Shown here in pieces: positions 1 through 64,000 of a stretch of 64,000 nt of DNA. Under the pieces are notes generated by a model, which made no database searches, was not told the DNA's origin, and worked only from the letters and a program-made list of their open reading frames with translations. The number at the start of each line of letters is the position of its first letter. Position 1 is the first letter of the stretch. This stretch comes from Chloroflexota bacterium (GTDB lineage: Bacteria; Chloroflexota; Anaerolineae; Anaerolineales; Villigracilaceae): contig JACAEM010000034.1 in assembly GCA_013388855.1 (NCBI GenBank), positions 186,001 to 250,000 on the forward strand, written 5' to 3'. Made by a program: the position numbers and the translations under genes.

Positions 1-1229
1 AAGGAAAAAAGGAGCAAGGCGATGCGCGGACTACCCATTACCCCGCCCACCCAGATGGAAAGAACGCGGGTAATGAAAATCGCCGTGTTCAAGCCAAAAG
101 AAAGTTCATTCCTTTCCAAAACACTATACAGCCGGCTCATCGGGGAGGAGACGAACCAGAAGACCATCCATAGGCTCAGGATTTGCGTATAAACGCCCGC
201 TTCCGCCCAGCCGGAGCCAAAAATGACCACAAATAATTCCCTGCTGACCATCGCCAGCATCAAGATCGGGAAAAAACTATATTCAACCAGCCTGCGAAAG
301 GTATTTTCTACAAATTCTGCCAGGGTCCCTTCCTGATTCGCTGTGGCGGCATGTGCAAAAAAAGCCTGCGCGATCGAACCACCCACCAAACTCATGGGGA
401 CGCGCAATAACTGATTACCAAATGCGTAATAACCGACAACGGTTGGGGAGAAAAACGCCGAGAGCAGGAAGGAGGGAACCTGCCAGGAAATATTGTTCAA
501 CAATGCCGAGGGCGTATTAAAAATCGCGAACTTTCGGTAACGTTTGAGATTCTCCCAGATCTTCCGCCAGCGGACATTGTCAAGGAAGAGACGGCCATCC
601 CGGCGCCAGACCTGCCAGCCGAGCAATACAGGAGAGATGATCGAACCCGCCAGATTACCCACGATCAACCCGCCGCCGGAATTGAATCCGGAAAGACCGG
701 CAACGACTCTCCCCGCGACGGAAACGACACTTCCTGTCACCTGGGTGGACGCCACCTGCGCAAAATTCCGGGTGCGACCCGCCCAGGCATTCAACACCGG
801 ATGACCTGCGCTCAGGCCTCCAAAAAACAAGACCAGCGGCACCAGCCACAAGTAGTCGGATAACTGCGGGGCATTCAACCAGCCTGCCAAAGTGGGTCCC
901 ATCAGTCCGATGACCGGCACCAGTAACAGGCTGAAAAATGTCGCTATTCCCAGACTGCCCGCGACCAGATTCACGGCATCTTCATCCTGTTTCGGCAACA
1001 TGATGGCCAGTTCATATTGCAATGTGAAGAACATGACAAGGACACCCGTGATTGAATAAAACAACGTGAATATTCCGAAGGCCTCCGGAGCGAATAACCA
1101 TGCCAACAATGGCGCAGAAAGGACATTGAGCGCCTGCGCAATGGTCGTTCCTGACGCCACTTTTAATATATCTCCCCCAAAACTTGTCCGGTTAACCGGC
1201 CGCTCTTCGAGCGGCTGCGAGTCGGTCAT
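1..1229 (-). CDS. Polysaccharide flippase (Wzx/MATE-like), C-terminus cut by window edge
   Basis: The minus-strand frame is open from the ATG at 1229 to the window edge, about 409 codons, so the C-terminus is missing. The product is a run of hydrophobic helices. The N-terminus (MTDSQPLEERPVN) is a short cytosolic leader followed by membrane segments such as FTLFYSITGVLVMFF. This is the pattern of polysaccharide biosynthesis flippases, which move lipid-linked repeat units across the cytoplasmic membrane. The ATG directly follows the stop codon of the upstream dehydrogenase (TAGATG), so translation is probably coupled. It is the second flippase of this locus (the other is at 18828-20165), suggesting two lipid-linked products or two export steps. 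The family is clear; the exported substrate is inferred from its neighbours. Confidence 0.8.
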   Translation of the reverse strand, partial: MTDSQPLEERPVNRTSFGGDILKVASGTTIAQALNVLSAPLLAWLFAPEAFGIFTLFYSITGVLVMFFTLQYELAIMLPKQDEDAVNLVAGSLGIATFFSLLLVPVIGLMGPTLAGWLNAPQLSDYLWLVPLVLFFGGLSAGHPVLNAWAGRTRNFAQVASTQVTGSVVSVAGRVVAGLSGFNSGGGLIVGNLAGSIISPVLLGWQVWRRDGRLFLDNVRWRKIWENLKRYRKFAIFNTPSALLNNISWQVPSFLLSAFFSPTVVGYYAFGNQLLRVPMSLVGGSIAQAFFAHAATANQEGTLAEFVENTFRRLVEYSFFPILMLAMVSRELFVVIFGSGWAEAGVYTQILSLWMVFWFVSSPMSRLYSVLERNELSFGLNTAIFITRVLSIWVGGVMGSPRIALLLFS

Positions 1230-2561
1230 CTATTCCCATCCCTGCCCGACCCCTCGATACGTCAAACCAACTGCATCAGCCTGCGCGGCAGAGAATACAT
1301 GCCTGCCGTCCACGAGCACGGGCAGGCGCAAGACAGACTTGAGCCTGGCAAGATCGAGGGTGCGATACTCGCTATGCGCCACCATCAGCACGACAGCATC
1401 ACACCCCTTGATGCGTTCGAACACATCTCCGTCATATTCGGGAATCCATGGGTCATGGATGACCGGTTGGGCGCCCAGCTCATAGAGTCGCGCCACCAAC
1501 GAACGGGTGGGACTGTTGCGGGTATCGTCGCTGTTCTCAAGATAGGCATAGCCAAGTACTGCAATGCGCGCATCCAGCAGAGGTTTGCCTACTTGCGCCA
1601 GCGCGTTCTCCAGCAATTTGATCATGTGCAGGGGCATGGTGTTGTTGACCTCGCGCGCTGCCGGGATGATGCGCAACACCACATCCTTGCCATTGGCTCC
1701 ATATGCCAGCAACCAGGGATCTTTCGGGATGCAATGCCCTCCCACGCCCGCACCGGGCAGGTGCATGTGCCGCATCGGGCTTTTGTTCACCAGTTCACGC
1801 ACTTTCCACACATCGCCGCCCGCCGCCTCACAAATCAGTGCGACCTCGTTCGCAAAGGCAATCTGAACATCACGATAGGCATTCTCGGTGGTCTTGACCA
1901 GTTCCGCGGTGATACAATCCGCCGGGTCAAGATCCGCCTGGACAATATAACCATACAGGGAGATCATGGCTTGCGACGTTTCGGGGGTCATGCCGCCCGC
2001 TACGCGGCTGAGGGTACTCAGGTTCTTGAGCAGTTTACCGGGCATGACGCGCTCCGGGCAAATCCCCAGAAAAAAGCCCTCGTTCAATTTCTTGCCGGTG
2101 TGTTTTTCAAGCAGGGGCAGCACCAGTTGATTGATCGTGCCCGGCGCCACGGTCGATTCGACGATCACCAGTGCGCCATCCTTCAACACTGATCCAAGGC
2201 TCTTAAGCACTGAACGCAATGCCTCATAACGCGGGATATTCTGATCGTCAACGGGGGTCTCCACGTCGATCAGGATAACATCATGGTCGCGCAGGTCCTC
2301 GTAATTCAGGGTGGCACGCAGGCGTCCCGTTTTGATCACACGCTCAAGCAGTTCAGCCAGTCCCGGTTCGTCACCCTCGATGGGAGAGATACCGTTGTTG
2401 ATCTTTTCCACCCGTTCGGCGATGATCTCGACACCAGTCACATTGAAACCTGCATCCGCGAACATCGCCGCGACCGGGAGTCCCACGTACCCCAGTCCGA
2501 TTACCGCCAGACGCGCCTGTTTATCCTTAATCTTTTCGTGAAGTTCGTTTATATCCATCAT
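1230..2561 (-). CDS. wecC: UDP-N-acetyl-D-mannosamine dehydrogenase-like nucleotide-sugar dehydrogenase
   Basis: 443 residues. An N-terminal Rossmann motif (GLGYVGLP, about residue 22) and the catalytic-cysteine motif GAGVGGHCIPKDP with Cys277 identify an NAD-dependent UDP-sugar 6-dehydrogenase, which oxidises C6 of a UDP-hexose(amine) to the uronic acid. The sequence around the active site (VNKSPMRHMHLPGAGVGGHC) resembles UDP-ManNAc dehydrogenases (WecC and archaeal homologues) more than UDP-Glc or UDP-GlcNAc dehydrogenases. The ATG at 2561 is chosen because AAGG lies 6 nt upstream; a second ATG follows immediately at 2558. The reading frame continues upstream to 2630, but that part encodes the intergenic hairpin. 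The partner 2-epimerase is at 5882-6955. Substrate specificity is inferred. Confidence 0.85.
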   Translation of the reverse strand: MMDINELHEKIKDKQARLAVIGLGYVGLPVAAMFADAGFNVTGVEIIAERVEKINNGISPIEGDEPGLAELLERVIKTGRLRATLNYEDLRDHDVILIDVETPVDDQNIPRYEALRSVLKSLGSVLKDGALVIVESTVAPGTINQLVLPLLEKHTGKKLNEGFFLGICPERVMPGKLLKNLSTLSRVAGGMTPETSQAMISLYGYIVQADLDPADCITAELVKTTENAYRDVQIAFANEVALICEAAGGDVWKVRELVNKSPMRHMHLPGAGVGGHCIPKDPWLLAYGANGKDVVLRIIPAAREVNNTMPLHMIKLLENALAQVGKPLLDARIAVLGYAYLENSDDTRNSPTRSLVARLYELGAQPVIHDPWIPEYDGDVFERIKGCDAVVLMVAHSEYRTLDLARLKSVLRLPVLVDGRHVFSAAQADAVGLTYRGVGQGWE

Positions 2562-2579
2562 CAACTGCCTTACTGAAAA

Positions 2580-2626
2580 CGTCCCGAAGGTACAGAACCT
2601 GCAACGCAGGCTGAACCTTCGGGACG
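2580..2626. repeat. Intergenic branched hairpin
   Basis: Perfect 12-bp arms CGTCCCGAAGGT (2580-2591) and ACCTTCGGGACG (2615-2626) enclose a 23-nt loop that itself folds as CCTGC-AAC-GCAGG. The hairpin lies between the oxidoreductase stop (2638) and the dehydrogenase start (2561). No clear T-tract follows, so it looks more like a dispersed palindromic element or a processing/attenuation site than a simple terminator. Confidence 0.6.
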
Positions 2627-2637
2627 ACATGCAACAA

Positions 2638-3636
2638 TCAATTATTGAACTCGATCACCCGATGGCTCTGCCCGGACTCGACCAAAGCCAGCGATATCCG
2701 CAATGCAGCAAGACCATCCTCCCCGGAGACCGGAACCGGCTTTTCATCTTGAATGGCTTTCAGGAAGGATTGCAATTCGGCTTTCAACGGCTCAAAACGG
2801 GGAATGGCAAAACGCGTCATGCTGCCTTCGCTCACGCCTTTGAGCGTTTGCAGGGTCGCCCATTGTACATCTTTTGCCTGGGCATTCTCGAAGAAATACA
2901 GGTCCTGGGTCAGGTCATCCACGCGGAATAGACCGCGCTCGCCGAGCACGAGCGTCTCGCGCACTTTGGTGGGGGTCAGCCAGTTGATCTCGAGGCTGCC
3001 AGTGATACCGTCCGCGAAGCGGAGGACGCCCCAGAGCAGATCCTCATGGTCGGTATGGAGCCGCTGTTCGATCTCGGCATAGAGGCGGACCGGGTCGGCA
3101 TCCGTCAGGAAGCGCATCAGATCCACATCGTGAGGAGCCAGATCCACGACCACGCCCACGTCCCGGATGCGAGCCGGGAATGGTCCTGCACGGCGGCAAA
3201 ACACCTGGAAAATGCGCCCCAGTTCACCGGCGGCGAGTTTTTGCTTGAGCGCCTGAATGGCAGGATTGAAACGGACAATATGCCCCACCATCAGTTTTCG
3301 TCCGGCGCTTTTCGCTTTGGCAATCAAACGCTGACCTTCCTCGACCGTGGCGGCAATTGGTTTTTCCATCAACACATGCGCGCCGGACTCCAACGCGGCA
3401 ACCCCGACCTCTTCATGCAGAACCGTCGGCACGGCAATGGAAACAGCGTCTGGCTTTTCCTTCTCCAACAGTTCGCGATATTCGGTATAGGCGCGCGCGC
3501 CGAATTTTTCGGCGGCCGCGTCAGCCTGTTTCGCGTCCGCATCCGAGACGGCGACCAGTTCCGCTTCGGGCAGTTCACTGAAGACGCGGGCATGGTTTCT
3601 GCCCATCGAGCCCACGCCGATGACTGCCACTTTCAT
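2638..3636 (-). CDS. wlbA: Gfo/Idh/MocA oxidoreductase, UDP-GlcNAcA 3-dehydrogenase type
   Basis: 332 residues. The N-terminal Rossmann fold starts [16 protein letters not shown] and the conserved EKP motif sits at residues 91-93 (LMEKPIAA), with the usual C-terminal alpha/beta domain. Members of this family next to a WlbC/WbpE-type aminotransferase and a WlbB/WbpD-type acetyltransferase oxidise C3 of UDP-N-acetylglucosaminuronic acid, the second step to UDP-2,3-diacetamido uronic acids. Its ATG overlaps the stop codon of the aminotransferase gene by 4 bp (ATGA at 3633-3636), indicating translational coupling. The specific assignment rests on this gene set; the superfamily assignment is certain. 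Confidence 0.82.
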   Translation of the reverse strand: MKVAVIGVGSMGRNHARVFSELPEAELVAVSDADAKQADAAAEKFGARAYTEYRELLEKEKPDAVSIAVPTVLHEEVGVAALESGAHVLMEKPIAATVEEGQRLIAKAKSAGRKLMVGHIVRFNPAIQALKQKLAAGELGRIFQVFCRRAGPFPARIRDVGVVVDLAPHDVDLMRFLTDADPVRLYAEIEQRLHTDHEDLLWGVLRFADGITGSLEINWLTPTKVRETLVLGERGLFRVDDLTQDLYFFENAQAKDVQWATLQTLKGVSEGSMTRFAIPRFEPLKAELQSFLKAIQDEKPVPVSGEDGLAALRISLALVESGQSHRVIEFNN

Positions 3637-4721
3637 GCGTTCTTCTCCATGAATTCATTCACGGTGGAGACAATGGTTTCAAGGTCGGCGGAACTCAACG
3701 CCGGGTGCACCGGCAGGGAAAGCACTTCGGTGGTGGCAAATTCGGTCTCCGGCAGGGAGACATCGCCGTAGCCCAGATCGCTCACGTAGAAACTCTGTTT
3801 GTGGATCGGCACCGGATAGTAGACTTCCGAGCCGATACCGTGGTCGTTCAACCAGGTGCGGAGGGCGTCCCGCTTCCCGCCTGGAACTCGGACCGTGTAC
3901 TGATGAAAGACGTGGGTCTGCCCCTCGGGGACATGCGGTACAGTGACGCCCTTCAGGTGTTCGCTCAGGAATTTGGCGTTCGTCTGGCGTTGGGCGTTGA
4001 ATTTCTCCAACTTTTTGAGCTGCGCCAGCCCGATGGCGGCGTGAATGTCCGTCATGCGGAAGTTGTAGCCGAGTTCATCATGATAGTAACGCTTGCGCAT
4101 TCCGTGCTGGCGGATGACTCGACATTTCTCGTCGATGACCGGGTCGTTGGTGGTGATCATCCCGCCCTCGGCGGAGGTGATGTTCTTGGTTGGGTACAGG
4201 GAGAAGGTCCCGGTGCCGAACGAGCCGACCTTTTTCCCCTTGTATTCCGCGCCGTGACTTTGGCAGGCATCTTCGATCACCGCCAGCCCGTGCTTTTCAG
4301 CAATCTTCAAGATTGGATCCATATCGCAAGCCAGCCCGTAGAGGTGAACCGGCAGGATGGCTTTTGTTTTCGGCGTGATGGCGGCTTCGATCTTCGCCGG
4401 GTCCAGGTTGAAGGTACGCGGGTCGATGTCAACAAAGACGGGTTTCGCGCCCACAAACAGAATGCTGTTTGCCGAGGCGATAAACGTGAAGGCGGAGGTG
4501 ATGACCTCATCTCCGGCGCCGATGCCGTGCGCCAGCAGGGCAACATGCAGCGCCGTGGTGCCGGAGGTGGTGGCAATCGCATGCCTGGTGCCACACATCA
4601 CCGCAAAGTCGTCCTCGAACGCTTTTACGCGCGGCCCCTGGGCAATGATGCCGGAGTCCAGCACTTCCATGACTGCTTTCTTTTCATCGTCCCCGATCTG
4701 GGGTTTTGCCATGTAAATCAT
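3633..4721 (-). CDS. wlbC: DegT/DnrJ/EryC1 aminotransferase, UDP-3-keto-GlcNAcA type
   Basis: 362 residues with the start at ATG 4721, which overlaps the upstream TGA (ATGA). The open frame runs further upstream to 5210, but that part lies inside the acetyltransferase gene. Sugar-aminotransferase hallmarks are [11 protein letters not shown] (residues 52-62), [11 protein letters not shown] (about 149-158) and the PLP lysine in [15 protein letters not shown] (Lys179). It should transfer an amino group from glutamate to C3 of the keto-sugar made by the adjacent oxidoreductase. The three genes wlbB-wlbC-wlbA are consecutive with 4-bp overlaps at both junctions, the strongest evidence that they act in one pathway. 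Confidence 0.86.
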
Positions 4722-5323
4722 TTTATTTTCTCCCAATCCTTTACGGATTTTTCGATGGTGCGCCCGCATTTCGGGCACTTCAAGGTTACGACTTCGCTGT
4801 TCTGCGATTCTTTCTGCATCAACTCGCCGCACGCGCAGACGAATCCGCGCAGGCGGGCGGGATTGCCATAGACCAACCCGTGCGCGGGCACATCCTGTGT
4901 GACCACACTGCCCGAACCCACCATCGCCCATTCGCCGATGGTGATTCCGCAACGGATGGTGGAATTGGCGCCGAGCGCCGCGCCTTTCTGGATGCGCGTC
5001 TCGCTCAACACCCAGTCGTCCGCGGCTTTCAATGAGCCGTCCGGGTTGACGGCACGCGGTCGCATATCGTTGGTGAAGCAGACGTGAGGTCCGACAAAGA
5101 CACCGTCCTCGATGGCAACGCCGTGATAGACAGAAACATAGTTCTGGATTTTGACGTTGTCGCCGATGGGCACACCGGCATCCACGTACACCCCCTTGCC
5201 AATGATGCAATTCTTTCCGATTTTCACACCCTCGCGCACCTGGGCATGATGCCAGACACTGGAACCCTCTCCGATCTGGGCTTTATCAGACACTTCCGCA
5301 GTTGGATGAATTCGAATTCCCAT
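4718..5323 (-). CDS. wlbB: Hexapeptide-repeat N-acetyltransferase (WlbB/WbpD type) with C-terminal zinc ribbon
   Basis: 201 residues. Residues 1-160 are left-handed beta-helix hexapeptide repeats (for example [26 protein letters not shown]), typical of acetyl-CoA-dependent sugar N-acetyltransferases such as WbpD/WlbB, which acetylate the 3-amino group of UDP-GlcNAc3NA. Beyond the usual end of the helix lies a tail of about 40 residues with Cys163, Cys165, Cys183 and Cys186 (CAC and CPKC pairs), a probable zinc ribbon. A good ribosome-binding site (AAAGGA) precedes the ATG at 5323. The gene follows the MarR-like regulator by 2 nt. Confidence 0.85.
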
Positions 5324-5325
5324 AT

Positions 5326-5820
5326 TTATTCCTTTTGTTTATGATCGGCAGCTCGTTCTGCCGTGGTAACCATGCAATAATCCTGTCCGTCCACCTTCAA
5401 AGTGACACCGTCCGGTGAGTCGAGCAGGCGGATGCCGGCTTCGATGCATGTCAGGCGCAGGATGTCGACAATTTCATCGTTCCCCTCGATGTATACCTGC
5501 CTGATCCCATTTCGTTCCAATTCCTGCACAAGCGTCTTGGCTTTCTTTCTGAAATCGCTATATACCTTGAGCGAATCGCGGGCATAATACAGGGCGCGCT
5601 GGGTAAATACCGCCATGCCCTCGGGAGTCAGATCGTATTTCAGGCGCGTCCGATCCAGATGCGAAACCTTGACCCAACCGCGATGGATGAGCCGCTTGAT
5701 GTACCAATTTACACTGCCCACGGCAATTCCCACGCGGGCGGAAAGGCTCGCCTGGGTCACCATGGAATCCTGTGCGATTTCGTTCAGTAGGTCGTATTCG
5801 TGCTGTTTAATCTCGGTCAT
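5326..5820 (-). CDS. MarR-like winged-helix regulator of the polysaccharide locus
   Basis: 164 residues. Residues about 5-75 form a winged helix-turn-helix: [15 protein letters not shown], then [20 protein letters not shown] as the recognition segment. It resembles the EPS-associated MarR-family regulators found inside exopolysaccharide loci. The C-terminal half (about residues 80-164) continues past the usual MarR fold with a basic, helical stretch. The start is ATG 5820; the frame stays open to 5871 but the upstream codons look non-coding. It sits inside the biosynthetic run, 2 nt before the acetyltransferase, so it is probably co-transcribed and may adjust expression of its own operon. No operator was recognised. 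Confidence 0.75.
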
Positions 5821-5881
5821 GGTTTGAGCATTCAGTTTTTGAATTCTCACACAGAAACCACAGGATGTCAAGTGAATGATT

Positions 5882-6955
5882 TCACGAATTCAGGCTTCTA
5901 GACAGTATCTCGCAGATTTGTTCCGCCGCGTGTCCATCGCCATACAACGGAGGTCTCCCCTCCTGTGGATGCCAATCGGTAACCGCGGCACGGATCGCTT
6001 CTTGGTCAACGCCGACCAACCGGTTCCACCCGGAAGACACTGTCTCCACCCATTCGGTCTCCTCGCGCAGGGTGATGCAACGTACGCCCAGCAAATAGGC
6101 CTCTTTTTGCATCCCGCCGGAATCGGTCAGAATGCAATCGGCATTTTCCTGCAACATCAAAATATCGAAGTAACCTTGCGGCTCGATGAAAGACACATTG
6201 GAATTTGCCGTCAGGCCCCATTCCTGGATCATCTTTCGCGTGCGCGGGTGAACCGGAAAGACCACTTTTAACGGAAGCGCGCTCAAGGCGTCCAGAATCG
6301 AACGCATCCGCTCCGGGTCGTCTGTGTTGGCGGCGCGGTGGACGGTTGTCAGCGCGTACGCCTTCCGGCTCAGACTCAGCCGGTCCAGCACTTGCGAACG
6401 CCTGCGCGCAATCGTCAAATTGTGCAGGAGCGCGTCATACATTACATCTCCAACCCGGTAGACACCGTTGACAACGCCCTCCTTTGCCAGATTCTCGATA
6501 GCTGCGTCGGTGGGGCAGAACAGGAAATTGGAGATATGATCGGTCAGCACGCGGTTGATCTCCTCCGGCATCGTTCGGTTATAGGACCTCAAGCCTGCTT
6601 CCACGTGCGCAAGCGGAATCCCCGCCTTGGCAGCGGTCACCGCGCCTGCCAGTGTGGAATTCGTATCGCCATACACCAGGATGCAGTCCGGCTTCACCTC
6701 GCCAACCACCTTCTCCAGTTCGATCAGCATCCTGCCCGTCTGCTCGCCGTGCGAACCGCCCCCCACTCCCAGGTTGAAATCCGGCGGGTGCATTTCCATT
6801 TCCTGGAAGAAGATCTCGGACATTCCATAATCGTAGTGCTGACCGGTGTGAATCAGCACCTCCCGAAAACGAGAAGAAAGCGCCCGCGAAACAGGCGCCG
6901 ATTTAATGAACTGGGGACGCGCACCCACGATGGATGCAATGATTTTCACGGGCAA
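5882..6955 (-). CDS. wbpI: Non-hydrolysing UDP-GlcNAc(3NAcA) 2-epimerase, WbpI/WecB family
   Basis: 357 residues. N-terminal GARPQFIKSAPVSRAL, VYGDTNSTLAGA, AHVEAGLRS and C-terminal SGGMQKEAYLLGV...LREETEWVE mark the non-hydrolysing UDP-sugar 2-epimerases. The RPQFIK and ETEWVE variants are those of the WbpI type, which acts on UDP-GlcNAc3NAcA, rather than the RPEAIK variant of E. coli WecB. With the other Wlb/Wbp enzymes it would complete UDP-ManNAc3NAcA; it might also serve the ManNAcA branch. The start appears to be TTG 6955, with GGAG 5 nt upstream; an in-frame GTG lies at 6949. It follows the aminotransferase gene by 14 nt. Confidence 0.85.
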   Translation of the reverse strand: MPVKIIASIVGARPQFIKSAPVSRALSSRFREVLIHTGQHYDYGMSEIFFQEMEMHPPDFNLGVGGGSHGEQTGRMLIELEKVVGEVKPDCILVYGDTNSTLAGAVTAAKAGIPLAHVEAGLRSYNRTMPEEINRVLTDHISNFLFCPTDAAIENLAKEGVVNGVYRVGDVMYDALLHNLTIARRRSQVLDRLSLSRKAYALTTVHRAANTDDPERMRSILDALSALPLKVVFPVHPRTRKMIQEWGLTANSNVSFIEPQGYFDILMLQENADCILTDSGGMQKEAYLLGVRCITLREETEWVETVSSGWNRLVGVDQEAIRAAVTDWHPQEGRPPLYGDGHAAEQICEILSRSLNS

Positions 6956-6969
6956 TCAGACTCCAATAT

Positions 6970-8103
6970 CTACTGGACGGAAAATTCCTTCAACGCCGCA
7001 ATGACTTCCTTTTGCTCGTCATCTGCCATGTTTGTGTAAAAGGGCAGGCGCAAGAGCTGGTCGCTGATACGCTCGGTCACCGCGCAATCGCCCGGTTTGC
7101 CGCCGTACTTTTCGCCCATTGGGGAAAGATGCAGGGGCAGGTAATGGAAGACTGCCTGAATACCGCGCTCCTTCAAATGCGCAATCGCCGCCTGACGGCT
7201 TTCCAGGTTAGGAAAGAGCAGGTAGAACATGTGATACGACTGTTCGCAGTGCGCCGGAACGAACGGCATGGTCACATGGTTTTCCTCCGCCCAGGCGCCC
7301 AGTTCCTTGTAATAAGTTTCCCAGATGCGCTGGCGGGCGGACTGGATTTTCTTACGCTCCTCCAGTTGCGCAAACAGGAACGCGGCCAGCATATCCGAAG
7401 GCAGGTAACTTGAGCCGACGCTGACCCAGGTGTATTTATCTACCTGCCCGCGAAAGAAGCGGCTGCGATTGGTTCCCTTTTCGCGCAGAATCTCCGCGTC
7501 CTCGATGTATTTTTTGTCGTTGATCAACAACGCGCCGCCTTCGCCGGAGGTGAAATTCTTGGTCTCGTGGAAACTTTGCGTCGCCATGACACCGAACGTG
7601 CCGAGATACTTCCCCTTATATTTGCCGAAGAGTCCGTGCGCGTTATCTTCGATGACAGGGATACCGTGGCGGTTTGCAATCTCCATGATCGCGTCCATCT
7701 CACAGCCCACACCCGCATAGTGGACAACGACAATGGCGCGCGTCCTGGGCGTGATCAAAGCCTCCAGCCGGGATTCGTCGAGATTAAGGGTATCAGCCCG
7801 GATGTCCGCGAAGACCGGTTTTGCGCCGCGCAGAACAAAGGCGTTGATCGTCGAAACGAACGTGAATGCCGGGACGATGACTTCATCCCCTTCCTTCAGA
7901 TTCAGCAACAGCGCGGACATTTCCAACGCGTGTGTGCAGGATGTGGTCAACAAAACCTTGGGAACGCCCAGCGCCTCCTCCAGCACGGCGTGGCTTTTCT
8001 TGGTAAAGGGTCCATCGCCGGAAAGGTGGTTATTTTTCAAAACCTGTTGCATATACCCGGACTCTTTACCTACATATGTGGGACGATTGAAAGGGATTGA
8101 CAT
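6970..8103 (-). CDS. wecE: dTDP-4-amino-4,6-dideoxygalactose transaminase (WecE/RffA)
   Basis: 377 residues, the usual WecE length. Features: FNRPTYVGKE at the start, TTSCTHALEMSALL (residues 53-66), VIEDNAHGLFGKYKG and the PLP lysine in SFHETKNFTSGEGG (Lys182). The enzyme transfers an amino group from glutamate to C4 of dTDP-4-keto-6-deoxyglucose, giving dTDP-Fuc4N. The keto-sugar is the product of RmlA and RmlB, encoded just upstream (8556-10540). AGGAG lies 7 nt before the ATG at 8103. The MaoC-like gene separates it from rmlA. Confidence 0.88.
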   Translation of the reverse strand: MSIPFNRPTYVGKESGYMQQVLKNNHLSGDGPFTKKSHAVLEEALGVPKVLLTTSCTHALEMSALLLNLKEGDEVIVPAFTFVSTINAFVLRGAKPVFADIRADTLNLDESRLEALITPRTRAIVVVHYAGVGCEMDAIMEIANRHGIPVIEDNAHGLFGKYKGKYLGTFGVMATQSFHETKNFTSGEGGALLINDKKYIEDAEILREKGTNRSRFFRGQVDKYTWVSVGSSYLPSDMLAAFLFAQLEERKKIQSARQRIWETYYKELGAWAEENHVTMPFVPAHCEQSYHMFYLLFPNLESRQAAIAHLKERGIQAVFHYLPLHLSPMGEKYGGKPGDCAVTERISDQLLRLPFYTNMADDEQKEVIAALKEFSVQ

Positions 8104-8134
8104 GAAAAATGCTCCTCTTCCTCATTATTTATTT

Positions 8135-8545
8135 CTATTCCGGCAACCAGATCGTCGCCGAGCCGGTCAGGCAGACTTCGTTGTTTTCGTTCAGGATGCT
8201 GGTGTCCAAAATTAAGCGGCGTTTCTCCGCAAGTACCTGCGTGACCTTCACCTCCACAATGACCTTTGTATCGACATATACCGGACGCTTGAACACGGAA
8301 TTTTGCGAGATATAGACCGTACCCTGCCCTGGGAAATCCATGCCCAACACCTTGGAAATCAGCCCGCCCAGGAATGCGCCATGGACGATACGCTTTTTGA
8401 AAAAGGATTTCTCCGCAAACTCTGCGTCGAGATGGATCGGGTTGAGGTCGCCGACCACTTCGGCAAAACGCCTCACATCCTCCGCTGAGATGAACCGCTC
8501 CCACCGGAAGTGGTCACCTTCCTGAAAAGAAAAATCATTGGGCAT
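8135..8545 (-). CDS. MaoC-like (R)-specific hydratase, hot-dog fold
   Basis: 136 residues, a single hot-dog domain. The hydratase-2 motif is present with catalytic Asp33 and His38 in GDLNPIHLDAEFA, followed by VHGAFLGGLIS (about residues 54-64). Such enzymes hydrate enoyl-CoAs to (R)-3-hydroxyacyl-CoAs or act as dehydratases. It lies between rmlA and wecE (gaps of 10 and 31 nt), the place taken by the acetyltransferase gene wecD in the enterobacterial common-antigen cluster. A possible role is supply of a 3-hydroxyacyl-CoA for N-acylation of the 4-amino sugar; this is inference, and no dedicated acyltransferase is adjacent. Confidence 0.82.
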   Translation of the reverse strand: MPNDFSFQEGDHFRWERFISAEDVRRFAEVVGDLNPIHLDAEFAEKSFFKKRIVHGAFLGGLISKVLGMDFPGQGTVYISQNSVFKRPVYVDTKVIVEVKVTQVLAEKRRLILDTSILNENNEVCLTGSATIWLPE

Positions 8546-8555
8546 GTGAACCTTC

Positions 8556-9431
8556 CTACATTAATTCTTCCTTGACCAGATTCATCAGGTACGCGCCGTA
8601 GGTGGTGCCCTTCAGTCCCTGCGCCAGCACCATCAATTGGTCCTTCGTGATGTTCCCCTTGCGATAGGCGATCTCCTCAGGACAGGAGATCATCATCCCC
8701 TGCCGTTCCTGGATCGTCTGGATGAATTCCGCCGCTTGCAGCAGGGATTCGTGCGTGCCCGCGTCCAACCAGGCAACGCCGCGCCCGAAGAGTTTCACTT
8801 TCAATTTTCCCTGTTCAAGATATACCCTGTTGAGGTCGGTAATTTCCAGTTCTCCGCGCTCGGAGGGTTTCAAGGCTTCGGCGATCCGCACGACTTGATT
8901 ATCGTAAAAATAAATGCCCGGGATGGCATAACTCGACTTTGGGTTGCGCGGCTTTTCCTCCAGACTCAACACATTCTTGTTTGCGTCGAATTCGACGATG
9001 CCATAACGCTCCGGGTCGGTGACCTTGTAGCCAAAGATGATCGCGCCGTCGGTCAGGGTCGCGCACGACGATAGCAGCGAGATCAACCCATGCCCATAAA
9101 AAATATTGTCGCCGAGGATCAGGCATACCGGGCTGTCACCGACAAAATCGCGTCCCACCAAAAATGCGTCAGCCAGGCCGCGCGGCTCGGTCTGCTCGGC
9201 ATATTCGAACTGCAAACCCCACTGCGAACCGTCGCCAAGCAGTTGTCGAAAACCGGGCAGGGCATCGGGCGTGCTGATGACGAGAATCTCGCGAATGCCC
9301 GCCAACATCAGCATCGACAACGGGTAATAGATCATCGGTTTGTCGAAGACAGGCAGCAACTGTTTACTGGTGACAATCGTCAGCGGGTACAGCCGCGTGC
9401 CCTTCCCGCCAGCCAGAATGATTCCCTTCAT
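8556..9431 (-). CDS. rmlA: Glucose-1-phosphate thymidylyltransferase
   Basis: 291 residues, usual family length. The nucleotidyltransferase signature [18 protein letters not shown] opens the protein, followed by [26 protein letters not shown] and [13 protein letters not shown] near the C-terminus. It makes dTDP-glucose from glucose-1-phosphate and dTTP. The start at ATG 9431 is preceded by GGAGG and overlaps the rmlB stop (ATGA), so the two are coupled. No rmlC or rmlD is present here, so the pathway leads to a 4-amino sugar via WecE rather than to rhamnose. Confidence 0.93.
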
Positions 9432-10540
9432 TTCGATTCCTCCGCGCGCCAGGCATAATTCTTCTGGATCCATTCGCCGAACGAGCCTCCGCTTGCCCGA
9501 TCCACCCAGTCGGGATTCGACAAATACCATTCGATGGTCCGTCGCAGACCCGCTTCGAACCCCACCTCAGCCCGCCAGCCCAACTCGCGCCGGATTCTAG
9601 TCGAATCAATCGCGTACCGCCGGTCGTGGCCCGGGCGGTCTGTCACAAAACGGATCAACTCCCTGTAACTCTTCAACCCCTGTTCGCGCAGCTGCGGGAT
9701 TTCCACGGGTGGGGCAATATCATCGAGAATGACACAGATCTGATTTACCACATCGATATTCTTCTGCTCGTTATTTCCGCCGATTGTGTATACATCGCCG
9801 GGTTGGCCCTTTTCAAAGGCAAGTTTCACCGCCTTGCAGTGATCCTCCACATACAGCCAGTCGCGGACGTTCATGCCATCGCCATAGACGGGTAAAGGCT
9901 TGCCCGATAGCGCGTTCATGATCATGAGCGGAATCATCTTCTCAGGGAATTGATACGGACCGTAATTATTCGAACAATTGGTGATGATCGTCGGCAACCC
10001 ATAGGTGTGATGAAAGGCGCGCACGAAGTGATCGCTGGACGCTTTTGAAGCGGAGTACGGTGAGTTCGGCGCGTAAGGCGTTTCTTCATTGAAATACCCC
10101 GTCTCGCCCAGCGAGCCGAACACCTCATCCGTGGAAACATGCAAGAAACGGAAGGAATGTTTCTTTTCATCAGATAGACCCTTCCAATACGCCCGCGCGG
10201 ACTCGAGCATGGTGTATGTTCCCACCACGTTCGTCTGCACGAAATCCTCCGCGTTGACGATGGAACGGTCCACGTGCGACTCCGCCGCCAGGTGAAAGAC
10301 CCCCACCGGTTGATATTTTGCAAACAGGGAGGAAACCAATTCGCGGTCGGTGATGCTCCCTTTCACAAACACATAATCAGGATGCCCCTCCAGGTCCACG
10401 AGAGACAGGGCATTGGCGGCATAGGTCAACGCGTCCAGATTGACCACACGGTAACCGCCGCTTTTCACCAATAAACGTACAAAATTCGTACCGATAAATC
10501 CGCTTCCACCAGTGACAATGACTGTCTGTTTTCCTGCCAT
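9428..10540 (-). CDS. rmlB: dTDP-glucose 4,6-dehydratase
   Basis: 370 residues. Extended short-chain dehydrogenase fold with [15 protein letters not shown] at residues 10-24, the catalytic Thr-Asp-Glu in [10 protein letters not shown] (137-139) and YSASK (Tyr162, Lys166). It converts dTDP-glucose to dTDP-4-keto-6-deoxyglucose. ATG 10540 is preferred over ATG 10546 because AAAGGA lies 5 nt before the former but abuts the latter. rmlA follows with a 4-bp overlap. The 129-bp spacer upstream contains a GC-rich hairpin and an AT-rich stretch that may hold a promoter. Confidence 0.93.
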
Positions 10541-10592
10541 ATCCATCCTTTCGATAAAACGACGGGGCAAATCATATCATATTCGTTCAAGG

Positions 10593-10612
10593 GAGGCTGG
10601 TGCCGCAGCCTC
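10593..10612. terminator. Small GC-rich hairpin between GT4 gene and rmlB
   Basis: Arms GAGGCTG (10593-10599) and CAGCCTC (10606-10612) with a 6-nt loop. It lies downstream of the GT4 gene (stop 10670) and upstream of rmlB. The minus-strand sequence that follows is only mildly T-rich, so termination would be partial at best. Confidence 0.4.
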
Positions 10613-10669
10613 GCCAATGTTTACAAGATAGTTTAATCGCCGGGAGGTTACAGCCAAAAACAGCGGGTT

Positions 10670-11806
10670 TTATTTCGCCATCATTGCCGCTTTGGCAAAG
10701 ACTTTTTCATATTCATCCGCCACCCGATTGATATCAAAATTCGCAGACTTTTCAAGGCTGGACTTTCGGAAAGCAAGTAACTTCTCCCGATCCAACAACA
10801 ACTCCCGCAAATGGCTGACAAATTGATCGGTATTGCCCACTTCGACCATATAGCCATTTCTTCCATGGTCAATCAGATCTAGGAACCCACCGATTTTACT
10901 GGCGATGATGGCAAGCCCTCTGGAAAGCGCCTGGACTCCCACCACAGGTAATCCTTCCGAGAGCGACGGCATGAACAAAATATCGCTTTTTTCGAACCAG
11001 TCCAGAACCTGTTGCGGGTCGATCCAGCCGGTTAAGTGAAAACGACCCTCCAGCCCGCGCGAACTGATCTCCTTTTTGACATCGTCCATGAGTGGACCGT
11101 CGCCGATCATCACACATTCCCAGGGGAGGTCGCTCAACCCACCCAGAATGCGGACAATTTGCACGGGCGCTTTCTGCGCCATGAAACGCCCCGCGAATAC
11201 GATACGCGGCAAGGGGTTGACGCGGATACTTTCAGGACTTCGCGTCTCGAGGTCGACTCCGTTCGGAATCACTTTGATTTCCGTGCGGTAATGTTTCAGG
11301 GCAAGTCCGCGTGTGAATTCACTCACTGCGACAACCGCATCCGCATCCCGCCAGATGGGACGCGTAAACGGGAAGACAAAGCGGAACCATCCGCCGGTCT
11401 TTTCAGGAGTCCCGCCCGGTACGTCGCCGAGATGAGCGGTCAACACGTATGGAATTCGATGGAGTTTTGAAAGCATCCATGCCAGCGGACCGGCAGGTAC
11501 GGCAAAATGGACGTGGATCAAGTCGGGGTGGGAAGCGCGAATGAAACGGGAGCTCGCCCATAGTCCCGCGAGAACGTAGAGTCCCATCGAGAGGAAACTC
11601 GCCTTGAAGGGCTGGGTCCGCAAACAGGGAACCCGCGTGATGTGATAACCGTCCCGCCTCTCCTCACGCGTTAATCCCTTCAGGTGGGAGGTCAGCACCT
11701 CGATTTCATATCCGCGTCCGGCAAGGGTTTTGCAAATATGTTCTGCCGCGCGCCCGCCTCCGCCGCCGATCGGCGGGAATTCATGGTTTAGAACCAGAAT
11801 CCGCAT
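10670..11806 (-). CDS. GT4 family glycosyltransferase
   Basis: 378 residues with a GT-B fold. The N-terminal domain opens MRILVLNHEFPPIGGGGG; the C-terminal Glycos_transf_1 domain holds PRIVFAGRFMAQKAP and FMPSLSEGLPVVGVQALSRG. It should be a retaining cytosolic transferase using a nucleotide sugar to extend the lipid-linked repeat unit. The second glutamate of the family EX7E motif is replaced by glutamine (SEGLPVVGVQ), which occurs in some members. The start ATG 11806 overlaps the GT2 stop (TGATG); an in-frame GTG lies one codon upstream. Donor and acceptor are unknown. Confidence 0.85.
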   Translation of the reverse strand: MRILVLNHEFPPIGGGGGRAAEHICKTLAGRGYEIEVLTSHLKGLTREERRDGYHITRVPCLRTQPFKASFLSMGLYVLAGLWASSRFIRASHPDLIHVHFAVPAGPLAWMLSKLHRIPYVLTAHLGDVPGGTPEKTGGWFRFVFPFTRPIWRDADAVVAVSEFTRGLALKHYRTEIKVIPNGVDLETRSPESIRVNPLPRIVFAGRFMAQKAPVQIVRILGGLSDLPWECVMIGDGPLMDDVKKEISSRGLEGRFHLTGWIDPQQVLDWFEKSDILFMPSLSEGLPVVGVQALSRGLAIIASKIGGFLDLIDHGRNGYMVEVGNTDQFVSHLRELLLDREKLLAFRKSSLEKSANFDINRVADEYEKVFAKAAMMAK

Positions 11807-12759
11807 CACTCTCCGTCCATGTTGATCAGCTCACGGATCGTGTACGTCGGTTTCTGTTGTGATTCATGATAGGTGCGCGCGAGCAGTTCGGCAATAAGCC
11901 CCATGAGAATGGATTGGAAGCCCATGATGACGAACATGACACCGACCATCAGCAGAGGCGATGTGGAGGCAGGGACATTGAAAAATGTCCGGCGAATGAA
12001 CAGGTAAAACAGGTCCAGCCCGCCCAGGAGCATCAGCACCGCGCCCGAGCCGCCAAAAAGATGAATGGGTTTATTGGAATAGCTGAGCAGGAATTTGACG
12101 GTGAAGAGATCGAGGACGACCTTCACGGTTCTTTCCAAGCCGTATTTTGCCACACCGAATTTGCGCGGGTGGTGGCGGACAGGGAGTTCCGTGATCCGCG
12201 CCCCGACCGAATGAGCAAACACAGGGATGAAGCGGTGCATCTCGCCATATAAACGGAACCCTTCGAGGGCGGCGCGGCGATAGGCTTTGAGCGTGCATCC
12301 GTAATCGTGCAGATGGACGCCGGTCACCCACGAGATCAGCCCATTCGCCAGATTGGACGGGATGGTGCGCGTGAGGCGGTTATCCTTGCGATCCTTGCGC
12401 CAGCCGCTGACGAGGTCATAGCCTTCGTCCAGTTTTGCCAGCAGCAGCGGGATGTCCGCCGGGTCATTTTGCATGTCGGCATCCATCAAGATGATGGTTT
12501 CTCCCTGCACGTGATCGATCCCCGCGGCGATGGCGGCGGTCTGCCCAAAATTACGGCGGAAGGAGATCACCCGCACGTGTTCCGCATCCTGTTGGGCGAG
12601 CGACTTGAGGACATCCATGCTTTTATCGCGACTGCCATCGTCGACGAAGATAACCTCCCAGGATCGCGCCAGGGGGGTCATCGCGGCATAAATGGCGTTC
12701 ATCAAAAGGGGGAGGTTTTCCTCCTCATTGTAAATAGGGATGACTAATGAAAGTTCCAT
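11806..12759 (-). CDS. GT2 polyprenyl-phosphate glycosyltransferase (ArnC/GtrB/DPM1-like)
   Basis: 317 residues. The GT-A domain starts SLVIPIYNEEENLPLL, with FVDDGSRDKS and the metal-binding LMDADMQNDP. Two C-terminal transmembrane helices (about residues 232-255 and 265-290) give the topology of bactoprenol-phosphate glucosyl- and dolichol-phosphate mannosyl-transferase-like proteins. These transfer a sugar from UDP- or GDP-sugar onto polyprenyl phosphate, providing a lipid-linked donor usable outside the membrane. The next upstream gene (12781-15063) is a large GT39-type membrane protein, the kind of enzyme that uses such donors, so the two are probably functional partners. Confidence 0.87.
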   Translation of the reverse strand: MELSLVIPIYNEEENLPLLMNAIYAAMTPLARSWEVIFVDDGSRDKSMDVLKSLAQQDAEHVRVISFRRNFGQTAAIAAGIDHVQGETIILMDADMQNDPADIPLLLAKLDEGYDLVSGWRKDRKDNRLTRTIPSNLANGLISWVTGVHLHDYGCTLKAYRRAALEGFRLYGEMHRFIPVFAHSVGARITELPVRHHPRKFGVAKYGLERTVKVVLDLFTVKFLLSYSNKPIHLFGGSGAVLMLLGGLDLFYLFIRRTFFNVPASTSPLLMVGVMFVIMGFQSILMGLIAELLARTYHESQQKPTYTIRELINMDGE

Positions 12760-12780
12760 AGTTTCCTTGTTTTTGCTTTG

Positions 12781-15063
12781 TTATCTTGCCCGCCAGCGCC
12801 AGACGTGTTCGCCGTCGAACAGCCCGACATATTCTATTCTATCATTCTCCTGAAAGGCTTTTTCCGGCGAAAAGACCGCCCGCTCGATCCGGACATTGTC
12901 GATGATGATCCATCCGGATTCATATTGATCGACGATGGAAAGTATATCGGCTTCCGTTGTCTGGACTTGAAAATCATACATCGCCTGAAAGACCGGTTCG
13001 TCCATCCATTCCACGTACCTGCCATATATGCGGGAGGAAATTAATACGTCCTGCTCATCTGCATTGGAAAGCATAAAGGCATGGAGATGGCTGAGGTCGT
13101 CGTGGTATTCCTGCGTAATGGGCATCGAGGGGTCACGGGAGGTCATGGGCAGGAGGGAATACCGGAAGTTAAAGGAAAGTCCAATCAGAATGATTAGTAC
13201 CAGGGCCCGGTTGCGATGATTTTTCAGGAGCGGCAAAGTTTGAAGAAATACCCAGATCAAATAACCACCGACCGCCATTAAAATGATATACCACAGTTGG
13301 GTGGTGCTGACATGCCGGGGGGCAAAGAACCTGTTCGAGGAGAAGACGAAGAAACCCAGAAAACCGGCATAGAGTATCAACAGAAAGGCAGGAACAAGGT
13401 TCGTGCGCCATGTCAGGAAGGCAAATATCATTGCTCCGAACAATCCCACCAGCGGAATGATCGAGGCGCGGTCAAAATACCACTGCTGGGCTGAATTCAG
13501 GAAAAAATAATCGAGCGGAGCCAGATTCACCGTCAAGTGCATCGAAAACCGTTCGTGCCAGAAGTAGGCGCTCACAAGAGCTGCACCCGCCATCAGGAGT
13601 ATCACAGGCAAATTCTTCCTGTGCCGAAAATCCACTTTCAGAAGGAGAAAGAGTCCGAGAACGGCGTAGGCGATCAGGATCAGTTTGAAAGTCGACAAGG
13701 GATCGGCCAAGAGGGCATACAGCGGAGGGAGCGCGAGACCCAGAAGCAACAGAAACCGTTTCGGCTGCAGGATGATCTTCCAGTCCCTGTCAATGCGAAA
13801 GCCGCGGGGAATTTCATCCAATAGCAGGATCATCCCGTAGACGATCCAAAAAAAATAAAAGGGATGATAGGCATACTCGCGCACAACCCGCGAGATCGCG
13901 ATGACCCACGGGCTTGTGGCAAATAACACAACAGACAGGACCGCAATGGGTCGGTTGATTCTCCTGGCGACCAGATACAAGGGAATGACCGCCAACACGT
14001 TAAACACCACGCCCAATAATCGCGCCGCCGACAGTTCATAACCGAAGACTCTGAACATGAAAGAGACCGGCAATGTCACCAGCCACATGCTGCGCTGGTA
14101 CACATCGTGAATGGACGCGCCCTGGGTGATCTGTTTGGCGGCGTTAATATGGGAATACTCCTCCACACTCGGAAACAGATTCCCCAAACCGGGGAGCCGC
14201 AAAGCAAACGCGAGAATCATCAGGGCAAAAATGATTGCCCATTCATATTGAGCAACCTGCCGCGGGGTCAGGGAAAAACTTCGCTGTATCGATTGAAGCA
14301 TTTCCACCCGCATCTGCCATCCAAGAATGCACAGGGGCAGCGATAGCAGCGCACAATTCAATATTCCCAATAGGAGTATCCAGCCTTGTGACGCATAAAA
14401 TGGGATCTCGAATGTATGCTCGTAGGTATTTTTTTTCCTGGGAAATTGCAGAGTCTCCCCCTGCCCATCCCACGATATGACTGCATTTCCGTCCTGCATC
14501 GGGGTTTCAAAGACGATCTGAACCTTCTCGCCCGTTTTCCCCACCCAGCGGAGGTGGTTATTCGAAGGATTCGTCAAGACCAGTCGATCCTTCTCCAAAC
14601 TCCAGCCTTCATAATCGATGGCAGTGTAGGAAACATCCCCCAGAGACGTGGTGACCCAGGAAATGGACACCGCGTCCGCACCCGCCCTGGCTGGAATCGA
14701 AATCTCGAGCGTATGCTTTGGCAGGAACAGGCTGAAGTATCGGGCGTTTTTTTGCCATTGAGTTGTTGCTGTAAAAAACAGGAACGCGCCCATCAGAAGG
14801 CTTATCCCCGCCAGCCCGGCTTTTTGCAGGCAGGATAAATCGATAATGGCTTTCTCCACCCAATGGAACAACAGGATATACCCAATCATCCCGATCAATC
14901 CCGCCAGAAGGGTGGAAAACAACAACGATTTGCTGTCAATAGGGAAAAAATCGATCAGTCGGTATCCATGAAGAAAAATCCCAAAACTGGCACCTGAAAG
15001 GATCGCAGGCAAAAAAAACCTGGCAAATTCGACCTTCCACATTGACAAGAAGCCGCGCCTCAT
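12781..15063 (-). CDS. Large membrane glycosyltransferase, GT39/ArnT-like (GT-C fold)
   Basis: 760 residues with many hydrophobic helices. Residues 1-250 contain three or four membrane segments and a long soluble insert. From about residue 270 the protein looks like the PMT_2/ArnT family: a membrane helix, then an acidic external loop (LFPSVEEYSHINAAKQ), VTLPVSFMFRVFGYELSAARLLG and further helices. GT39-type enzymes transfer sugars from polyprenyl phosphate to glycans or proteins outside the membrane. The start is ATG 15063; an internal ATG lies at 15042. The GT2 gene follows after 21 nt. Acceptor unknown; the extended N-terminal part is unlike classical ArnT. Confidence 0.75.
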   Translation of the reverse strand: MRRGFLSMWKVEFARFFLPAILSGASFGIFLHGYRLIDFFPIDSKSLLFSTLLAGLIGMIGYILLFHWVEKAIIDLSCLQKAGLAGISLLMGAFLFFTATTQWQKNARYFSLFLPKHTLEISIPARAGADAVSISWVTTSLGDVSYTAIDYEGWSLEKDRLVLTNPSNNHLRWVGKTGEKVQIVFETPMQDGNAVISWDGQGETLQFPRKKNTYEHTFEIPFYASQGWILLLGILNCALLSLPLCILGWQMRVEMLQSIQRSFSLTPRQVAQYEWAIIFALMILAFALRLPGLGNLFPSVEEYSHINAAKQITQGASIHDVYQRSMWLVTLPVSFMFRVFGYELSAARLLGVVFNVLAVIPLYLVARRINRPIAVLSVVLFATSPWVIAISRVVREYAYHPFYFFWIVYGMILLLDEIPRGFRIDRDWKIILQPKRFLLLLGLALPPLYALLADPLSTFKLILIAYAVLGLFLLLKVDFRHRKNLPVILLMAGAALVSAYFWHERFSMHLTVNLAPLDYFFLNSAQQWYFDRASIIPLVGLFGAMIFAFLTWRTNLVPAFLLILYAGFLGFFVFSSNRFFAPRHVSTTQLWYIILMAVGGYLIWVFLQTLPLLKNHRNRALVLIILIGLSFNFRYSLLPMTSRDPSMPITQEYHDDLSHLHAFMLSNADEQDVLISSRIYGRYVEWMDEPVFQAMYDFQVQTTEADILSIVDQYESGWIIIDNVRIERAVFSPEKAFQENDRIEYVGLFDGEHVWRWRAR

Positions 15064-15119
15064 TGATTTTTCCGTTTACAACGGCATTCTCGCAGGAAAG
15101 GATGCCGGGAACATACAAT

Positions 15120-16100
<981 letters not shown>

Positions 16101-16111
16101 TCAACGGCTGA

Positions 16112-16139
16112 ATTATAAACTCACATCCGGCACTGTCAA
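16112..16139 (-). promoter_or_regulatory. Consensus sigma-70-type promoter of gmd
   Basis: On the minus strand TTGACA (16134-16139) and TATAAT (16112-16117) are separated by 16 nt; the -10 box lies 32 nt before the gmd start codon, which has its own AAGGAG. The -35 box overlaps the stop codon of the preceding membrane-protein gene. Both hexamers are perfect consensus. Confidence 0.8.
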
Positions 16140-17707
16140 GCGCGCCGTTTATCCAACCACCAGCCGACACCCAGAATCAAACCCCAGACGCCGACAATCA
16201 AAGCGACCATACCCCCGAACGGCAGTTTGATACCCCAACCGAGGTAACGGCTTCCGTACCATTGCGTGAAGATGAGCAGGAAGACTGCTTCACAAGCCAG
16301 CGCGCGTGAGAACCAGGCATTGCGCGTCTCTCGCCACCACACCCAGATGTACCCTCCCATCAACGCCTGCCACATGAACAGAAGGGCGCGATACCGGGGA
16401 TTATCCCAGTCATCGCCCCCGCCCCGTAACGCGGCGAGCAGGATCCAGGTCCAGGAGAGAAGCGAAATCCACATCCAAAGCGACCGCCTCTTTTCCAAGC
16501 CGGAAGCTGATCCCACGATGAAAGAAACCGCCAGCATCGGAAGCAGCGCGTACCAGCCCAGTGACCGCAGGATGCCGATCACCTTCCAGATTAGTACCGT
16601 CGGTGCGACCACCGTAGCAGGCAGGACTGGTCGAAGCACACCATAAACCGTCACGAACGGAAGACGGATCCACGCCGGGCCCTCGTCGAAAATTTTCTGC
16701 ACCCAGCCGGATTCGCGCTCCAGTTGATACGCGTCCCATTTGACCGCCGACTTGAACCAGTCATTGATCACATGCAGCGGCGAGGTCGCATTGAATTCAC
16801 CTGAGCGATTGAGCGATGCCGAAAGGAAGAATAATCCGGCGGCAAAAACGATGCCAAAGACCAGCGCCGTCTTCCACGAAATCCTGACGCGTTCATTGTC
16901 AAAGAACATCCAGCCTGCAAAGATGACCAGTGTAAACAGCGCAACGGAAGGGGAAACCAAAATCATGCCAAGCAGCCCAATACTGAGCCATACCCATGCA
17001 TTGCGATTTCGTCCAGCGTCGGAAAACCAACTTGTAAATCCCCAGAACGCCAGTGCACTGAATGTCATCATGTATGGCTCGCGCATGGCGGAGCCGCCCA
17101 GCAGAATGCTTTCGGGATACAACGCGAAGATCCATGCAGAAGCCCAGGCAACCTTTTCGCCAAATGTTTGTGCGACCGCCTTCCAAAGAAAGGGCACACC
17201 CAGCGCGGCGACCAGCGCAGAGAGCAAGACCAGCAGCAACGGGCGGTGCGCGTCCGGCGAGAGATAACGGTAGACCAGCGCGCTGAACGCTAGTAGACCG
17301 CCATACTGGTCGTAGGCAAACTTCCGGCTGAACGCGTCAAGGATCGGGCGGTCGGAATTTGCCAGGTCCCACGCCTGCGCGTCGCGGCGGTGTGCGTCGG
17401 TGAAGACGAACCCGGCGCGGTCATCCGCGTCGTCATGACCATACACAGGCAGGATCAAGTATGTGGCAACACCGCCCGCGAAACGAAAAATGAATGCCAG
17501 CCCGACGATCAAAGCGAGTGTTTTTTCAGGGGAGGCCCAGCGCGCCGCGGCAACCAATGTAGATAACCCGCCAATCAACAAAGCGGAAAATCCCATCCAG
17601 CCGATCCACCATGCCCCTTCCTGAATCGAAGCAAGCCCCGCTCCCAACAACAAGGAAATAGGGATGCTCCACAACAAATCTTTCGGGAAAAGATATTTCG
17701 CTTTCAT
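16136..17707 (-). CDS. Polytopic membrane protein, GT-C glycosyltransferase-like
   Basis: 523 residues, about a dozen predicted membrane helices. An external loop after the second or third helix carries paired acidic residues (YGHDDADDRAGFV), as at the active site of GT-C glycosyltransferases, and helix patterns such as LPVYGHDD...LLVLLSALVAALGVPFLW fit the same class. No specific family signature was recognised; a polymerase-like role is also possible, given its place among glycan genes. The ATG at 17707 overlaps the upstream GT4 stop by 4 bp (ATGA). Membrane location is certain; enzymatic function is inferred. Confidence 0.6.
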   Translation of the reverse strand: MKAKYLFPKDLLWSIPISLLLGAGLASIQEGAWWIGWMGFSALLIGGLSTLVAAARWASPEKTLALIVGLAFIFRFAGGVATYLILPVYGHDDADDRAGFVFTDAHRRDAQAWDLANSDRPILDAFSRKFAYDQYGGLLAFSALVYRYLSPDAHRPLLLVLLSALVAALGVPFLWKAVAQTFGEKVAWASAWIFALYPESILLGGSAMREPYMMTFSALAFWGFTSWFSDAGRNRNAWVWLSIGLLGMILVSPSVALFTLVIFAGWMFFDNERVRISWKTALVFGIVFAAGLFFLSASLNRSGEFNATSPLHVINDWFKSAVKWDAYQLERESGWVQKIFDEGPAWIRLPFVTVYGVLRPVLPATVVAPTVLIWKVIGILRSLGWYALLPMLAVSFIVGSASGLEKRRSLWMWISLLSWTWILLAALRGGGDDWDNPRYRALLFMWQALMGGYIWVWWRETRNAWFSRALACEAVFLLIFTQWYGSRYLGWGIKLPFGGMVALIVGVWGLILGVGWWLDKRRA

Positions 17708-18831
17708 TTCAGTCCGTTCATGATTTTTCGGGCACGTTCTTCCCAGGTATAACGTTCCACATCCCGGCGGGCTTGTGTACCCAATTTCACGCGTCGCTTC
17801 TCATCCAGCAATAGCGACTCGATGGCAGACTTCCACGCGCCCACGTTCCCCGGCTCGCAAAAGACCGCGCTGCGCTCGTGCAGTACCTCGCGGATCACAG
17901 GCAGGTCCGCGCTGACAATGGCGCGCCCCGAAGCCATGTACTCGAACATCTTCATCGGGTTGATGACTTCGGCAATATCCTGTCCGCTGCTCGCCGCAAT
18001 GGAGCGACCATACGGCATCAACAACACATCCGCCGCGGCTTGATAGAGCGGGATGCGCTCGTGCTCTACAAACCCGGTCATTATTACATTTTTCACACCC
18101 ACCGTCTCCAACCGCTTTTGCCAGTATGAGACCAATTCCGGCGTGCCGCCCACCCACAGGAAATTCACGCCAGGCATTTGCCGCGCCAGTTCGAAGAGCA
18201 GGTCGGCGCCGCGCCCGGGATAGATGTGACCTGTGAACCCGATGGTCAATCGATTCTTCAACATGAGCCTGCGGCGTGCCGTGGGTGGATCGGGGAAGTT
18301 TTCGTACCGTTCCAGTTCCACACCGTTTGGAGCGACGACCACCGCATCCTCTTCGAAGCCAAAGCCTGCGGACCGTTCGAGAGCTTTTTTCAACGCCCGG
18401 GTCGTGACCGTCATCCGCTTCTGCCCGCGCGCCTTCCAAAACCGACGCAGCCACCACGCGCCCATGCGTCCGCTCACGTCCGCGTGCATCTCGACAACGG
18501 CTGGATACCCCCTCCACAGCGCGACCACAGCCGATTGTGGAAGCCACGTGTAGATCAAATCGGCATCATACCTCTCGGCGGCGCGCTGGGCATGGAAGAG
18601 GAAGTCGAAGCGTTTGAGTTGCCGAATGGACGGGAGCCATTCCAGGCTTGGGACGATGCGGAGTCCGTAATGTCTGGCGAGTTCCTCGTTGGGGACTGGC
18701 TTCGCCTCCCGCGGCGCAAAGATGCGAACATCGTGTCCCGTCTGCACTAATGCCTGACAGACTTTCATCGCTTGAATGGAATTGGCGGTGAGGGAGGGAA
18801 TCCGCGAATTGGTGATGACTGCAATTTTCAT
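17704..18831 (-). CDS. GT4 family glycosyltransferase
   Basis: 375 residues, GT-B fold. The N-terminal domain has MKIAVITNSRIPSLTANSIQ and PAVVEMHADVSGRMG; the C-terminal domain has VVVAPNGVELERY, IGFTGHIYPGRGADLL, LLMPYG and NPMKMFEYMASGRAIVSADLPVI. The conserved KMFEYMASG segment is the nucleotide-sugar binding region of this group. It probably adds one residue to the lipid-linked repeat unit. It is coupled to both neighbours by 4-bp overlaps (ATGA at 18828-18831 and 17704-17707). Confidence 0.85.
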   Translation of the reverse strand: MKIAVITNSRIPSLTANSIQAMKVCQALVQTGHDVRIFAPREAKPVPNEELARHYGLRIVPSLEWLPSIRQLKRFDFLFHAQRAAERYDADLIYTWLPQSAVVALWRGYPAVVEMHADVSGRMGAWWLRRFWKARGQKRMTVTTRALKKALERSAGFGFEEDAVVVAPNGVELERYENFPDPPTARRRLMLKNRLTIGFTGHIYPGRGADLLFELARQMPGVNFLWVGGTPELVSYWQKRLETVGVKNVIMTGFVEHERIPLYQAAADVLLMPYGRSIAASSGQDIAEVINPMKMFEYMASGRAIVSADLPVIREVLHERSAVFCEPGNVGAWKSAIESLLLDEKRRVKLGTQARRDVERYTWEERARKIMNGLK

Positions 18832-20165
18832 GAATGGGCTTCTTGATGATGAATTTCACGCGCGCCGCGCCATGCCATGACACCGACCGAGGCGATGTAA
18901 TAGAACGAGAGCAACGCGCCCGCCGCGACGATTCCGTAACGCGGCACGAGCAGGAATGCCAGCGCGATTTTGATGAGTCCCACGATCAACGTCACGCGAA
19001 CCGGGAAGGTGGGTAATCCCATCGAAAGCAATAATGGGCGATTCCAGAATAACGTGTAATTGAACGCCAACCCCACCAGCAGCGCCATCATGGCAGGGTA
19101 GGCGGGCAGATATTCCTCGCCGCTATAGAACAGGATGACCCAATGCCCCAACAAGACCAGACCGAGCGCCAGCGCCAGGTTGTATAGAAAGGAAAACGTT
19201 GTAATCTTGCGCAGGAACTCCTTGAGACGCGTCCAGGCTTGTTGGGCGGCAAGACGGTTGATCTCGGGAAAGCTGGCTGCAATGAGCGGGTCTGCGGGAA
19301 TATGCAGAAAACTGACAATCGTATATGCCACCCGATAATAGCCCGCCGCCTCATTGGAAAGGAAGAGTCCGACCCACAGGATTTCGCTTTCCCGAAAGAT
19401 TTTGATGATGGTCGCGCTGACGTTGGAACTGACCGCGAACCGCATCAATTCGCGCGTGGAGGTCAGCGTCGAGAGCGGTTCCTTCCACCAACCGCCGCCG
19501 AGCACACGCTGAAGTTGTATCTGCGCGACCAGAAACATACCCAGCCCCAGGATGGTCTTGCTCAGCAGATAGGCATACAGGACGGTGACCAAATTCCCGT
19601 TCCAGATCGAGGCGGCAACAATGATGAAGGTCGTGATGATACTTTGGATGAGATTGATCGTGCCCTGCAATTTGATCCGGTTTGTCACCTGTAAGATGCC
19701 GGTGGATGTCTCGTAATTGAAATTGGCAAGCAGACCGACCGCAAAGACCGTGAACATCCATGGGGCGGCGGGAGGACCGGAGAAATTCCGGGCCGCCCAG
19801 CCTGCTGTCAGCGCGACGATGAGGAACGCCAGCACCGAGACCAGCATCTCGGTCAAGCCTGCGGTCTTGACCAGGGCGGAGGCTTTCTTTTTCTCGCCTT
19901 TCTCCAGATATTCCCCGCCATAGCGCACCACGATTTCGCTCATGCGGAACGAGAGAATGCTGTTCACCGTCGAGGCATAGCCCATCACAATGCCGATCAA
20001 GCCGTAACCGTCCGGTCCGAGCAGGCGTGTGGCAAATATGCCCTGCACAAAGCTCAACACAACACTGAGCGTGTTACTGCTGAAAAGATGCAAACTGCTG
20101 TTGAGAACGCGCCGGAAGAGTTGGTCTTCGCGCAGGGCGGTAGAGATCTTTTGAAAGACCGACAT
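18828..20165 (-). CDS. Polysaccharide biosynthesis flippase (Wzx/MATE-like)
   Basis: 445 residues from ATG 20165, with 12-14 hydrophobic helices. Signature stretches are LFSSNTLSVVLSFVQGIFATRLLGPDGYG near the N-terminus and NVSATIIKIFRESEILWVG in the middle. Such proteins flip undecaprenyl-linked oligosaccharides to the outer leaflet. The frame is open to an ATG at 20222, giving 464 residues; 20165 is preferred because the protein then starts at the conserved amphipathic leader, although no Shine-Dalgarno sequence precedes either. The gene ends in a 4-bp overlap with the GT4 gene. Confidence 0.85.
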   Translation of the reverse strand: MSVFQKISTALREDQLFRRVLNSSLHLFSSNTLSVVLSFVQGIFATRLLGPDGYGLIGIVMGYASTVNSILSFRMSEIVVRYGGEYLEKGEKKKASALVKTAGLTEMLVSVLAFLIVALTAGWAARNFSGPPAAPWMFTVFAVGLLANFNYETSTGILQVTNRIKLQGTINLIQSIITTFIIVAASIWNGNLVTVLYAYLLSKTILGLGMFLVAQIQLQRVLGGGWWKEPLSTLTSTRELMRFAVSSNVSATIIKIFRESEILWVGLFLSNEAAGYYRVAYTIVSFLHIPADPLIAASFPEINRLAAQQAWTRLKEFLRKITTFSFLYNLALALGLVLLGHWVILFYSGEEYLPAYPAMMALLVGLAFNYTLFWNRPLLLSMGLPTFPVRVTLIVGLIKIALAFLLVPRYGIVAAGALLSFYYIASVGVMAWRGAREIHHQEAHS

Positions 20166-20227
20166 GGAGAGAGTGTAACAGAAAAGACGGACAGGAAACG
20201 GGGATGGTTCCCTGCCTGTCATTCATA

Positions 20228-21199
20228 TCAGGGTGTGAGGATATCTTTCGCCCACTCGCGCTCGGCGTTGTACCACTCGACCAGCCTCTCGACCCCGGCG
20301 CGCATATCGAACTGCGGCTCCCAGCCGAGCACCTTGCCCGCCTTGGTCACGTCCGCGTGGTTGGTGAACATATCCGCGGGGTTGGGCGGACCATACTGCA
20401 CAATCGCCTTTTTACCGACCACCTCTTCGATCAATTGAATCAAAGCGTTGATGGTGATGACCTCATGTCCGCCCAGGTTGAACACATCGAAACCAACCGG
20501 CTTGAGGGCAAGGATCGTACCGCGCGCGATGTCGTCGATGTAGGTAAAACCGCGCGATTGCTCGCCATTTCCGTTGACACGAACCGGTCTCCCCTCACTG
20601 ATCCATTGCACGAAACGCAGGTGCGCCAGGTCGGGGCGTCCGGCGGGACCGTATACCGTGAAATAACGCAGGATGCTGACATCGATCCCGTATAGATGAT
20701 GATACGCGTGACACATCGCCTCCGCCCCCTTTTTGCTTGCCGCGTACGGCTGGAGCGGCTCACTGCTGGAGGCGGATTCCGGTGTCGGGTAAGGAGGATT
20801 CTCGCCGTAGATGCTGGAGGTCGAAGCGATGATGAACTTCCCGGTTCCGGTCTGCTTGCATAACTCGAGCATATTCAGGGTTCCGACCATGTTGGTCTGC
20901 ACAAAGACCCACGGATCCTCTACGCTGTATCGCACGCCTGCACGCGCCGCCAAATTAATGACAGCATCGAACTTCTCACCTTTGAACTGCTCGATAATGG
21001 AACGTTCCGACACATCCAGTTTATGGAAAGTAAACCCTTTCATCCCCAGCAGCCGCCTGAGACGGTACTCTTTGATCTTCGGATCGTAGGCGCTGTTCAT
21101 GTTGTCAATGCCAATGACAGTATGCCCATCCTGAAGCAGGAGTTCGGCGGTTCGCGCACCGATAAAGCCCGACGCGCCGGTAACCAGATAATGAGCCAT
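20228..21199 (-). CDS. NAD-dependent epimerase, UDP-glucuronate 4-epimerase type
   Basis: 323 residues. SDR epimerase with TGASGFIGARTAELL, AARAGVRYSVEDP, ASTSSIYGENPP, the catalytic PYAASKKGAEAM and YGPAGRPDLA. The ARAGVR...YAASKK...GRPD combination is that of UDP-glucuronate 4-epimerases (CapI/LpsL), which make UDP-galacturonate; a UDP-GlcNAcA 4-epimerase role is equally possible because the UDP-GlcNAc dehydrogenase is its immediate neighbour, one base away. It is likely co-translated with that gene. Confidence 0.82.
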   Translation of the reverse strand: MAHYLVTGASGFIGARTAELLLQDGHTVIGIDNMNSAYDPKIKEYRLRRLLGMKGFTFHKLDVSERSIIEQFKGEKFDAVINLAARAGVRYSVEDPWVFVQTNMVGTLNMLELCKQTGTGKFIIASTSSIYGENPPYPTPESASSSEPLQPYAASKKGAEAMCHAYHHLYGIDVSILRYFTVYGPAGRPDLAHLRFVQWISEGRPVRVNGNGEQSRGFTYIDDIARGTILALKPVGFDVFNLGGHEVITINALIQLIEEVVGKKAIVQYGPPNPADMFTNHADVTKAGKVLGWEPQFDMRAGVERLVEWYNAEREWAKDILTP

Positions 21200-21200
21200 C

Positions 21201-22523
21201 CTATAACCTCACCACGTTGCCGCCATCTCTCGCGTACTCCCGCGTTGCATTCCGGCTGTCGAAGATGAATTTGGCGGATTCGATGATGGCTTTGTAATCG
21301 TAGACCTTGTGATTGGTGATGATCACCACGGCGTCCGCCTCCCGCACAGACTTCATATAGTCGGCGACGCTGTCCATATGCCAGCCGTCATATTCGTGAT
21401 GGATGTGTGGAATATACGGATCGTGATACTCGACCACCGCGCCCTTCTTTTGCAGGAGCCCGATCACATCCAGCGCGGGCGATTCGCGCACGTCGTCAAT
21501 ATCGGGTTTGTACGCCGCGCCCAGCACCAGCACTTTCGAACCTTTCAAGGCTTTGCCGCGGTCGTTCAACGCTTCCATCACGCGGCTGACCACGTAGCGC
21601 GGCATGTTGGTATTGATCTCGGATGCCAGTTCGATGAAACGCGCATTGTAATTGAACGACTTCATCTTCCACGAGAGATACAGCGGATCGATCGGGATGC
21701 AGTGACCGCCCAAACCCGGTCCCGGCGTGAATTTCATAAAGCCGAACGGCTTGGTGGCGGCGGCATCGATCACCTCCCACACATCCACGCCGAGGCGCTC
21801 GCACATGATCGCCAGTTCATTGACAAGCCCGATGTTAATCATGCGAAAGGTGTTCTCGAGCAATTTCGCCATCTCGGCGGCTTCGGCGGAGCTGACGCGA
21901 TGCACGATGTCGATGGCGCCCGCATACCAGACGGTTGCCACCTCCGTGCAAGCTTCCGTGATGCCGCCCATCACCTTGGGGGTGTTCTTGGTGGTGAAAT
22001 CCTGCCGTCCCGGGTCTACGCGTTCAGGGGAAAAGGCAAGGAACCAGTCCTCGCCCACTTTCAAGCCGCGCTCCACGCCCAGTTTCGGCAGGAGCAATTC
22101 ACGTGTCGTACCGGGATAGGTGGTGGACTGCAATACCACAACCACTCCCTTGTGCATGTATTTCGCCAGTTCTTCCGTGGCGGAAATGACAAAAGACATG
22201 TCCGGGTCGCCAGTCTGACGGAGAGGGGTGGGCACGCAGATGCTGACAGCGTCCATTTCCCTCAGTACGGAGAAATCCGTGGTGGCGGTGAGGTTTCCAG
22301 ACTTTACCAGCCTGTCGATATCCTCGGTTTTTACATCCGGGATGTAGGAAACGCCCTTGTTCAGGGAATCAACCTTTCGCGAGTCCGGATCGATACCCGT
22401 CACGCGGAATCCCGCCTCGGCAAAGACCACCGCCAGGGGCAGCCCCACATATCCCAGCCCCAAAATTGCAACGCCTGCTGTCTTATCTTTCAGTTTCTTG
22501 ATCAGAAATTCTTTCGTAGACAT
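21201..22523 (-). CDS. wbpA: UDP-N-acetylglucosamine 6-dehydrogenase (WbpA-like)
   Basis: 440 residues. NAD-binding GLGYVGLPLAVVFAEAGF at residues 22-39, VLQSTTYPGTTRELLL, FSPERVDPGR and the catalytic Cys275 in FTPGPGLGGHCIPIDP. The SYIPDV segment and GPGLGGHCIPIDPLYLSWK are those of WbpA/WbpO enzymes, which oxidise UDP-GlcNAc or UDP-GalNAc to the uronic acid. It would supply UDP-GlcNAcA to the WlbA/WlbC/WlbB/WbpI enzymes about 15 kb downstream. ATG 22523 follows AAGGA; it lies 8 nt after the rimI stop. A TTG at 22535 is an alternative start. Confidence 0.87.
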   Translation of the reverse strand: MSTKEFLIKKLKDKTAGVAILGLGYVGLPLAVVFAEAGFRVTGIDPDSRKVDSLNKGVSYIPDVKTEDIDRLVKSGNLTATTDFSVLREMDAVSICVPTPLRQTGDPDMSFVISATEELAKYMHKGVVVVLQSTTYPGTTRELLLPKLGVERGLKVGEDWFLAFSPERVDPGRQDFTTKNTPKVMGGITEACTEVATVWYAGAIDIVHRVSSAEAAEMAKLLENTFRMINIGLVNELAIMCERLGVDVWEVIDAAATKPFGFMKFTPGPGLGGHCIPIDPLYLSWKMKSFNYNARFIELASEINTNMPRYVVSRVMEALNDRGKALKGSKVLVLGAAYKPDIDDVRESPALDVIGLLQKKGAVVEYHDPYIPHIHHEYDGWHMDSVADYMKSVREADAVVIITNHKVYDYKAIIESAKFIFDSRNATREYARDGGNVVRL

Positions 22524-22531
22524 TTTCCTTT

Positions 22532-23008
22532 TCAACCTTCCAACTCTTCGAACTTGAAATTTTCCAGCCCGTTCAAGGTCATCAGGATCGCATCTTCATT
22601 ATTGTCCTTGTAGTATCCTTTTCTGCGACCGGTTACTTCATAGCCGAATTTTCGATACATCTCCTGCGCGGCGGTGTTACTCTCGCGCACCTCCAGGAAC
22701 GAACTGACCGCCCCTTCATCACGCATATATCGCAGCGCATGAGTCAACAACTTTCGGGCAATACCCCGCCGCCGAAAATCAGGATGCGTGGCAATGGTGG
22801 CGACATGCGCCTCATCCACCAACAGCCAGTTCACGATCATCCCGACGATGCGCCCGTCCACTTCGGCGACCCAGCAGCGCGACGCCGGGTTATCCGTCAG
22901 TTCGAAGCGGAACGACCGCTCGGGCCATGGCAGGCTGAACGACATCTGATCCAGCGCAACGACGGCAGGGACATCCTCTATCGTCATCTTTCGAATCACA
23001 AGATTCAT
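22532..23008 (-). CDS. rimI: Ribosomal protein S18-alanine N-acetyltransferase
   Basis: 158 residues, one GNAT domain. Motif A RRRGIARKLLTHAL (acetyl-CoA pyrophosphate loop), VATIATHPDF before it and SFLEVRESNTAAQEMYRKFGY after it are characteristic of RimI. It acetylates the N-terminal alanine of S18; in many bacteria it is encoded with tsaB. Its ATG overlaps the tsaB stop by 4 bp (ATGA, 23005-23008). Confidence 0.88.
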   Translation of the reverse strand: MNLVIRKMTIEDVPAVVALDQMSFSLPWPERSFRFELTDNPASRCWVAEVDGRIVGMIVNWLLVDEAHVATIATHPDFRRRGIARKLLTHALRYMRDEGAVSSFLEVRESNTAAQEMYRKFGYEVTGRRKGYYKDNNEDAILMTLNGLENFKFEELEG

Positions 23009-23667
23009 TTGATCGGCTCGGCTGTATGCAGATAAATCGGGGCAAGCGAGGCTTCATCGTCCACATCGCCCGCCTGCCAGCGTTTCCATGCCAGTTCCGC
23101 CAGCACCGCGGGACGCCTCACCGAGTGCGCGGGCGGCACAAGATGCAGGTTGCTGTTCGTTCCCAATGTTTGACGATCTTCGGACGAGAACTCCCCACAT
23201 ACGAGGGAGGGGGTCTTGACCTCATCCATAATCGTTTCGACAGTGACGACTTGCGCGGGACCCTGAGCCTGCCAGCCGTTTTTTGAACGTTTGTACCAGC
23301 CGAAAGCGAATCGACCGCGCCCGGCCTGAATCGCAACCGCCAGAGGAAGTTTTGATGCCGGTTGTGCGTTTGCCAAAATGTCGAGCGTGGGAATCCCAAC
23401 GACAGGAATGTGCCGCGAGATTGCTAGCCCCTTGACCAGCGCCAGTCCCACGCGCAGACTGGTGAACGAACCCGGTCCCAGCGCCACACCCAGCGCATGG
23501 ATGTCATCCATCGCCGCGCCGCAGCGCGCAAGCAGATCGGCAACTGCGGGAGCCAGTTCCACCGTGTGGCGTTGACTGCTCCGCCAGGCATATTCGCCGA
23601 TGACCTGCGCGCCGTCATACAAAGCCAGCCCAACCTGTGCAGTGGAGGTATCCACAGCCAGTAACAT
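23005..23667 (-). CDS. tsaB: tRNA t6A biosynthesis protein TsaB
   Basis: 220 residues. ASKHA-fold protein with MLLAVDTSTAQVGLALYD, GVALGPGSFTSLRVGLALVKGLA and VVGIPTLDILA. TsaB is the scaffold partner of TsaD and TsaE in forming threonylcarbamoyl-adenosine at tRNA position 37. ATG 23667 overlaps the tsaE stop (TGATG) and is preceded by GGAGGGG; a TTG one codon upstream is less likely. tsaD and tsaC are not in the window. Confidence 0.92.
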   Translation of the reverse strand: MLLAVDTSTAQVGLALYDGAQVIGEYAWRSSQRHTVELAPAVADLLARCGAAMDDIHALGVALGPGSFTSLRVGLALVKGLAISRHIPVVGIPTLDILANAQPASKLPLAVAIQAGRGRFAFGWYKRSKNGWQAQGPAQVVTVETIMDEVKTPSLVCGEFSSEDRQTLGTNSNLHLVPPAHSVRRPAVLAELAWKRWQAGDVDDEASLAPIYLHTAEPIK

Positions 23668-24161
23668 CAATCCCCTCCGAGCGCGTGGCGAATCACGCCC
23701 AGCAGTTCGTCATAACGTTTGCCATGGGACTTGAATTTCATTTCCCGTTCTTCTTCATCGACGTGTTCAAATTTGACCCAAAGGGCCTCGTCGGGGACGA
23801 GTCCGTCGATGCGCTCGGGCCATTCGATGAGGAGGGGGCCCTGGGCAAGCATCATGTCGAGGTCCAATTCCTCAGCCTCGGGCGCGGAGTCGAGCCGGTA
23901 GGCATCCATATGAAAGAGTTGAGCCTGGTCTGCGCGTCGATAGACGTTGACGAGGATAAACGTCGGGCTGGAGACTGAATCGATAGAACCCCAGCCATGG
24001 GCAATACCCTGCACGAATGTCGTCTTGCCTGCGCCGAGGTCACCCTGCAGACAGATCACGTCGCCCGCCTGCAATGCTCCGCCGAGACGAACACCGATAC
24101 GGCGCGTCTGTTCGGGGCTGCGGCTGAAAAAATCCATTGTGTGCGAATCCAAAATGGGCAT
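23667..24161 (-). CDS. tsaE: tRNA t6A biosynthesis ATPase TsaE
   Basis: 164 residues. P-loop GDLGAGKTTFVQGIA at residues 40-54, SPTFILVNVY and LLIEWPERI are hallmarks of TsaE, the ATPase that recycles the TsaB-TsaD complex. It is the first gene of the long minus-strand run leading into the polysaccharide locus. There is no Shine-Dalgarno sequence; a perfect -10 box ends 7 nt before the ATG, so the transcript probably begins at or next to the start codon. Confidence 0.92.
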   Translation of the reverse strand: MPILDSHTMDFFSRSPEQTRRIGVRLGGALQAGDVICLQGDLGAGKTTFVQGIAHGWGSIDSVSSPTFILVNVYRRADQAQLFHMDAYRLDSAPEAEELDLDMMLAQGPLLIEWPERIDGLVPDEALWVKFEHVDEEEREMKFKSHGKRYDELLGVIRHALGGD

Positions 24162-24168
24162 CGTGGGG

Positions 24169-24174
24169 ATTATA
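24169..24174 (-). promoter_or_regulatory. -10 box of tsaE, leaderless type
   Basis: TATAAT on the minus strand, 7 nt from the tsaE ATG (24161). A weak -35-like TTGGGG lies 18 nt further upstream. With normal spacing transcription would start at or within a base of the ATG. Confidence 0.65.
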
Positions 24175-24260
24175 TCAGGCGCGTGAATTCTACCCCAAAC
24201 CCAAGTGGACTCGGGCTGGACTTTCGGTTAAGATACCCGAAATGGTAAAAGGAGAAAACA

Positions 24261-25073
24261 ATGCAAGCCTATCTCAACGACTTCATTGATAACTTTATCA
24301 AGGGCATTCCCAACCTGTTGACTGCGCTGGTCATCTTCGTCGTCAGCATTTATCTTGCCGCGGTGGTCAGCAGAATCGTCCGGCGTGTGCTCGCCCTGCG
24401 GAAGGCGCCCGAAGGCGTGACCCACCTGCTGTCACAATTGACCCGCTGGGCAGTCATCATCGCCGGGACGATCACCGCCCTGCAACGATTCTTCGATGTG
24501 ACCGCCTTCCTGGCTGGGCTGGGGATCATCGGTTTCACGGTCGGCTTTGCCTTGCAGGACGTGATGAAGAATTTCGCGGCGGGGATCATTCTCCTGATCC
24601 AGCAGCCGTTCCACATTGGCGATGCCATTGGCGTAAAGGAATACGAAGGAACGGTGATGGAGATCGACCTGCGCGCCACGGAAATGAAGACCTTCGACGG
24701 ACGGATCGTCATCCTGCCCAATGCGGAGGTACTCGCCAATCCCATCGTCAACTACACCCGCGCCGACCGGCGGCGCGTCGATCTGCTCGTGGGCATTCCT
24801 TATGAGACCGATGCGGAAACGGCGCGAAAAGCCGTACTGGAAGCGATCAAGGGCGTTCCTGGTATCGTAGCGGAACCGGAGGCAATGGTCGGCTTTTCAT
24901 CGTTCGGCGATTCCACCCTCCAATTGAGCGCTTTCTTCTGGATTGACATGACCAAAACAAACCCGCTGGCCGCAAAGGATGAAGCGTTGACGCGCATCAA
25001 GGCAACGCTTGAAAACAGGGGAATTCACAATTCGCTTCCCGCCCAGATCGTTTATTTGCAGACTCAGAAGTAG
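24261..25073 (+). CDS. mscS: Small-conductance mechanosensitive channel (MscS family)
   Basis: 270 residues. Three N-terminal transmembrane helices end in the pore-lining FLAGLGIIGFTVGFALQDVMKNFAAGIILL, with the Gly/Ala pattern of MscS TM3. The beta domain follows (QPFHIGDAIGVKEYEGTVMEIDLRATEMKT, ILPNAEVLANPIVNY) and then a C-terminal alpha/beta domain. It opens under membrane tension to release solutes during hypo-osmotic shock. AAAGGAG precedes the ATG. It diverges from tsaE across a 99-bp intergenic region carrying promoters both ways, and ends 7 nt from the convergent glycosyltransferase gene. Confidence 0.9.
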   Translation: MQAYLNDFIDNFIKGIPNLLTALVIFVVSIYLAAVVSRIVRRVLALRKAPEGVTHLLSQLTRWAVIIAGTITALQRFFDVTAFLAGLGIIGFTVGFALQDVMKNFAAGIILLIQQPFHIGDAIGVKEYEGTVMEIDLRATEMKTFDGRIVILPNAEVLANPIVNYTRADRRRVDLLVGIPYETDAETARKAVLEAIKGVPGIVAEPEAMVGFSSFGDSTLQLSAFFWIDMTKTNPLAAKDEALTRIKATLENRGIHNSLPAQIVYLQTQK

Positions 25074-25080
25074 GCGGAGA

Positions 25081-26214
25081 TCACAACCCCAGCATTTCCC
25101 CGATAATTTGGGCGATGGTCCGCGCGGCTTCGGGTCGTCCGGCGCGGCGGCAGTTTTCGATCACCTTTTGCCTTTCGGCGGGACGCGAGATCCAGCGGGT
25201 CAACGCACGCACCACCTCCTGCGGTGTTGGCGCCCAAACGCCCGCCCCCTCCTCCTGCACAAAGGTGACATTGCCGTCCTCCTGCCCTGGCAATTTGGAA
25301 TACAAAATGATCGGCAATTCGGCGTTGAGCGCCTCGGCGATCGTGCCGGGGCCAGCCTTCGTAACAATGAAATCGGCGGCGCGCATGAAATCGGGCATGT
25401 CGCGGGTGAAGCCGTAGATCAGCGTGGGATTTTCCCATTTTTCGGCTTCGAGACTCGCTTTCAGCTTTTGATTCCGCCCGCAAACAACGACCAGGCACAG
25501 GTCGAGACCGGATGCGTCGATTTCGCGTGCGGTCTTTCCCAGCGGGCCCATTCCCTCCCCGCCTCCTACCAGCAGGACAATGGGCTTGTCCACAGGCCAG
25601 CCGAGTTTTTTCCGCTGGGTGCTTTTCCTGCCCTTTGGTTTGCAATAGCGGTCCGCCACGGGCAGTCCCACCACGCGGACTTTCTCCTCGGGCATCTTGT
25701 ATTTGATGGCGCGTTGGCGCGCGGTCTCAGTTGGAACGAGGATAAGATCGGCGCGCTTGTCATACCAGAGCGCATGGGTGGTTACCATGTCGGTGACCAC
25801 GTTGATAAAGGGAGGACGATGATTGCCCAGGGCTTTCAACGCAAAGGAGTTGGCAAAGGGATGGACGGTCACGATCAGGTCGGCGGGGTGGCTGCGGACG
25901 AGGGCTTTTGCCGCCTGGCGCGCGATAGGCCACATGGTGGTGGTAATGACGCGCGCCTGGGCGCGACCGTCGGTGGCGTGAAAGCTGGCGCTCCATAAGC
26001 GCGGCGCTTTGACCATGTAGGGATACCAGTCCGGCATTTTGTTGAACGGCAGGGGCGCGTAATCCTTGAAGAAATCCACCATCTCCGTGGTAACCCGGTC
26101 TTTGTACACAAGGTGAACCGCTTCGATGATGGCTTCCGCCGCGGAACGATGCCCGCCGCCGGTGTCGGAAAAGTAAAAGACAATATGAGGTTTCCTAGGG
26201 ATGGTGTTGTTCAT
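25081..26214 (-). CDS. Lipid glycosyltransferase, MGDG synthase/MurG-like (GT28)
   Basis: 377 residues, GT-B fold. The N-terminal MGDG-synthase domain has HIVFYFSDTGGGHRSAAEAI, with the GGGH diacylglycerol-binding loop, followed by VDFFKDYAPLPFNKMPDWYP. The C-terminal half has VLLVGGGEGMGPLGKTAREI, VTKAGPGTIAEALNAELPIIL and GQEDGN, typical of GT28 UDP-sugar binding. It probably glycosylates diacylglycerol to a membrane glycolipid. The start is uncertain between ATG 26214 and ATG 26223; both lie inside the 3' end of the upstream DUF951 gene, so the two overlap by about 20-29 bp. Confidence 0.83.
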   Translation of the reverse strand: MNNTIPRKPHIVFYFSDTGGGHRSAAEAIIEAVHLVYKDRVTTEMVDFFKDYAPLPFNKMPDWYPYMVKAPRLWSASFHATDGRAQARVITTTMWPIARQAAKALVRSHPADLIVTVHPFANSFALKALGNHRPPFINVVTDMVTTHALWYDKRADLILVPTETARQRAIKYKMPEEKVRVVGLPVADRYCKPKGRKSTQRKKLGWPVDKPIVLLVGGGEGMGPLGKTAREIDASGLDLCLVVVCGRNQKLKASLEAEKWENPTLIYGFTRDMPDFMRAADFIVTKAGPGTIAEALNAELPIILYSKLPGQEDGNVTFVQEEGAGVWAPTPQEVVRALTRWISRPAERQKVIENCRRAGRPEAARTIAQIIGEMLGL

Positions 26215-26407
26215 CTTCTTCATGTTTGGTGAGGGTTGCCTTGAGTCGTTTTGCCAGTTCGCGCCGCGTGAGCATGACGCGCCGCCCACAGCCTTTGCAT
26301 TCCAGCCCGATGTCCGCGCCAAGACGCGTGACAATCCATTCATAGGAGCCACATGGATGCTGTTTGCGGAGGCGCAGGCGATCGTTGAGGCGGAGGTCTG
26401 GGAGCAT
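26195..26407 (-). CDS. DUF951 small zinc-binding protein
   Basis: 70 residues. HPCGSYEWIVTRLGADIG followed by CKGCGRRVMLTRRELAKRLK matches the DUF951 family; the HPCG and CxxC motifs probably bind zinc. The family is small, basic and common in Gram-positive bacteria and Chloroflexota, of unknown function, perhaps RNA- or ribosome-associated. Its last codons overlap the start of the glycosyltransferase gene. An AT-rich region with TATAAT at 26442-26447 (minus) lies 34 nt upstream of the ATG. Confidence 0.82.
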   Translation of the reverse strand: MLPDLRLNDRLRLRKQHPCGSYEWIVTRLGADIGLECKGCGRRVMLTRRELAKRLKATLTKHEEDEQHHP

Positions 26408-26498
26408 GAGAGTTGGGAGACAGCGAATTGAAAGCAGTGTGATTATAAATTGAATTGTGATAAACTACACACGAGAAATTTGACCGAGGAGACCTGTC

Positions 26499-27050
26499 AT
26501 GTCGAAGCACGAGACATATACTGTTGAAATTGCGGGATTAAAGCGCGACCTCCGATTGTTCGAGATCAAACCGGGGCTGAGGATCGCCATCCTCAACATC
26601 CTCGGAGATACGGAATTCGTCCAGGCTTGTGCGAAGGAACTGGCGAAAAAACTCAAGGATGTGGACTATGACGTGCTGGTGACTGCGGAGGCAAAATCCA
26701 TCCCGCTGGCACATGCCCTTTCCGCGGAAACGAACAAGCCTTACGTCGTCCTGCGCAAATCGTACAAACTATACATGGGCGAGGCGTTGAAAGCCGAGAC
26801 CCTATCCATCACCACCGGTCAGCCGCAGACTCTGATTCTCGACGAGAAGGATATCGAAATGATGAGGGGGAAAAAGGCTGTCATTCTGGACGATGTAATC
26901 AGCACCGGTTCCACCCTGCAAGGTATGCGGATGATCCTCGACAAGGCAGGGTCCTCTATCGCGGCGGAGGCGGCGATCTTCACCGAAGGCGACCGCGCCC
27001 AATGGATGCACATCATCGCGCTGGGACATCTCCCTCTGTTTACCGATTAA
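26499..27050 (+). CDS. Phosphoribosyltransferase, adenine PRTase-like
   Basis: 183 residues. Type I PRTase fold with the PRPP-binding motif AVILDDVISTGST (residues 127-139) and the upstream VLVTAEAKSIPLAHALS and KPYVVLRKSYKLYM. The layout resembles adenine phosphoribosyltransferase (Apt) or the PurR/Xpt-like group; a regulatory PRTase-like role cannot be excluded. It would salvage a purine base with PRPP. GAGGAG lies 7 nt before the ATG. Its 3' end is followed at once by a perfect hairpin shared with the convergent GIY-YIG gene. Confidence 0.78.
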   Translation: MSKHETYTVEIAGLKRDLRLFEIKPGLRIAILNILGDTEFVQACAKELAKKLKDVDYDVLVTAEAKSIPLAHALSAETNKPYVVLRKSYKLYMGEALKAETLSITTGQPQTLILDEKDIEMMRGKKAVILDDVISTGSTLQGMRMILDKAGSSIAAEAAIFTEGDRAQWMHIIALGHLPLFTD

Positions 27051-27053
27051 CAT

Positions 27054-27084
27054 CATAGGGACGACCCGCTGGGTCGTCCCTATG
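27054..27084. terminator. Perfect bidirectional hairpin between convergent genes
   Basis: Arms CATAGGGACGACCC (27054-27067) and GGGTCGTCCCTATG (27071-27084) pair over 14 bp with the 3-nt loop GCT. It starts 3 nt after the stop of the phosphoribosyltransferase gene and includes the stop codon of the GIY-YIG gene. There is no T-tract on either side. It may end both transcripts or be a copy of a dispersed palindromic repeat. Confidence 0.7.
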
Positions 27085-27322
27085 CCATCAATTTCCGCTT
27101 TTGCGCACGCGTCATCTTTTTGATGGCGCGTTCCCTTTTCAGCGCAGACCGTTTATCGGGCACTTCCTCCACATAGACCAGTTTCACGGGTCGGCGCGTT
27201 TGGGTGTATTTTGCGCCGCGCCCCCGGTTATGCCTGGCAACCCTTTTTTCGGGGTCGACAGTCCAACCGGTGTAAAAGGTCCCGTCGGCACACTCGACGA
27301 TGTAACAATAACAGACGCTCAC
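27080..27322 (-). CDS. GIY-YIG domain protein (UPF0213/YhbQ-like)
   Basis: 80 residues from GTG 27322, which overlaps the tyrA stop (GTGA). The GIY-YIG signature is present as CYIVECADGTFYTGWTVDPEKRVARHN, followed by GAKYTQTRRPVKLVYVEE and a basic C-terminal tail (RERAIKKMTRAQKRKLMA). These single-domain proteins are putative structure-specific endonucleases involved in DNA repair or dispensable for growth. The frame is open to 27346, but the GTG fits the family start. Confidence 0.85.
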   Translation of the reverse strand: MSVCYCYIVECADGTFYTGWTVDPEKRVARHNRGRGAKYTQTRRPVKLVYVEEVPDKRSALKRERAIKKMTRAQKRKLMA

Positions 27323-28299
27323 TCGCGCTTCTTCGGGGGAGACCACAGCGTACCAAAGAGACGTTCACTCATGGACGGGATGTCGATCTTTTCCTTCTTG
27401 ATGCCTTCCCAATCGGCTTTATGCCGTTCTTCGAGCCAGCGAACACGCGCCTGGAAGGCATCGGTGAGAAAAGTGGTCACGCTCTCCTCGTCGCCCGCCT
27501 TAATCCTGTCGCGCAATTCCTGCAGGGAAACCATGAGGTTATCGATCACACGCGACACATTCTCACGATTGCCCAGCGCGGCAATGCCCAGCGAATCGGC
27601 GTCGTCATGATAAGCCAATCCGCCAGACACGGAAGCATACGGTCGTGCCGACAATTTGCGGGCTTCCTGCCAGCCGGGGCGATCCATGGTGGCATCGATC
27701 AACGCCGCCGACAACAATTGCGGCAAAATATGAGTCGAAGCCAGCAAGCCATCCGCCTCCATCTCATCGGACAGCATGGCTTGGGCGCCCAGCAGACTGA
27801 TCAGGTCGATGGCAAGTTTCACAGCCTCCTCAGGAGTCCCGTAAGGCGCGTTTACCATGAACAAACCGTCCTTGAACAAGTCAGCGCGAGCGGATTCAAC
27901 GCCGAAGTCCACACCATGCAGATAGGAAGCCCCCGCCGCAGGCGCAAGCCCAACGTAATACCGTCCCGCAGGAAGAAGCTCTTTTGCCCACGCCGCAACC
28001 ACCGTCTTGGCAGGAGCCGTATCCATAACCACGGCTCCCTCGTCGAGGTCCGGCGCAATCACCTCCAGAGTTTTCCGAATCTCGTTCAACGGAAGACACA
28101 GCAGGATCAGCCGCGATCCGCCCACGGAAGCCGGGAGGTTGAACCTGGTTTCGTCCACGGCGCCGGCCTTCTGCGCGGCGCGCGCCGACTCTCCGTCCTT
28201 GTCATGTCCGATGCGCTTGATGGTCTTGTACTCAGCTAACGCCAGACCGATCGAACTTCCCACCTGCCCCAGGCCAATAATGGTAATCTGTACGCCCAT
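27319..28299 (-). CDS. tyrA: Prephenate/arogenate dehydrogenase family protein
   Basis: 326 residues. Rossmann motif ITIIGLGQVGSSIGLALAE at the N-terminus, then LILLCLPLNEIRKTLEVIAP, VVMDTAPAKTVV and a helical C-terminal domain. Fits the TyrA family, which oxidatively decarboxylates prephenate or arogenate in tyrosine synthesis. The canonical HPM(F)G motif is not evident (the corresponding stretch reads GLAPAAGASYLHGV), so a related dehydrogenase is possible. ATG 28299 has GAGGA upstream, and TATAAT at 28330-28335 gives a 30-nt leader. No other aromatic pathway gene is nearby. Confidence 0.72.
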   Translation of the reverse strand: MGVQITIIGLGQVGSSIGLALAEYKTIKRIGHDKDGESARAAQKAGAVDETRFNLPASVGGSRLILLCLPLNEIRKTLEVIAPDLDEGAVVMDTAPAKTVVAAWAKELLPAGRYYVGLAPAAGASYLHGVDFGVESARADLFKDGLFMVNAPYGTPEEAVKLAIDLISLLGAQAMLSDEMEADGLLASTHILPQLLSAALIDATMDRPGWQEARKLSARPYASVSGGLAYHDDADSLGIAALGNRENVSRVIDNLMVSLQELRDRIKAGDEESVTTFLTDAFQARVRWLEERHKADWEGIKKEKIDIPSMSERLFGTLWSPPKKRE

Positions 28300-28329
28300 G
28301 GTATCCTCACAAATTGAGATGCTGAGGGT

Positions 28330-28335
28330 ATTATA
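28330..28335 (-). promoter_or_regulatory. -10 box of tyrA
   Basis: TATAAT on the minus strand 30 nt upstream of the tyrA ATG, which has its own Shine-Dalgarno sequence. No good -35 match at 16-18 nt. Confidence 0.5.
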
Positions 28336-28367
28336 ACGCCAGTCACGCTGATCTCCCCTTAAAGTGC

Positions 28368-28396
28368 GAGAACCGTGGACGCCGACCACGGTTCTC
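28368..28396. repeat. Hairpin in the divergent tyrA-ogt region
   Basis: Arms GAGAACCGTGG (28368-28378) and CCACGGTTCTC (28386-28396) with a 7-nt loop lie upstream of both tyrA and ogt. Just downstream on the plus strand is a GGAGG-containing stretch (28401-28410) without a start codon at usable distance. The 217-bp region holds no convincing gene; a dispersed repeat or operator-like element is possible. Confidence 0.5.
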
Positions 28397-28461
28397 TACG
28401 AAAGGAGGAGAAGAGAAATCACCTTACTGCCTCTAATTTATCACAATGGGCTCAGACATAC

Positions 28462-28491
28462 TTGACGTGAGACCTACGATTACCCTACGAT
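28462..28491 (+). promoter_or_regulatory. Possible promoter of ogt
   Basis: TTGACG (28462-28467) and TACGAT (28486-28491) spaced 18 nt, 25 nt before the ogt start. Matches are 5/6 and 4/6 to consensus, so this is tentative. Confidence 0.35.
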
Positions 28492-28516
28492 TGTTCGACA
28501 ACTTACAGAGATGTAA

Positions 28517-29053
28517 ATGCATAGCGTTGTGCAAACCTTGCCATCCCTCATCCATACCGGCGAACTGAACGGGACTCCGCTCGGAGACCTGCGCCTCGCC
28601 GCCTCAGACCTGGGCTTGGTCGCCATCGAATGGGCGGATTCCCAGCCCGCGCTGGATGCCTACCTCGCGCGCCTCAAACGTCCTATTGCGCCGGATGCGA
28701 GGAAAATCAAACCCTACGCCAAGGAACTCTCCGAATACCTACACGGGAAACGCACCGCCTTCACCATTCCCATTGACTGGACGTTCTTCACTCCGTTCCA
28801 GCGCGAGGCGTTGCAGGCGGTCTACCGCATCCCCTACGGCGAGACCCGTACCTACCTGGACATTGCCCGTGAGATTAACCGTCCACGCGCCTGCCGCGCC
28901 GTCGGTCGTGCCAACGCCATGAACCCCATGCCGCTGGTCATTCCCTGTCACCGCGTTATCGGCGCAGACGGCAAACTTCACGGCTACGGCGGCGGGCAGG
29001 GATTAAAGACCAAGGAATGGTTATTAAAGATGGAAGGCGCGGTGATCGCGTGA
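28517..29053 (+). CDS. ogt: Methylated-DNA-protein-cysteine methyltransferase
   Basis: 178 residues. The active-site motif IPCHRVIG (Cys144) is preceded by the DNA-binding helix RAVGRANAMNPMPLV and IPYGETRTYLDIA. The protein removes O6-alkyl groups from guanine by irreversible transfer to Cys144. Length and a short N-terminal domain match Ogt rather than Ada. No strong Shine-Dalgarno sequence precedes the ATG. The next gene starts 22-43 nt downstream. Confidence 0.93.
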   Translation: MHSVVQTLPSLIHTGELNGTPLGDLRLAASDLGLVAIEWADSQPALDAYLARLKRPIAPDARKIKPYAKELSEYLHGKRTAFTIPIDWTFFTPFQREALQAVYRIPYGETRTYLDIAREINRPRACRAVGRANAMNPMPLVIPCHRVIGADGKLHGYGGGQGLKTKEWLLKMEGAVIA

Positions 29054-29075
29054 TAATATTGACCACTGCAGACCA

Positions 29076-30725
29076 TTGAAACAAAAGCCGTCTTTGATGA
29101 ACTCTTCCACTTTCCGTCCATTTCAAAATTTCTTTTATAAATACGAATTCATCCTCCCGCTCGCGCTCTTCCTCTTGTTTCTTGCCATCACCCTGCCGGG
29201 GATTTCATGGGGCGCGCCGGACATCTGGCACCCGGATGAAATTGTTTCGCGTGTGATCAAAGCCCTGCATGGCGAATGGCGGTTCAGCGAAATCAATTTC
29301 GATTATCCGGACCTGCCTCAGTACGTAATGTTTGGACTGGGAAAGGTCGTCCTCGCGCTGGGATATTCCGACGCGGAGGTGCTGGTCGCGTCGCGCGGGC
29401 TTTCGGCTGTGCTCGCCGGTTTGACAATTCTCCTCGCCTATGGCATCACGCGCCGAATCAGCGGGAACGTCTTAACCTCGACCCTGGCAGCGACCCTCCT
29501 CCTGTGCGTCAGCGCGCTGACTCACAATGGACGTTTTGCCCACAACGACACCTACATCGCTTTCTTTGCCGCGCTCTCGGTCCTTTTTCTGGTCAATTAC
29601 AGGAGTTCCAACCGAAGAGGCTGGCTCTATGCATCCTTCCTTACCGTAGGCATAGCGGCATCCTGCAAGTACAACGGGATCAGCCTTGTCCTCGCACCGG
29701 CGGCGATTTATCTGATCTCCCGGCGAGCGACTTTATCAAAGCGTCCGCTCCGCACCCTGGAAACCATCTTCATCAGCGGTGCATTGACCTTCCTCGGCTT
29801 TACCATCGGCACGCCCAAAGCCTTCTTCTGGATGTCTTACTATTTCAAACGCATGGTCCCTGCTTTGTTGCACACCGGCAACTATGCCCGCCAGCCGGAT
29901 AGTGTTCGTGGAATTTTTGGACAGTATGGAAGTTTTGCAGACGGAACGGGGCAGCCTTTATTCATTCTCTTCGCGGCGGCGTTCGTATGGGCTGTCTACA
30001 AGGTGGTCCTGTCACAGCGTTCGCAACCGGATCGACGCGACCCGCAGGCAAAATTCCTGGCGATCCTTCTGTTCTCCATTCTGGCGCTTGATCTACCAAT
30101 CATGATTTCTTACAACTACGTGCCGCGATTCTTTTTATCCATGTACCCGCTCTTTGCGGTGCTGGGTGCGTTGTTTGCAGTCGAGATGTTCAAGTTCAGG
30201 CAATACCAAAAACTCATCGGCGCCGCACTGGTGCTGCTCATCCTGTTCTCGTTCGCAAGAAATATCAGTGTAATGCTTTTGTTCCTCAACGATGCCCGCA
30301 TCGCTGCCAGCAAATATATCGACACCCTGCCGTTTGAAACGTCCCTCGAATATACCTATTACCCGCCCTCCATTCCGCGCGGACATTTCGAGCGCGAACA
30401 CAATTATCCGCTCTACTTTAAAAAAGCGCCGGATGAGGCGCTTCCCACCAGCCGGAAATACGACTTCAACGTGGGCGAGATCGGGCTGGACAAGCGTGAG
30501 ACCGACTACCTCGTTGTGGACAGTTTCACATCCAGCCGGTTCGGCGACCCATTTATTTGTGAGACCATGCCCGCCGAATGCGACTTCTTCCAGCAACTGG
30601 AAACCGGGCAGTCAAATCACTACAAACTCATCGCCAAGTTTGATTACTCACTGCCTTCCTATTTGCCAAAATTGAGCATCTCATTTGTTAACCCGGGCAT
30701 TCGCATCTACGAAAGGATCCCATGA
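29076..30725 (+). CDS. Membrane glycosyltransferase, GT39/ArnT-like
   Basis: 549 residues from TTG 29076, or 542 from ATG 29097; neither has a clear ribosome-binding site. After the first membrane helix comes the acidic external loop WHPDEIVSRVIKALHGEW, typical of PMT_2/ArnT-type GT-C enzymes, then FAHNDTYIAFFAALSVLFLV and further helices to about residue 420. A soluble domain of about 120 residues ends the protein. It should transfer a sugar from a polyprenyl-phosphate donor on the outer face of the membrane. It overlaps era by 4 bp (ATGA), an unusual partner. Confidence 0.78.
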   Translation: MKQKPSLMNSSTFRPFQNFFYKYEFILPLALFLLFLAITLPGISWGAPDIWHPDEIVSRVIKALHGEWRFSEINFDYPDLPQYVMFGLGKVVLALGYSDAEVLVASRGLSAVLAGLTILLAYGITRRISGNVLTSTLAATLLLCVSALTHNGRFAHNDTYIAFFAALSVLFLVNYRSSNRRGWLYASFLTVGIAASCKYNGISLVLAPAAIYLISRRATLSKRPLRTLETIFISGALTFLGFTIGTPKAFFWMSYYFKRMVPALLHTGNYARQPDSVRGIFGQYGSFADGTGQPLFILFAAAFVWAVYKVVLSQRSQPDRRDPQAKFLAILLFSILALDLPIMISYNYVPRFFLSMYPLFAVLGALFAVEMFKFRQYQKLIGAALVLLILFSFARNISVMLLFLNDARIAASKYIDTLPFETSLEYTYYPPSIPRGHFEREHNYPLYFKKAPDEALPTSRKYDFNVGEIGLDKRETDYLVVDSFTSSRFGDPFICETMPAECDFFQQLETGQSNHYKLIAKFDYSLPSYLPKLSISFVNPGIRIYERIP

Positions 30726-31636
30726 ATGATTTTCGCACCGGCTACATCGCCATCATCGGGCGACCCAATGTCGGCAAGTCCACGCTGGTAAATGCGTTGC
30801 TGGGTCAAAAGATCGCGGCGGTCTCGCCCAAACCGCAGACCACGCGCAAACGCCAGCTTGGGATTCTCACGACCGACAACTATCAACTTGTATTCGTCGA
30901 TACGCCCGGCATTCACCATGCGCGCCACAAACTTGGGGAATTTCTCAATCAGGAGGCACAGGAATCGCTGGAAGGCGTAGACGTGATTCTCTGGCTGGTG
31001 GATGTATCCGTCAAACCGATGGAGGAGGACAAACAAATCGGAAGCCTCTTGAACAAACTTCCGCGTCGGACTCCGCTTGTGCTTGCCGCCAACAAAATGG
31101 ACCTGATCCCCGCCGAGGCGTTGACCGCGCGTCTCGAAGCATATCAGGCGTCGGTTAAGAAAGAGGCGATGGTCATTTCCATTTCCGCTGTGCAAAATCA
31201 GAATCTCGATCAACTGATTGAATTGCTCGTCTCGCTGAGTCCCGCCCGCCCGCCGGAATTTGACGAGGAGCAGGTCACGGATTCGTACGAACGCGATATC
31301 GCCGCAGACCTGATCCGCGAGGCATGCCTGAATAAATTGCGCGATGAAGTGCCGCACGGTGTGGGCGTCCGCGTGGATGAGTTTTCCGAGCGCGAGAACG
31401 GTATGTTGTACATTGCCGCGACGGTCTTCGTGGAACGCGATTCGCAAAAGGGCATCCTGATCGGCGAGAGCGGCAGGATGATGAAAGCCATCGGCTCCGC
31501 GGCGCGTCAGGAAATTGAAGAGATGGGCGGACGAAAAGTGTTTCTGGAACTGCGCGTGAAGGTGTTGAAGGATTGGCGTAACGACGAGAACGCGTTGCAA
31601 CGATTTGGGTATAAAATCAAAAAGAAGAAAAGATAG
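30722..31636 (+). CDS. era: GTPase Era
   Basis: 304 residues. G1 GRPNVGKSTLVNALLG (about 13-28), G3 DTPGIHHARHKLG, G4 NKMD and a C-terminal KH domain (GILIGESGRMMKAIGSAARQEIEEMGG) identify Era, the essential GTPase that binds the 3' end of 16S rRNA during 30S maturation. In many genomes era follows ybeY and dgkA; here those genes lie 14 kb away on the other strand. Confidence 0.96.
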   Translation: MNDFRTGYIAIIGRPNVGKSTLVNALLGQKIAAVSPKPQTTRKRQLGILTTDNYQLVFVDTPGIHHARHKLGEFLNQEAQESLEGVDVILWLVDVSVKPMEEDKQIGSLLNKLPRRTPLVLAANKMDLIPAEALTARLEAYQASVKKEAMVISISAVQNQNLDQLIELLVSLSPARPPEFDEEQVTDSYERDIAADLIREACLNKLRDEVPHGVGVRVDEFSERENGMLYIAATVFVERDSQKGILIGESGRMMKAIGSAARQEIEEMGGRKVFLELRVKVLKDWRNDENALQRFGYKIKKKKR

Positions 31637-31653
31637 GTCATCGGGAGGGATGC

Positions 31654-32322
31654 ATGGTCTTTTGGCTTTTTCCAGCGATTCTGTTTGCCGCGTTGGAGGC
31701 ACTGGCTCTTACAAAAAATCTGCCGGCGTTGGAACGGGTCGCCAAACCCGCCGTCGTAATTTGCCTGTTCATCTGGCTCTATGTGAACACAGGTTTGCAG
31801 GGGTCGACATTCTGGTTCGGGGTGGGACTCCTGTTTTCACTGGCGGGGGATGTGTTGTTGATGTTCTCGCTCGATCGTATGTTCCTCTTCGGATTGGGGG
31901 CATTTCTGCTGGCGCACAGTTCCTACATCGCAGGCTTTAAAGATCAGTACCTGTCTGCTTCGGGAGGGCTGCTCCTGGTTGTATTCGTCCTGACGTTGAG
32001 CATGGTGCGCCTCATTCGCCGCATCATCAGTTCCATCCGCGCAAAAGGGCAGAACCGGCTGGTTGTCCCGGTCATCGTATATTCCACGGCGCTCACCATC
32101 ATGCTGCTCGGAGCGATGACCACCATCTTCGATCCAGCATGGACGACAGGCGCGTCGTTCCTGGTCAGCGCGGGCGCGTTTCTATTCTTTGTTTCCGACA
32201 TCGTCCTGGCATGGAACAAATTCGTCGCCCCCATCCGAAACGGACGCAGGCTGAACATCGCGTTATATCATCTCGGGCAGATTGGCTTGATCGCAGGGAT
32301 CATCGGTCAATTTGGAAGTTAG
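31654..32322 (+). CDS. YhhN/TMEM86 family membrane protein (lysoplasmalogenase-like)
   Basis: 222 residues and about eight hydrophobic helices. The pattern WFGVGLLFSLAGDVLLMF (first conserved Asp), then FLLAHSSYIAGF and LFFVSDIVLAWNKFV is the signature of the YhhN family, whose animal member hydrolyses the vinyl-ether bond of lysoplasmalogens. The bacterial role is not settled. GGGAGGG precedes the ATG. It is 17 nt from era and probably co-transcribed. Confidence 0.85.
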   Translation: MVFWLFPAILFAALEALALTKNLPALERVAKPAVVICLFIWLYVNTGLQGSTFWFGVGLLFSLAGDVLLMFSLDRMFLFGLGAFLLAHSSYIAGFKDQYLSASGGLLLVVFVLTLSMVRLIRRIISSIRAKGQNRLVVPVIVYSTALTIMLLGAMTTIFDPAWTTGASFLVSAGAFLFFVSDIVLAWNKFVAPIRNGRRLNIALYHLGQIGLIAGIIGQFGS

Positions 32323-32333
32323 CCGCTCAAAGG

Positions 32334-33893
32334 TCATTTTCGCCGCGAAGGCTGTTCCAGTTCCCTCAACCATTCCAGCGGTTTTTCCCACCTCTTGCGC
32401 GGGTGGATCGCGAAGAATTTGTCGGGGCGGTCCCATTTCGGTCCCGGCGGGCCGGATTCGTCCTTCAGAATGCTTTTCACTCCCCACAACCCCTTATATT
32501 CCACCCAGGTTTGTTGATCAGAGAGAAGTATCTGCTTCCATGCATGCGACTTCGGCCGTTTCACCTTGCGGTCGGACATGACGCGCTTGAGATAGCTCGT
32601 CGATTTTCCCACCGCTTCGTGTTTATGGTCGCCATTGCATCCGATACGGAAGCCGTCGCCTGTGGCAATCTCCATCGGTAAATTGACGACATAATGATCC
32701 TCTTCGTCGCGCAGATTGGCGAATGATTCCTCGGTCAGTACCGTGGCGGGATGGGTCGCCAGTTCACGCAAGGCAATCTGTCGTTCCTTCTGGCTCGGAT
32801 TGAAGAGCAGGAACAGAAAGTGGAGCAGACCGTCGGTCCAGTACAGGAAGCGCTGGACGAATCCCTCATCGAACAGGTTCGGCGAACGGATCACCTCCGG
32901 CCTGCTGTAGTTGGCATGCGATCCCAGCGCGGCGTACACGATGGGATGGGTGGTCGCATTTCCGTGCTCATCCTTTACAAAGCGTACATTTTTCCACAAT
33001 TCCATCGCGCCGGAGCCGTGCTGGGACATCAGCAATGAGTGTGGTTCGCCGTTTTTCAAGTACACTGCCACCATCTCCCAATCGCCTTCATGATGGTTGA
33101 TACCGTTCGCCGCCAGCCGCCAATCATTGAACGCGTAGAAAAAATGATATTGCAGGATCATCCAATGATTCCCCTGTTCGCCCCGTTCGCGCACGACACG
33201 CCCATAATAAACGGGCTGGCGCGCCTCTTCAGTCATCTCCGCATACTGTGAAAAAGATTTGCGCGCCACCGTCTCGGTCGCGTTCGAAACCATGTCCAAG
33301 ACCAGCCCTGGCGCCTGTGGGACAATATGGTCGAAGATAAATTTCATCGTCCGTACGGAAAGATAAAACAACGCAAGCAGGTAGATTGGAAACAGCACCA
33401 GATATTCCACCTGAACGCTGATGAAAGAGTGGGGCGTGAGGAAGAACCAGATGGGGGCGGCTTCAAGCGCAAGGAAGAACAACGCGGCAAACGCGGCGGG
33501 AAAGAACCGCAGGCGGATTGGCGAAGCCTGGATGAAAATGATGAATGCCGCAATCAACACCAGGATGAGCGCGATTCCGACTCCACTCCAGCCTGATGCA
33601 AACCACCCGGCTCCCAGCGCCAGCCCGGACAGGATCGCCCACCACACCCAAATATCCGAATCGATCAGCGGGTCGTTGACAAAACGCAGGTAATATTCCC
33701 CGCTTCGCAATTTCCCGATCCGTGTTGCAAGCGGCTCGCTCAGGTGCCAGAGCAATTCTGCAACACCCTGAGGCCCGCTGGGAAAGATGTTGCATTTTTC
33801 GAGATATGGCTCGACCGCCATCGGAAAAAACCGCTCGCTTTTTGCGAAGCGCAGGACAGGCTCGTATCGTTTCAGAAGTTCACTGTCATCCAT
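32334..33893 (-). CDS. Membrane protein with a Vps62-like domain
   Basis: 519 residues. Residues 1-80 are soluble; four hydrophobic segments lie at about 82-100, 105-122, 130-152 and 160-182. The C-terminal part has YHFFYAFNDWR (249-259), HHEGDWEMV (267-275) and ALGSHANY (322-329), followed by a tail with a GPPGPKWD-type motif. These match the Vps62/DUF946 domain known from yeast and plants, whose biochemical role is unclear. A fusion with four transmembrane helices is unusual. The ATG has no Shine-Dalgarno sequence; a perfect -10 box ends 7 nt upstream. Confidence 0.75.
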   Translation of the reverse strand: MDDSELLKRYEPVLRFAKSERFFPMAVEPYLEKCNIFPSGPQGVAELLWHLSEPLATRIGKLRSGEYYLRFVNDPLIDSDIWVWWAILSGLALGAGWFASGWSGVGIALILVLIAAFIIFIQASPIRLRFFPAAFAALFFLALEAAPIWFFLTPHSFISVQVEYLVLFPIYLLALFYLSVRTMKFIFDHIVPQAPGLVLDMVSNATETVARKSFSQYAEMTEEARQPVYYGRVVRERGEQGNHWMILQYHFFYAFNDWRLAANGINHHEGDWEMVAVYLKNGEPHSLLMSQHGSGAMELWKNVRFVKDEHGNATTHPIVYAALGSHANYSRPEVIRSPNLFDEGFVQRFLYWTDGLLHFLFLLFNPSQKERQIALRELATHPATVLTEESFANLRDEEDHYVVNLPMEIATGDGFRIGCNGDHKHEAVGKSTSYLKRVMSDRKVKRPKSHAWKQILLSDQQTWVEYKGLWGVKSILKDESGPPGPKWDRPDKFFAIHPRKRWEKPLEWLRELEQPSRRK

Positions 33894-33900
33894 TATTAAG

Positions 33901-33906
33901 ATTATA
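33901..33906 (-). promoter_or_regulatory. -10 box of the Vps62-like gene, leaderless type
   Basis: TATAAT on the minus strand, 7 nt from the ATG at 33893. The ruvA-side hairpin (33914-33935) lies just 7 nt upstream of the box, so no standard -35 element fits outside the hairpin. Confidence 0.6.
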
Positions 33907-33913
33907 AAACGAA

Positions 33914-33935
33914 TGAGCGGACTTTCGTCCGCTCA
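33914..33935. terminator. Hairpin between ruvA and the Vps62-like gene
   Basis: Arms TGAGCGGAC (33914-33922) and GTCCGCTCA (33927-33935), 9 bp with a TTTC loop. On the minus strand it follows the ruvA stop by 4 nt and is followed by TTCGTTTT, a short T-tract, as expected for a rho-independent terminator of ruvA. The T-tract runs directly into the -10 box of the next gene. Confidence 0.75.
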
Positions 33936-33939
33936 CGGT

Positions 33940-34515
33940 TTACTGAAAGTATTGCAAGGCAATTCGCAGTCGTTCTTCGGTATCGTCCGGCGCGTCCTTT
34001 GGAATGGATTGGATCGCAGCCTGCGCTTCGACCACCGAGTAGCCCAATGAGGTCAACGCGGCAAGGACTTCGCTGTCCTTGTCGGACATGGCGGCGACTT
34101 TCGCCAGCGAGTCGGCTGGTTTGAGTTTATCCTTGAGATGAAGCGCTATTTTCTGGGCAGTCTTCTTCCCCACCCCGGGGACGCGACTCAACAGTTCAGA
34201 TTCATCGGCAAAGACAGCGCGCTGCACGGCATCCAGTGTCATCGTGGAAAGCACAGAGAGCGCCACCTTGGGTCCGACACCGTCCACGCCGAGCAGGATG
34301 GTAAAGAGTTCACGATCCGCCTGAGATTCGAAACCATACAGCGTCAGCGCGTCCTCCCGAACGACGAGGTGTGTGTACAACAAAATGACTTCGCCCGCCT
34401 TCATCCGTCCACGCAAGGGAGCCGGGACAAAGACACGCAGTCCCACCCCGCCGACCTCGAGGATGAGGGCGTTCTCTTCGATTTGGGAAATTTCACCGCG
34501 GAGAGTTGCTATCAT
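33940..34515 (-). CDS. ruvA: Holliday junction branch-migration protein RuvA
   Basis: 191 residues. N-terminal OB domain MIATLRGEISQIEENALILEVGGVGLRVFVP, two helix-hairpin-helix motifs (LLGVDGVGPKVALSVLS, LSRVPGVGKKTAQKIALHL) and a C-terminal three-helix RuvB-binding domain (VLAALTSLGYSVVEAQAAI). RuvA binds four-way junctions and recruits the RuvB helicase. It lies 124 bp after ruvC with its own -10 box 6 nt before the ATG and no Shine-Dalgarno sequence. ruvB is not in the window. Confidence 0.95.
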   Translation of the reverse strand: MIATLRGEISQIEENALILEVGGVGLRVFVPAPLRGRMKAGEVILLYTHLVVREDALTLYGFESQADRELFTILLGVDGVGPKVALSVLSTMTLDAVQRAVFADESELLSRVPGVGKKTAQKIALHLKDKLKPADSLAKVAAMSDKDSEVLAALTSLGYSVVEAQAAIQSIPKDAPDDTEERLRIALQYFQ

Positions 34516-34521
34516 GTTTAT

Positions 34522-34527
34522 ATTATA
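34522..34527 (-). promoter_or_regulatory. -10 box of ruvA, leaderless type
   Basis: TATAAT on the minus strand with 6 nt to the ATG at 34515. No clear -35 element. Confidence 0.6.
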
Positions 34528-34639
34528 TGTCACACCGGCACTTGCGTGCAGGTACAAGTGTTGCGAGTGCATGTTGCGAAGCGATCTCCAGCCGCTGGCA
34601 GAAATTACTTCGACGGAAGAGCGCCGTCTCGGAACGACG

Positions 34640-35119
34640 TCAGTAACGTTTGGTATTCAAATGTGTGATCGCAATGGCCAGCGCGTCGGCGGCATCGTCG
34701 GGTTTGGGGATGGAGTCGAGTTGCAGGAGCGCTCGGACCATTTCCTGAACCTGACGTTTTTCGGCAGAACCATATCCCACCACGGCATTTTTGACTTCCT
34801 TCGGGGTATATTCGAACGTCTCGATTCCCGCCTTTTGCAGCGCCAGCATGACCACACCGCGAGCCTGTCCGACCGCGATGCCCGTTGTCACATTTCGCGC
34901 AAAAAAGAGTTTTTCCACGGCGGCGGTTTCAGGCTTGTATTCGCGAATGATGTCGCCAAGCTGATCGTAGATCAGTTCCAGGCGTACGGGAGGAGAGGCG
35001 TCTTTCGGCGTGGTGATAACGCCATATTTAACGGCGACCAGGCTGCCGTCCCGCGCGAGGCGCACGAGTCCGTAGCCTGTCGTAGCGGTGCCGGGGTCAA
35101 TTCCGATTGCAAGGGTCAT
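34640..35119 (-). CDS. ruvC: Holliday junction resolvase RuvC
   Basis: 159 residues, the family norm. RNase-H-like fold with the catalytic acidic residues in IGIDPGTATTGYGLV (Asp8), AVEKLFFARN (Glu) and PKPDDAADALAIA (paired Asp). It cuts Holliday junctions after RuvAB migration. ruvA lies downstream on the same strand but behind its own promoter. The upstream region to yebC holds a 12-bp hairpin. Confidence 0.95.
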   Translation of the reverse strand: MTLAIGIDPGTATTGYGLVRLARDGSLVAVKYGVITTPKDASPPVRLELIYDQLGDIIREYKPETAAVEKLFFARNVTTGIAVGQARGVVMLALQKAGIETFEYTPKEVKNAVVGYGSAEKRQVQEMVRALLQLDSIPKPDDAADALAIAITHLNTKRY

Positions 35120-35145
35120 TTTGAGTTATCACAAAGAACACAAAG

Positions 35146-35183
35146 GGGCACGAAGGTCTTTTTCTTTGCGTACCTTCGTGCCC
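35146..35183. repeat. Hairpin and dispersed-repeat-like sequence between yebC and ruvC
   Basis: Arms GGGCACGAAGGT (35146-35157) and ACCTTCGTGCCC (35172-35183) pair perfectly over 12 bp with a 14-nt loop. The flanks (ATCACAAAGAACACAAAGG and CCGTGGTAAA) resemble the AC-rich dispersed repeats frequent in environmental bacterial genomes. It may also act as a terminator for yebC. Confidence 0.6.
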
Positions 35184-35202
35184 TCCGTGGTAAATACAAG
35201 TT

Positions 35203-35958
35203 CTACGCAGCTTCGAGGGCGGCTAGAGCTTCGTCCGAAACTTTGAGATTCGAGTAGACGTTCTGCACATCGTCGAGGTCTTCGATGGTCTCCAACGCCT
35301 TGAGAACCTGGACGGTATCTTCCGGGCTCAGTTCCATTTCCTGTTTGGGAAGCATGCGCAACCCCGCTTCCTCCGGCTGGACTTTGGCTTTGTGCAGCGC
35401 GTCAGCGATGACCTTGAACGCTTCGACGGGCGCCGTGATCTCGATGGTTCCGTTGTCCTCCACCACATCATTGGCACCGGCTTCGATTCCAAGTTCGAAT
35501 GCCTTGTCGAAATTCATCATACTCGACGGGAAGGAAAAATACGCGACACGCTCGAACTGCCATCCCACCGCGCCGGGTTCTGCCATATTGCCGCCCGCCT
35601 TGGTAAAGGCATGACGCAGATCGGAAACCGTGCGGTTACGGTTATCGGTGACGGCTTCCACCATCACTGCCACACCGTGCGGAGCATACCCTTCGTACAT
35701 GATGGATTCGAACGCTGCGGCGTCCTTGTCCTCTCCGGCGCCGCGTTTGATGGCACGCTCGATATTTTCCTTGGGCATGTTCTCGGCGCGGGCTTTGTCC
35801 ACCGCCAGCCGCAATCGAAAGTTGGTATCGGGATCGCTGCCGCCTTCGCGTGCCGCCATCACCAACTCACGCGCCAAACGCGTAAAGATCGCGCCGCGCT
35901 TGGCATCGGCTACGCCCTTTTTGCGTTTGATGGTTGACCATTTTGAATGACCTGACAT
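35203..35958 (-). CDS. yebC: YebC/PmpR family protein
   Basis: 251 residues. N-terminus MSGHSKWSTIKRKKGVADAKRGAIFTRLARELVMAAREG and the acidic middle domain with YEGYAPHGVAVMVEAVTDNRNRTVSDLRH are diagnostic. Family members have been described as transcription regulators and, more recently, as ribosome-associated factors that relieve stalling. ATG 35958 has AAGGAG upstream. A perfect -10 box at 36015-36020 gives a leader of about 50 nt. Confidence 0.95.
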   Translation of the reverse strand: MSGHSKWSTIKRKKGVADAKRGAIFTRLARELVMAAREGGSDPDTNFRLRLAVDKARAENMPKENIERAIKRGAGEDKDAAAFESIMYEGYAPHGVAVMVEAVTDNRNRTVSDLRHAFTKAGGNMAEPGAVGWQFERVAYFSFPSSMMNFDKAFELGIEAGANDVVEDNGTIEITAPVEAFKVIADALHKAKVQPEEAGLRMLPKQEMELSPEDTVQVLKALETIEDLDDVQNVYSNLKVSDEALAALEAA

Positions 35959-36014
35959 GTCTTTCTCCTTCAATAAAAGCACTTTTGTGCGAAATTTTTG
36001 CAATTATTCCAAAA

Positions 36015-36020
36015 ATTATA
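36015..36020 (-). promoter_or_regulatory. -10 box of yebC
   Basis: TATAAT on the minus strand, about 56 nt upstream of the yebC ATG and just beyond the stop of the DegV gene. The -35 region would lie in the DegV coding end and has no clear consensus. Confidence 0.45.
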
Positions 36021-36023
36021 CCA

Positions 36024-36860
36024 TTACACAAAGAAGCCCACTCCCATCGCCTTCGGTCCCGCGTGGACGACAATGGCGGGCGGCAGGCGGTAGATCGGGA
36101 TCTCGGATACGAACACTTTCGATTTCAACTCCTGAGCGAGCGCCTCCGCCTCCTTCTCCGCCTCGACCTGCAACACGCACAAATGGGCATCATCTCCGCC
36201 TTTGCATTGCTCCGTCACCACTTCCACGAGACGCGCCAGCGCCCGTTTCCTGGTCCGCTGCTGCTCAAAGGGCTCGACCTGCCCATCCTTGATTTGAAGA
36301 ATCGGCTTGATCTCGAGCAATTCGGCGAGCAGTTTCTTCGCCCCGCCAATGCGACCGCCCTTGGCGAGATATTCGAGCGTATCCACAAGGAAGTAAATTC
36401 GCCCACGCGGAATCATTCCATCAAGTCTCGCCACAATCTCATCCGCAGACGCTCCCGCTTTCGCCATGTCGTCAGCCACCAGAACCATCGAACCCAAGTT
36501 GCACGAAATCGTCAGAGAGTCCACCACACGGACATCCAGCCCTGGGAATTCCGCCGCAGCCGTTTGCGCCGAACGGACCGTTCCGCTGGCTTTACTCGTC
36601 GGAGCGACAACGACCACGCTCTCACCTCTCTTCTTTGCATCTTCAAAGATCGGGTAATACAACGGCGGTTCGGGGGCGGCGGTCTTTGGCAGGGTCGGCG
36701 AGGCTTTCAGTTTCCGCAAAAAGACAGTGGTATCGAATTCCTGATCGTCATGATACGCCTCCTCCCCAAATATAACGACTTGTGGAACGACCGGAATCCC
36801 GCGTTGGTCGAGCAATTCATACGGCAATCCGCAGGTGGTATCAGCGACGATGATGGTCAT
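36024..36860 (-). CDS. DegV family fatty-acid-binding protein
   Basis: 278 residues. DegV fold: MTIIVADTTCGLPYELLDQRGIPVVPQVVIFGEEAYHD, then the fatty-acid binding region (VVVAPTSKASGTVRSAQTAA) and LVDTLEYLAKGGRIGGAKKLLAELLEIKPIL. DegV (FakB-like) proteins carry fatty acids to the kinase FakA, which feeds phospholipid synthesis in Firmicutes. No fakA is in the window. A perfect AAGGAGG precedes the ATG. Confidence 0.9.
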   Translation of the reverse strand: MTIIVADTTCGLPYELLDQRGIPVVPQVVIFGEEAYHDDQEFDTTVFLRKLKASPTLPKTAAPEPPLYYPIFEDAKKRGESVVVVAPTSKASGTVRSAQTAAAEFPGLDVRVVDSLTISCNLGSMVLVADDMAKAGASADEIVARLDGMIPRGRIYFLVDTLEYLAKGGRIGGAKKLLAELLEIKPILQIKDGQVEPFEQQRTRKRALARLVEVVTEQCKGGDDAHLCVLQVEAEKEAEALAQELKSKVFVSEIPIYRLPPAIVVHAGPKAMGVGFFV

Positions 36861-36933
36861 AAAAGCCTCCTTGAGTAACTATTGTAACCTTCCCCCCTCT
36901 GAAAACAAACTGCCAAAAGAACTCAAATTCAAG

Positions 36934-38055
36934 TTACAAACTTCGGGAGTAAGTCCTGTGCATCTTATAAAAATCCACGCCAAAATTTTCCATCTCCCTC
37001 TGCATATTCGCGTTCTCGATGCCAATCTGCACCACCTCGGCGTGACGGTAACGCCCGCTTTCGCTCACAGACTCGAACATCTCGCTGTATAAAATCGCCG
37101 TGCCGCCCGAGCCGCGGTATTCGGGGAGCAAGCCTGCGCCGTTGATGTTGATCCAGTCTGTGCGGCGGAGTTCGAGGAGCAGAGTCAGCCAGCCGAACGG
37201 GAAGAGGCGCCCGCGCGTTTTTTGCAACGCGGCGGAGACATCAGGGTAGGCAAGCAGAAAGCCGACCGCCTTTTCCCCCTTCATCACCAGTTTGACCAGT
37301 TTCGGGTCCGCCAGCCAGATGAGTTGATTCGCCATCGAGTTGATCTCCTCATCCGTAAGCGGAACCGTCCCCTCCGTGCCGCCGAGGGAGTTGTTGTAGA
37401 GTTCCTTCAGATGCGGGACAAGGGCGCGCAGGTCGGCGCGGGTGTTGCAGCGCAGGATGCGAAGCCCGCGGCGTTGGGCGATACGCTCCGCCAGTTCGCG
37501 GATGCGCGGCGGAAATTGGATGTCGGTTCCCAGATACCCCGAAACAGATTCGCCCTCTTTGACAAATCCCTGTGCCTCGACCAAATCCACGTAATAGGCG
37601 GGGTTGTACGGCAAACCAAAGGCGGGACGGTGTTCGAAACCTTTGACCAGCAATCCGAATCCATCCAACGGAGTGAACCCTTTGGGACCGACAATGTGGT
37701 CGAGCCCGCGCGAGCGCGCCCAGTCGAAGGCGGCTTTGAAAAGCGCGCTCGCGGCTTCGAGGTTATTCTCACACTCGAAAAGGTAGAAGAAGGCCGTCTT
37801 TGTTTTGTTGAATTCGTTGTAGCGGCGATTGTCAAGGACGGCGAGCCTGCCGATGGGACGGGTTCCCTCGTAAGCGAGGAAGAACGAGGCGTGGGAATGC
37901 CGATAGAACGGGAACCGCTTCGGGTCCAGCCGGAGGCGTTCGTCCATTTGCAGAGGCGGTACCCATTGCGGAATGTTCCTGTAGATGGAAAAAGGCAGAC
38001 GCAGGAAGTCATCCACCTGGTTTTTGTTGTGGAGATCGAGTTGGAGGATGTTCAT
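36934..38055 (-). CDS. GNAT-like N-acetyltransferase family protein
   Basis: 373 residues, about twice a normal GNAT domain. The N-terminal half has VPPLQMDERLRLDPKRFPFYRHSHASFFLAYEGTRPIGRLAVLDN; the C-terminal half has MKGEKAVGFLLAYPDVS and INGAGLLPEYRGSGGTAILYSEM, a GNAT-type acyl-CoA loop. Similar large GNAT proteins are common in Chloroflexota and have no assigned substrate. It follows an MFS gene but a terminator separates them. Confidence 0.7.
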   Translation of the reverse strand: MNILQLDLHNKNQVDDFLRLPFSIYRNIPQWVPPLQMDERLRLDPKRFPFYRHSHASFFLAYEGTRPIGRLAVLDNRRYNEFNKTKTAFFYLFECENNLEAASALFKAAFDWARSRGLDHIVGPKGFTPLDGFGLLVKGFEHRPAFGLPYNPAYYVDLVEAQGFVKEGESVSGYLGTDIQFPPRIRELAERIAQRRGLRILRCNTRADLRALVPHLKELYNNSLGGTEGTVPLTDEEINSMANQLIWLADPKLVKLVMKGEKAVGFLLAYPDVSAALQKTRGRLFPFGWLTLLLELRRTDWININGAGLLPEYRGSGGTAILYSEMFESVSESGRYRHAEVVQIGIENANMQREMENFGVDFYKMHRTYSRSL

Positions 38056-38063
38056 GGAAACAA

Positions 38064-38096
38064 AATGTTGCGAAGGGCTCGACCCTTCGCAACGTT
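38064..38096 (-). terminator. Rho-independent terminator of the MFS gene
   Basis: Arms GTTGCGAAGGG (38067-38077) and CCCTTCGCAAC (38083-38093) with loop CTCGA; two more A-T pairs extend the base. In the direction of transcription (minus) it lies 4 nt after the MFS stop and is followed by ATTTTGTTT. Confidence 0.8.
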
Positions 38097-38100
38097 GATG

Positions 38101-39384
38101 TCACATCGATTTCGCGCGTTCCGCCATTTGTGTGCGGAGATTGTGCGTATCGTGGTCGATGGTAAACAAAGCGCCAAGGTAAAAGATAAAGCATAGTCCC
38201 CAGGCCACGCTGCAAATTAGAATAATGGCAGATTGCAAATTCAAGGCGTCGGCGATGATACCGGTGATAATGGGGGCAAACGCCGCGCCTCCGTTCTCGA
38301 CGAAATACTCCACCGCCTGCGCCGTGGAACGGACTTCGGGCACGGTCACATCATACACCGTGGCGATGACGTTGGCAGAGGAAAGCGGCATGAAGACCGC
38401 CGTGAGGCACATGAAGATGAAAAATTGATTCTTCGCTTCGACAGGCGTAGTGATGGCAAGGTAGAGGAAGATCGCGCCCAACAGAACCCCTGCGCTGGAC
38501 ACGATAATACGTCCTTTGTTGGTGCGCTTGAAGAAGGCGTCGCCGAGCGCCCCGCCCAGAAAGTAGCCGCCTGCCAGGATCAATATGACGGGAGCCATCG
38601 TGAAGAGAATGCTGTTCGCATCGTAGCCGCGTTCCTTTTCGAGATAACCGAAGAAGAAATAGGTGATGACGTTCCACGGAAAGACCCCGGCGAACCCTTG
38701 CAGGAAGACAAACCACATGGTCTTCTTTTTGAAAATCTCTTTGGCTTCATGCCACGAGAATTTGAAGGTCTGCATTTCGGGCATGTTCTCGAACTCGGGT
38801 TCGGCTTTGCCGCGCGGCATTTCCTTCACGCCGAAATAAATGAAGAGCGTCAGCACGATACCCAGGGCGCCGGTGATATAAAACACCGAGCGCCAGCCGC
38901 CGATCATCGGTGCGACGATCAGGGCAAGGATCATGCCGATCAAATAACCGAGCGGCTGGGCAAGCTGCAAGATGCCGTACACTTTGCCGCGCAAGTTGGG
39001 GCCGAAATAATCCGCCACGAGGGTGAACAAGCCGGGGTAGGACGAATCGTCGATGCCGGTGGAGGCGCGCGTCACGAGAAAGCCGCCATATGTTTTCATG
39101 ATGGCATTAAGCCATGTCGTCGCGCCCCAGATGAATGAAGCCAATGAAAGAAGTTTGGCGCGTGCATACCGGTCGTACAAATATCCCCAGATCGGGTAGA
39201 GAATGGTCGCGACGATGAGCGCGCCTGAATTAATCAACCCCCATTGCTGATTGTTTATTCCAAATGTTTCGCTGATGGGCACCTGCAACGAACCGATCAT
39301 CAATTTATCGGTCTGATGCAGGAGCATAAAGAAAAAGAACACTCCTACAACGAACCAGCGGTACCGCGAACGTTCTTCGGACAT
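38101..39384 (-). CDS. MFS transporter
   Basis: 427 residues with twelve hydrophobic helices. Helix 1 carries FFFFMLLHQTDKLMIGSLQVPI; the loop after helix 2 has the MFS signature as GYLYDRYARAKLLSLAS. The closest visible resemblance is to the anion-cation symporter/Spinster-like group. The substrate is unknown and no catabolic gene is adjacent. GAGG precedes the ATG, and a plausible promoter lies about 32 nt further upstream. Confidence 0.82.
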   Translation of the reverse strand: MSEERSRYRWFVVGVFFFFMLLHQTDKLMIGSLQVPISETFGINNQQWGLINSGALIVATILYPIWGYLYDRYARAKLLSLASFIWGATTWLNAIMKTYGGFLVTRASTGIDDSSYPGLFTLVADYFGPNLRGKVYGILQLAQPLGYLIGMILALIVAPMIGGWRSVFYITGALGIVLTLFIYFGVKEMPRGKAEPEFENMPEMQTFKFSWHEAKEIFKKKTMWFVFLQGFAGVFPWNVITYFFFGYLEKERGYDANSILFTMAPVILILAGGYFLGGALGDAFFKRTNKGRIIVSSAGVLLGAIFLYLAITTPVEAKNQFFIFMCLTAVFMPLSSANVIATVYDVTVPEVRSTAQAVEYFVENGGAAFAPIITGIIADALNLQSAIILICSVAWGLCFIFYLGALFTIDHDTHNLRTQMAERAKSM

Positions 39385-39415
39385 AAGACCTCGCTACAAA
39401 GAAAGGATTTGCCCA

Positions 39416-39444
39416 AGTATCAGGGTTTGACGGGTGAATGTCAA
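39416..39444 (-). promoter_or_regulatory. Possible promoter of the MFS gene
   Basis: TTGACA (39439-39444) and GATACT (39416-39421) on the minus strand with a 17-nt spacer, 31 nt before the ATG at 39384. The -35 box is perfect, the -10 box matches 4 of 6. Confidence 0.5.
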
Positions 39445-39454
39445 GTAACAGGTG

Positions 39455-40699
39455 TCAGGTATCAAGAGTTTCGTCGGAGATGATCTCCTGCGCCAGTTTT
39501 TGCAGTTCGTCCTTGTCGTTCACTTTTGCCGCATCGAAATATTGTCCCAGCAAATCGAGCGGGCTCATGCTGCTGACCACTTGCCCCTCCGGGATACGCA
39601 CCCGCGCCTCGATCTGCGGACGCTTGACCAGATGAAACTCAAACGCCTTCTCGGCATATTTTCGCAGCGCGCTTTCGTCGATCAGCGTATCCATCTCTCT
39701 GGGATATTCCACCACGAGCTTGACGATGGCATCGGACATATCTTTTGGCAATTTGGATTTCAGGAACTCGGTCACATTCTCGCCGGACCCTTCGACACGG
39801 CTCAGGGCAGGCTCCAGAACTGCCCGCCGTTCAATGAACGGACGCGTCCCCTCGATCTTTCTCCAGTCAACCTTCGTCGAGCCGCGCGTCACATCGGCGA
39901 TGATGAAGAACTTGTCGTCCTTCGCCTCACCGAAATCGACGCGCTCGATGGAACCGGGATAAATCACAGGTGGATGCTGCCCTTCATTCACATCCTGCGG
40001 CTTGTGGATGTGTCCCATCGCAACGTAATCCAGCCGTGGATCTTTGACCAGACCCGTTGGCAGGACGAGGTCGCTTCCCAGCATGACCATCCTCTCCGCG
40101 CCGAACATCGCGCCTTCCACAGAAGCATGGGCAGTGAGGATCAATGGCAAATCCTTGTCGGCTTCACCAATCCACTCCTCCACAAGAGTGGAGATTCGAG
40201 ATTCAATATTCGAAAAAACCTCACTGGTTTCCGTTCCGCTCATTTCGAGATTCGCCATCAGCCCCGAACGCGTGATCCACGGCATGGCAATGACCTGTAC
40301 GGGCACATCCCACAAATCCTGCGGGGTCAAGAATTCCGGTTTCTGCAGCACTTTGACAAAGGGGACCTGCAAGGTATCGAATTCCTGAATCGCGTGGGCG
40401 CGTCCTGCCGCAGGAGAGAGGTCGTGGTTGCCAACCAGCAACAACGTCGGGATTTTCGCCTGGGACAATCGAATGATGCGCTTGCCCCACTCGCGCTGGA
40501 ACGTCGGCGCGGGCGAACGGTCCTTATAGGCGTCGCCTGCGAAGATGACCATGTCCACTTTTTCGGAGATCGCCGCGTCGACGATGGTATCCAGCGACTT
40601 GAGAAAGTCGAGGACACGCAGAGGCAATCCCGTTTCGGGGTCATGGCGTCCGTAGTTTGCCATGTCAATGTGTGCGTCGGCGAAATGGAGGAGTTTCAT
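39455..40699 (-). CDS. sbcD: SbcD-like DNA repair exonuclease (metallophosphoesterase)
   Basis: 414 residues. All metallophosphoesterase motifs are present: FADAHID (residues 6-12), FAGDAYKDR (Asp55), VGNHDL (89-94), TAHASVEG (His191) and MGHIHKP (228-234). This is the Mre11/SbcD nuclease fold, which processes DNA ends with the ATPase SbcC. No sbcC is adjacent in the window. Residues 296-305 (EPALSRVEGS) are encoded by a small palindromic repeat that sits in frame at a domain boundary (39785-39814). The ATG at 40699 has no obvious Shine-Dalgarno sequence. Confidence 0.85.
   Translation of the reverse strand: MKLLHFADAHIDMANYGRHDPETGLPLRVLDFLKSLDTIVDAAISEKVDMVIFAGDAYKDRSPAPTFQREWGKRIIRLSQAKIPTLLLVGNHDLSPAAGRAHAIQEFDTLQVPFVKVLQKPEFLTPQDLWDVPVQVIAMPWITRSGLMANLEMSGTETSEVFSNIESRISTLVEEWIGEADKDLPLILTAHASVEGAMFGAERMVMLGSDLVLPTGLVKDPRLDYVAMGHIHKPQDVNEGQHPPVIYPGSIERVDFGEAKDDKFFIIADVTRGSTKVDWRKIEGTRPFIERRAVLEPALSRVEGSGENVTEFLKSKLPKDMSDAIVKLVVEYPREMDTLIDESALRKYAEKAFEFHLVKRPQIEARVRIPEGQVVSSMSPLDLLGQYFDAAKVNDKDELQKLAQEIISDETLDT
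39785..39814. repeat. Small dispersed palindromic repeat inserted in frame in sbcD
   Basis: The stretch around CCCTTCGACACGGCTCAGGG encodes EPALSRVEGS on the minus strand. The peptides PALSRVEG / STRLRAG in the two directions are the familiar translations of a dispersed short palindromic element found in many Chloroflexota and other environmental genomes. It keeps the frame open and has no counterpart in the usual SbcD fold. Confidence 0.65.
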
Positions 40700-40765
40700 A
40701 TTTGAAGGCCGGAAGGTTTCAGGTTTGAAGACACAGATATTTTAACCTGCAAACCTGATAACAAA

Positions 40766-42085
40766 TCAAGGTTGAATTCCGAGGTCCTGCAATGCCTGAA
40801 TGGCGGGCGCCCACTTGGGATGGATTTTGAGCGCGGCGCGGTAATCCTTCACTGCCAGGTCAGTCTTGCCTGCCATGTAGTAGGCTTGTCCGCGCCAATA
40901 GAGGGATTCTTCCAGCACCGGCTCAGCAATGGTTTCGTTCAGGGTTGTGTCGGCAAGATTAATGACATCCGAGAAACGATTGGTATAGTAATACGCTTTG
41001 TAGGGTCCCGTCTGATACCACATCATGCGATACGGACGGACCGCATTGTTTTCATCCAGGTCAGCATAGAGGGAAAAGGCAAAATCGTACGCGATGGCGG
41101 CGTCGGCATATTCGAATAAAGCCACATGACTCGTCCCAACATTGAACCAGGCAAAGAAACGGTCGATGCCACTCAGGGATTGCGACTCAGTCCGGGCAAT
41201 ATCCAGCGCGTGACGGTTGGCGGTCTGTTCGTCTGCCAGCGGGCCAAGCAGTGTCAACACCTCATTCTGTTTCTCAACCGGGTAGACGACCACAAACACA
41301 TAGTTGAAAGCGCGCCAGCCTTCGATGAATTTTTCATATTCGATCTTGCGGTTCAGCCCAGGGGGGGCGCCGGCGGGCTGGTAGGTATCCTGATAGATGA
41401 TCATTCGGTTGGTGTCATCATACCCAGTGACAAAGCCATAATGCCCCATCCAGCCGAATTTGCCGTTGACATCCAGTTCGTAAATGCCTTTTTCGACCAC
41501 AACCGGGAATCCAGCCGAGACCAGACGTTTGAGCATTTCAATGTCACCGCCGTTACGGACAATGGATGTCATGCCAGGAACGGTATCGGTGATGTAATCT
41601 TGAAGTTCATAGGGCATCACGTTCTTGTCCTTATCACTGGGCTTGACCGCCTTGCCGATGACATCGCGGTTGCCGTCCCAACCCCAATAGGTGAGCGCCA
41701 TCGAGAAATTGGCGGGACCGCAATAGTTGAGCCGTCCATGCTGGTGCTCGTATTTGATTCCGTCCAACATAACGGTGGCAGGCAGAGGCGTGGATGTAAT
41801 CGTCGGTATGGAGGGGGGACCCGGTTCGGGCGTGGTGGTCTGTGCAGGGGCTGAGGGAGTCTGGATGGCGGCGTACATCGTCCCGGCGACGACGGTCTGG
41901 ATCGTCGATTGCTGGGTCGGTAAAAAGACCGCTTCATCGGGCGGTTTGATGAGATAACGGATCTGTGTGCGCAGGGATTCAAGCCGCCAGGCGAGGCGGT
42001 CGTGAACGGGAGGGATGTAGTATATACTGATGAGGAAAACGAGAGAAATGGGGATTAGCCAAATACGATTAAACCGTTTTTGCAT
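40766..42085 (-). CDS. Exported C39-peptidase-like protein with C-terminal TPR-like repeats
   Basis: 439 residues. An N-terminal signal anchor (RIWLIPISLVFLISIYYI, residues 7-24) is followed by a Pro/Thr-rich linker (about 74-102), then a papain-like Peptidase_C39_2 domain with YCGPANFSMAL (Cys122), GHYGFVTGYDD (His215) and a following IIYQDTY (Asp233). Residues about 290-439 are helical with a recognisable TPR motif near the end (YWRGQAYYMAGKTDLAVKDYRAALKIHPKW). The protein probably faces the outside; its substrate is unknown. The start ATG 42085 has no Shine-Dalgarno sequence but a -10 box 7 nt upstream. Confidence 0.8.
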   Translation of the reverse strand: MQKRFNRIWLIPISLVFLISIYYIPPVHDRLAWRLESLRTQIRYLIKPPDEAVFLPTQQSTIQTVVAGTMYAAIQTPSAPAQTTTPEPGPPSIPTITSTPLPATVMLDGIKYEHQHGRLNYCGPANFSMALTYWGWDGNRDVIGKAVKPSDKDKNVMPYELQDYITDTVPGMTSIVRNGGDIEMLKRLVSAGFPVVVEKGIYELDVNGKFGWMGHYGFVTGYDDTNRMIIYQDTYQPAGAPPGLNRKIEYEKFIEGWRAFNYVFVVVYPVEKQNEVLTLLGPLADEQTANRHALDIARTESQSLSGIDRFFAWFNVGTSHVALFEYADAAIAYDFAFSLYADLDENNAVRPYRMMWYQTGPYKAYYYTNRFSDVINLADTTLNETIAEPVLEESLYWRGQAYYMAGKTDLAVKDYRAALKIHPKWAPAIQALQDLGIQP

Positions 42086-42092
42086 GGAAAGG

Positions 42093-42098
42093 ATTATA
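42093..42098 (-). promoter_or_regulatory. -10 box of the C39-like gene, leaderless type
   Basis: TATAAT on the minus strand, 7 nt from the ATG at 42085. It directly follows the T-tract of the arginase terminator. Confidence 0.6.
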
Positions 42099-42106
42099 AA
42101 ACAAAA

Positions 42107-42139
42107 AGACCCGGGGAATTTTGGCATTCCTCAGGGTCT
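42107..42139 (-). terminator. Rho-independent terminator of the arginase gene
   Basis: Arms AGACCC (42107-42112) and GGGTCT (42134-42139) with an inner stem GGAAT/ATTCC and a 6-nt loop. On the minus strand it lies 58 nt after the arginase stop and is followed by TTTTTGTTTT, a strong T-tract. Confidence 0.85.
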
Positions 42140-42197
42140 AATCTGGCTATCATTTCATTTCTTTCACATGAATTCGTATGCACCGGAAGGGCGGTTC

Positions 42198-43097
42198 TTA
42201 TCCGCTCCACACGCGCGAACCGAGCGCCGAGCGGATGAATTCCACCGCATGGATGGCGGTCTGGTTTTGCGCGTCGAGGATTGGGTTGACTTCGACCATA
42301 TCCATGCCGATGAGTTTTCCCGTTTCCGCGACGACTTCGCAGGCAAGATGCGCCTCGCGGAATGATAATCCGCCGGGAACGGGCGTTCCCACACCCGGCG
42401 CGTGGCGCGGATCGAGCGCGTCCATGTCGAAGGAAAGGTAGACGCCGTCCACGTCGCGGGTTACGCGCTCGATGGCTTTTTCCAGCGCGGCGACCATGCC
42501 GATGCGGTCAATCTGTTCCATGCTCTGCACCATCACTCCGGCTTCGCGCAGATTGCGCTTTTCGCCGGGGTCGAGGTCGCGCGCTCCGATGACGGCGACC
42601 CGCCTCGGGTCTACAACAGGAGGCGTTTCCTCCCACAACGAAACTAGGCGCGGGTCGCCGAATCCACATAACGCTGCGAGCGGCATCCCGTGGATGTTCC
42701 CGGAGGGGGTTGTCTCGGCGGTGTTGAAATCGGCGTGCGCGTCCACCCAGATGACGCCAATCTTCTTGTGCTTCGCCGCACCGCGGATCGAACCGACTGA
42801 CAAGCTGTGGTCACCGCCCAGCACCAACGGAAAGCGTCCGCCCTGGATGGATGTCGCCACCGCGCCTGCAACGCGACGCCCCATCGGGATGATGCAATCG
42901 ATATATTTGAGCCGCGGGTCGGTGATACTACACGTTTCCTGGATGGGCACTTCGATGTTGCCTTTGTCTTCGAGCGTATATCCCAGGTCCCGAAGCCGTT
43001 GGTGAAGATGCGCGTATCGTATGGCGCTGGGACCCATATCCACGCCGCGGCGATCCGCGCCAAGGTCGATGGGCACACCGATGATATCAATCTGCAT
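42198..43097 (-). CDS. rocF: Arginase
   Basis: 299 residues, the norm for bacterial arginases. Manganese ligands are in GGDHS (residues 94-98), DAHAD (119-123) and SFDMDALDP (222-230). N-terminal IIGVPIDLGADRRGVDMGPSAIR distinguishes arginase from agmatinase and formiminoglutamase. It hydrolyses arginine to ornithine and urea. It follows the endonuclease-IV-like gene by 17 nt at the tail of the pgpH-ybeY-dgkA run and is closed by a strong terminator. Confidence 0.93.
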   Translation of the reverse strand: MQIDIIGVPIDLGADRRGVDMGPSAIRYAHLHQRLRDLGYTLEDKGNIEVPIQETCSITDPRLKYIDCIIPMGRRVAGAVATSIQGGRFPLVLGGDHSLSVGSIRGAAKHKKIGVIWVDAHADFNTAETTPSGNIHGMPLAALCGFGDPRLVSLWEETPPVVDPRRVAVIGARDLDPGEKRNLREAGVMVQSMEQIDRIGMVAALEKAIERVTRDVDGVYLSFDMDALDPRHAPGVGTPVPGGLSFREAHLACEVVAETGKLIGMDMVEVNPILDAQNQTAIHAVEFIRSALGSRVWSG

Positions 43098-43114
43098 ACA
43101 TTACTCCTGAAAAA

Positions 43115-43969
43115 TCATTCCTTCTCGCCGCTCACCTTCATCCACGCCTTTTTCATGTTGAGCGCATCCTCCTCCATGATCGGGCTCTCGCACAGGATTC
43201 GTCCACCGCAGCCGAACTCCTTCAACACCTGGAACAGGTAATTGATCTTCAAATCGGACTCTCCCAATGCCAGGTGATTCTTCTCGCCTTTGGGGCCGTA
43301 CTCGATGCCTGAGAGGTGGATGTGGAGATGCTTCAACGCCTCCTTCCCCAACGCGGCTTGATATGCTTCGAGCAGCGACGTCCACTCCTTGACCGAGTTC
43401 ATCGTTCCATCGCCGGGACGCGCGTGCAGATGTGCGAAATCGAGGCATGGCTGCACGTTTCTGATGGCTTTGCTCATCGCCAGCGTATCCTCCAGCGACC
43501 CCAACATCGCGGATTTGCCCATCGTCTCCGGTCGCAAAATGACCGGGTTCTTCGCCTTGCGCAATTCATCCGCAATATCCTTCAGGCGCGGGATGGCAAC
43601 CTTTAACACCTCAGCGGGGGGCTGTTCGAAATAAGAACCAGGGTGGAAGATGATGTCCGTGGCGCCTGCGAGGTTACCGTAATGCGCCGCATCCTTGAGG
43701 CGTTTACGGGACTTGGGCCATTCCTCCTCGGTCGCGTTCAGATTGAAGAAATACGGTGCATGGACGCTCAACGAGACTCCCTGTTTCGTTGCCGCCTGTT
43801 TGATTGCCGCGCAGGTCGCCTCGGTCACGCGTACCGATTGCACCCAGCCCAACTCGAACGCCGTCAACCCAATGGATTTACTGAACTCGATCGCCCCGAC
43901 CGAACCGCCCGGCTTCTTGGGCGTGCCGATGGGCGAACCGACTGTGCCAAATGAAAATGATAAAGCCAT
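43115..43969 (-). CDS. nfo: Endonuclease IV-like TIM-barrel protein (AP endonuclease family 2)
   Basis: 284 residues. AP_endonuc_2 motifs: SVHAPYFFNLN (about 73-83), IIFHPGSY, RPETMGK, PCLDFAHLHAR and LHIHLSGIEYG. Spacing of the His/Glu/Asp metal ligands fits the three-zinc endonuclease IV fold, which cuts abasic sites. Sequence is diverged from E. coli Nfo (MG-like LKNA region reads ILRPETMGKSA), so a sugar-isomerase-like function cannot be ruled out. ATG 43969 has GGAGA upstream; the frame is open to 43990. Confidence 0.75.
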   Translation of the reverse strand: MALSFSFGTVGSPIGTPKKPGGSVGAIEFSKSIGLTAFELGWVQSVRVTEATCAAIKQAATKQGVSLSVHAPYFFNLNATEEEWPKSRKRLKDAAHYGNLAGATDIIFHPGSYFEQPPAEVLKVAIPRLKDIADELRKAKNPVILRPETMGKSAMLGSLEDTLAMSKAIRNVQPCLDFAHLHARPGDGTMNSVKEWTSLLEAYQAALGKEALKHLHIHLSGIEYGPKGEKNHLALGESDLKINYLFQVLKEFGCGGRILCESPIMEEDALNMKKAWMKVSGEKE

Positions 43970-43986
43970 AATATCTCCGATACCAT

Positions 43987-44706
43987 TCAAGGTATTTGCA
44001 GATTGATTTGTTTTTCACGGGCATATTCAACGATTTCATTTATAACGTCTACGGATGGCAAGTTTAGGTATAACATTTGACCGGTATCCTCATCAAAAAC
44101 GAATCGTTGCCCAAAAAGGGGCTCACCAACAGGCAATTGGGCAATGGACATTTTGACACCTTGCAAGTCAAGCGGCTTTGCTTGTATCTCTTTCAAAGTT
44201 TTGTTGCGATTCGTACCCACCAGAATGGCGTAATGCCAATTGCCATCCTGACCATGCCATGAATACAATTCCATGCCCTTGAAAGCTGTATGCTCGGTAC
44301 GCGTTATCTGCGGCGACAGCCCGAACCAATCATCAATCTTTTGCCACAACGGCGGCCCTAGAATCAGCAGCCCGATCAACACTGCCGACAACGCCGCAAC
44401 CAATACCGCCGCCGCGCCCACATCCTTGCCCACTTTTGCCAGCGGGTGATGCACCGGGCTTGCCAGGTCCACGACCGCTTCGATGGAGGTATTGATGAAT
44501 TCGGCGGTGAACACCATGGCAATTGCCAGCACAAGCACCGCCCAATCACGCGGAGGGAGTCCCAACCACAACCCCAAAACTATCACGATGGACGCGACCA
44601 CGGAGTGGACCCACGCGTTGTGCTGGGTCTTGAGCACATATCCCCAGCCGCGAAAGGCATGTCCGAATGCGGCAATGCGGGAAGAAAAGAATTCTTTGAT
44701 GGTCAT
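43987..44706 (-). CDS. dgkA: Undecaprenol/diacylglycerol kinase (DgkA family) with C-terminal extension
   Basis: 239 residues, against about 120-140 for DgkA/UdpK. Residues 8-120 are the kinase: FGHAFRGWGYVLKTQHNAWVH, the catalytic TAEFINTSIEAVVDL (Glu69, Asn72) and a third helix. Residues about 131-239 form an extra soluble domain with GMELYSWHGQDGNWHYAILVGTNRNKT and a helical end. The extra domain is not part of any DgkA known to me. ATG 44706 is the start of the kinase proper; the frame open to 44817 covers a palindromic repeat. Position after ybeY supports the DgkA assignment. Confidence 0.82.
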   Translation of the reverse strand: MTIKEFFSSRIAAFGHAFRGWGYVLKTQHNAWVHSVVASIVIVLGLWLGLPPRDWAVLVLAIAMVFTAEFINTSIEAVVDLASPVHHPLAKVGKDVGAAAVLVAALSAVLIGLLILGPPLWQKIDDWFGLSPQITRTEHTAFKGMELYSWHGQDGNWHYAILVGTNRNKTLKEIQAKPLDLQGVKMSIAQLPVGEPLFGQRFVFDEDTGQMLYLNLPSVDVINEIVEYAREKQINLQIP

Positions 44707-44717
44707 AATTTTTCTTG

Positions 44718-44806
44718 CATATGTCGCTCCGAGCGCAGCGGAGAGTCTCCCCTCCACCATAAAAAGAGACCCTTCAGTCGCAGCAAACGCTTTCTCAGAG
44801 TGACAT
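44718..44806. repeat. Dispersed palindromic repeat between ybeY and dgkA
   Basis: The stretch contains CGCTCCGAGCGCAGCGGAGAG and, about 45 nt further, TCTCAGAGTGACAT, the two ends of the common element reading GTCAC/TCTGAG...CTCCGCTGCGCTCGGAGCGAC in reverse. Such repeats are scattered in many bacterial genomes. It fills most of the 107-bp gap. Confidence 0.5.
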
Positions 44807-44813
44807 GCTTTCC

Positions 44814-45263
44814 TCAATCCTCACGAACTTGAATATCGCCCAGTCCGAGCGATTCCAGAATCTCCGCCTGCGCCTGCCACATCTTTGCCTTTTCCTCCGG
44901 CTCGGCGTGATCGTGTCCCAGCAAATGCAACACGCCGTGGACGACCAGAAGTTGCAATTCCGATTCCACAGGGTGACCGGCTTTTGCCGCGCCTTTGACG
45001 GCATACGGCACCGAGATGATGATGTCGCCGATATAACGCGCTCCGGTATCCGGGTCGGTTTCGGAAGCGGGAAATGAGAGCACATCCGTTGGCGCGTCGA
45101 TACCCAGAAAGTCCCGGTTTAACTCCCGGAGTCTTTCATCATCCTCCAGCACAATGGATAAATCCACATCACCCGGCGATTCTCTTTGATGGGTCAACGC
45201 CGCGTGTGCGGCGCGCTCGAACAATGAGGCAGGATAGTCGTATCCGGATTCGATATTGATCAT
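44814..45263 (-). CDS. ybeY: Endoribonuclease YbeY (rRNA maturation factor)
   Basis: 149 residues. Zinc-binding motif VVHGVLHLLGHDH with His109, His113 and His119; DVLSFP at 61-66. YbeY takes part in 16S rRNA 3'-end processing and ribosome quality control. Its ATG overlaps the pgpH stop by 4 bp, the usual arrangement of pgpH-ybeY-dgkA. Confidence 0.95.
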   Translation of the reverse strand: MINIESGYDYPASLFERAAHAALTHQRESPGDVDLSIVLEDDERLRELNRDFLGIDAPTDVLSFPASETDPDTGARYIGDIIISVPYAVKGAAKAGHPVESELQLLVVHGVLHLLGHDHAEPEEKAKMWQAQAEILESLGLGDIQVRED

Positions 45264-47377
45264 TCTTTTTGCGGCGCGGTGACGATATTTTCCGTCGCCG
45301 CGCCTTCCTTGGGGTAGGTGATGCGCGGGTGATGTGTGCCGCGCAGGATGGTGACAAACGCTTCGGTAATAATGCTGAGGTCGCGCAAGGTCAGTTGTGT
45401 GTTGTCGAGCTGACCCTGTTTCTGAGCAATCTCGATGGTGGAGAGCACGAGTTTTCGAAGCGCCTCTTCGGTCTGCGGACGTTCGGCGCGGGCACGTGCC
45501 TCGGAACCGTCCGCCAGCATGAGCAGGGCGGTCTCGCGCGAACGCGGGCGTGGACCCGGATAGCGAAACTTTTCGATATCCACCTTAGTCGGGTCGCCGT
45601 TCGCCATTTCGAGCGCCTGATTGTACTGATAACGTGTGATCATCGTGCCGTGATGTTCGAGAATGAAATCGTCGATGCGGCGCGGCAACTTGTGTTTGCG
45701 CGCCAGCACCACCCCGTCCGGGACGTGCGCGATGATGGCAGCGGCGGCATCCGCCGGATCGATGTCCTCGTGCGTATTCATCTGTCCCTGCGGCTGGTTC
45801 TCGATAAAGAACATCGGGTTCAGTGATTTGCCCACATCGTGGAACAATGCCCCGACGCGCGTGAGTAACGCGTCCGCGCCGATCAGTTCGGCGGCTTGTT
45901 CGGCAAGGTTCGCCACCTGCAGACTATGCTGGTATGTCCCCGGCGCGTGCCGCAGGAAAAATTGCAGTAACGGGAAATCGGGGCGTGAAATCTCGATCAA
46001 TTGCAACGCAGTCGTCAATCCCAGGCTTTGCGCCAGGAAATATTGCAACAACAACGCGATGCTCGAGGATGCCAGCCCGCTGAAGACGGCCGCGCCTGTG
46101 AGCTGGAGCAGGGCAACGCCGTCCGTCTGCGTGAAAGGCAGGCGGAACGCGATCAGCATGGCAATGCCCGCCCCCGCAATCGCCATGCCGGAGCGGAAGA
46201 ACGTCCACACACGGCGCGCGGAGCCCAGTACCAGCACCCCGGTCAGAGAGGAGGCGAGAAAATATGGAGTAAGGTCGAGCGCGTTCGGCATGGCATATGG
46301 AACGAGCAGGGAAATCACCAGCGAGAACACGATCCCCGCCTCCACGCCGAACAGGGTGGCGATCAAAAGCCCAACAGCGGGCAGGGGAAACGCGTATGGC
46401 AGGACGGTCCGGTTTGGGATGGTGAGGCGCGCGCCAACGATGAAAACAATGAAAACGAGCGCAATCACAACGAGACTGCGCGCTTCGAACAGGAACTGCA
46501 GCCGCCGCCGTGAAAAATACAGGACCACATACCCGGCCATCATGACCACCAGCGCGCCCGCGCCGGCGTAGTCCTGCCAGGGATCGGCCTCTTCGATCAA
46601 CCCAAATTTCTGCAACGCTTCGATCTGTGCGGCGGTCAAAACCTGCCCGCGCAGGACGATGATCTCGCCCGCCTTATATCCCTCCGTGACCGGCTCCACC
46701 GCCTCCCGCGCGGACCGTCTGGCGGCTTCTGTTAATTCCTCGCTATACACGCTGTTGGCGGTGACGTATGCCGTCACTAATTCCGAGACAATGGCGGCCT
46801 GTTCCTCGTTCAACGACAGGCTGACGAACGACGGAACCAGCCGCCGGGCGGATTCGACATCCTGGTCACGGATCGTGCGTCGCATCACCTGCTCGAGCAC
46901 ACTCAGCGATTCCTGCTGGATGATGTCCCAGCGTGCAGGGGTCAGGGCGATAATTTTTTCGATGGTCTCCGATTTCAGGGTGATATCGTTCAACGCGGCG
47001 AGGTCGGAAATCTTTTGCTCGGGTGTGGAATTTTCGTCATCACGGACGAGGGCGATGTATTGCAGGGAGGCGCGCAAACGCTCCATTTGACGGCGGGCAA
47101 TCGAAGGGTCGGGGGAACCGTAAACCGGCGCGACGGCATTCTCAGCCATACGCTGAGCCTCCTCCGTCCGCACAGTGCTGTCGTACTCAAGGTCGTACGG
47201 AGCCTGGTACTCGTTCGGGGAAACCTCCCCCACCCGCAGGGAGACCACTGTCGGGTTTAACAGGAACGGCAGAACCAAAGCCCCATAGGAAATGATACTC
47301 ACGAGGACAAGCAGGATAATCTGAAGCGTGCGGATGCGCGCTGGCGTGGGTCGGTGCCGCGCAGGTACGATCCCCAT
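45260..47377 (-). CDS. pgpH: 7TM-HD phosphohydrolase, PgpH-like c-di-AMP phosphodiesterase
   Basis: 705 residues. One N-terminal helix (LQIILLVLVSIISYGALVLPFLL), an extracellular domain of about 220 residues (7TMR-HDED), seven helices (about 285-475) and a cytosolic HD domain with FLRHAPGTYQHSLQVANLAEQAA and VGALFHDVGKSLNPMFF. PgpH enzymes hydrolyse cyclic di-AMP to pApA. phoH, which often precedes pgpH, is absent here; yqeY lies upstream. Confidence 0.92.
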   Translation of the reverse strand: MGIVPARHRPTPARIRTLQIILLVLVSIISYGALVLPFLLNPTVVSLRVGEVSPNEYQAPYDLEYDSTVRTEEAQRMAENAVAPVYGSPDPSIARRQMERLRASLQYIALVRDDENSTPEQKISDLAALNDITLKSETIEKIIALTPARWDIIQQESLSVLEQVMRRTIRDQDVESARRLVPSFVSLSLNEEQAAIVSELVTAYVTANSVYSEELTEAARRSAREAVEPVTEGYKAGEIIVLRGQVLTAAQIEALQKFGLIEEADPWQDYAGAGALVVMMAGYVVLYFSRRRLQFLFEARSLVVIALVFIVFIVGARLTIPNRTVLPYAFPLPAVGLLIATLFGVEAGIVFSLVISLLVPYAMPNALDLTPYFLASSLTGVLVLGSARRVWTFFRSGMAIAGAGIAMLIAFRLPFTQTDGVALLQLTGAAVFSGLASSSIALLLQYFLAQSLGLTTALQLIEISRPDFPLLQFFLRHAPGTYQHSLQVANLAEQAAELIGADALLTRVGALFHDVGKSLNPMFFIENQPQGQMNTHEDIDPADAAAAIIAHVPDGVVLARKHKLPRRIDDFILEHHGTMITRYQYNQALEMANGDPTKVDIEKFRYPGPRPRSRETALLMLADGSEARARAERPQTEEALRKLVLSTIEIAQKQGQLDNTQLTLRDLSIITEAFVTILRGTHHPRITYPKEGAATENIVTAPQKE

Positions 47378-47484
47378 ATTAGTTCGACAGAATTAGCCGC
47401 GGATACAAAGAGGGATGACGAAGAATCTTTGAAATCTCCACAGGCTCAATGTTTTCCACGGTACATGCGGTTTCACACATGAAA

Positions 47485-47934
47485 CTACTTCGGCTGGAGC
47501 AGTTCCCGCACGGTCGCGCTGACCATGTCATTCGGGGCACGGCCGGCAACCTTTGCCATGACGATCTTCATTACCTTGCCCATGTCGCCCGGACCCGCCG
47601 CCCCGGTCTCGGCGATGGCAGTTTGTACAAGGGCACGCAGTTCATCGGCAGGAATGGCTTTGGGCAGGAAGGCTTCGAGTACCCTGATCTCGGATTCGTT
47701 GGCTTCGATCAGGTCAGCGCGGTTGGCTTTTTTCGCCTCCTCCAGGGCTTCGCGGCGGTTCTTGACCTCCTTTTGGAGGAGGTTCGTAACCGCCAGATCG
47801 TCAAGTTCGACGCGTTTATCCACCTCCGCCTGCTTGATGGAGGCAAGCGCCATGCGCACCGTTCGTTTGCGGACCTCATCTCCGCTTTTCATGGCTTCTT
47901 TCATGGATTCGTTCAGTTGAGTTTTGATGTTCAT
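47485..47934 (-). CDS. yqeY: GatB/YqeY domain protein
   Basis: 149 residues. MNIKTQLNESMKEAMKSGDEVRKRTVRMALASIKQAEVDKR and the C-terminal VSATVRELL match YqeY, a stand-alone version of the GatB tail domain. Members may bind tRNA; function is not settled. No Shine-Dalgarno sequence; a -10 box ends 7 nt before the ATG. The 107 nt between its stop and the pgpH start hold no recognisable gene. Confidence 0.9.
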   Translation of the reverse strand: MNIKTQLNESMKEAMKSGDEVRKRTVRMALASIKQAEVDKRVELDDLAVTNLLQKEVKNRREALEEAKKANRADLIEANESEIRVLEAFLPKAIPADELRALVQTAIAETGAAGPGDMGKVMKIVMAKVAGRAPNDMVSATVRELLQPK

Positions 47935-47941
47935 GACGAGG

Positions 47942-47947
47942 ATTATA
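47942..47947 (-). promoter_or_regulatory. -10 box of yqeY, leaderless type
   Basis: TATAAT on the minus strand, 7 nt before the ATG at 47934. No convincing -35 element. Confidence 0.6.
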
Positions 47948-47987
47948 CTAGAGTTGAGAGAGGGAAAATATCAGGTTTTCGTTCAGG

Positions 47988-49589
47988 TCAACACTCGTAC
48001 CTCGTCACCCTGTTTCTGCCCAGTCCCTTGGATCTGTACAGGGCTTTATCGGCGGCTTGCAGGATGGATTCTCCCGTCATCCCGTGTTGTGGAAAAGTCG
48101 CCACGCCCGCCGAAAAAGTGACCGAGAATTTCATCCCTTCATATTCCACCGCATATTCTGAAAAGGATTGCCGCCACATCTCGGCGCGTTCGTATCCAAT
48201 CTCAAGCGAAGCGCCGGGCATGAGGATGACAAACTCCTCCCCGCCATACCGGCAGACCACATCGCCCTTTCGCGTGCGTTCCACAAGGAAATTTGCCATG
48301 GATTGCAGGACCACGTCGCCGCACTTGTGTCCATACGTATCATTGAAGACCTTGAAATTATCCACGTCAAGGATCACCACAGAGACAGGCGTATGTTCCC
48401 GCTCGGCGCGGGCGACCTCCTTGTCCAGAAATTCCGCCAGGTAACGGCGGTTATACACGTTCGTCAGTGGGTCGCGGATCGCCAGTTCCAATAGTTGCGC
48501 CCGCAGGATCTCGTTCTCCTGCAGTTTTTCCTTGAGGTCATTTTCCAATCGTTTATGTTCGGTGATATCATGTGCGACGATGATGCGTCCCTCCAGTTTG
48601 TTGAACTGATTGTACAGGGCGGAGACGACCAGTTCGAGCATGCGCGGCGGATCGCCGGGGATTTGGATTTCCTCATGGGTCTCGTTCGAGATCAGGAAGC
48701 GGTTGATCAACTGAGGCCATTTGCGGAACACATCCAGCGGGTCTTTTCCGACGATATCCTCCAGGTTCCTGCCCAGCATTCGCTGGGCGGTGGAATTTGC
48801 ATCCAGTACCCGGTCGTGCGCGTCGACCACGAATACCATCTCAGGGATATACTCCAGCACCTTGTGCCGCGCAATGGGAACGAGGTCGAATAGATGCAGA
48901 CCAAAGACCCCTCCACTGATCAGGAAGGCAGAAACCGTGAACGAGATCGGCGTCAGGTCGACCGAGGCGGAGAAAGAATGAATGAACACCGGCGCGAATT
49001 GGTAAAAGATGTTAACCAGCAACGGAATCAGGACCGCCCCGATCAGGAGGAATAACTGTCTGCGATAAATGCTCCGGTATTGAATGAAACGCCAGATCAA
49101 CAACCCCATCCCAACGAGATTTAATGTATACGCCTGAATCAGCCCGACCAGATACCAGGGACCGCGCTCGATGACCAGAGGTCCGCCGCTTTCGGAAACC
49201 GGGCGGACGGAGGAATAATAAAAATGAAACCAGTCATTGGAAAACAGGAAAACCAGCGCCACGGTTGGAATGACGAACAGGAGCGCCCCAGTAAACACAT
49301 TCAGCCATTTGTCAAGTTGTGTATATCGAACCGTGAAAAGAAGCCAGAATACCGGAACGGTCAGAATGCCGATATTCTCTATTTTCAGCCAGAAATATTT
49401 CACTTCAATATTCCCCGAGATCGTGATCATGGCATAACTGAACGCCCAGACCGCCAATCCAACCAGCATCCAGATCATGGGAGTACGTCCCTGCGCCGGT
49501 TGTCTGCGACTCAACAGGACCGCAATCGCAAAAGCAATGATTGCATTCAAAATCAGAATGACCGAAAAAACGATCCACTGTGTACTCAA
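47988..49589 (-). CDS. Membrane diguanylate cyclase (7TM-PAS-GGDEF)
   Basis: 533 residues. Seven hydrophobic helices over residues 5-235 (the 7TM sensor found in some histidine kinases), a PAS domain (about 243-345, VFVVDAHDRVLDANSTAQRMLGR), a short coiled coil (345-370) and a GGDEF domain. The active loop is GGEEF (449-453), so cyclic di-GMP synthesis is expected, and the RKGD I-site (440-443) five residues before it predicts product inhibition. The start must be TTG 49589 because a stop lies 7 codons upstream and there is no ATG before the first helix. Confidence 0.9.
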   Translation of the reverse strand: MSTQWIVFSVILILNAIIAFAIAVLLSRRQPAQGRTPMIWMLVGLAVWAFSYAMITISGNIEVKYFWLKIENIGILTVPVFWLLFTVRYTQLDKWLNVFTGALLFVIPTVALVFLFSNDWFHFYYSSVRPVSESGGPLVIERGPWYLVGLIQAYTLNLVGMGLLIWRFIQYRSIYRRQLFLLIGAVLIPLLVNIFYQFAPVFIHSFSASVDLTPISFTVSAFLISGGVFGLHLFDLVPIARHKVLEYIPEMVFVVDAHDRVLDANSTAQRMLGRNLEDIVGKDPLDVFRKWPQLINRFLISNETHEEIQIPGDPPRMLELVVSALYNQFNKLEGRIIVAHDITEHKRLENDLKEKLQENEILRAQLLELAIRDPLTNVYNRRYLAEFLDKEVARAEREHTPVSVVILDVDNFKVFNDTYGHKCGDVVLQSMANFLVERTRKGDVVCRYGGEEFVILMPGASLEIGYERAEMWRQSFSEYAVEYEGMKFSVTFSAGVATFPQHGMTGESILQAADKALYRSKGLGRNRVTRYEC

Positions 49590-49681
49590 GGAACAACCGC
49601 CTGTTCTTTACAAAAAATCGACGGGTTCCCCCGTCGGTCGAATTGTACTATGCAGGTGATGAAACCTGCCGCAAAAACGAA

Positions 49682-49707
49682 CATGGGCGAGGTTCCTCCC
49701 GCCCATG
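49682..49707 (-). terminator. Rho-independent terminator of hutI
   Basis: Arms CATGGGCG (49682-49689) and CGCCCATG (49700-49707) plus an inner AGG/CCT pair. On the minus strand it follows the hutI stop by 9 nt and is followed by TTCGTTTTT. Confidence 0.8.
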
Positions 49708-49716
49708 CAAAATGAT

Positions 49717-50991
49717 TTATGCCGTCCGGTAATATCCCACATCCACCGAATAGACCTGTCCGCGCTTGATGACCTGCTTGACAAGGTTCGTCCCATAGCG
49801 GTAGCCGAGATGGCGGTAATCCGGCACGGAGAGGATGAGCATATCCGCCTGTTTGCCGACTTCGATGGAACCAATGGTATCGGCGCGGCGGATGGCATGC
49901 GCGGAATTGATCGTCGCGGCAGCGATGGCCTCGGCAGGAGTCAACTTCATCGTGCGGCATGCCAGGGCAATGACGAACTGCATCGATTCGTTCCAGGTGG
50001 TGCCTGGGTTGCAATCGGTAGCGAGGGCGAAAATACCATCCGCATCGATGATCTTGCGAGCAGGCGTATAGTGATATTCAGCAAGTCCGAAGGGCGTGCA
50101 GGGCAATGAAACTGCGACGGTATTCGATTTGCCCAACGCGGCGATGTCGGCATCGGATGTCTTCACCAGATGATCGGCGGATGCCGCGCCCAACTCGGCG
50201 GCAAGCGCCGCGCCGCCGAGATTATCGAACTCGTCAGCGTGGATCTTGAGCGGGAATCCCAGCGACCCAGCCCGGGTTAGAATCTGACGCGACTGTTCCA
50301 GGTTAAAGGCTTTGTTCTCGCAGAAGACATCCACAAACGGCAGGGGGCGGCGCGGTGCGTGCGTTTCCCACCACTCTTTGAGCATTGGCAGCATCGTCTC
50401 ACACACGAGGTCGGTATAACCCTGCGGATCGTCTTTGAATTCGGGCGCAATGGCATGTGCGCCAAGGAACGTGGGAATGATCTCAATCGGCGTTTCGTCG
50501 TCAACGGTGAGCAGGGCTTTGAGCAGGCGCAATTCAGTTGCGGTCTGCAAACCGTACCCTGTTTTGGCTTCGACGGTGGTGGTGCCGTGTGCAAACATGC
50601 GCAGGAGGCGCGGACGGGTCTGCGCGATAAGCGATTCGATGGAGGCGGTTCGCGTCGCGCGGACCGTGGAGAGGATCCCGCCGCCCTCGGCCAGAATCTC
50701 AAGATAAGGCTTGCCCGCCATTTTCATTTCGAACTCATTTGCCCTATCTCCCGCCCAAATGACGTGCGTGTGCGGGTCAACGAACCCCGGCATGACCACA
50801 CATCGGTTGGCGTCGAGGGTGGGTTCGTTGGGATAGGAAGCGCGTAACTCGGTGGATGTGCCGACCGCGACGATCTTTTCATCGCGAACCACGACCGCGC
50901 CGTCTTCGATGATACCGAGCGTACCCAGGGCATGACCGCGCTGTGGTCCGCCCGCGAGGGTGAGGAGTTGGGAGGAGGAGTGGATGAGCAT
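49717..50991 (-). CDS. hutI: Imidazolonepropionase
   Basis: 424 residues. Amidohydrolase fold with the metal motif VDPHTHVIWAGDRANEF, AKTGYGL, HADEFDNLGGAALAAELGA and ATDCNPGT, all diagnostic of HutI, which opens the ring of imidazolone propionate in histidine degradation. No hutH, hutU or hutG is in the window, so it appears as an orphan. ATG 50991 has no clear Shine-Dalgarno sequence. Confidence 0.93.
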   Translation of the reverse strand: MLIHSSSQLLTLAGGPQRGHALGTLGIIEDGAVVVRDEKIVAVGTSTELRASYPNEPTLDANRCVVMPGFVDPHTHVIWAGDRANEFEMKMAGKPYLEILAEGGGILSTVRATRTASIESLIAQTRPRLLRMFAHGTTTVEAKTGYGLQTATELRLLKALLTVDDETPIEIIPTFLGAHAIAPEFKDDPQGYTDLVCETMLPMLKEWWETHAPRRPLPFVDVFCENKAFNLEQSRQILTRAGSLGFPLKIHADEFDNLGGAALAAELGAASADHLVKTSDADIAALGKSNTVAVSLPCTPFGLAEYHYTPARKIIDADGIFALATDCNPGTTWNESMQFVIALACRTMKLTPAEAIAAATINSAHAIRRADTIGSIEVGKQADMLILSVPDYRHLGYRYGTNLVKQVIKRGQVYSVDVGYYRTA

Positions 50992-51327
50992 GGGAGGTTC
51001 CGGTTTTCAGTGATAAGTGATCAGCAAGAAGTAAGGCAATTTAACCACAGATACAACTTAAAAGGCACAACGTAACCTTGACAAATATTTCGTTTCAACT
51101 TGCAGTCATATTTGCGCTACGACCATCCTCCTCAGTGACGAGACCGACTCCGATCTGACCATCCTCTTTGACCTGCAGGTGGTGGAGAGCCTGGCATTGT
51201 CATGCCGAGCAAAGCATTTCCGCCCATGAAAACCGACTCCCCGGCTACTCAGGGTGGCATAATATGCGGCTGCTTTTGGGAATTTGCCCGTTGGGATATT
51301 GATTTCAACTTGTTTTTGCCGGGAGCA
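50992..51327. other. Gene-free stretch with degraded-looking sequence
   Basis: 336 bp between the FGGY kinase stop and hutI. It includes AACCACAGATACAACTTA (about 51042-51059), resembling the dispersed AC-rich repeats, and a plus-strand fragment (about 51113-51227) that reads as LLSDETDSDLTILFDLQVV, open for about 40 codons without a start. The fragment was not recognised and may be a gene remnant. No promoter of good quality was seen. Confidence 0.4.
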
Positions 51328-52899
51328 TCAGCCGTTCATCCGCTTATAAACGGGAGCCATTTGCTTATAAATCTGCGCGAAAATCCCGAAGCGCTCATTA
51401 TACAATTTGCTGTTCGCAGACTGAGGTTGATACACCCGCCTGATCTCCACCAATTTGGGTACATCATCAAAATTGATTCTTTTCATTCCGACCGCCGCGA
51501 TCCATGCCGCGCCGCGTGCGTTGGCATAGACGGGGTCGGCAACCTGCCGGACTTCCACATTCAATACATCGGCAAAAATTTGACACCACACATCGGATTG
51601 TGCCCCGCCGCCGACGATGTTGATCCTTTTCACGTTTTGCCCCAGGAATCTTTCGACCGGTTTCATCAACCAGCGTGTGTTAAACGCGACCCCTTCCAAA
51701 AAGGCGCGGATGATGTCCTCGCGTGTGTTATGCAAGGATAAGTTATACAGGCCAGCACGGACAGTCTTATCGTCCACGGGCGCGCGCTCACCCCAAATCC
51801 ACGGAGTATAAATCACACCGTTTGCCCCGGCAGGGACGCGCTCTGCGATCTGGTCGAGCACCTTGAAAATATCCGGGACGGCGGCTTCCTGCAACAATTC
51901 ATCCTTGTGATACAGGATGTTGTCACGCAAGTAGGTCAGGTTTCCACCGGCTGTGGCTTGCAACGCAGTCAGCAGATAACGTCCCGGCACGGCGCAAGGA
52001 ACCGAAGCCAGCGAAGCCAGTACATCCGTTTTCTTGAAAGGCACATGCGCCGCCATCCACGAAGACGTTCCGATGTATACATGCGGGGCATAGTCATCCA
52101 CCGCGCCAGAGCCAATCGCCGCCGCCGTGTTATCAATCGAGCCTGCCACCACGCGAACATCCTTCGATAAGCCCAACGCGTCCGCCACCTCCGCTTTGAG
52201 TGTGCCAATCACTTCGGAGCATTTCACAATCTCAGGCAGTTTGGAGGCGTCGAGTCCCAGCGTGGCAATCAACCCATCGTGATAATGAATCGCATCCGGG
52301 TTGCGATTGTCCGTCACCCACGAAGTCAGGATCGAGTCAAAGGTGGCGACAAAACGTCCTGTAAGGCGCAGATTGAGATAATCCAGCACGTTCAAAAATT
52401 TATACGTTTGGGCATAAAGTTCGGGGCGCGTATCCCGAATAAAAAGCATATGACCGGCAGGGTCTTTGCCAGTCATGGACGGCATTCCGCCGGTCAGGCG
52501 CACAAAGCGCAGCACTTTATCAACAGACGCGCCGTCAATGTTGAACAACCCTCCGAGTTGTTTCTTGAGATGAGGTGCGCCGCGCATATCCATCCACAGG
52601 ATGCAATTGCCGAGCGCCTTGCCATCTGGATCAACAGGAACTGTTCCTTCGCCCTGCGTGGAACAACAGATCGCTTCAACGCTTCGACCCGCATCCGGTT
52701 CGCGTTTCAGAAGCCTCCCCGCCGCTGACAGAAACGCCACCCACCATTCATCGGGCGACTGTTCCGCACCGCCGTCAGGCGTGATCAACAATTGGACCGG
52801 TTCCATCTCCCATCCCACAACCTTCCCGCTGACGGTGATCAACGCTGTTTTCATGCCGGAGGTGCCAAGGTCAACCGCAAGGATGAGAGGTTCTGTCAT
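51328..52899 (-). CDS. FGGY-family carbohydrate kinase
   Basis: 523 residues. ASKHA fold: LILAVDLGTSGMKTALI (phosphate-1), CILWMDMRG, GSIDNTAAAIGSGA and the C-terminal FGGY signature region INIVGGGAQSDVWCQIFADVLNVEV. Most like xylulokinase-type members, but the substrate is not evident; xylB proper is at 57035. It is the last gene of the tight operon aldolase-aminotransferase-MFS-kinase (18-29 nt gaps) controlled by the divergent TetR. It probably phosphorylates the sugar or polyol that the aldolase then cleaves. GAGG lies 8 nt before the ATG. Confidence 0.85.
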   Translation of the reverse strand: MTEPLILAVDLGTSGMKTALITVSGKVVGWEMEPVQLLITPDGGAEQSPDEWWVAFLSAAGRLLKREPDAGRSVEAICCSTQGEGTVPVDPDGKALGNCILWMDMRGAPHLKKQLGGLFNIDGASVDKVLRFVRLTGGMPSMTGKDPAGHMLFIRDTRPELYAQTYKFLNVLDYLNLRLTGRFVATFDSILTSWVTDNRNPDAIHYHDGLIATLGLDASKLPEIVKCSEVIGTLKAEVADALGLSKDVRVVAGSIDNTAAAIGSGAVDDYAPHVYIGTSSWMAAHVPFKKTDVLASLASVPCAVPGRYLLTALQATAGGNLTYLRDNILYHKDELLQEAAVPDIFKVLDQIAERVPAGANGVIYTPWIWGERAPVDDKTVRAGLYNLSLHNTREDIIRAFLEGVAFNTRWLMKPVERFLGQNVKRINIVGGGAQSDVWCQIFADVLNVEVRQVADPVYANARGAAWIAAVGMKRINFDDVPKLVEIRRVYQPQSANSKLYNERFGIFAQIYKQMAPVYKRMNG

Positions 52900-52917
52900 T
52901 TAAGAGCCTCTTTTCGT

Positions 52918-54120
52918 TTAGACATGCTGCGGGTCTTTCATCTGGGTGACTAAACCTGCACTAACAATCAAAAGCGCCAATGCTAGGATGAGCGAAGGAG
53001 TGAAGGACCCATCGCTGGACTTCATCGCTTCCATGATGTAGACGAAAACGACTGCACCTTGGCCGAAGAGTTGAATCAAGCCGTTGGAAGTTCCCTCCGG
53101 TGTGGGGCGCGTGATCTCCGCCGCATACTGCATCCCGATGGGCATGGCGCTGACGAGGAAGAATCCCAACAGGACCGCAGAGCCGAACAACACTATGCTG
53201 GAACGGGCAAATGTCAGACCCAGCAAACCGGGAACGGCACCCACGAACGCGAGCATCAGAAAACGCTGACGCTTCTGTTGTTTATCCGAAAGCGACGGCA
53301 GGACAATGGCTCCAATCAACCCACCGACGATCATCAACGCTCCGAGTGTTCCTGCATCGTTCGGCGTAAATCCGCGCGGACGAATGATGGCTTCGACCCA
53401 GGTCGTCACCCCGTTGAAAATTCCCAGTCCGATGAATGATGCGATCAGGTAGAACCAAAACGGTTTGATGGTGAAGGCATGTTTCAAGCCGTCCAACATC
53501 AAGGCACGTGTCTCCTGCCCGGGCGGGCATGGGGGGGTGGGTGGCGCTTCGCGCGCCAGCAGGATGAACAAGACCGATGAGAAAGCGGCGAGGCCACCAA
53601 AAAGCAGTTGCACCTCCGCAATAGACATGCTCTCGACCAGAATCGGAGTCAATACCATGCCCAGGGCTGTGCCGACCAGGTTCGCCAACGTAACCATGCC
53701 CACCATCGTAGCGCGGACATCCACCGGGAACCACTTTGCAGGAACAGTAGTCCATGCGTTGAGCAGGAAGGGCTGGGATATTGCAATGCCAATTGTGCTC
53801 CACAATACGAGGGTGTAGTCGCTCCCGGCAAAGCCGCGCAACAAACCGAAGATGCCCATCAGCGCTGCGCCGATTCCTACTGCGATTCGGAACCCGTAGG
53901 TATCTATCACCCACGAGACTGGGATGGAAAGCGGGATGAACGCAATCATGAAGGTCATCGCAAATAGACCGATTTGCAAGTCACTCACACCGTAAAATTC
54001 CGCCGCGGGTCCCGTGATTGGCGCGTAGGTAATCCACAACATCTGGATGGTCAGGTTGATGAACATGAATACAGTCAAAACCACCCAGCGATACCCATAG
54101 ACTTTGTATTGTTCACTCAT
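52918..54120 (-). CDS. MFS transporter of the TetR-controlled operon
   Basis: 400 residues, twelve helices. VVLTVFMFINLTIQMLWITYAPI opens helix 1; the loop after helix 2 reads SWVIDTYGFRIAVGIGAALMG. The pattern resembles the FLVCR/sugar-alcohol-like group of MFS permeases. The start is ATG 54120, the first before helix 1. Gaps of 19 and 18 nt to its neighbours show it belongs with the aminotransferase and kinase, so it probably imports their substrate. Confidence 0.82.
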   Translation of the reverse strand: MSEQYKVYGYRWVVLTVFMFINLTIQMLWITYAPITGPAAEFYGVSDLQIGLFAMTFMIAFIPLSIPVSWVIDTYGFRIAVGIGAALMGIFGLLRGFAGSDYTLVLWSTIGIAISQPFLLNAWTTVPAKWFPVDVRATMVGMVTLANLVGTALGMVLTPILVESMSIAEVQLLFGGLAAFSSVLFILLAREAPPTPPCPPGQETRALMLDGLKHAFTIKPFWFYLIASFIGLGIFNGVTTWVEAIIRPRGFTPNDAGTLGALMIVGGLIGAIVLPSLSDKQQKRQRFLMLAFVGAVPGLLGLTFARSSIVLFGSAVLLGFFLVSAMPIGMQYAAEITRPTPEGTSNGLIQLFGQGAVVFVYIMEAMKSSDGSFTPSLILALALLIVSAGLVTQMKDPQHV

Positions 54121-54139
54121 ATGGTTTCTCTTTGACGCC

Positions 54140-55591
54140 TCAAGCACCTTCCACGTTTGACAAGACTTCCTCAAATTTTGCCAGCGCATCATCGATCACT
54201 TCATCGGTATCCGCCATGGATGTGTATATGCGTGAGCCGGCCAGCGTGATCAATCCATTTGCCATATATGCCGCGCCCATCTCTTCGATCATGTGTTTGC
54301 GCGACTTGATCTCTTTCAACGTCTTCAGCGGATTCTTCAAATCCAACAGCATCACGCCCGACGTCTCCAAATGGACGATACTGCCCTGATTGTACGCCAC
54401 AAACGGCAGGCTATATTTCTCGATAATGGCTTGCAAGCCCTTCGTCAGACGGTCGCCTGCGCGCCCGGCAATGACTGGCGCATGGGTGCGTTCCATCTCT
54501 TTGAGCGCATAATAGCCCGCCACACATGAAAGCGGATTTGCGGAAAGCGTCCCGCCAATGTAGGCGCGTTCACCCGTCCCGCCGATGCCAGCCGCAAAAG
54601 TCATGATGACATCCCGCCGCCCGCCGACACCGCCCGCCATTGGATAACCGCCGGTCACGCATTTGCCGAAAACGGTCAGGTCAGGCTTGATACCGAAGTA
54701 TCCCTGTGCCCCGCCCATGCCGATGCGGAAGCCCGTCACCACTTCGTCAAAGATCACCAACGCCCCGAACTCATCGCACAACTCCCGCACCTTTTGATTG
54801 AACTCAAACGGCACAGGGCGCGTACCGGATTCCGGACCGAGGGGCTCGACGATCACTGCCGCAGTTCCACCGAGAAAACGATTGGCAATCAACTTGCGGC
54901 GCAGGGCAGAAAGCGCGTTCGGAAAAAATTCCTGTGTGTTGGCAGTCGCACCGCGCGGAATGCCGGTCGCTTCCAAGCGTCCCGTGCCGGGAATGTGCAA
55001 GCCGTAGACCATCGAGTCGCTCCAGCCGTGATACGCACCGCCAACCTTGATAACCTTCTTCTTTTTGGTAAACGTCCGCGCCGCCCGGACTGCCGCCATT
55101 ACACCTTCTGTCCCTGAACCCAACATGCGGAACATTTCCACGGCAGGCATGTAACCATTGATCAACTTTGCCAACTTGAGTTCATATTCATGGAACAGAC
55201 CGGTCACCGGTCCGCACGAGCGGATGACCTCCATGACCTTTTCGCGCACAGGCGCGTAATTGCTCCCCAACACGGTCGGACCGCCCGCCTGCAAAAAGTC
55301 AATGTAACGGTTCCCGTCCACATCCCACAAATATGCGCCTTCTGCTTTCTCAATCGCAATGGGGAATGGATAATTGAACGCCAGATTATGCTGCACACCG
55401 CCGGGGATGTACTTCTTGGCTTCGTCGGTCAATGCCCTGGATTTGACACACTTCCGCTCAAAATATTCCAAATACGTCTTCATCTTTTCGCGGCGCACGG
55501 GGCGTAGCGGCTGTGCCGTCAGCGCCTTCAACTTTTTATAGATGACATCCACATCGTGATATTCTGAAATTGCATATTGCTGTTCGGTCAT
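54140..55591 (-). CDS. Class III aminotransferase, glutamate-1-semialdehyde aminomutase-like
   Basis: 483 residues. PLP fold type I: GSGTEGVMAAVRAARTFT (158-175), GAYHGWSDS (185-193), FDEVVTGFR (281-289) and the PLP lysine Lys310 in LTVFGKCVTGGYPMAGG. It resembles HemL but is about 50 residues longer, with an extra N-terminal segment (1-50), and sits in a catabolic operon without heme genes. It probably transaminates an amino sugar or amino alcohol, or the aldehyde from aldolase cleavage. GAGG precedes the ATG. Confidence 0.82.
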   Translation of the reverse strand: MTEQQYAISEYHDVDVIYKKLKALTAQPLRPVRREKMKTYLEYFERKCVKSRALTDEAKKYIPGGVQHNLAFNYPFPIAIEKAEGAYLWDVDGNRYIDFLQAGGPTVLGSNYAPVREKVMEVIRSCGPVTGLFHEYELKLAKLINGYMPAVEMFRMLGSGTEGVMAAVRAARTFTKKKKVIKVGGAYHGWSDSMVYGLHIPGTGRLEATGIPRGATANTQEFFPNALSALRRKLIANRFLGGTAAVIVEPLGPESGTRPVPFEFNQKVRELCDEFGALVIFDEVVTGFRIGMGGAQGYFGIKPDLTVFGKCVTGGYPMAGGVGGRRDVIMTFAAGIGGTGERAYIGGTLSANPLSCVAGYYALKEMERTHAPVIAGRAGDRLTKGLQAIIEKYSLPFVAYNQGSIVHLETSGVMLLDLKNPLKTLKEIKSRKHMIEEMGAAYMANGLITLAGSRIYTSMADTDEVIDDALAKFEEVLSNVEGA

Positions 55592-55620
55592 GGTTCCTCA
55601 AAAATCGACAATGTAACGCT

Positions 55621-56307
55621 TCATTCCCCACCGATGACTGTTTCACCCACCGCGGCCTTTTTCTGGTCTTTGCGCAGTTTGGCAAACGCCACCTCGCGCA
55701 CCGCCAGCGGAATCTTGCTCACCTTCCGCTCGGAGAGGAGCGCCAGCAGATATGCCAGCGCACACTTTTCCAGAATCTCAACATTATGGACAGCCCGTTC
55801 CATGTCATGTCCGAAGATCAACGCGCCGTGGTTTTGCATCAGGTAGGCGTTGTTATGATTCCGAATGTGTTTGGCAATCGTATTCCTCAACATTCCTGTA
55901 CCGGATGGAGCATACGGGATGATGTCCACACTGCGCCCCAGAAAACGCGCCTGTTCATCGAACAGGGAAGGGATCGGCGCTTTGATCAGCGTCAACGCGC
56001 TGGCATAGACCTGATGCGTATGAATGATGGCATTGACATCTTTGCGCACCTGATAAACGATTCCATGCATACCCGATTCAACCGACGGCTTGAGATGACC
56101 TTCGCGCACGTTCATTTCCAAATCCAAAATACAGACGTCATCCTCGGTCATCTTCATGTAATCGTAGTTGGATGGGGTAATGGCAAAGGCATTCTGCCCC
56201 GACACACGTATTGAGAGGTTTCCCCCGGTTGCCATCAAGAATCCCTTGTGGACCAGGTCCTGGGCGGTCTGCACAATTTGAAGTTTTTCCTTTTGATACT
56301 GGCTCAT
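55621..56307 (-). CDS. Class II aldolase (fuculose/ribulose-phosphate aldolase family)
   Basis: 228 residues. Class II aldolase/adducin fold: TGGNLSIR (28-34), ITPSNYDY, the catalytic Glu77 in PSVESGMH, zinc ligands His96 and His98 in IIHTHQVYASAL and His160 in LMQNHGAL. Members cleave ketose-1-phosphates to DHAP and an aldehyde or epimerise ribulose-5-phosphate. It is the first gene of the TetR-controlled operon. GAGGAG lies 6 nt before the ATG and a consensus promoter (56337-56365) lies 30 nt upstream. Confidence 0.88.
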   Translation of the reverse strand: MSQYQKEKLQIVQTAQDLVHKGFLMATGGNLSIRVSGQNAFAITPSNYDYMKMTEDDVCILDLEMNVREGHLKPSVESGMHGIVYQVRKDVNAIIHTHQVYASALTLIKAPIPSLFDEQARFLGRSVDIIPYAPSGTGMLRNTIAKHIRNHNNAYLMQNHGALIFGHDMERAVHNVEILEKCALAYLLALLSERKVSKIPLAVREVAFAKLRKDQKKAAVGETVIGGE

Positions 56308-56336
56308 CCAGACTCCTCAAACTAGACACTGTAAAG

Positions 56337-56365
56337 ATTATATGATGCAAACTTGACATTGTCAA
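56337..56365 (-). promoter_or_regulatory. Promoter of the aldolase operon
   Basis: On the minus strand TTGACA (56360-56365) and TATAAT (56337-56342) are exactly 17 nt apart, a perfect sigma-70 consensus. The -35 box is the right arm of the palindrome described next. Confidence 0.85.
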
Positions 56366-56369
56366 GTTT
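56349..56369. promoter_or_regulatory. Perfect palindromic operator for the divergent TetR
   Basis: AAACTTGACA (56349-56358), one T, then TGTCAAGTTT (56360-56369): a perfect 10-1-10 palindrome. Its left arm carries the -35 box TTGACA (56353-56358) of tetR on the plus strand, its right arm the -35 box of the aldolase operon on the minus strand. A bound TetR dimer would block both promoters at once. Confidence 0.85.
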
Positions 56370-56379
56370 TCGCTATAAT
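56353..56379 (+). promoter_or_regulatory. Promoter of tetR, leaderless type
   Basis: TTGACA (56353-56358) and TATAAT (56374-56379) with a short 15-nt spacer; the -10 box ends 8 nt before the tetR ATG (56388), so the transcript has almost no leader. Confidence 0.65.
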
Positions 56380-56387
56380 ATTCACCC

Positions 56388-56996
56388 ATGACGACTTCAA
56401 ATTATCATCATGGTGACTTGAAGAATGCGCTGATCAAAGCCGGGGTGAAGATTCTGGCAAAAGAGGGCGTGGGTGGGTTGAGTCTCCGCAAGGTGGCGAA
56501 ACAGGCTGGGGTGAGTCATGCGGCGCCATACTCCCATTTCGCAGACAAGCAGGCGCTCATCGCGGCGATCTCCACCGAAGGATTCAAACAACTCTATATC
56601 CAGATCGAAGAAATACGCGCCGCACACCGGAACAGACCAGAGGCGTTGCTGGTGGAAACCGCCTGGGCGTATATGCAATTTGCATTCAACGAACCAGACC
56701 GATTCAAGTTGATGTTTTCGAGTGTGCTGGAAAAGGAAAAAGAATATCCCGACTTTGTGGAATCCTCAAAGAAAAATTTTGAGCAGATCGTGGAAGTAAT
56801 CGAGGCTTGTCAATCTGTAGGGATATTGCGTTCAGGACCGTCCGACCTGACCACCGTCAGTGTATGGAGCATGGTACACGGACTGGTGATGTTGGCGCTG
56901 GAGGGTCAGATCCCCCATGCCGTGCTAGACCAATATAACTTGAAAGAAATGCTGGTCTTTACACTTAACCAGTTGACAATGGTGGAATTATCATAG
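56388..56996 (+). CDS. TetR/AcrR family repressor
   Basis: 202 residues. N-terminal helix-turn-helix: ALIKAGVKILAKEGVGGLSLRKVAKQAGVSHAAPYSHFADKQALIAAI (about 12-60). The C-terminal ligand-binding domain (EALLVETAWAYMQFAFNEPDRFKLMF) is of the TetR_C_33 type. Divergent from the aldolase operon across 80 bp with a perfect palindromic operator, so it very likely represses that operon and itself until an inducer (a pathway intermediate) binds. Confidence 0.9.
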   Translation: MTTSNYHHGDLKNALIKAGVKILAKEGVGGLSLRKVAKQAGVSHAAPYSHFADKQALIAAISTEGFKQLYIQIEEIRAAHRNRPEALLVETAWAYMQFAFNEPDRFKLMFSSVLEKEKEYPDFVESSKKNFEQIVEVIEACQSVGILRSGPSDLTTVSVWSMVHGLVMLALEGQIPHAVLDQYNLKEMLVFTLNQLTMVELS

Positions 56997-57034
56997 CCTT
57001 GTCGGCAAATCGATGATCAACCATCGGGGCAACA

Positions 57035-58531
57035 CTACGCAGCTTCACCCATCTTCCCAAAACTGGACTTCAACGCGGGATACAACTCCCTGTACACCGC
57101 GTAGGATTTTCGATACGCCTCCGCTTCTTTTTCGACAGGGGAGACTGCTCCTGTTATCCTGATACATTCTCTGCACGCCGAGGCGACATCCGCCCATGCC
57201 CCCGCGCCGACTCCCGCAAGCAGCGCCGCGCCGTATGCCGCGCCTTCCGTCGTGTTCACGGTAACCAGTTTCGCTTCCAGCACCGATGCCATGATCTGCC
57301 GCCACAACGCGCCCTTCGTCCCGCCGCCCGAGGCGCGGACTTGTGTAATCGTCCCCAACCCCGCATTTTGAATCAGTGTGAACGAATCCTTCAACCCAAA
57401 TGCCACGCCCTCCAGCACGGCGCGCGTCATGTGGGCGCGGCTATGGCGGAGAGTGAGCCCGACGAACGCGCCCCGCGCCAACGGGTCGGGATGAGGCGTG
57501 CGTTCGCCCGAAAGATACGGCAGGAATTGCAGTCCCTCGCTTCCCGCAGGAATCGCTTCGGCTTCCCTCAACAAATCATCGAAACTCACATCGGGCGCGA
57601 GCGCGTCGCGATACCACTGAAGACTTCCCGCCGCCGAGAGCATCACGCCCATGAAATGCCACATGCCTGGAACGGCGTGACAGAACGCATGAAGCCGCCC
57701 CTCAGGCTCGATCAACGCGGAAGGCGTGGTCGCAAACACTACGCCGCTCGTACCGACGGTGAGACCGACAATACCCGGCTCCACCGCGCCCACCCCCACT
57801 GCCCCCGCCGACTGATCGCCTCCGCCCGCCGCGACGGGCGTGCCGACTTTGAGCCCCGTAAGTTGCGCGGCTTCTTCGGTGACATGCCCCGTGAACTCCG
57901 TGCCTTCAAAAGTTTTCGGCATCCACTCGCGCGGAATTTCCAGAGCAGATAAAACTTCATCCGACCAATCGCGCGCTTTTAGATCGAACAACACCGTGCC
58001 TGCGCCGTCGGCTTTATCCATCGCGTACTCACCCGTGAGTTTCAGGCGAATGTAATCCTTCGGCAGCAGCACATGTTTTGCCTTCGCAAACACCTCAGGC
58101 TCATTCTCTTTCACCCACAAAATTTTCGGCGCGGTGAATCCCGTCAGCGCGACATTGCCCGTGATTTGAATGAATTTCTCTTTGCCGATGATGCGATGGA
58201 TTTCATCGCATTGACTCTGCGTGCGCTGGTCATTCCAAAGGATGGCTGGACGAAGAACGTTCCCCGCTTCATCGAGCAGGACCAGCCCATGCATCTGCCC
58301 CGTCAAACCGACCGCGCCGATTCTTTCTCCGCCGATTCCTGCTTTTTTCAAAACGGACCTGATACTCGCCGAGGCAGCCTCCCACCACTCGCGCGGATCC
58401 TGCTCCGACCAGAGCGGCTTGGGCGTTTGAAGCGTGTGCGGATTGGACGCGACCGCAATCACTGCGCCGCGTTCGTCAATCAGCAAGGCTTTGCTTGAGG
58501 TTGTGGAGGTGTCAATGCCGAGGAAATACAT
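57035..58531 (-). CDS. xylB: Xylulokinase
   Basis: 498 residues. FGGY kinase with YFLGIDTSTTSSKALLID, GLTGQMHGLVLLDEAGNVLRPAILWNDQRT (substrate-binding GQMHG) and GGDQSAGAVGVGAVEPG, the signature of xylulokinases. It phosphorylates D-xylulose to xylulose-5-phosphate. It is the last gene of the xylan-oligomer operon after GH8, GH3 and xylA. ATG 58531 is preceded by GGAG; the frame is open to 58555. It converges on tetR with 38 bp between. Confidence 0.93.
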   Translation of the reverse strand: MYFLGIDTSTTSSKALLIDERGAVIAVASNPHTLQTPKPLWSEQDPREWWEAASASIRSVLKKAGIGGERIGAVGLTGQMHGLVLLDEAGNVLRPAILWNDQRTQSQCDEIHRIIGKEKFIQITGNVALTGFTAPKILWVKENEPEVFAKAKHVLLPKDYIRLKLTGEYAMDKADGAGTVLFDLKARDWSDEVLSALEIPREWMPKTFEGTEFTGHVTEEAAQLTGLKVGTPVAAGGGDQSAGAVGVGAVEPGIVGLTVGTSGVVFATTPSALIEPEGRLHAFCHAVPGMWHFMGVMLSAAGSLQWYRDALAPDVSFDDLLREAEAIPAGSEGLQFLPYLSGERTPHPDPLARGAFVGLTLRHSRAHMTRAVLEGVAFGLKDSFTLIQNAGLGTITQVRASGGGTKGALWRQIMASVLEAKLVTVNTTEGAAYGAALLAGVGAGAWADVASACRECIRITGAVSPVEKEAEAYRKSYAVYRELYPALKSSFGKMGEAA

Positions 58532-58548
58532 GGGTTCTCCAGAGTCAA

Positions 58549-58624
58549 GTGTCACGTTTCAAGTTCCAAGTTTCAGGAGAGTGTGATTCATCAAAACGTG
58601 GAACCGGCATCTGGAACGTGACAC
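58549..58624. repeat. 76-bp inverted-repeat element between xylA and xylB
   Basis: Perfect 10-bp arms GTGTCACGTT (58549-58558) and AACGTGACAC (58615-58624) enclose a sequence with the tandem-like TTTCAAGTTCCAAGTTTCAG. The element fills the gap between xylA and xylB almost exactly and could be a small mobile or palindromic repeat, or an attenuator. Confidence 0.55.
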
Positions 58625-58625
58625 G

Positions 58626-59792
58626 CTATCTCACACCAAGCAACACTTCGATTGTGAGTTGGTCGAGCCGTTCGTATTTCAAGCCGCGCGAGGCAATCTT
58701 TGTACGGTCAAAGGACTGGGCTTTGAGGGCGGCGGCTTTTTCGGCGGAGTATTTGCCGAAGTATTGGTTCATCGAGCCGTCGTCGGCGTTGATTTCGGCG
58801 ACGACGGCTTGAATCTCTTTATCGGCATTCCATTGTTCAGCCTTTTCTTTGAGGATGAGATACGTCCGCATACAGCCGCGCGCAAAGTCTTTTACGCCTT
58901 CGTAATCTTCGGTGCGGTAGGCATGCGCGTCGAAGTGGCGCGAGCCATCGTACTTGTTGTCTTCGAGCAGTTTCACGAGGAAGAAGGCGCTCTTGAGGTT
59001 GACCGCGCCAAAGCGGAAGTCCTGATCGTAGCGACCGAATGCTTGATCGTTGAGATCAATGTGGAAGAGTTTGCCTGCCTCCAATGCCTGCGCCACACCG
59101 TGGACGAAGTTGAGTCCCGCCATGTGTTCGTGCGCCACTTCGGGATTGACGCCGACCATTTCGGGGTGGTCGAGCGTTTCGATGAACGCCAGCATGTGTC
59201 CCGTGGTGGAGTTGTAGATGTCGCCGCGCGGCTCGTTGGGCTTGGCTTCGAGGGCAAACTTCAGGTCGTATTTTTTATCGAGAACGTATTCGCACAGGAA
59301 GTTCATCGCTTCGCGTGTGCGCTTGATAGCCGTGAGAGGGTCTTTCGCAGCGTCGGTCTCGGTGCCTTCGCGTCCGCCCCAGAAGACGTAGACCTTCGCA
59401 CCAAGTTCGACGCCCAAATCTATGGCATTCATCGTCTTTTGCAACGCATAGGCGCGGACCTTGGGATCGTTCGACGTGAATGCGCCGTCCTTGAAGATGG
59501 GGTCGCTGAATAAATTCGTGGTCGTCATGGGGACGCAGAGTCCCGTCTCTGCCAGAGCCTTTTTGAATTCTTTCAGGATCGCGTCGCGTTCGGAGGGTGT
59601 GGCGTCTATCGGGATGAGGTCGTTGTCGTGAAAGTTGACGCCCCACGCGCCGACTTCTCCGAGCAGGCGCACAAGATCGGCAGGCGATTTCGCGTCGCGC
59701 ACGGGCGCGCCGAATGGGTCGCGTCCGACGTTGCCGACGGTCCATAGACCGAAGGTGAATTTGTGTTCGGGTTTGGGGGTATAGTCTGACAT
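58626..59792 (-). CDS. xylA: Xylose isomerase, class I (actinobacterial type)
   Basis: 388 residues. [25 protein letters not shown] is the start of class I xylose isomerases. Catalytic His55 and Asp58 in NFHDNDLI, metal ligand Glu182 and Lys184 in [11 protein letters not shown], and [14 protein letters not shown] are all present. It interconverts D-xylose and D-xylulose with Mg or Co/Mn. The short class I form is typical of Actinobacteria and related groups. AAGGAG precedes the ATG. Confidence 0.96.
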
Positions 59793-59871
59793 GGAAGACT
59801 CCTTGTTTTATTCTGTACTGCAACATTTATGTTGCTTCTGGTGAGGCACAAGATGAATCTTGCGGTACAAG

Positions 59872-62016
59872 TTACTGCACTTCAAAAGTCGCAGTCACAG
59901 GCTTGGGCGCTCCGAGTTCCTGTCCGCGTTGACCGGGGGAACAGCCGCCCACCTCGAGGTGGAATTGACCAGGCTCGAGGGTTAGTTTACCGTCATCATT
60001 ATAGAACGACATCATTTCAGGCGTGACAGTGAATTTCAGCGTTTTGCTTTCGCCTGTCTTGAGAAACACGCGTTCGAAGCCGATGAGACGATGACGCGGG
60101 ACAATGGTCGAGGCGTGGAGATCGCTCAGGTAGAACTGGGCAACTTCGGCTGCGTCCGATGCGCCGCAGTTGGTCAGGGTCAGGCTGACGTGGAGGGAAT
60201 TGCCCATTGGCAGAGTCGGCTTGTCGAGTTGTAATTCCGAATACTCAAAACGGGTATAACTCAAACCGAAGCCGAAGGGATAGAGCGGTTCTTCGGTCAT
60301 GTAGCGGTAGGTGCGACCGTTCATAGAATAATCGTCGAAGGGCGGGAGTTGATCGAGCGATTTGGGGAAGGTGACGGGGAGTTTGCCCGAAGGGGAGACA
60401 TCGCCGAAGAGCACATCGGCGACGGCTCTTCCGCCCTCCATGCCGGGATACCAGACGAAGAGGATCGCCTCCACCATGTCCTCGACTTCACCCAGCGCGA
60501 TGGGACCGCCGCCCGTGAGGACGAGGATGATGCGCGCGCCATGCACCGCAAGTTCCCTGATGTAATCAATCTGGCTTTGCGGGAGCGAGATGCTTTCGCG
60601 GTCACCGTTTAGCGGCGAGAGCAGAGACTCGCCCTCTTCGCCTTCGAGGAACGAGTTGAAGCCTGCGCATACGATGGTCAGGTCGGCGGATTGCGCCATG
60701 CCGGGCGCCCAGGTGCTGGGAATCTCGCGCGGATGTTTGAGCGGTGTGCCGGGGTGATATTCCAGCCCCATGCCTTCGGGGATGCGCCCGACGAGACCTT
60801 CGAGCAGTGTGATCATCTGGTCGTTGAAGCCGTAATAATTGCCGAGCAGGACTTCCATGCTGGCGGCGGTGGGACCCGTGACGAAAATCTTTTTGGTGGA
60901 CGGCTTGATGGGCAGGATGTTATTTTTGTTTTTGAGCAGCACCACCGCTTCGGTGGCGGCGCAGTAGGCGAGTTGACGATGCTCGGCGCAGGCAACCACA
61001 TCGGTCGGGATGGAAGTGAACGGCACGTCTTCGGGCGGGTCGAACATGCCGAGTTTGAAGCGGGTGAGGAGCGTGCGCTCGAGGGCGCGGTCCACGTCGG
61101 CTTCGGTGATGAGGCCGCGCCGAATCGCTTCGGGGATTTCGTTGTAGACGTGGTCACAACCGAGGTCACAGCCGTGTTTCAATGCAAGGGCGGCAGACTC
61201 CGCCGCGTCTTTCGTGACCTTGTGATTGAGATGAAAGTCGGACAATGCAAAACAATCGGAGACGAAGTGTCCCTGAAAATTCCACTCGCCGCGCAGGATG
61301 TCCTCGATGAGCAGTTTGCTGGCGCAGCACGGTTCGCCGAGCACGCGGTTGTACGCGCCCATCACCGATTCGACGTTTGCCTCGGTGACGAGTTTTTTGA
61401 AGGCGGGCAGGTAGGTGTCGTACAGTTCGCGCTTCGTCACCACCGCATTGAAGTGGTGGCGGTCTTTCTCAGGTCCCGAATGGACGGCGAAATGTTTGGC
61501 GCACGCCGCGGCTTTAAGATATTTGGGATGATCGCCCTGCAAACCGCGCACGAACGCGGCTGCCATCTCGCCCGTCAGGAAGGGGTCTTCGCCCCAGGTT
61601 TCCTGTCCGCGTCCCCAGCGCGGGTCGCGGAAGATGTTGACATTCGGCGACCAGAAGGTCAGTCCCTGATATTGTTGTGTGTATCCATTGCGTTTCAACG
61701 CGGCGTGATACTTTGCGCGTCCTTCGTCGCTGATGGCGGTCGCGACGCGGTGAATCAAATCTTTATCCCAGGTTGCCGCCATTGCAATCGCCTGCGGGAA
61801 GACGGCGGCGCGTCCGTTGCGGGCGACGCCGTGAAGCGCCTCGCTCCAATAGTTGTAGGCGGGAATGTTCAGGCGCGGGATGCCGTGCGCGGGATGGCTC
61901 ATCAAGCCAACTTTTTCCTCCAGCGTCAAACGCCCCACCAAATCCTTTGCCCGCTCGGTAAACGACAGTGTTGTATCGAAATATGAAAGGTTTTCTGTTA
62001 TATTGTCAACGCTCAT
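59872..62016 (-). CDS. GH3 glycosidase, probable beta-xylosidase
   Basis: 714 residues. N-terminal TIM barrel with FWSPNVNIFRDPRWGRGQETWGEDP and KHFAVHSG, and the catalytic nucleophile Asp254 in GHFVSDCFALSDFHL. The second alpha/beta domain (LKNKNNILPI, GFNSFLEGEEGE) and a C-terminal fibronectin-like domain (about 600-714) complete the family layout. No signal peptide, so it acts in the cytoplasm. The VSDC nucleophile region and the neighbours (xylA, xylB, GH8) favour xylosidase; glucosidase is possible. AAAGGAG precedes the ATG. Confidence 0.88.
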   Translation of the reverse strand: MSVDNITENLSYFDTTLSFTERAKDLVGRLTLEEKVGLMSHPAHGIPRLNIPAYNYWSEALHGVARNGRAAVFPQAIAMAATWDKDLIHRVATAISDEGRAKYHAALKRNGYTQQYQGLTFWSPNVNIFRDPRWGRGQETWGEDPFLTGEMAAAFVRGLQGDHPKYLKAAACAKHFAVHSGPEKDRHHFNAVVTKRELYDTYLPAFKKLVTEANVESVMGAYNRVLGEPCCASKLLIEDILRGEWNFQGHFVSDCFALSDFHLNHKVTKDAAESAALALKHGCDLGCDHVYNEIPEAIRRGLITEADVDRALERTLLTRFKLGMFDPPEDVPFTSIPTDVVACAEHRQLAYCAATEAVVLLKNKNNILPIKPSTKKIFVTGPTAASMEVLLGNYYGFNDQMITLLEGLVGRIPEGMGLEYHPGTPLKHPREIPSTWAPGMAQSADLTIVCAGFNSFLEGEEGESLLSPLNGDRESISLPQSQIDYIRELAVHGARIILVLTGGGPIALGEVEDMVEAILFVWYPGMEGGRAVADVLFGDVSPSGKLPVTFPKSLDQLPPFDDYSMNGRTYRYMTEEPLYPFGFGLSYTRFEYSELQLDKPTLPMGNSLHVSLTLTNCGASDAAEVAQFYLSDLHASTIVPRHRLIGFERVFLKTGESKTLKFTVTPEMMSFYNDDGKLTLEPGQFHLEVGGCSPGQRGQELGAPKPVTATFEVQ

Positions 62017-62057
62017 GGAGCGCTCCTTTGAGAAGATGTTGACCGCGCCTCACCCTA

Positions 62058-62080
62058 CCCCTCTCCCTTCGGGAGAGGGG
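62058..62080. repeat. Hairpin between the GH8 and GH3 genes
   Basis: CCCCTCTCCC (62058-62067), loop TTC, GGGAGAGGGG (62071-62080), with CCTCACCCTA on its left: this matches the widely dispersed CCTCACCCC...CCCCTCTCCC palindromic repeat of many bacteria. It could reduce read-through from the GH8 gene into GH3. Confidence 0.65.
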
Positions 62081-62093
62081 ACCGAGTCGGCGG

Positions 62094-64000
62094 TCATTTC
62101 ACAAAACCCAACTCGCTGAACAATTTGGGACTGGCTTTCAGCCAGAACGAACTTTTGGTTTCGTCCTTCCAGCGTTTGAGGATTTCTTCGTTCATTTGAA
62201 CGTCATTGATATAAATCACCGCGCGCACGACATCGTTATTGTCTGTCACAAATTGGAGGAAGGGCGCGAACCATTCCTCCCAGCCCTCCTGCGGCGACGC
62301 AGTAATCATCACAGGTTTGAGACGTTCACGCGCGAATTGTTGGATGAAGGCATCGGCGCATTCGTAATTTACCCCGATCCAATTCACGACTTCATCGCCT
62401 GGATAGAATTCGGCGAAATTGATCTCCTCGCACGAGGCGGATTCCCACACGAGCGCGACGTTCGTACTACCCTTCGCCTGCTTGCGCTCCCCAACCTTTT
62501 TCCACGCCGAGACGTACGCGTCGGACGCGTCGTCCGGTCCATGTCGGAGATGGAGAAAAACGGGGCGGTTATAGGAGGTCAACGCATCGAGCAGAGTATC
62601 CACCTGCACGTCGGTGAGTGTATCGTTCCAATCCACGCGGACGGACAACGCGCTGTTGGGGTACTTACCCGCGAGATCATTCAACTCATCCATGCCGTTC
62701 AATTGCAAGTCAAGATTCGCCGCCACGCCGCCCGGGGCGGTGACGGTGGCATTGAAATAAGCATCAACGCTCTCAACATCCTGACCGACCAGCAACAGGG
62801 CGCGTCCTGTGGGCGGAGCAAATTTGCCAGTCACCTCGGGCTTGGGCGTCGGGAAGATTTGCCCTGCGGGAGCCGTGCCTGGTTCATAAATGCGAAAGTT
62901 TCCGCTGACCTGCAACAAAGCCAGCATCATGAGCAAGCCGTCGTAGTAGCGATATTGCCCCCTCGGCACGTCCAGGTCCCACAAGGCTTGCACGAACGGC
63001 TCGCCGATTACCCGGTCCGCGGCGAGGGCGGCGACGGCATTGGTCGCCATCAGACCCGTGGAGCGGTGTCCCGCGTCGGGCGTGCCATCGAGCAGGTATT
63101 CGGCTTTGTATTCGTCCATGCCTTGCGAGGCGAAGAAACTCAGCAGGCGATTCGACTGTTCTCTGTGCCACTCGCCCGGCGCGAACCAAACGTAGTCCAC
63201 ACCCACATTTGCTCCCACACGAAACGCGTCGTAGCGGAAGCTGCCGTTGTAGCGGTCACTGACGGGCGAGCCGTTGAATTCGGAGTAATTGGGGGCAAGT
63301 CCCGTTTGCGGGTGGACGGCTGTTTTCAGATAGTCGCGGCTGACCTGCGCGGCTTCCGCCCAAAAGTCGTTGTCCTTGTCCGCCCAGCGTGCCCAGAGTT
63401 CGTAGTAGTGCGGCATGTGATAGGACGGGTCGGTAAATTGCGAGTTCCGTCCCAGTTGCGGGACGAAGACCACCTGTTTGGTTTCAGGGTCGAAAAGGTC
63501 GGTGGCGAGTTCGCCGCGTCCTTCGGTGTGCAGGGCGGTATCAAGGATGGCTTGCGCTTCGGCGCGGTAGTTGTAGATGCCGTTGCTGCTCCCCCAACGC
63601 GCATCGGCAAAGAACAGGGCGGTGATGAACCAGATTTCGCCGTCGGAGGCGGGGTTGGCGTCGAGTTGTGTGCCGTCCATCTTGCAGTGCCAGGCAAAGT
63701 AGCCTTTGTAGCCGCCATCCGTTTGGTACATGTAGGTTTTTGCCCATTTCCAGAGGCGGTCGAACTCCTCTTTCTTGTTCAATTGCACGGCGATCATCAT
63801 GCCGTAGGACATGCCTTCGGAGCGCACGTCTTCGTTGGCGATGTCGGAGATGTATGCCATGTCTGCCCCGACGGGATAGTAGACTCGTTCCGTGGAGTCA
63901 TCGCCGTAAAAGAGCTGGTTGAAGGCGGAGTCTATTTTGGCTTGAATCTCTTCGTCGCTTTTGCCGAGGTAGTCCTTGAACAGGTTGGGGTAGATTCCCG
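62094..64000 (-). CDS. GH8 reducing-end xylose-releasing exo-oligoxylanase fused to a GH26-like domain, N-terminus cut
   Basis: The frame is open from the stop at 62094 to the window edge (about 635 codons), so the N-terminus is missing. The first part reads NLFKDYLGKSDEEIQ, NQLFYGDDSTERVYYPVG and DVRSEGMSYGMM; the catalytic Glu is in RSEGMSYG (codon 63816-63818) and the Asp base in YDAFR (about 63228-63230). This is the Rex group of GH8, which releases xylose from the reducing end of xylo-oligosaccharides. From about 62807 to the end follows a beta-mannanase (GH26)-like domain that keeps the YPGDEVVNWIGV core but lacks the family's two catalytic glutamates, so it is probably non-catalytic. 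It starts the xylose operon in this window. Confidence 0.85.
   Translation of the reverse strand, partial: GIYPNLFKDYLGKSDEEIQAKIDSAFNQLFYGDDSTERVYYPVGADMAYISDIANEDVRSEGMSYGMMIAVQLNKKEEFDRLWKWAKTYMYQTDGGYKGYFAWHCKMDGTQLDANPASDGEIWFITALFFADARWGSSNGIYNYRAEAQAILDTALHTEGRGELATDLFDPETKQVVFVPQLGRNSQFTDPSYHMPHYYELWARWADKDNDFWAEAAQVSRDYLKTAVHPQTGLAPNYSEFNGSPVSDRYNGSFRYDAFRVGANVGVDYVWFAPGEWHREQSNRLLSFFASQGMDEYKAEYLLDGTPDAGHRSTGLMATNAVAALAADRVIGEPFVQALWDLDVPRGQYRYYDGLLMMLALLQVSGNFRIYEPGTAPAGQIFPTPKPEVTGKFAPPTGRALLLVGQDVESVDAYFNATVTAPGGVAANLDLQLNGMDELNDLAGKYPNSALSVRVDWNDTLTDVQVDTLLDALTSYNRPVFLHLRHGPDDASDAYVSAWKKVGERKQAKGSTNVALVWESASCEEINFAEFYPGDEVVNWIGVNYECADAFIQQFARERLKPVMITASPQEGWEEWFAPFLQFVTDNNDVVRAVIYINDVQMNEEILKRWKDETKSSFWLKASPKLFSELGFVK

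Follow-up and report, generated by a model that had tools for sequence, protein, structure and literature searches.

In Tn10 the repressor gene tetR and its target tetA are divergent and share two palindromic operators; according to PMC3037858, binding to tetO1 shuts both genes and binding to tetO2 stops tetA and only lowers tetR, with no indication of cooperativity. In a Tn10-type example (IMG/VR contig L187, whose tetO2 is the sequence printed in PMC11686294) the operators are two 13-mers spanning 43 bp, their centres being 30 bp apart. More generally, PMC3511530 states that TetR-family genes lying less than 200 bp from a divergent neighbour usually repress that neighbour, and its tested examples next to divergent enzyme genes are Streptomyces cases with both in vitro and in vivo work. 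Regarding transcription starts, PMC3160421 describes leaderless bacterial genes as carrying TANNNT about 12 bp before the start codon, and reports them in 4 of 12 Chloroflexi genomes, with a mean of 4.7%. The best solved relative of the family profile used here is the uncharacterised TetR-family structure 3on2 (E 4e-35), whose listing names no DNA or ligand. Among the matches listed in the PMC literature, there is nothing on the operator, the operon or the residue-49 recognition rule described below.

We have analysed a 64,000-nucleotide stretch of a Chloroflexota assembly (contig JACAEM010000034.1, positions 186,001 to 250,000; hereafter the window), from a source genome of 4.03 Mb (G000, contig C19). 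As in Tn10, a repressor gene and its putative target are divergent, and two palindromic operators, O1 and O2, lie about 30 bp apart between them (O2 being imperfect in the window). The promoter boxes place one operator on both promoters and the other on the target promoter only, a layout which predicts that O1 turns both sides off and that O2 acts mainly on the target. The 30-bp distance is likewise that of the Tn10-type operators, and a TTGACA box is common to both first operators, overlapping the edge of tetO1 in the Tn10 type. This distance is partly forced, as O1 sits on the −35 box and O2 right after the −10 box of a promoter with a 17-nt spacer, and therefore equal spacing need not mean contact between dimers. 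The locus differs from Tn10 in its operator sequence, in a catabolic-looking operon instead of an efflux pump, in the TetR_C_33 C-terminal domain of the repressor, and in having one conserved tetR promoter with a probably leaderless mRNA. It shares with the examples of PMC3511530 the short intergenic region, the enzyme target and the expected autoregulation, whereas those cases come from experiments and the present one from sequence analysis. In agreement with PMC3160421, TAnnnT ends 6–7 nt before the tetR ATG, which is 12–13 nt from its first T; unlike that genome survey, here one regulator family has the leaderless geometry in 44 of 78 loci. We regard the locus as very probably a genuine TetR switch, well conserved and of a type already known, the picture drawn in an earlier note on this DNA having to be corrected in four points.

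The locus and its gene neighbourhood

The genes considered in the window are the following.

51328–52899, minus strand: FGGY sugar kinase, from family matches
52918–54192, minus strand: MFS transporter, from family matches
54140–55591, minus strand: class III aminotransferase (glutamate-1-semialdehyde aminomutase-like), from family matches
55621–56307, minus strand: class II aldolase (FucA-like), first gene of the putatively controlled operon, from family matches and conserved neighbourhood
56388–56996, plus strand: tetR, 202 aa, with TetR_N and TetR_C_33 domains; its start codon lies at or next to the expected transcription start (probably leaderless)

The divergent tetR and aldolase genes are separated by 80 bp. 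The assignment of the regulator to the TetR family comes from matches to PF00440 (41.5 bits, cut-off 24) and PF13305 (49.8 bits, cut-off 26.8), and although 19 named NCBIfam TetR equivalogs (SACE_7040, AcrR, BetI, RutR, FabR and others) gave matches, none reached its curated cut-off, the best scoring 35.0 bits versus 250. We name no substrate for the operon, because its enzymes match only generic groups: FucA-like aldolases, glutamate-1-semialdehyde aminomutase-like and D-phenylglycine aminotransferases, and xylulokinase/gluconate-kinase-like kinases. A search against Rfam gave no matches in the window or in the stretches L188, L189, L197 and L003.

For comparison we have used the best 80 of 511 related stretches from a genome scan, with named records (L033–L112) that are labelled mostly Anaerolineales, Anaerolineae or Chloroflexi. 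The aldolase gene is found upstream of tetR on the opposite strand in 66 of these 80 loci, at most 300 bp away in 60 of the 66, and the 14 loci without it include contigs that end too soon. Aminotransferase, MFS and FGGY kinase genes often stand behind the aldolase gene in the relatives; the four-gene operon (window 51328–56307, minus strand) is itself conserved, the aminotransferase being 76–95% identical where it is found in the named loci. One record, labelled Spirochaetaceae (UBA1306; L103), has weaker operator-like sites, the best with 3 mismatches, no aldolase gene was found on its stretch, and it is a case of either transfer or misbinning.

Two probable operators 30 bp apart

The two sites and their positions are given below.

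56349–56369: operator O1, AAACTTGACA-T-TGTCAAGTTT; conserved symmetric part 56350–56368; contains the −35 boxes of both promoters
56319–56339: operator O2, an imperfect copy of O1 reading AAACTAGACACTGTAAAGATT, with 7 of its 10 arm positions paired; lies 30 bp from O1, centre to centre, over the expected aldolase transcription start

The earlier note had described a 21-bp perfect palindrome containing TTGACA in both directions, and this is indeed present as O1, with ten perfect arm pairs around a 1-nt centre. The window contains 3 perfect inverted repeats (arms of at least 10, loop 0–3), whereas its shuffled versions have 0.375 on average, one of the 40 having as many as 3. Clearly, the palindrome is by itself only mildly improbable, and therefore the case rests on conservation. 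This was analysed in the upstream regions of 78 of 81 loci, L076, L079 and L086 being dropped as they have less than 150 bp upstream. Of the 77 non-window regions, 70 contain a match to the 15-bp core of the window, CTTGACANTGTCAAG, with no more than 2 mismatches, versus 0.08% of 3850 shuffles, and in 47 of them the next-best match has 3 mismatches or fewer. Three loci (L080, L082 and L085) have no good site upstream, their best ones having 6–7 mismatches. The view that so clean a design is rare does not hold within this family, in which the design is common: 21 of the 77 other loci have the perfect core, and TTGACA on the aldolase side is present in 44 of the 52 loci of the most common layout. 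These 52 of 78 loci, window included, hereafter class A, were defined by a site with at most 3 mismatches centred 28–31 nt before the tetR ATG, ignoring −10 boxes; in the other 26 the layout differs.

The symmetry of the site across the 52 aligned loci narrows its extent. Arm complementarity is observed in 42 of 52 loci at ±8, where shuffles average 37.1 and 17 of 2000 attain this count, and in 49 of 52 at ±9, where none of 2000 does so, and drops at ±10 to 24 of 52, below the shuffle mean of 28.7. The 21-bp operator, perfect in the window, was thus trimmed to a conserved palindrome of about 19 bp (56350–56368), because position ±10 is not symmetric across the relatives. O1 is most likely the TetR operator.

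The degenerate copy O2 has 82% identity to O1 in a 22-nt repeat and 2 mismatches to the 15-bp core, and apart from these two no place in the source genome matches the 21-mer, its centre left free, with 3 mismatches or fewer. Among the relatives 30 bp is the dominant operator spacing, the two best sites being exactly this far apart in 50 of 63 loci (window included; second site with at most 5 mismatches). In 36 of the 52 class A loci, window included, the position of O2, exactly 30 bp upstream, holds a site with no more than 3 mismatches; the mean mismatch there is 4.3 in class A versus 8.6–12.5 at the other offsets between 20 and 45. By its position O2 should act on the aldolase side only, and in the window it may be weak, given that it pairs at only 7 of 10 arm positions.

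Promoters and the start of tetR

The promoter elements between the two genes are as follows.

56313–56318, minus strand: Shine-Dalgarno-like GAGGAG of the aldolase gene, from the sequence
56337–56342, minus strand: aldolase −10 box TATAAT, with a 17-nt spacer, reaching into the edge of O2; 46 of 52 loci have TAnnnT at this spacing
56360–56365, minus strand: aldolase −35 box TTGACA, from the promoter scan; TTGACA in 44 of 52 loci, a count favoured by the site definition
56353–56358, plus strand: tetR −35 box TTGACA, from the promoter scan
56376–56381, plus strand: conserved tetR −10 box TAATAT, 17-nt spacer, 6 nt before the ATG; 44 of 52 loci have TAnnnT at this spacing
56374–56379, plus strand: tetR −10 box TATAAT of the earlier note, 15-nt spacer; overlaps the TAATAT box and is not conserved

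The promoter scan gave 4 promoter-like sites in 301 bp, versus 0.4 on average in shuffles. The proposed minus-strand promoter, TTGACA-17-TATAAT, matches the consensus at 12 of 12 positions (56365 to 56337). On the plus strand the TATAAT proposed for tetR is indeed placed 15 nt after TTGACA and ends 8 nt before the ATG at 56388; it is not the conserved −10 box, since TAnnnT at 15 nt occurs in 1 of 52 loci (window included), which fits the box of the window itself, versus 44 of 52 at 17 nt. We have thus rejected the 15-nt promoter in favour of the TAATAT box, which scores 10 of 12 in a promoter scan that allows spacers of 16–18 nt only.

The two −35 boxes are not conserved to the same extent. 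On the aldolase side the 52 loci have TTGACA in 44 cases and TTGACG in 8, and on the tetR side the box is looser, with TTGACA in 21 of 52; because the definition of the site itself favours TTGACA, these counts are telling only in how the two sides differ. It looks as though a strong operon promoter and a weak tetR promoter had been maintained.

The position of the conserved −10 box bears on the tetR transcript. TAnnnT lies 6 or 7 nt before the tetR ATG in 44 of 78 upstream regions (33 and 11, respectively), whereas any other distance between 0 and 29 is represented by 0–6 regions, and because the box ends so close to the start codon the tetR mRNA is probably leaderless. In fact, the window reads TAATAT-N6-ATG, with the −10 box about 12 bp upstream, as expected of a leaderless gene. 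Within class A, a Shine-Dalgarno match of at least 4 nt precedes tetR in 11 of 52 loci versus 39 of 45 aldolase starts, 45 being the class A loci that had one; the gap between −10 box and ATG in class A was not used as evidence, because the selection itself fixes it at 5–8 nt. Elsewhere in the window two minus-strand frames (32334–33893 and 23667–24161) have TATAAT 7 nt before their ATG and may be leaderless too; among the ATG frames of at least 150 aa in the window, 4 of 51, tetR included, have TAnnnT at 6 or 7 nt.

In 16 of the 26 loci outside class A the arrangement is distinct: a TATAAT or TACAAT box on the tetR strand stands immediately next to the operator, and the operator lies on the tetR start and also carries the −35 box of the aldolase promoter. 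A leaderless tetR is thus not universal, and the switch appears to be built in two ways within one family.

Co-occurrence of site and regulator, and a possible role of residue 49

We have compared the presence of the site, defined as a match to ATCTTGACANTGTCAAGAT at any genomic location with 2 mismatches or fewer, with that of the TetR protein at E at most 1e-20. Among 152 family genomes both are present in 43, the site only in 6, TetR only in 6 (G027, G078, G101, G103, G113 and G152) and neither in 97, corresponding to a Fisher p of 9e-25 that is not corrected for kinship and uses a consensus drawn partly from the same genomes. A reversed control pattern matches 3 of the 152. In 5 of the 6 genomes with the site only (G011, G020, G077, G150 and G164) the site is inside a reading frame, and therefore it is probably there by chance. 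In G120 the operator is kept at the aldolase-aminotransferase-MFS operon (L190, G120:C37:35500-41757, around 3203; aldolase 61% and aminotransferase 83% identical), and that stretch has no tetR match at E 1e-3.

Variation in the protein goes along with variation in the site. In distant relatives (order, class, phylum), palindromes with G instead of C at ±7 are accompanied by arginine at residue 49, which sits in the recognition-helix motif SHxAPYxHF. Over 123 distinct proteins, those with R49 have G in 20 cases, C in none and an undecided base in 3, whereas those with A, S, F or H49 have C in 88, G in none, A in 1 and an undecided base in 7; the TetR of the window has Ser49 and its operator C at ±7. 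Those with N49 have G in 2 cases and A in 1, and the one with Y49 is undecided, so that 11 of the 123 lack a clear base (3 R, 4 A, 2 S, 1 H and 1 Y). The single A49 row with base A (L249) has a second site with C, the picked site being probably the wrong one, and the second TetR copy of L202 has Asn with G or A at ±7. As to the data behind these counts, the helix expression gave no match in 6 of the 80 named loci and 5 of 23 others, L216 was left out of the table, the site listing misparsed L013 and L253, and the first L237 site was spurious. A profile match aligns query residues 13–62 with residues 7–56 of the class A TetR chain 5mru, at equal lengths, which places residue 49 at residue 43 of that chain if there is no gap. 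This position presumably belongs to the DNA-recognition helix of Tn10 TetR.

The association rests on few independent events. On a quick tree built without the helix columns from 80 of the 123 rows (the window, all rows with another residue than A or S, and the A/S rows taken alternately), arginine versus other residues needs 3 changes and the base 5; two pairs of events fall on starred branches, the base following the residue both times, and three on the best tree, with a sign test p of 0.5. We consider it slightly more probable than the opposite that in this TetR subfamily, across several families of the phylum, residue 49 (Ala, Ser, Phe or His versus Arg, with Asn intermediate) sets the base at ±7 (C versus G, and G or A), and that the promoter pair flips between an operator on both −35 boxes with a leaderless tetR and an operator on the −10/+1 region of a leadered one.

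Alternative readings of the sites

A palindrome of this kind could be a by-product of back-to-back consensus −35 boxes read by RNA polymerase only. Indeed, TTGACA-N-TGTCAA, with the boxes 1 nt apart, already gives a 13-bp palindrome, and the 30-bp spacing on the minus strand is the distance that follows from a 17-nt spacer with O1 on the −35 box and O2 right after the −10 box. However, the symmetry extends to ±9, beyond TTGACA, the outer arm of O2 is kept where no promoter box needs it, the base at ±7, which lies outside the hexamer, goes with TetR residue 49, and the sites co-occur with TetR, making this explanation highly improbable. The protein that reads the palindrome could also be another regulator, with the neighbouring TetR acting elsewhere: six family genomes have the site and no TetR, six have TetR and no site within 2 mismatches, and in G120 the operator persists at the aldolase operon although tetR has no match there. 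But most of the site-only cases are those inside reading frames, and residue 49 and base ±7 change together, which leaves little room for a different binder, a very unlikely reading as we see it.

If TetR is the binder, it might still act as an activator or mixed regulator, as some TetR-family proteins do activate, AtrA having activated its divergent neighbour (PMC3511530); this we regard as scarcely credible here, since the sites lie on −35, −10 and +1, where a bound protein is expected to block polymerase. As for the number of working operators, one dimer on O1 might suffice, as the earlier note drew it, and O2 be decayed and silent in this species. The three broken arm pairs of O2 in the window would fit, as would five relatives (L064, L095, L096, L098 and L104) which have a perfect O1 core and a second-best site with 6–7 mismatches. 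On the other hand, O2 lies exactly 30 bp away and has 2 mismatches to the 15-nt core, and of the nearest two named relatives L033 has the same 21 O2 bases and L034 differs at the outermost base only, which renders a silent O2 unlikely.

Further sites in the source genome and in relatives

A regulon search with the 21-bp palindrome, as put forward in the earlier note, returns this locus only, with no other site within 3 mismatches in the source genome; looser matches there are near noise (18 places versus 15 for a reversed control), and no wider regulon was found in this genome. Concerning the relatives, nine stretches with distal sites were inspected (L188–L196), and further distal matches occur in G118, G135 and G148. 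The sites in L191, L192, L193, L195 and L196 are inside open reading frames and look like chance, those in L164 and L173 are also inside reading frames, and that in L194 stands shortly before one.

A distal operator-like site stands in the same context in two genomes belonging to one genus, at position 3442 of L188 (G088:C25:345500-352500) and position 3319 of L189 (G031:C12:8000-15000), with 1 and 2 mismatches, respectively. Read leftwards, both have TTGACA 17 nt before TAAATT and then a strong hairpin, with energies of −37.7 and −33.9 kcal/mol and z values of −3.9 and −2.7, respectively. These are possible real extra operators, and each site with its hairpin may possibly belong to a TetR-controlled small RNA or leader. 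Second TetR copies with their own upstream operator-like sites are found in L202 (G088:C2) and L210 (G135:C30).

Proposed mechanism and implications

The sites, their geometry and conservation, their co-occurrence with TetR and the residue–base association all come from the sequences themselves, and very probably reflect a divergent, two-operator repressor switch that is bound by TetR and would probably be released by a ligand. In the model that we infer, from binding to polymerase competition, a TetR dimer would bind each of two 19-bp operators with centres 30 bp apart. Occupation of O1 would turn off tetR and the aldolase-aminotransferase-MFS-kinase operon together, because O1 covers the −35 boxes of both promoters, and O2, over the −10/+1 region of the operon promoter, would tighten repression of the operon only. 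Thus, the earlier proposal that one dimer shuts both directions and autoregulates agrees with the conserved operator shared by both −35 boxes, from which autoregulation and operon repression are expected, and has to be amended to two copies 30 bp apart. What releases the repressor would be a small molecule, probably one that the operon pathway uses as a substrate or passes through as an intermediate. The tetR mRNA would be leaderless and the operon mRNA would have a leader with a Shine-Dalgarno site. Since the two −35 boxes are 1 bp apart, polymerases should exclude each other, and after induction the perfect 12/12 operon promoter would be expected to outcompete that of tetR.

For Anaerolineae and other Chloroflexota, which are known mainly through metagenome assemblies, these results offer a putative regulator-operator pair whose natural variants are numerous enough to delimit site, spacing and promoter boxes ahead of experiments. 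They add another case of the Tn10 tet layout, including the 30-bp spacing, with a different operator sequence, and the fact that the spacing comes partly from promoter geometry may explain the resemblance among switches of this type. What a specialist might not expect is the proposed residue-49 rule, together with the interchange of two promoter layouts: if the rule is true, operators would be predictable from the protein and orthogonal repressor-operator pairs readable from genomes, and it could help to build such pairs. Finally, the operon under the presumed control of this switch is conserved, and its inducer is a tractable target.
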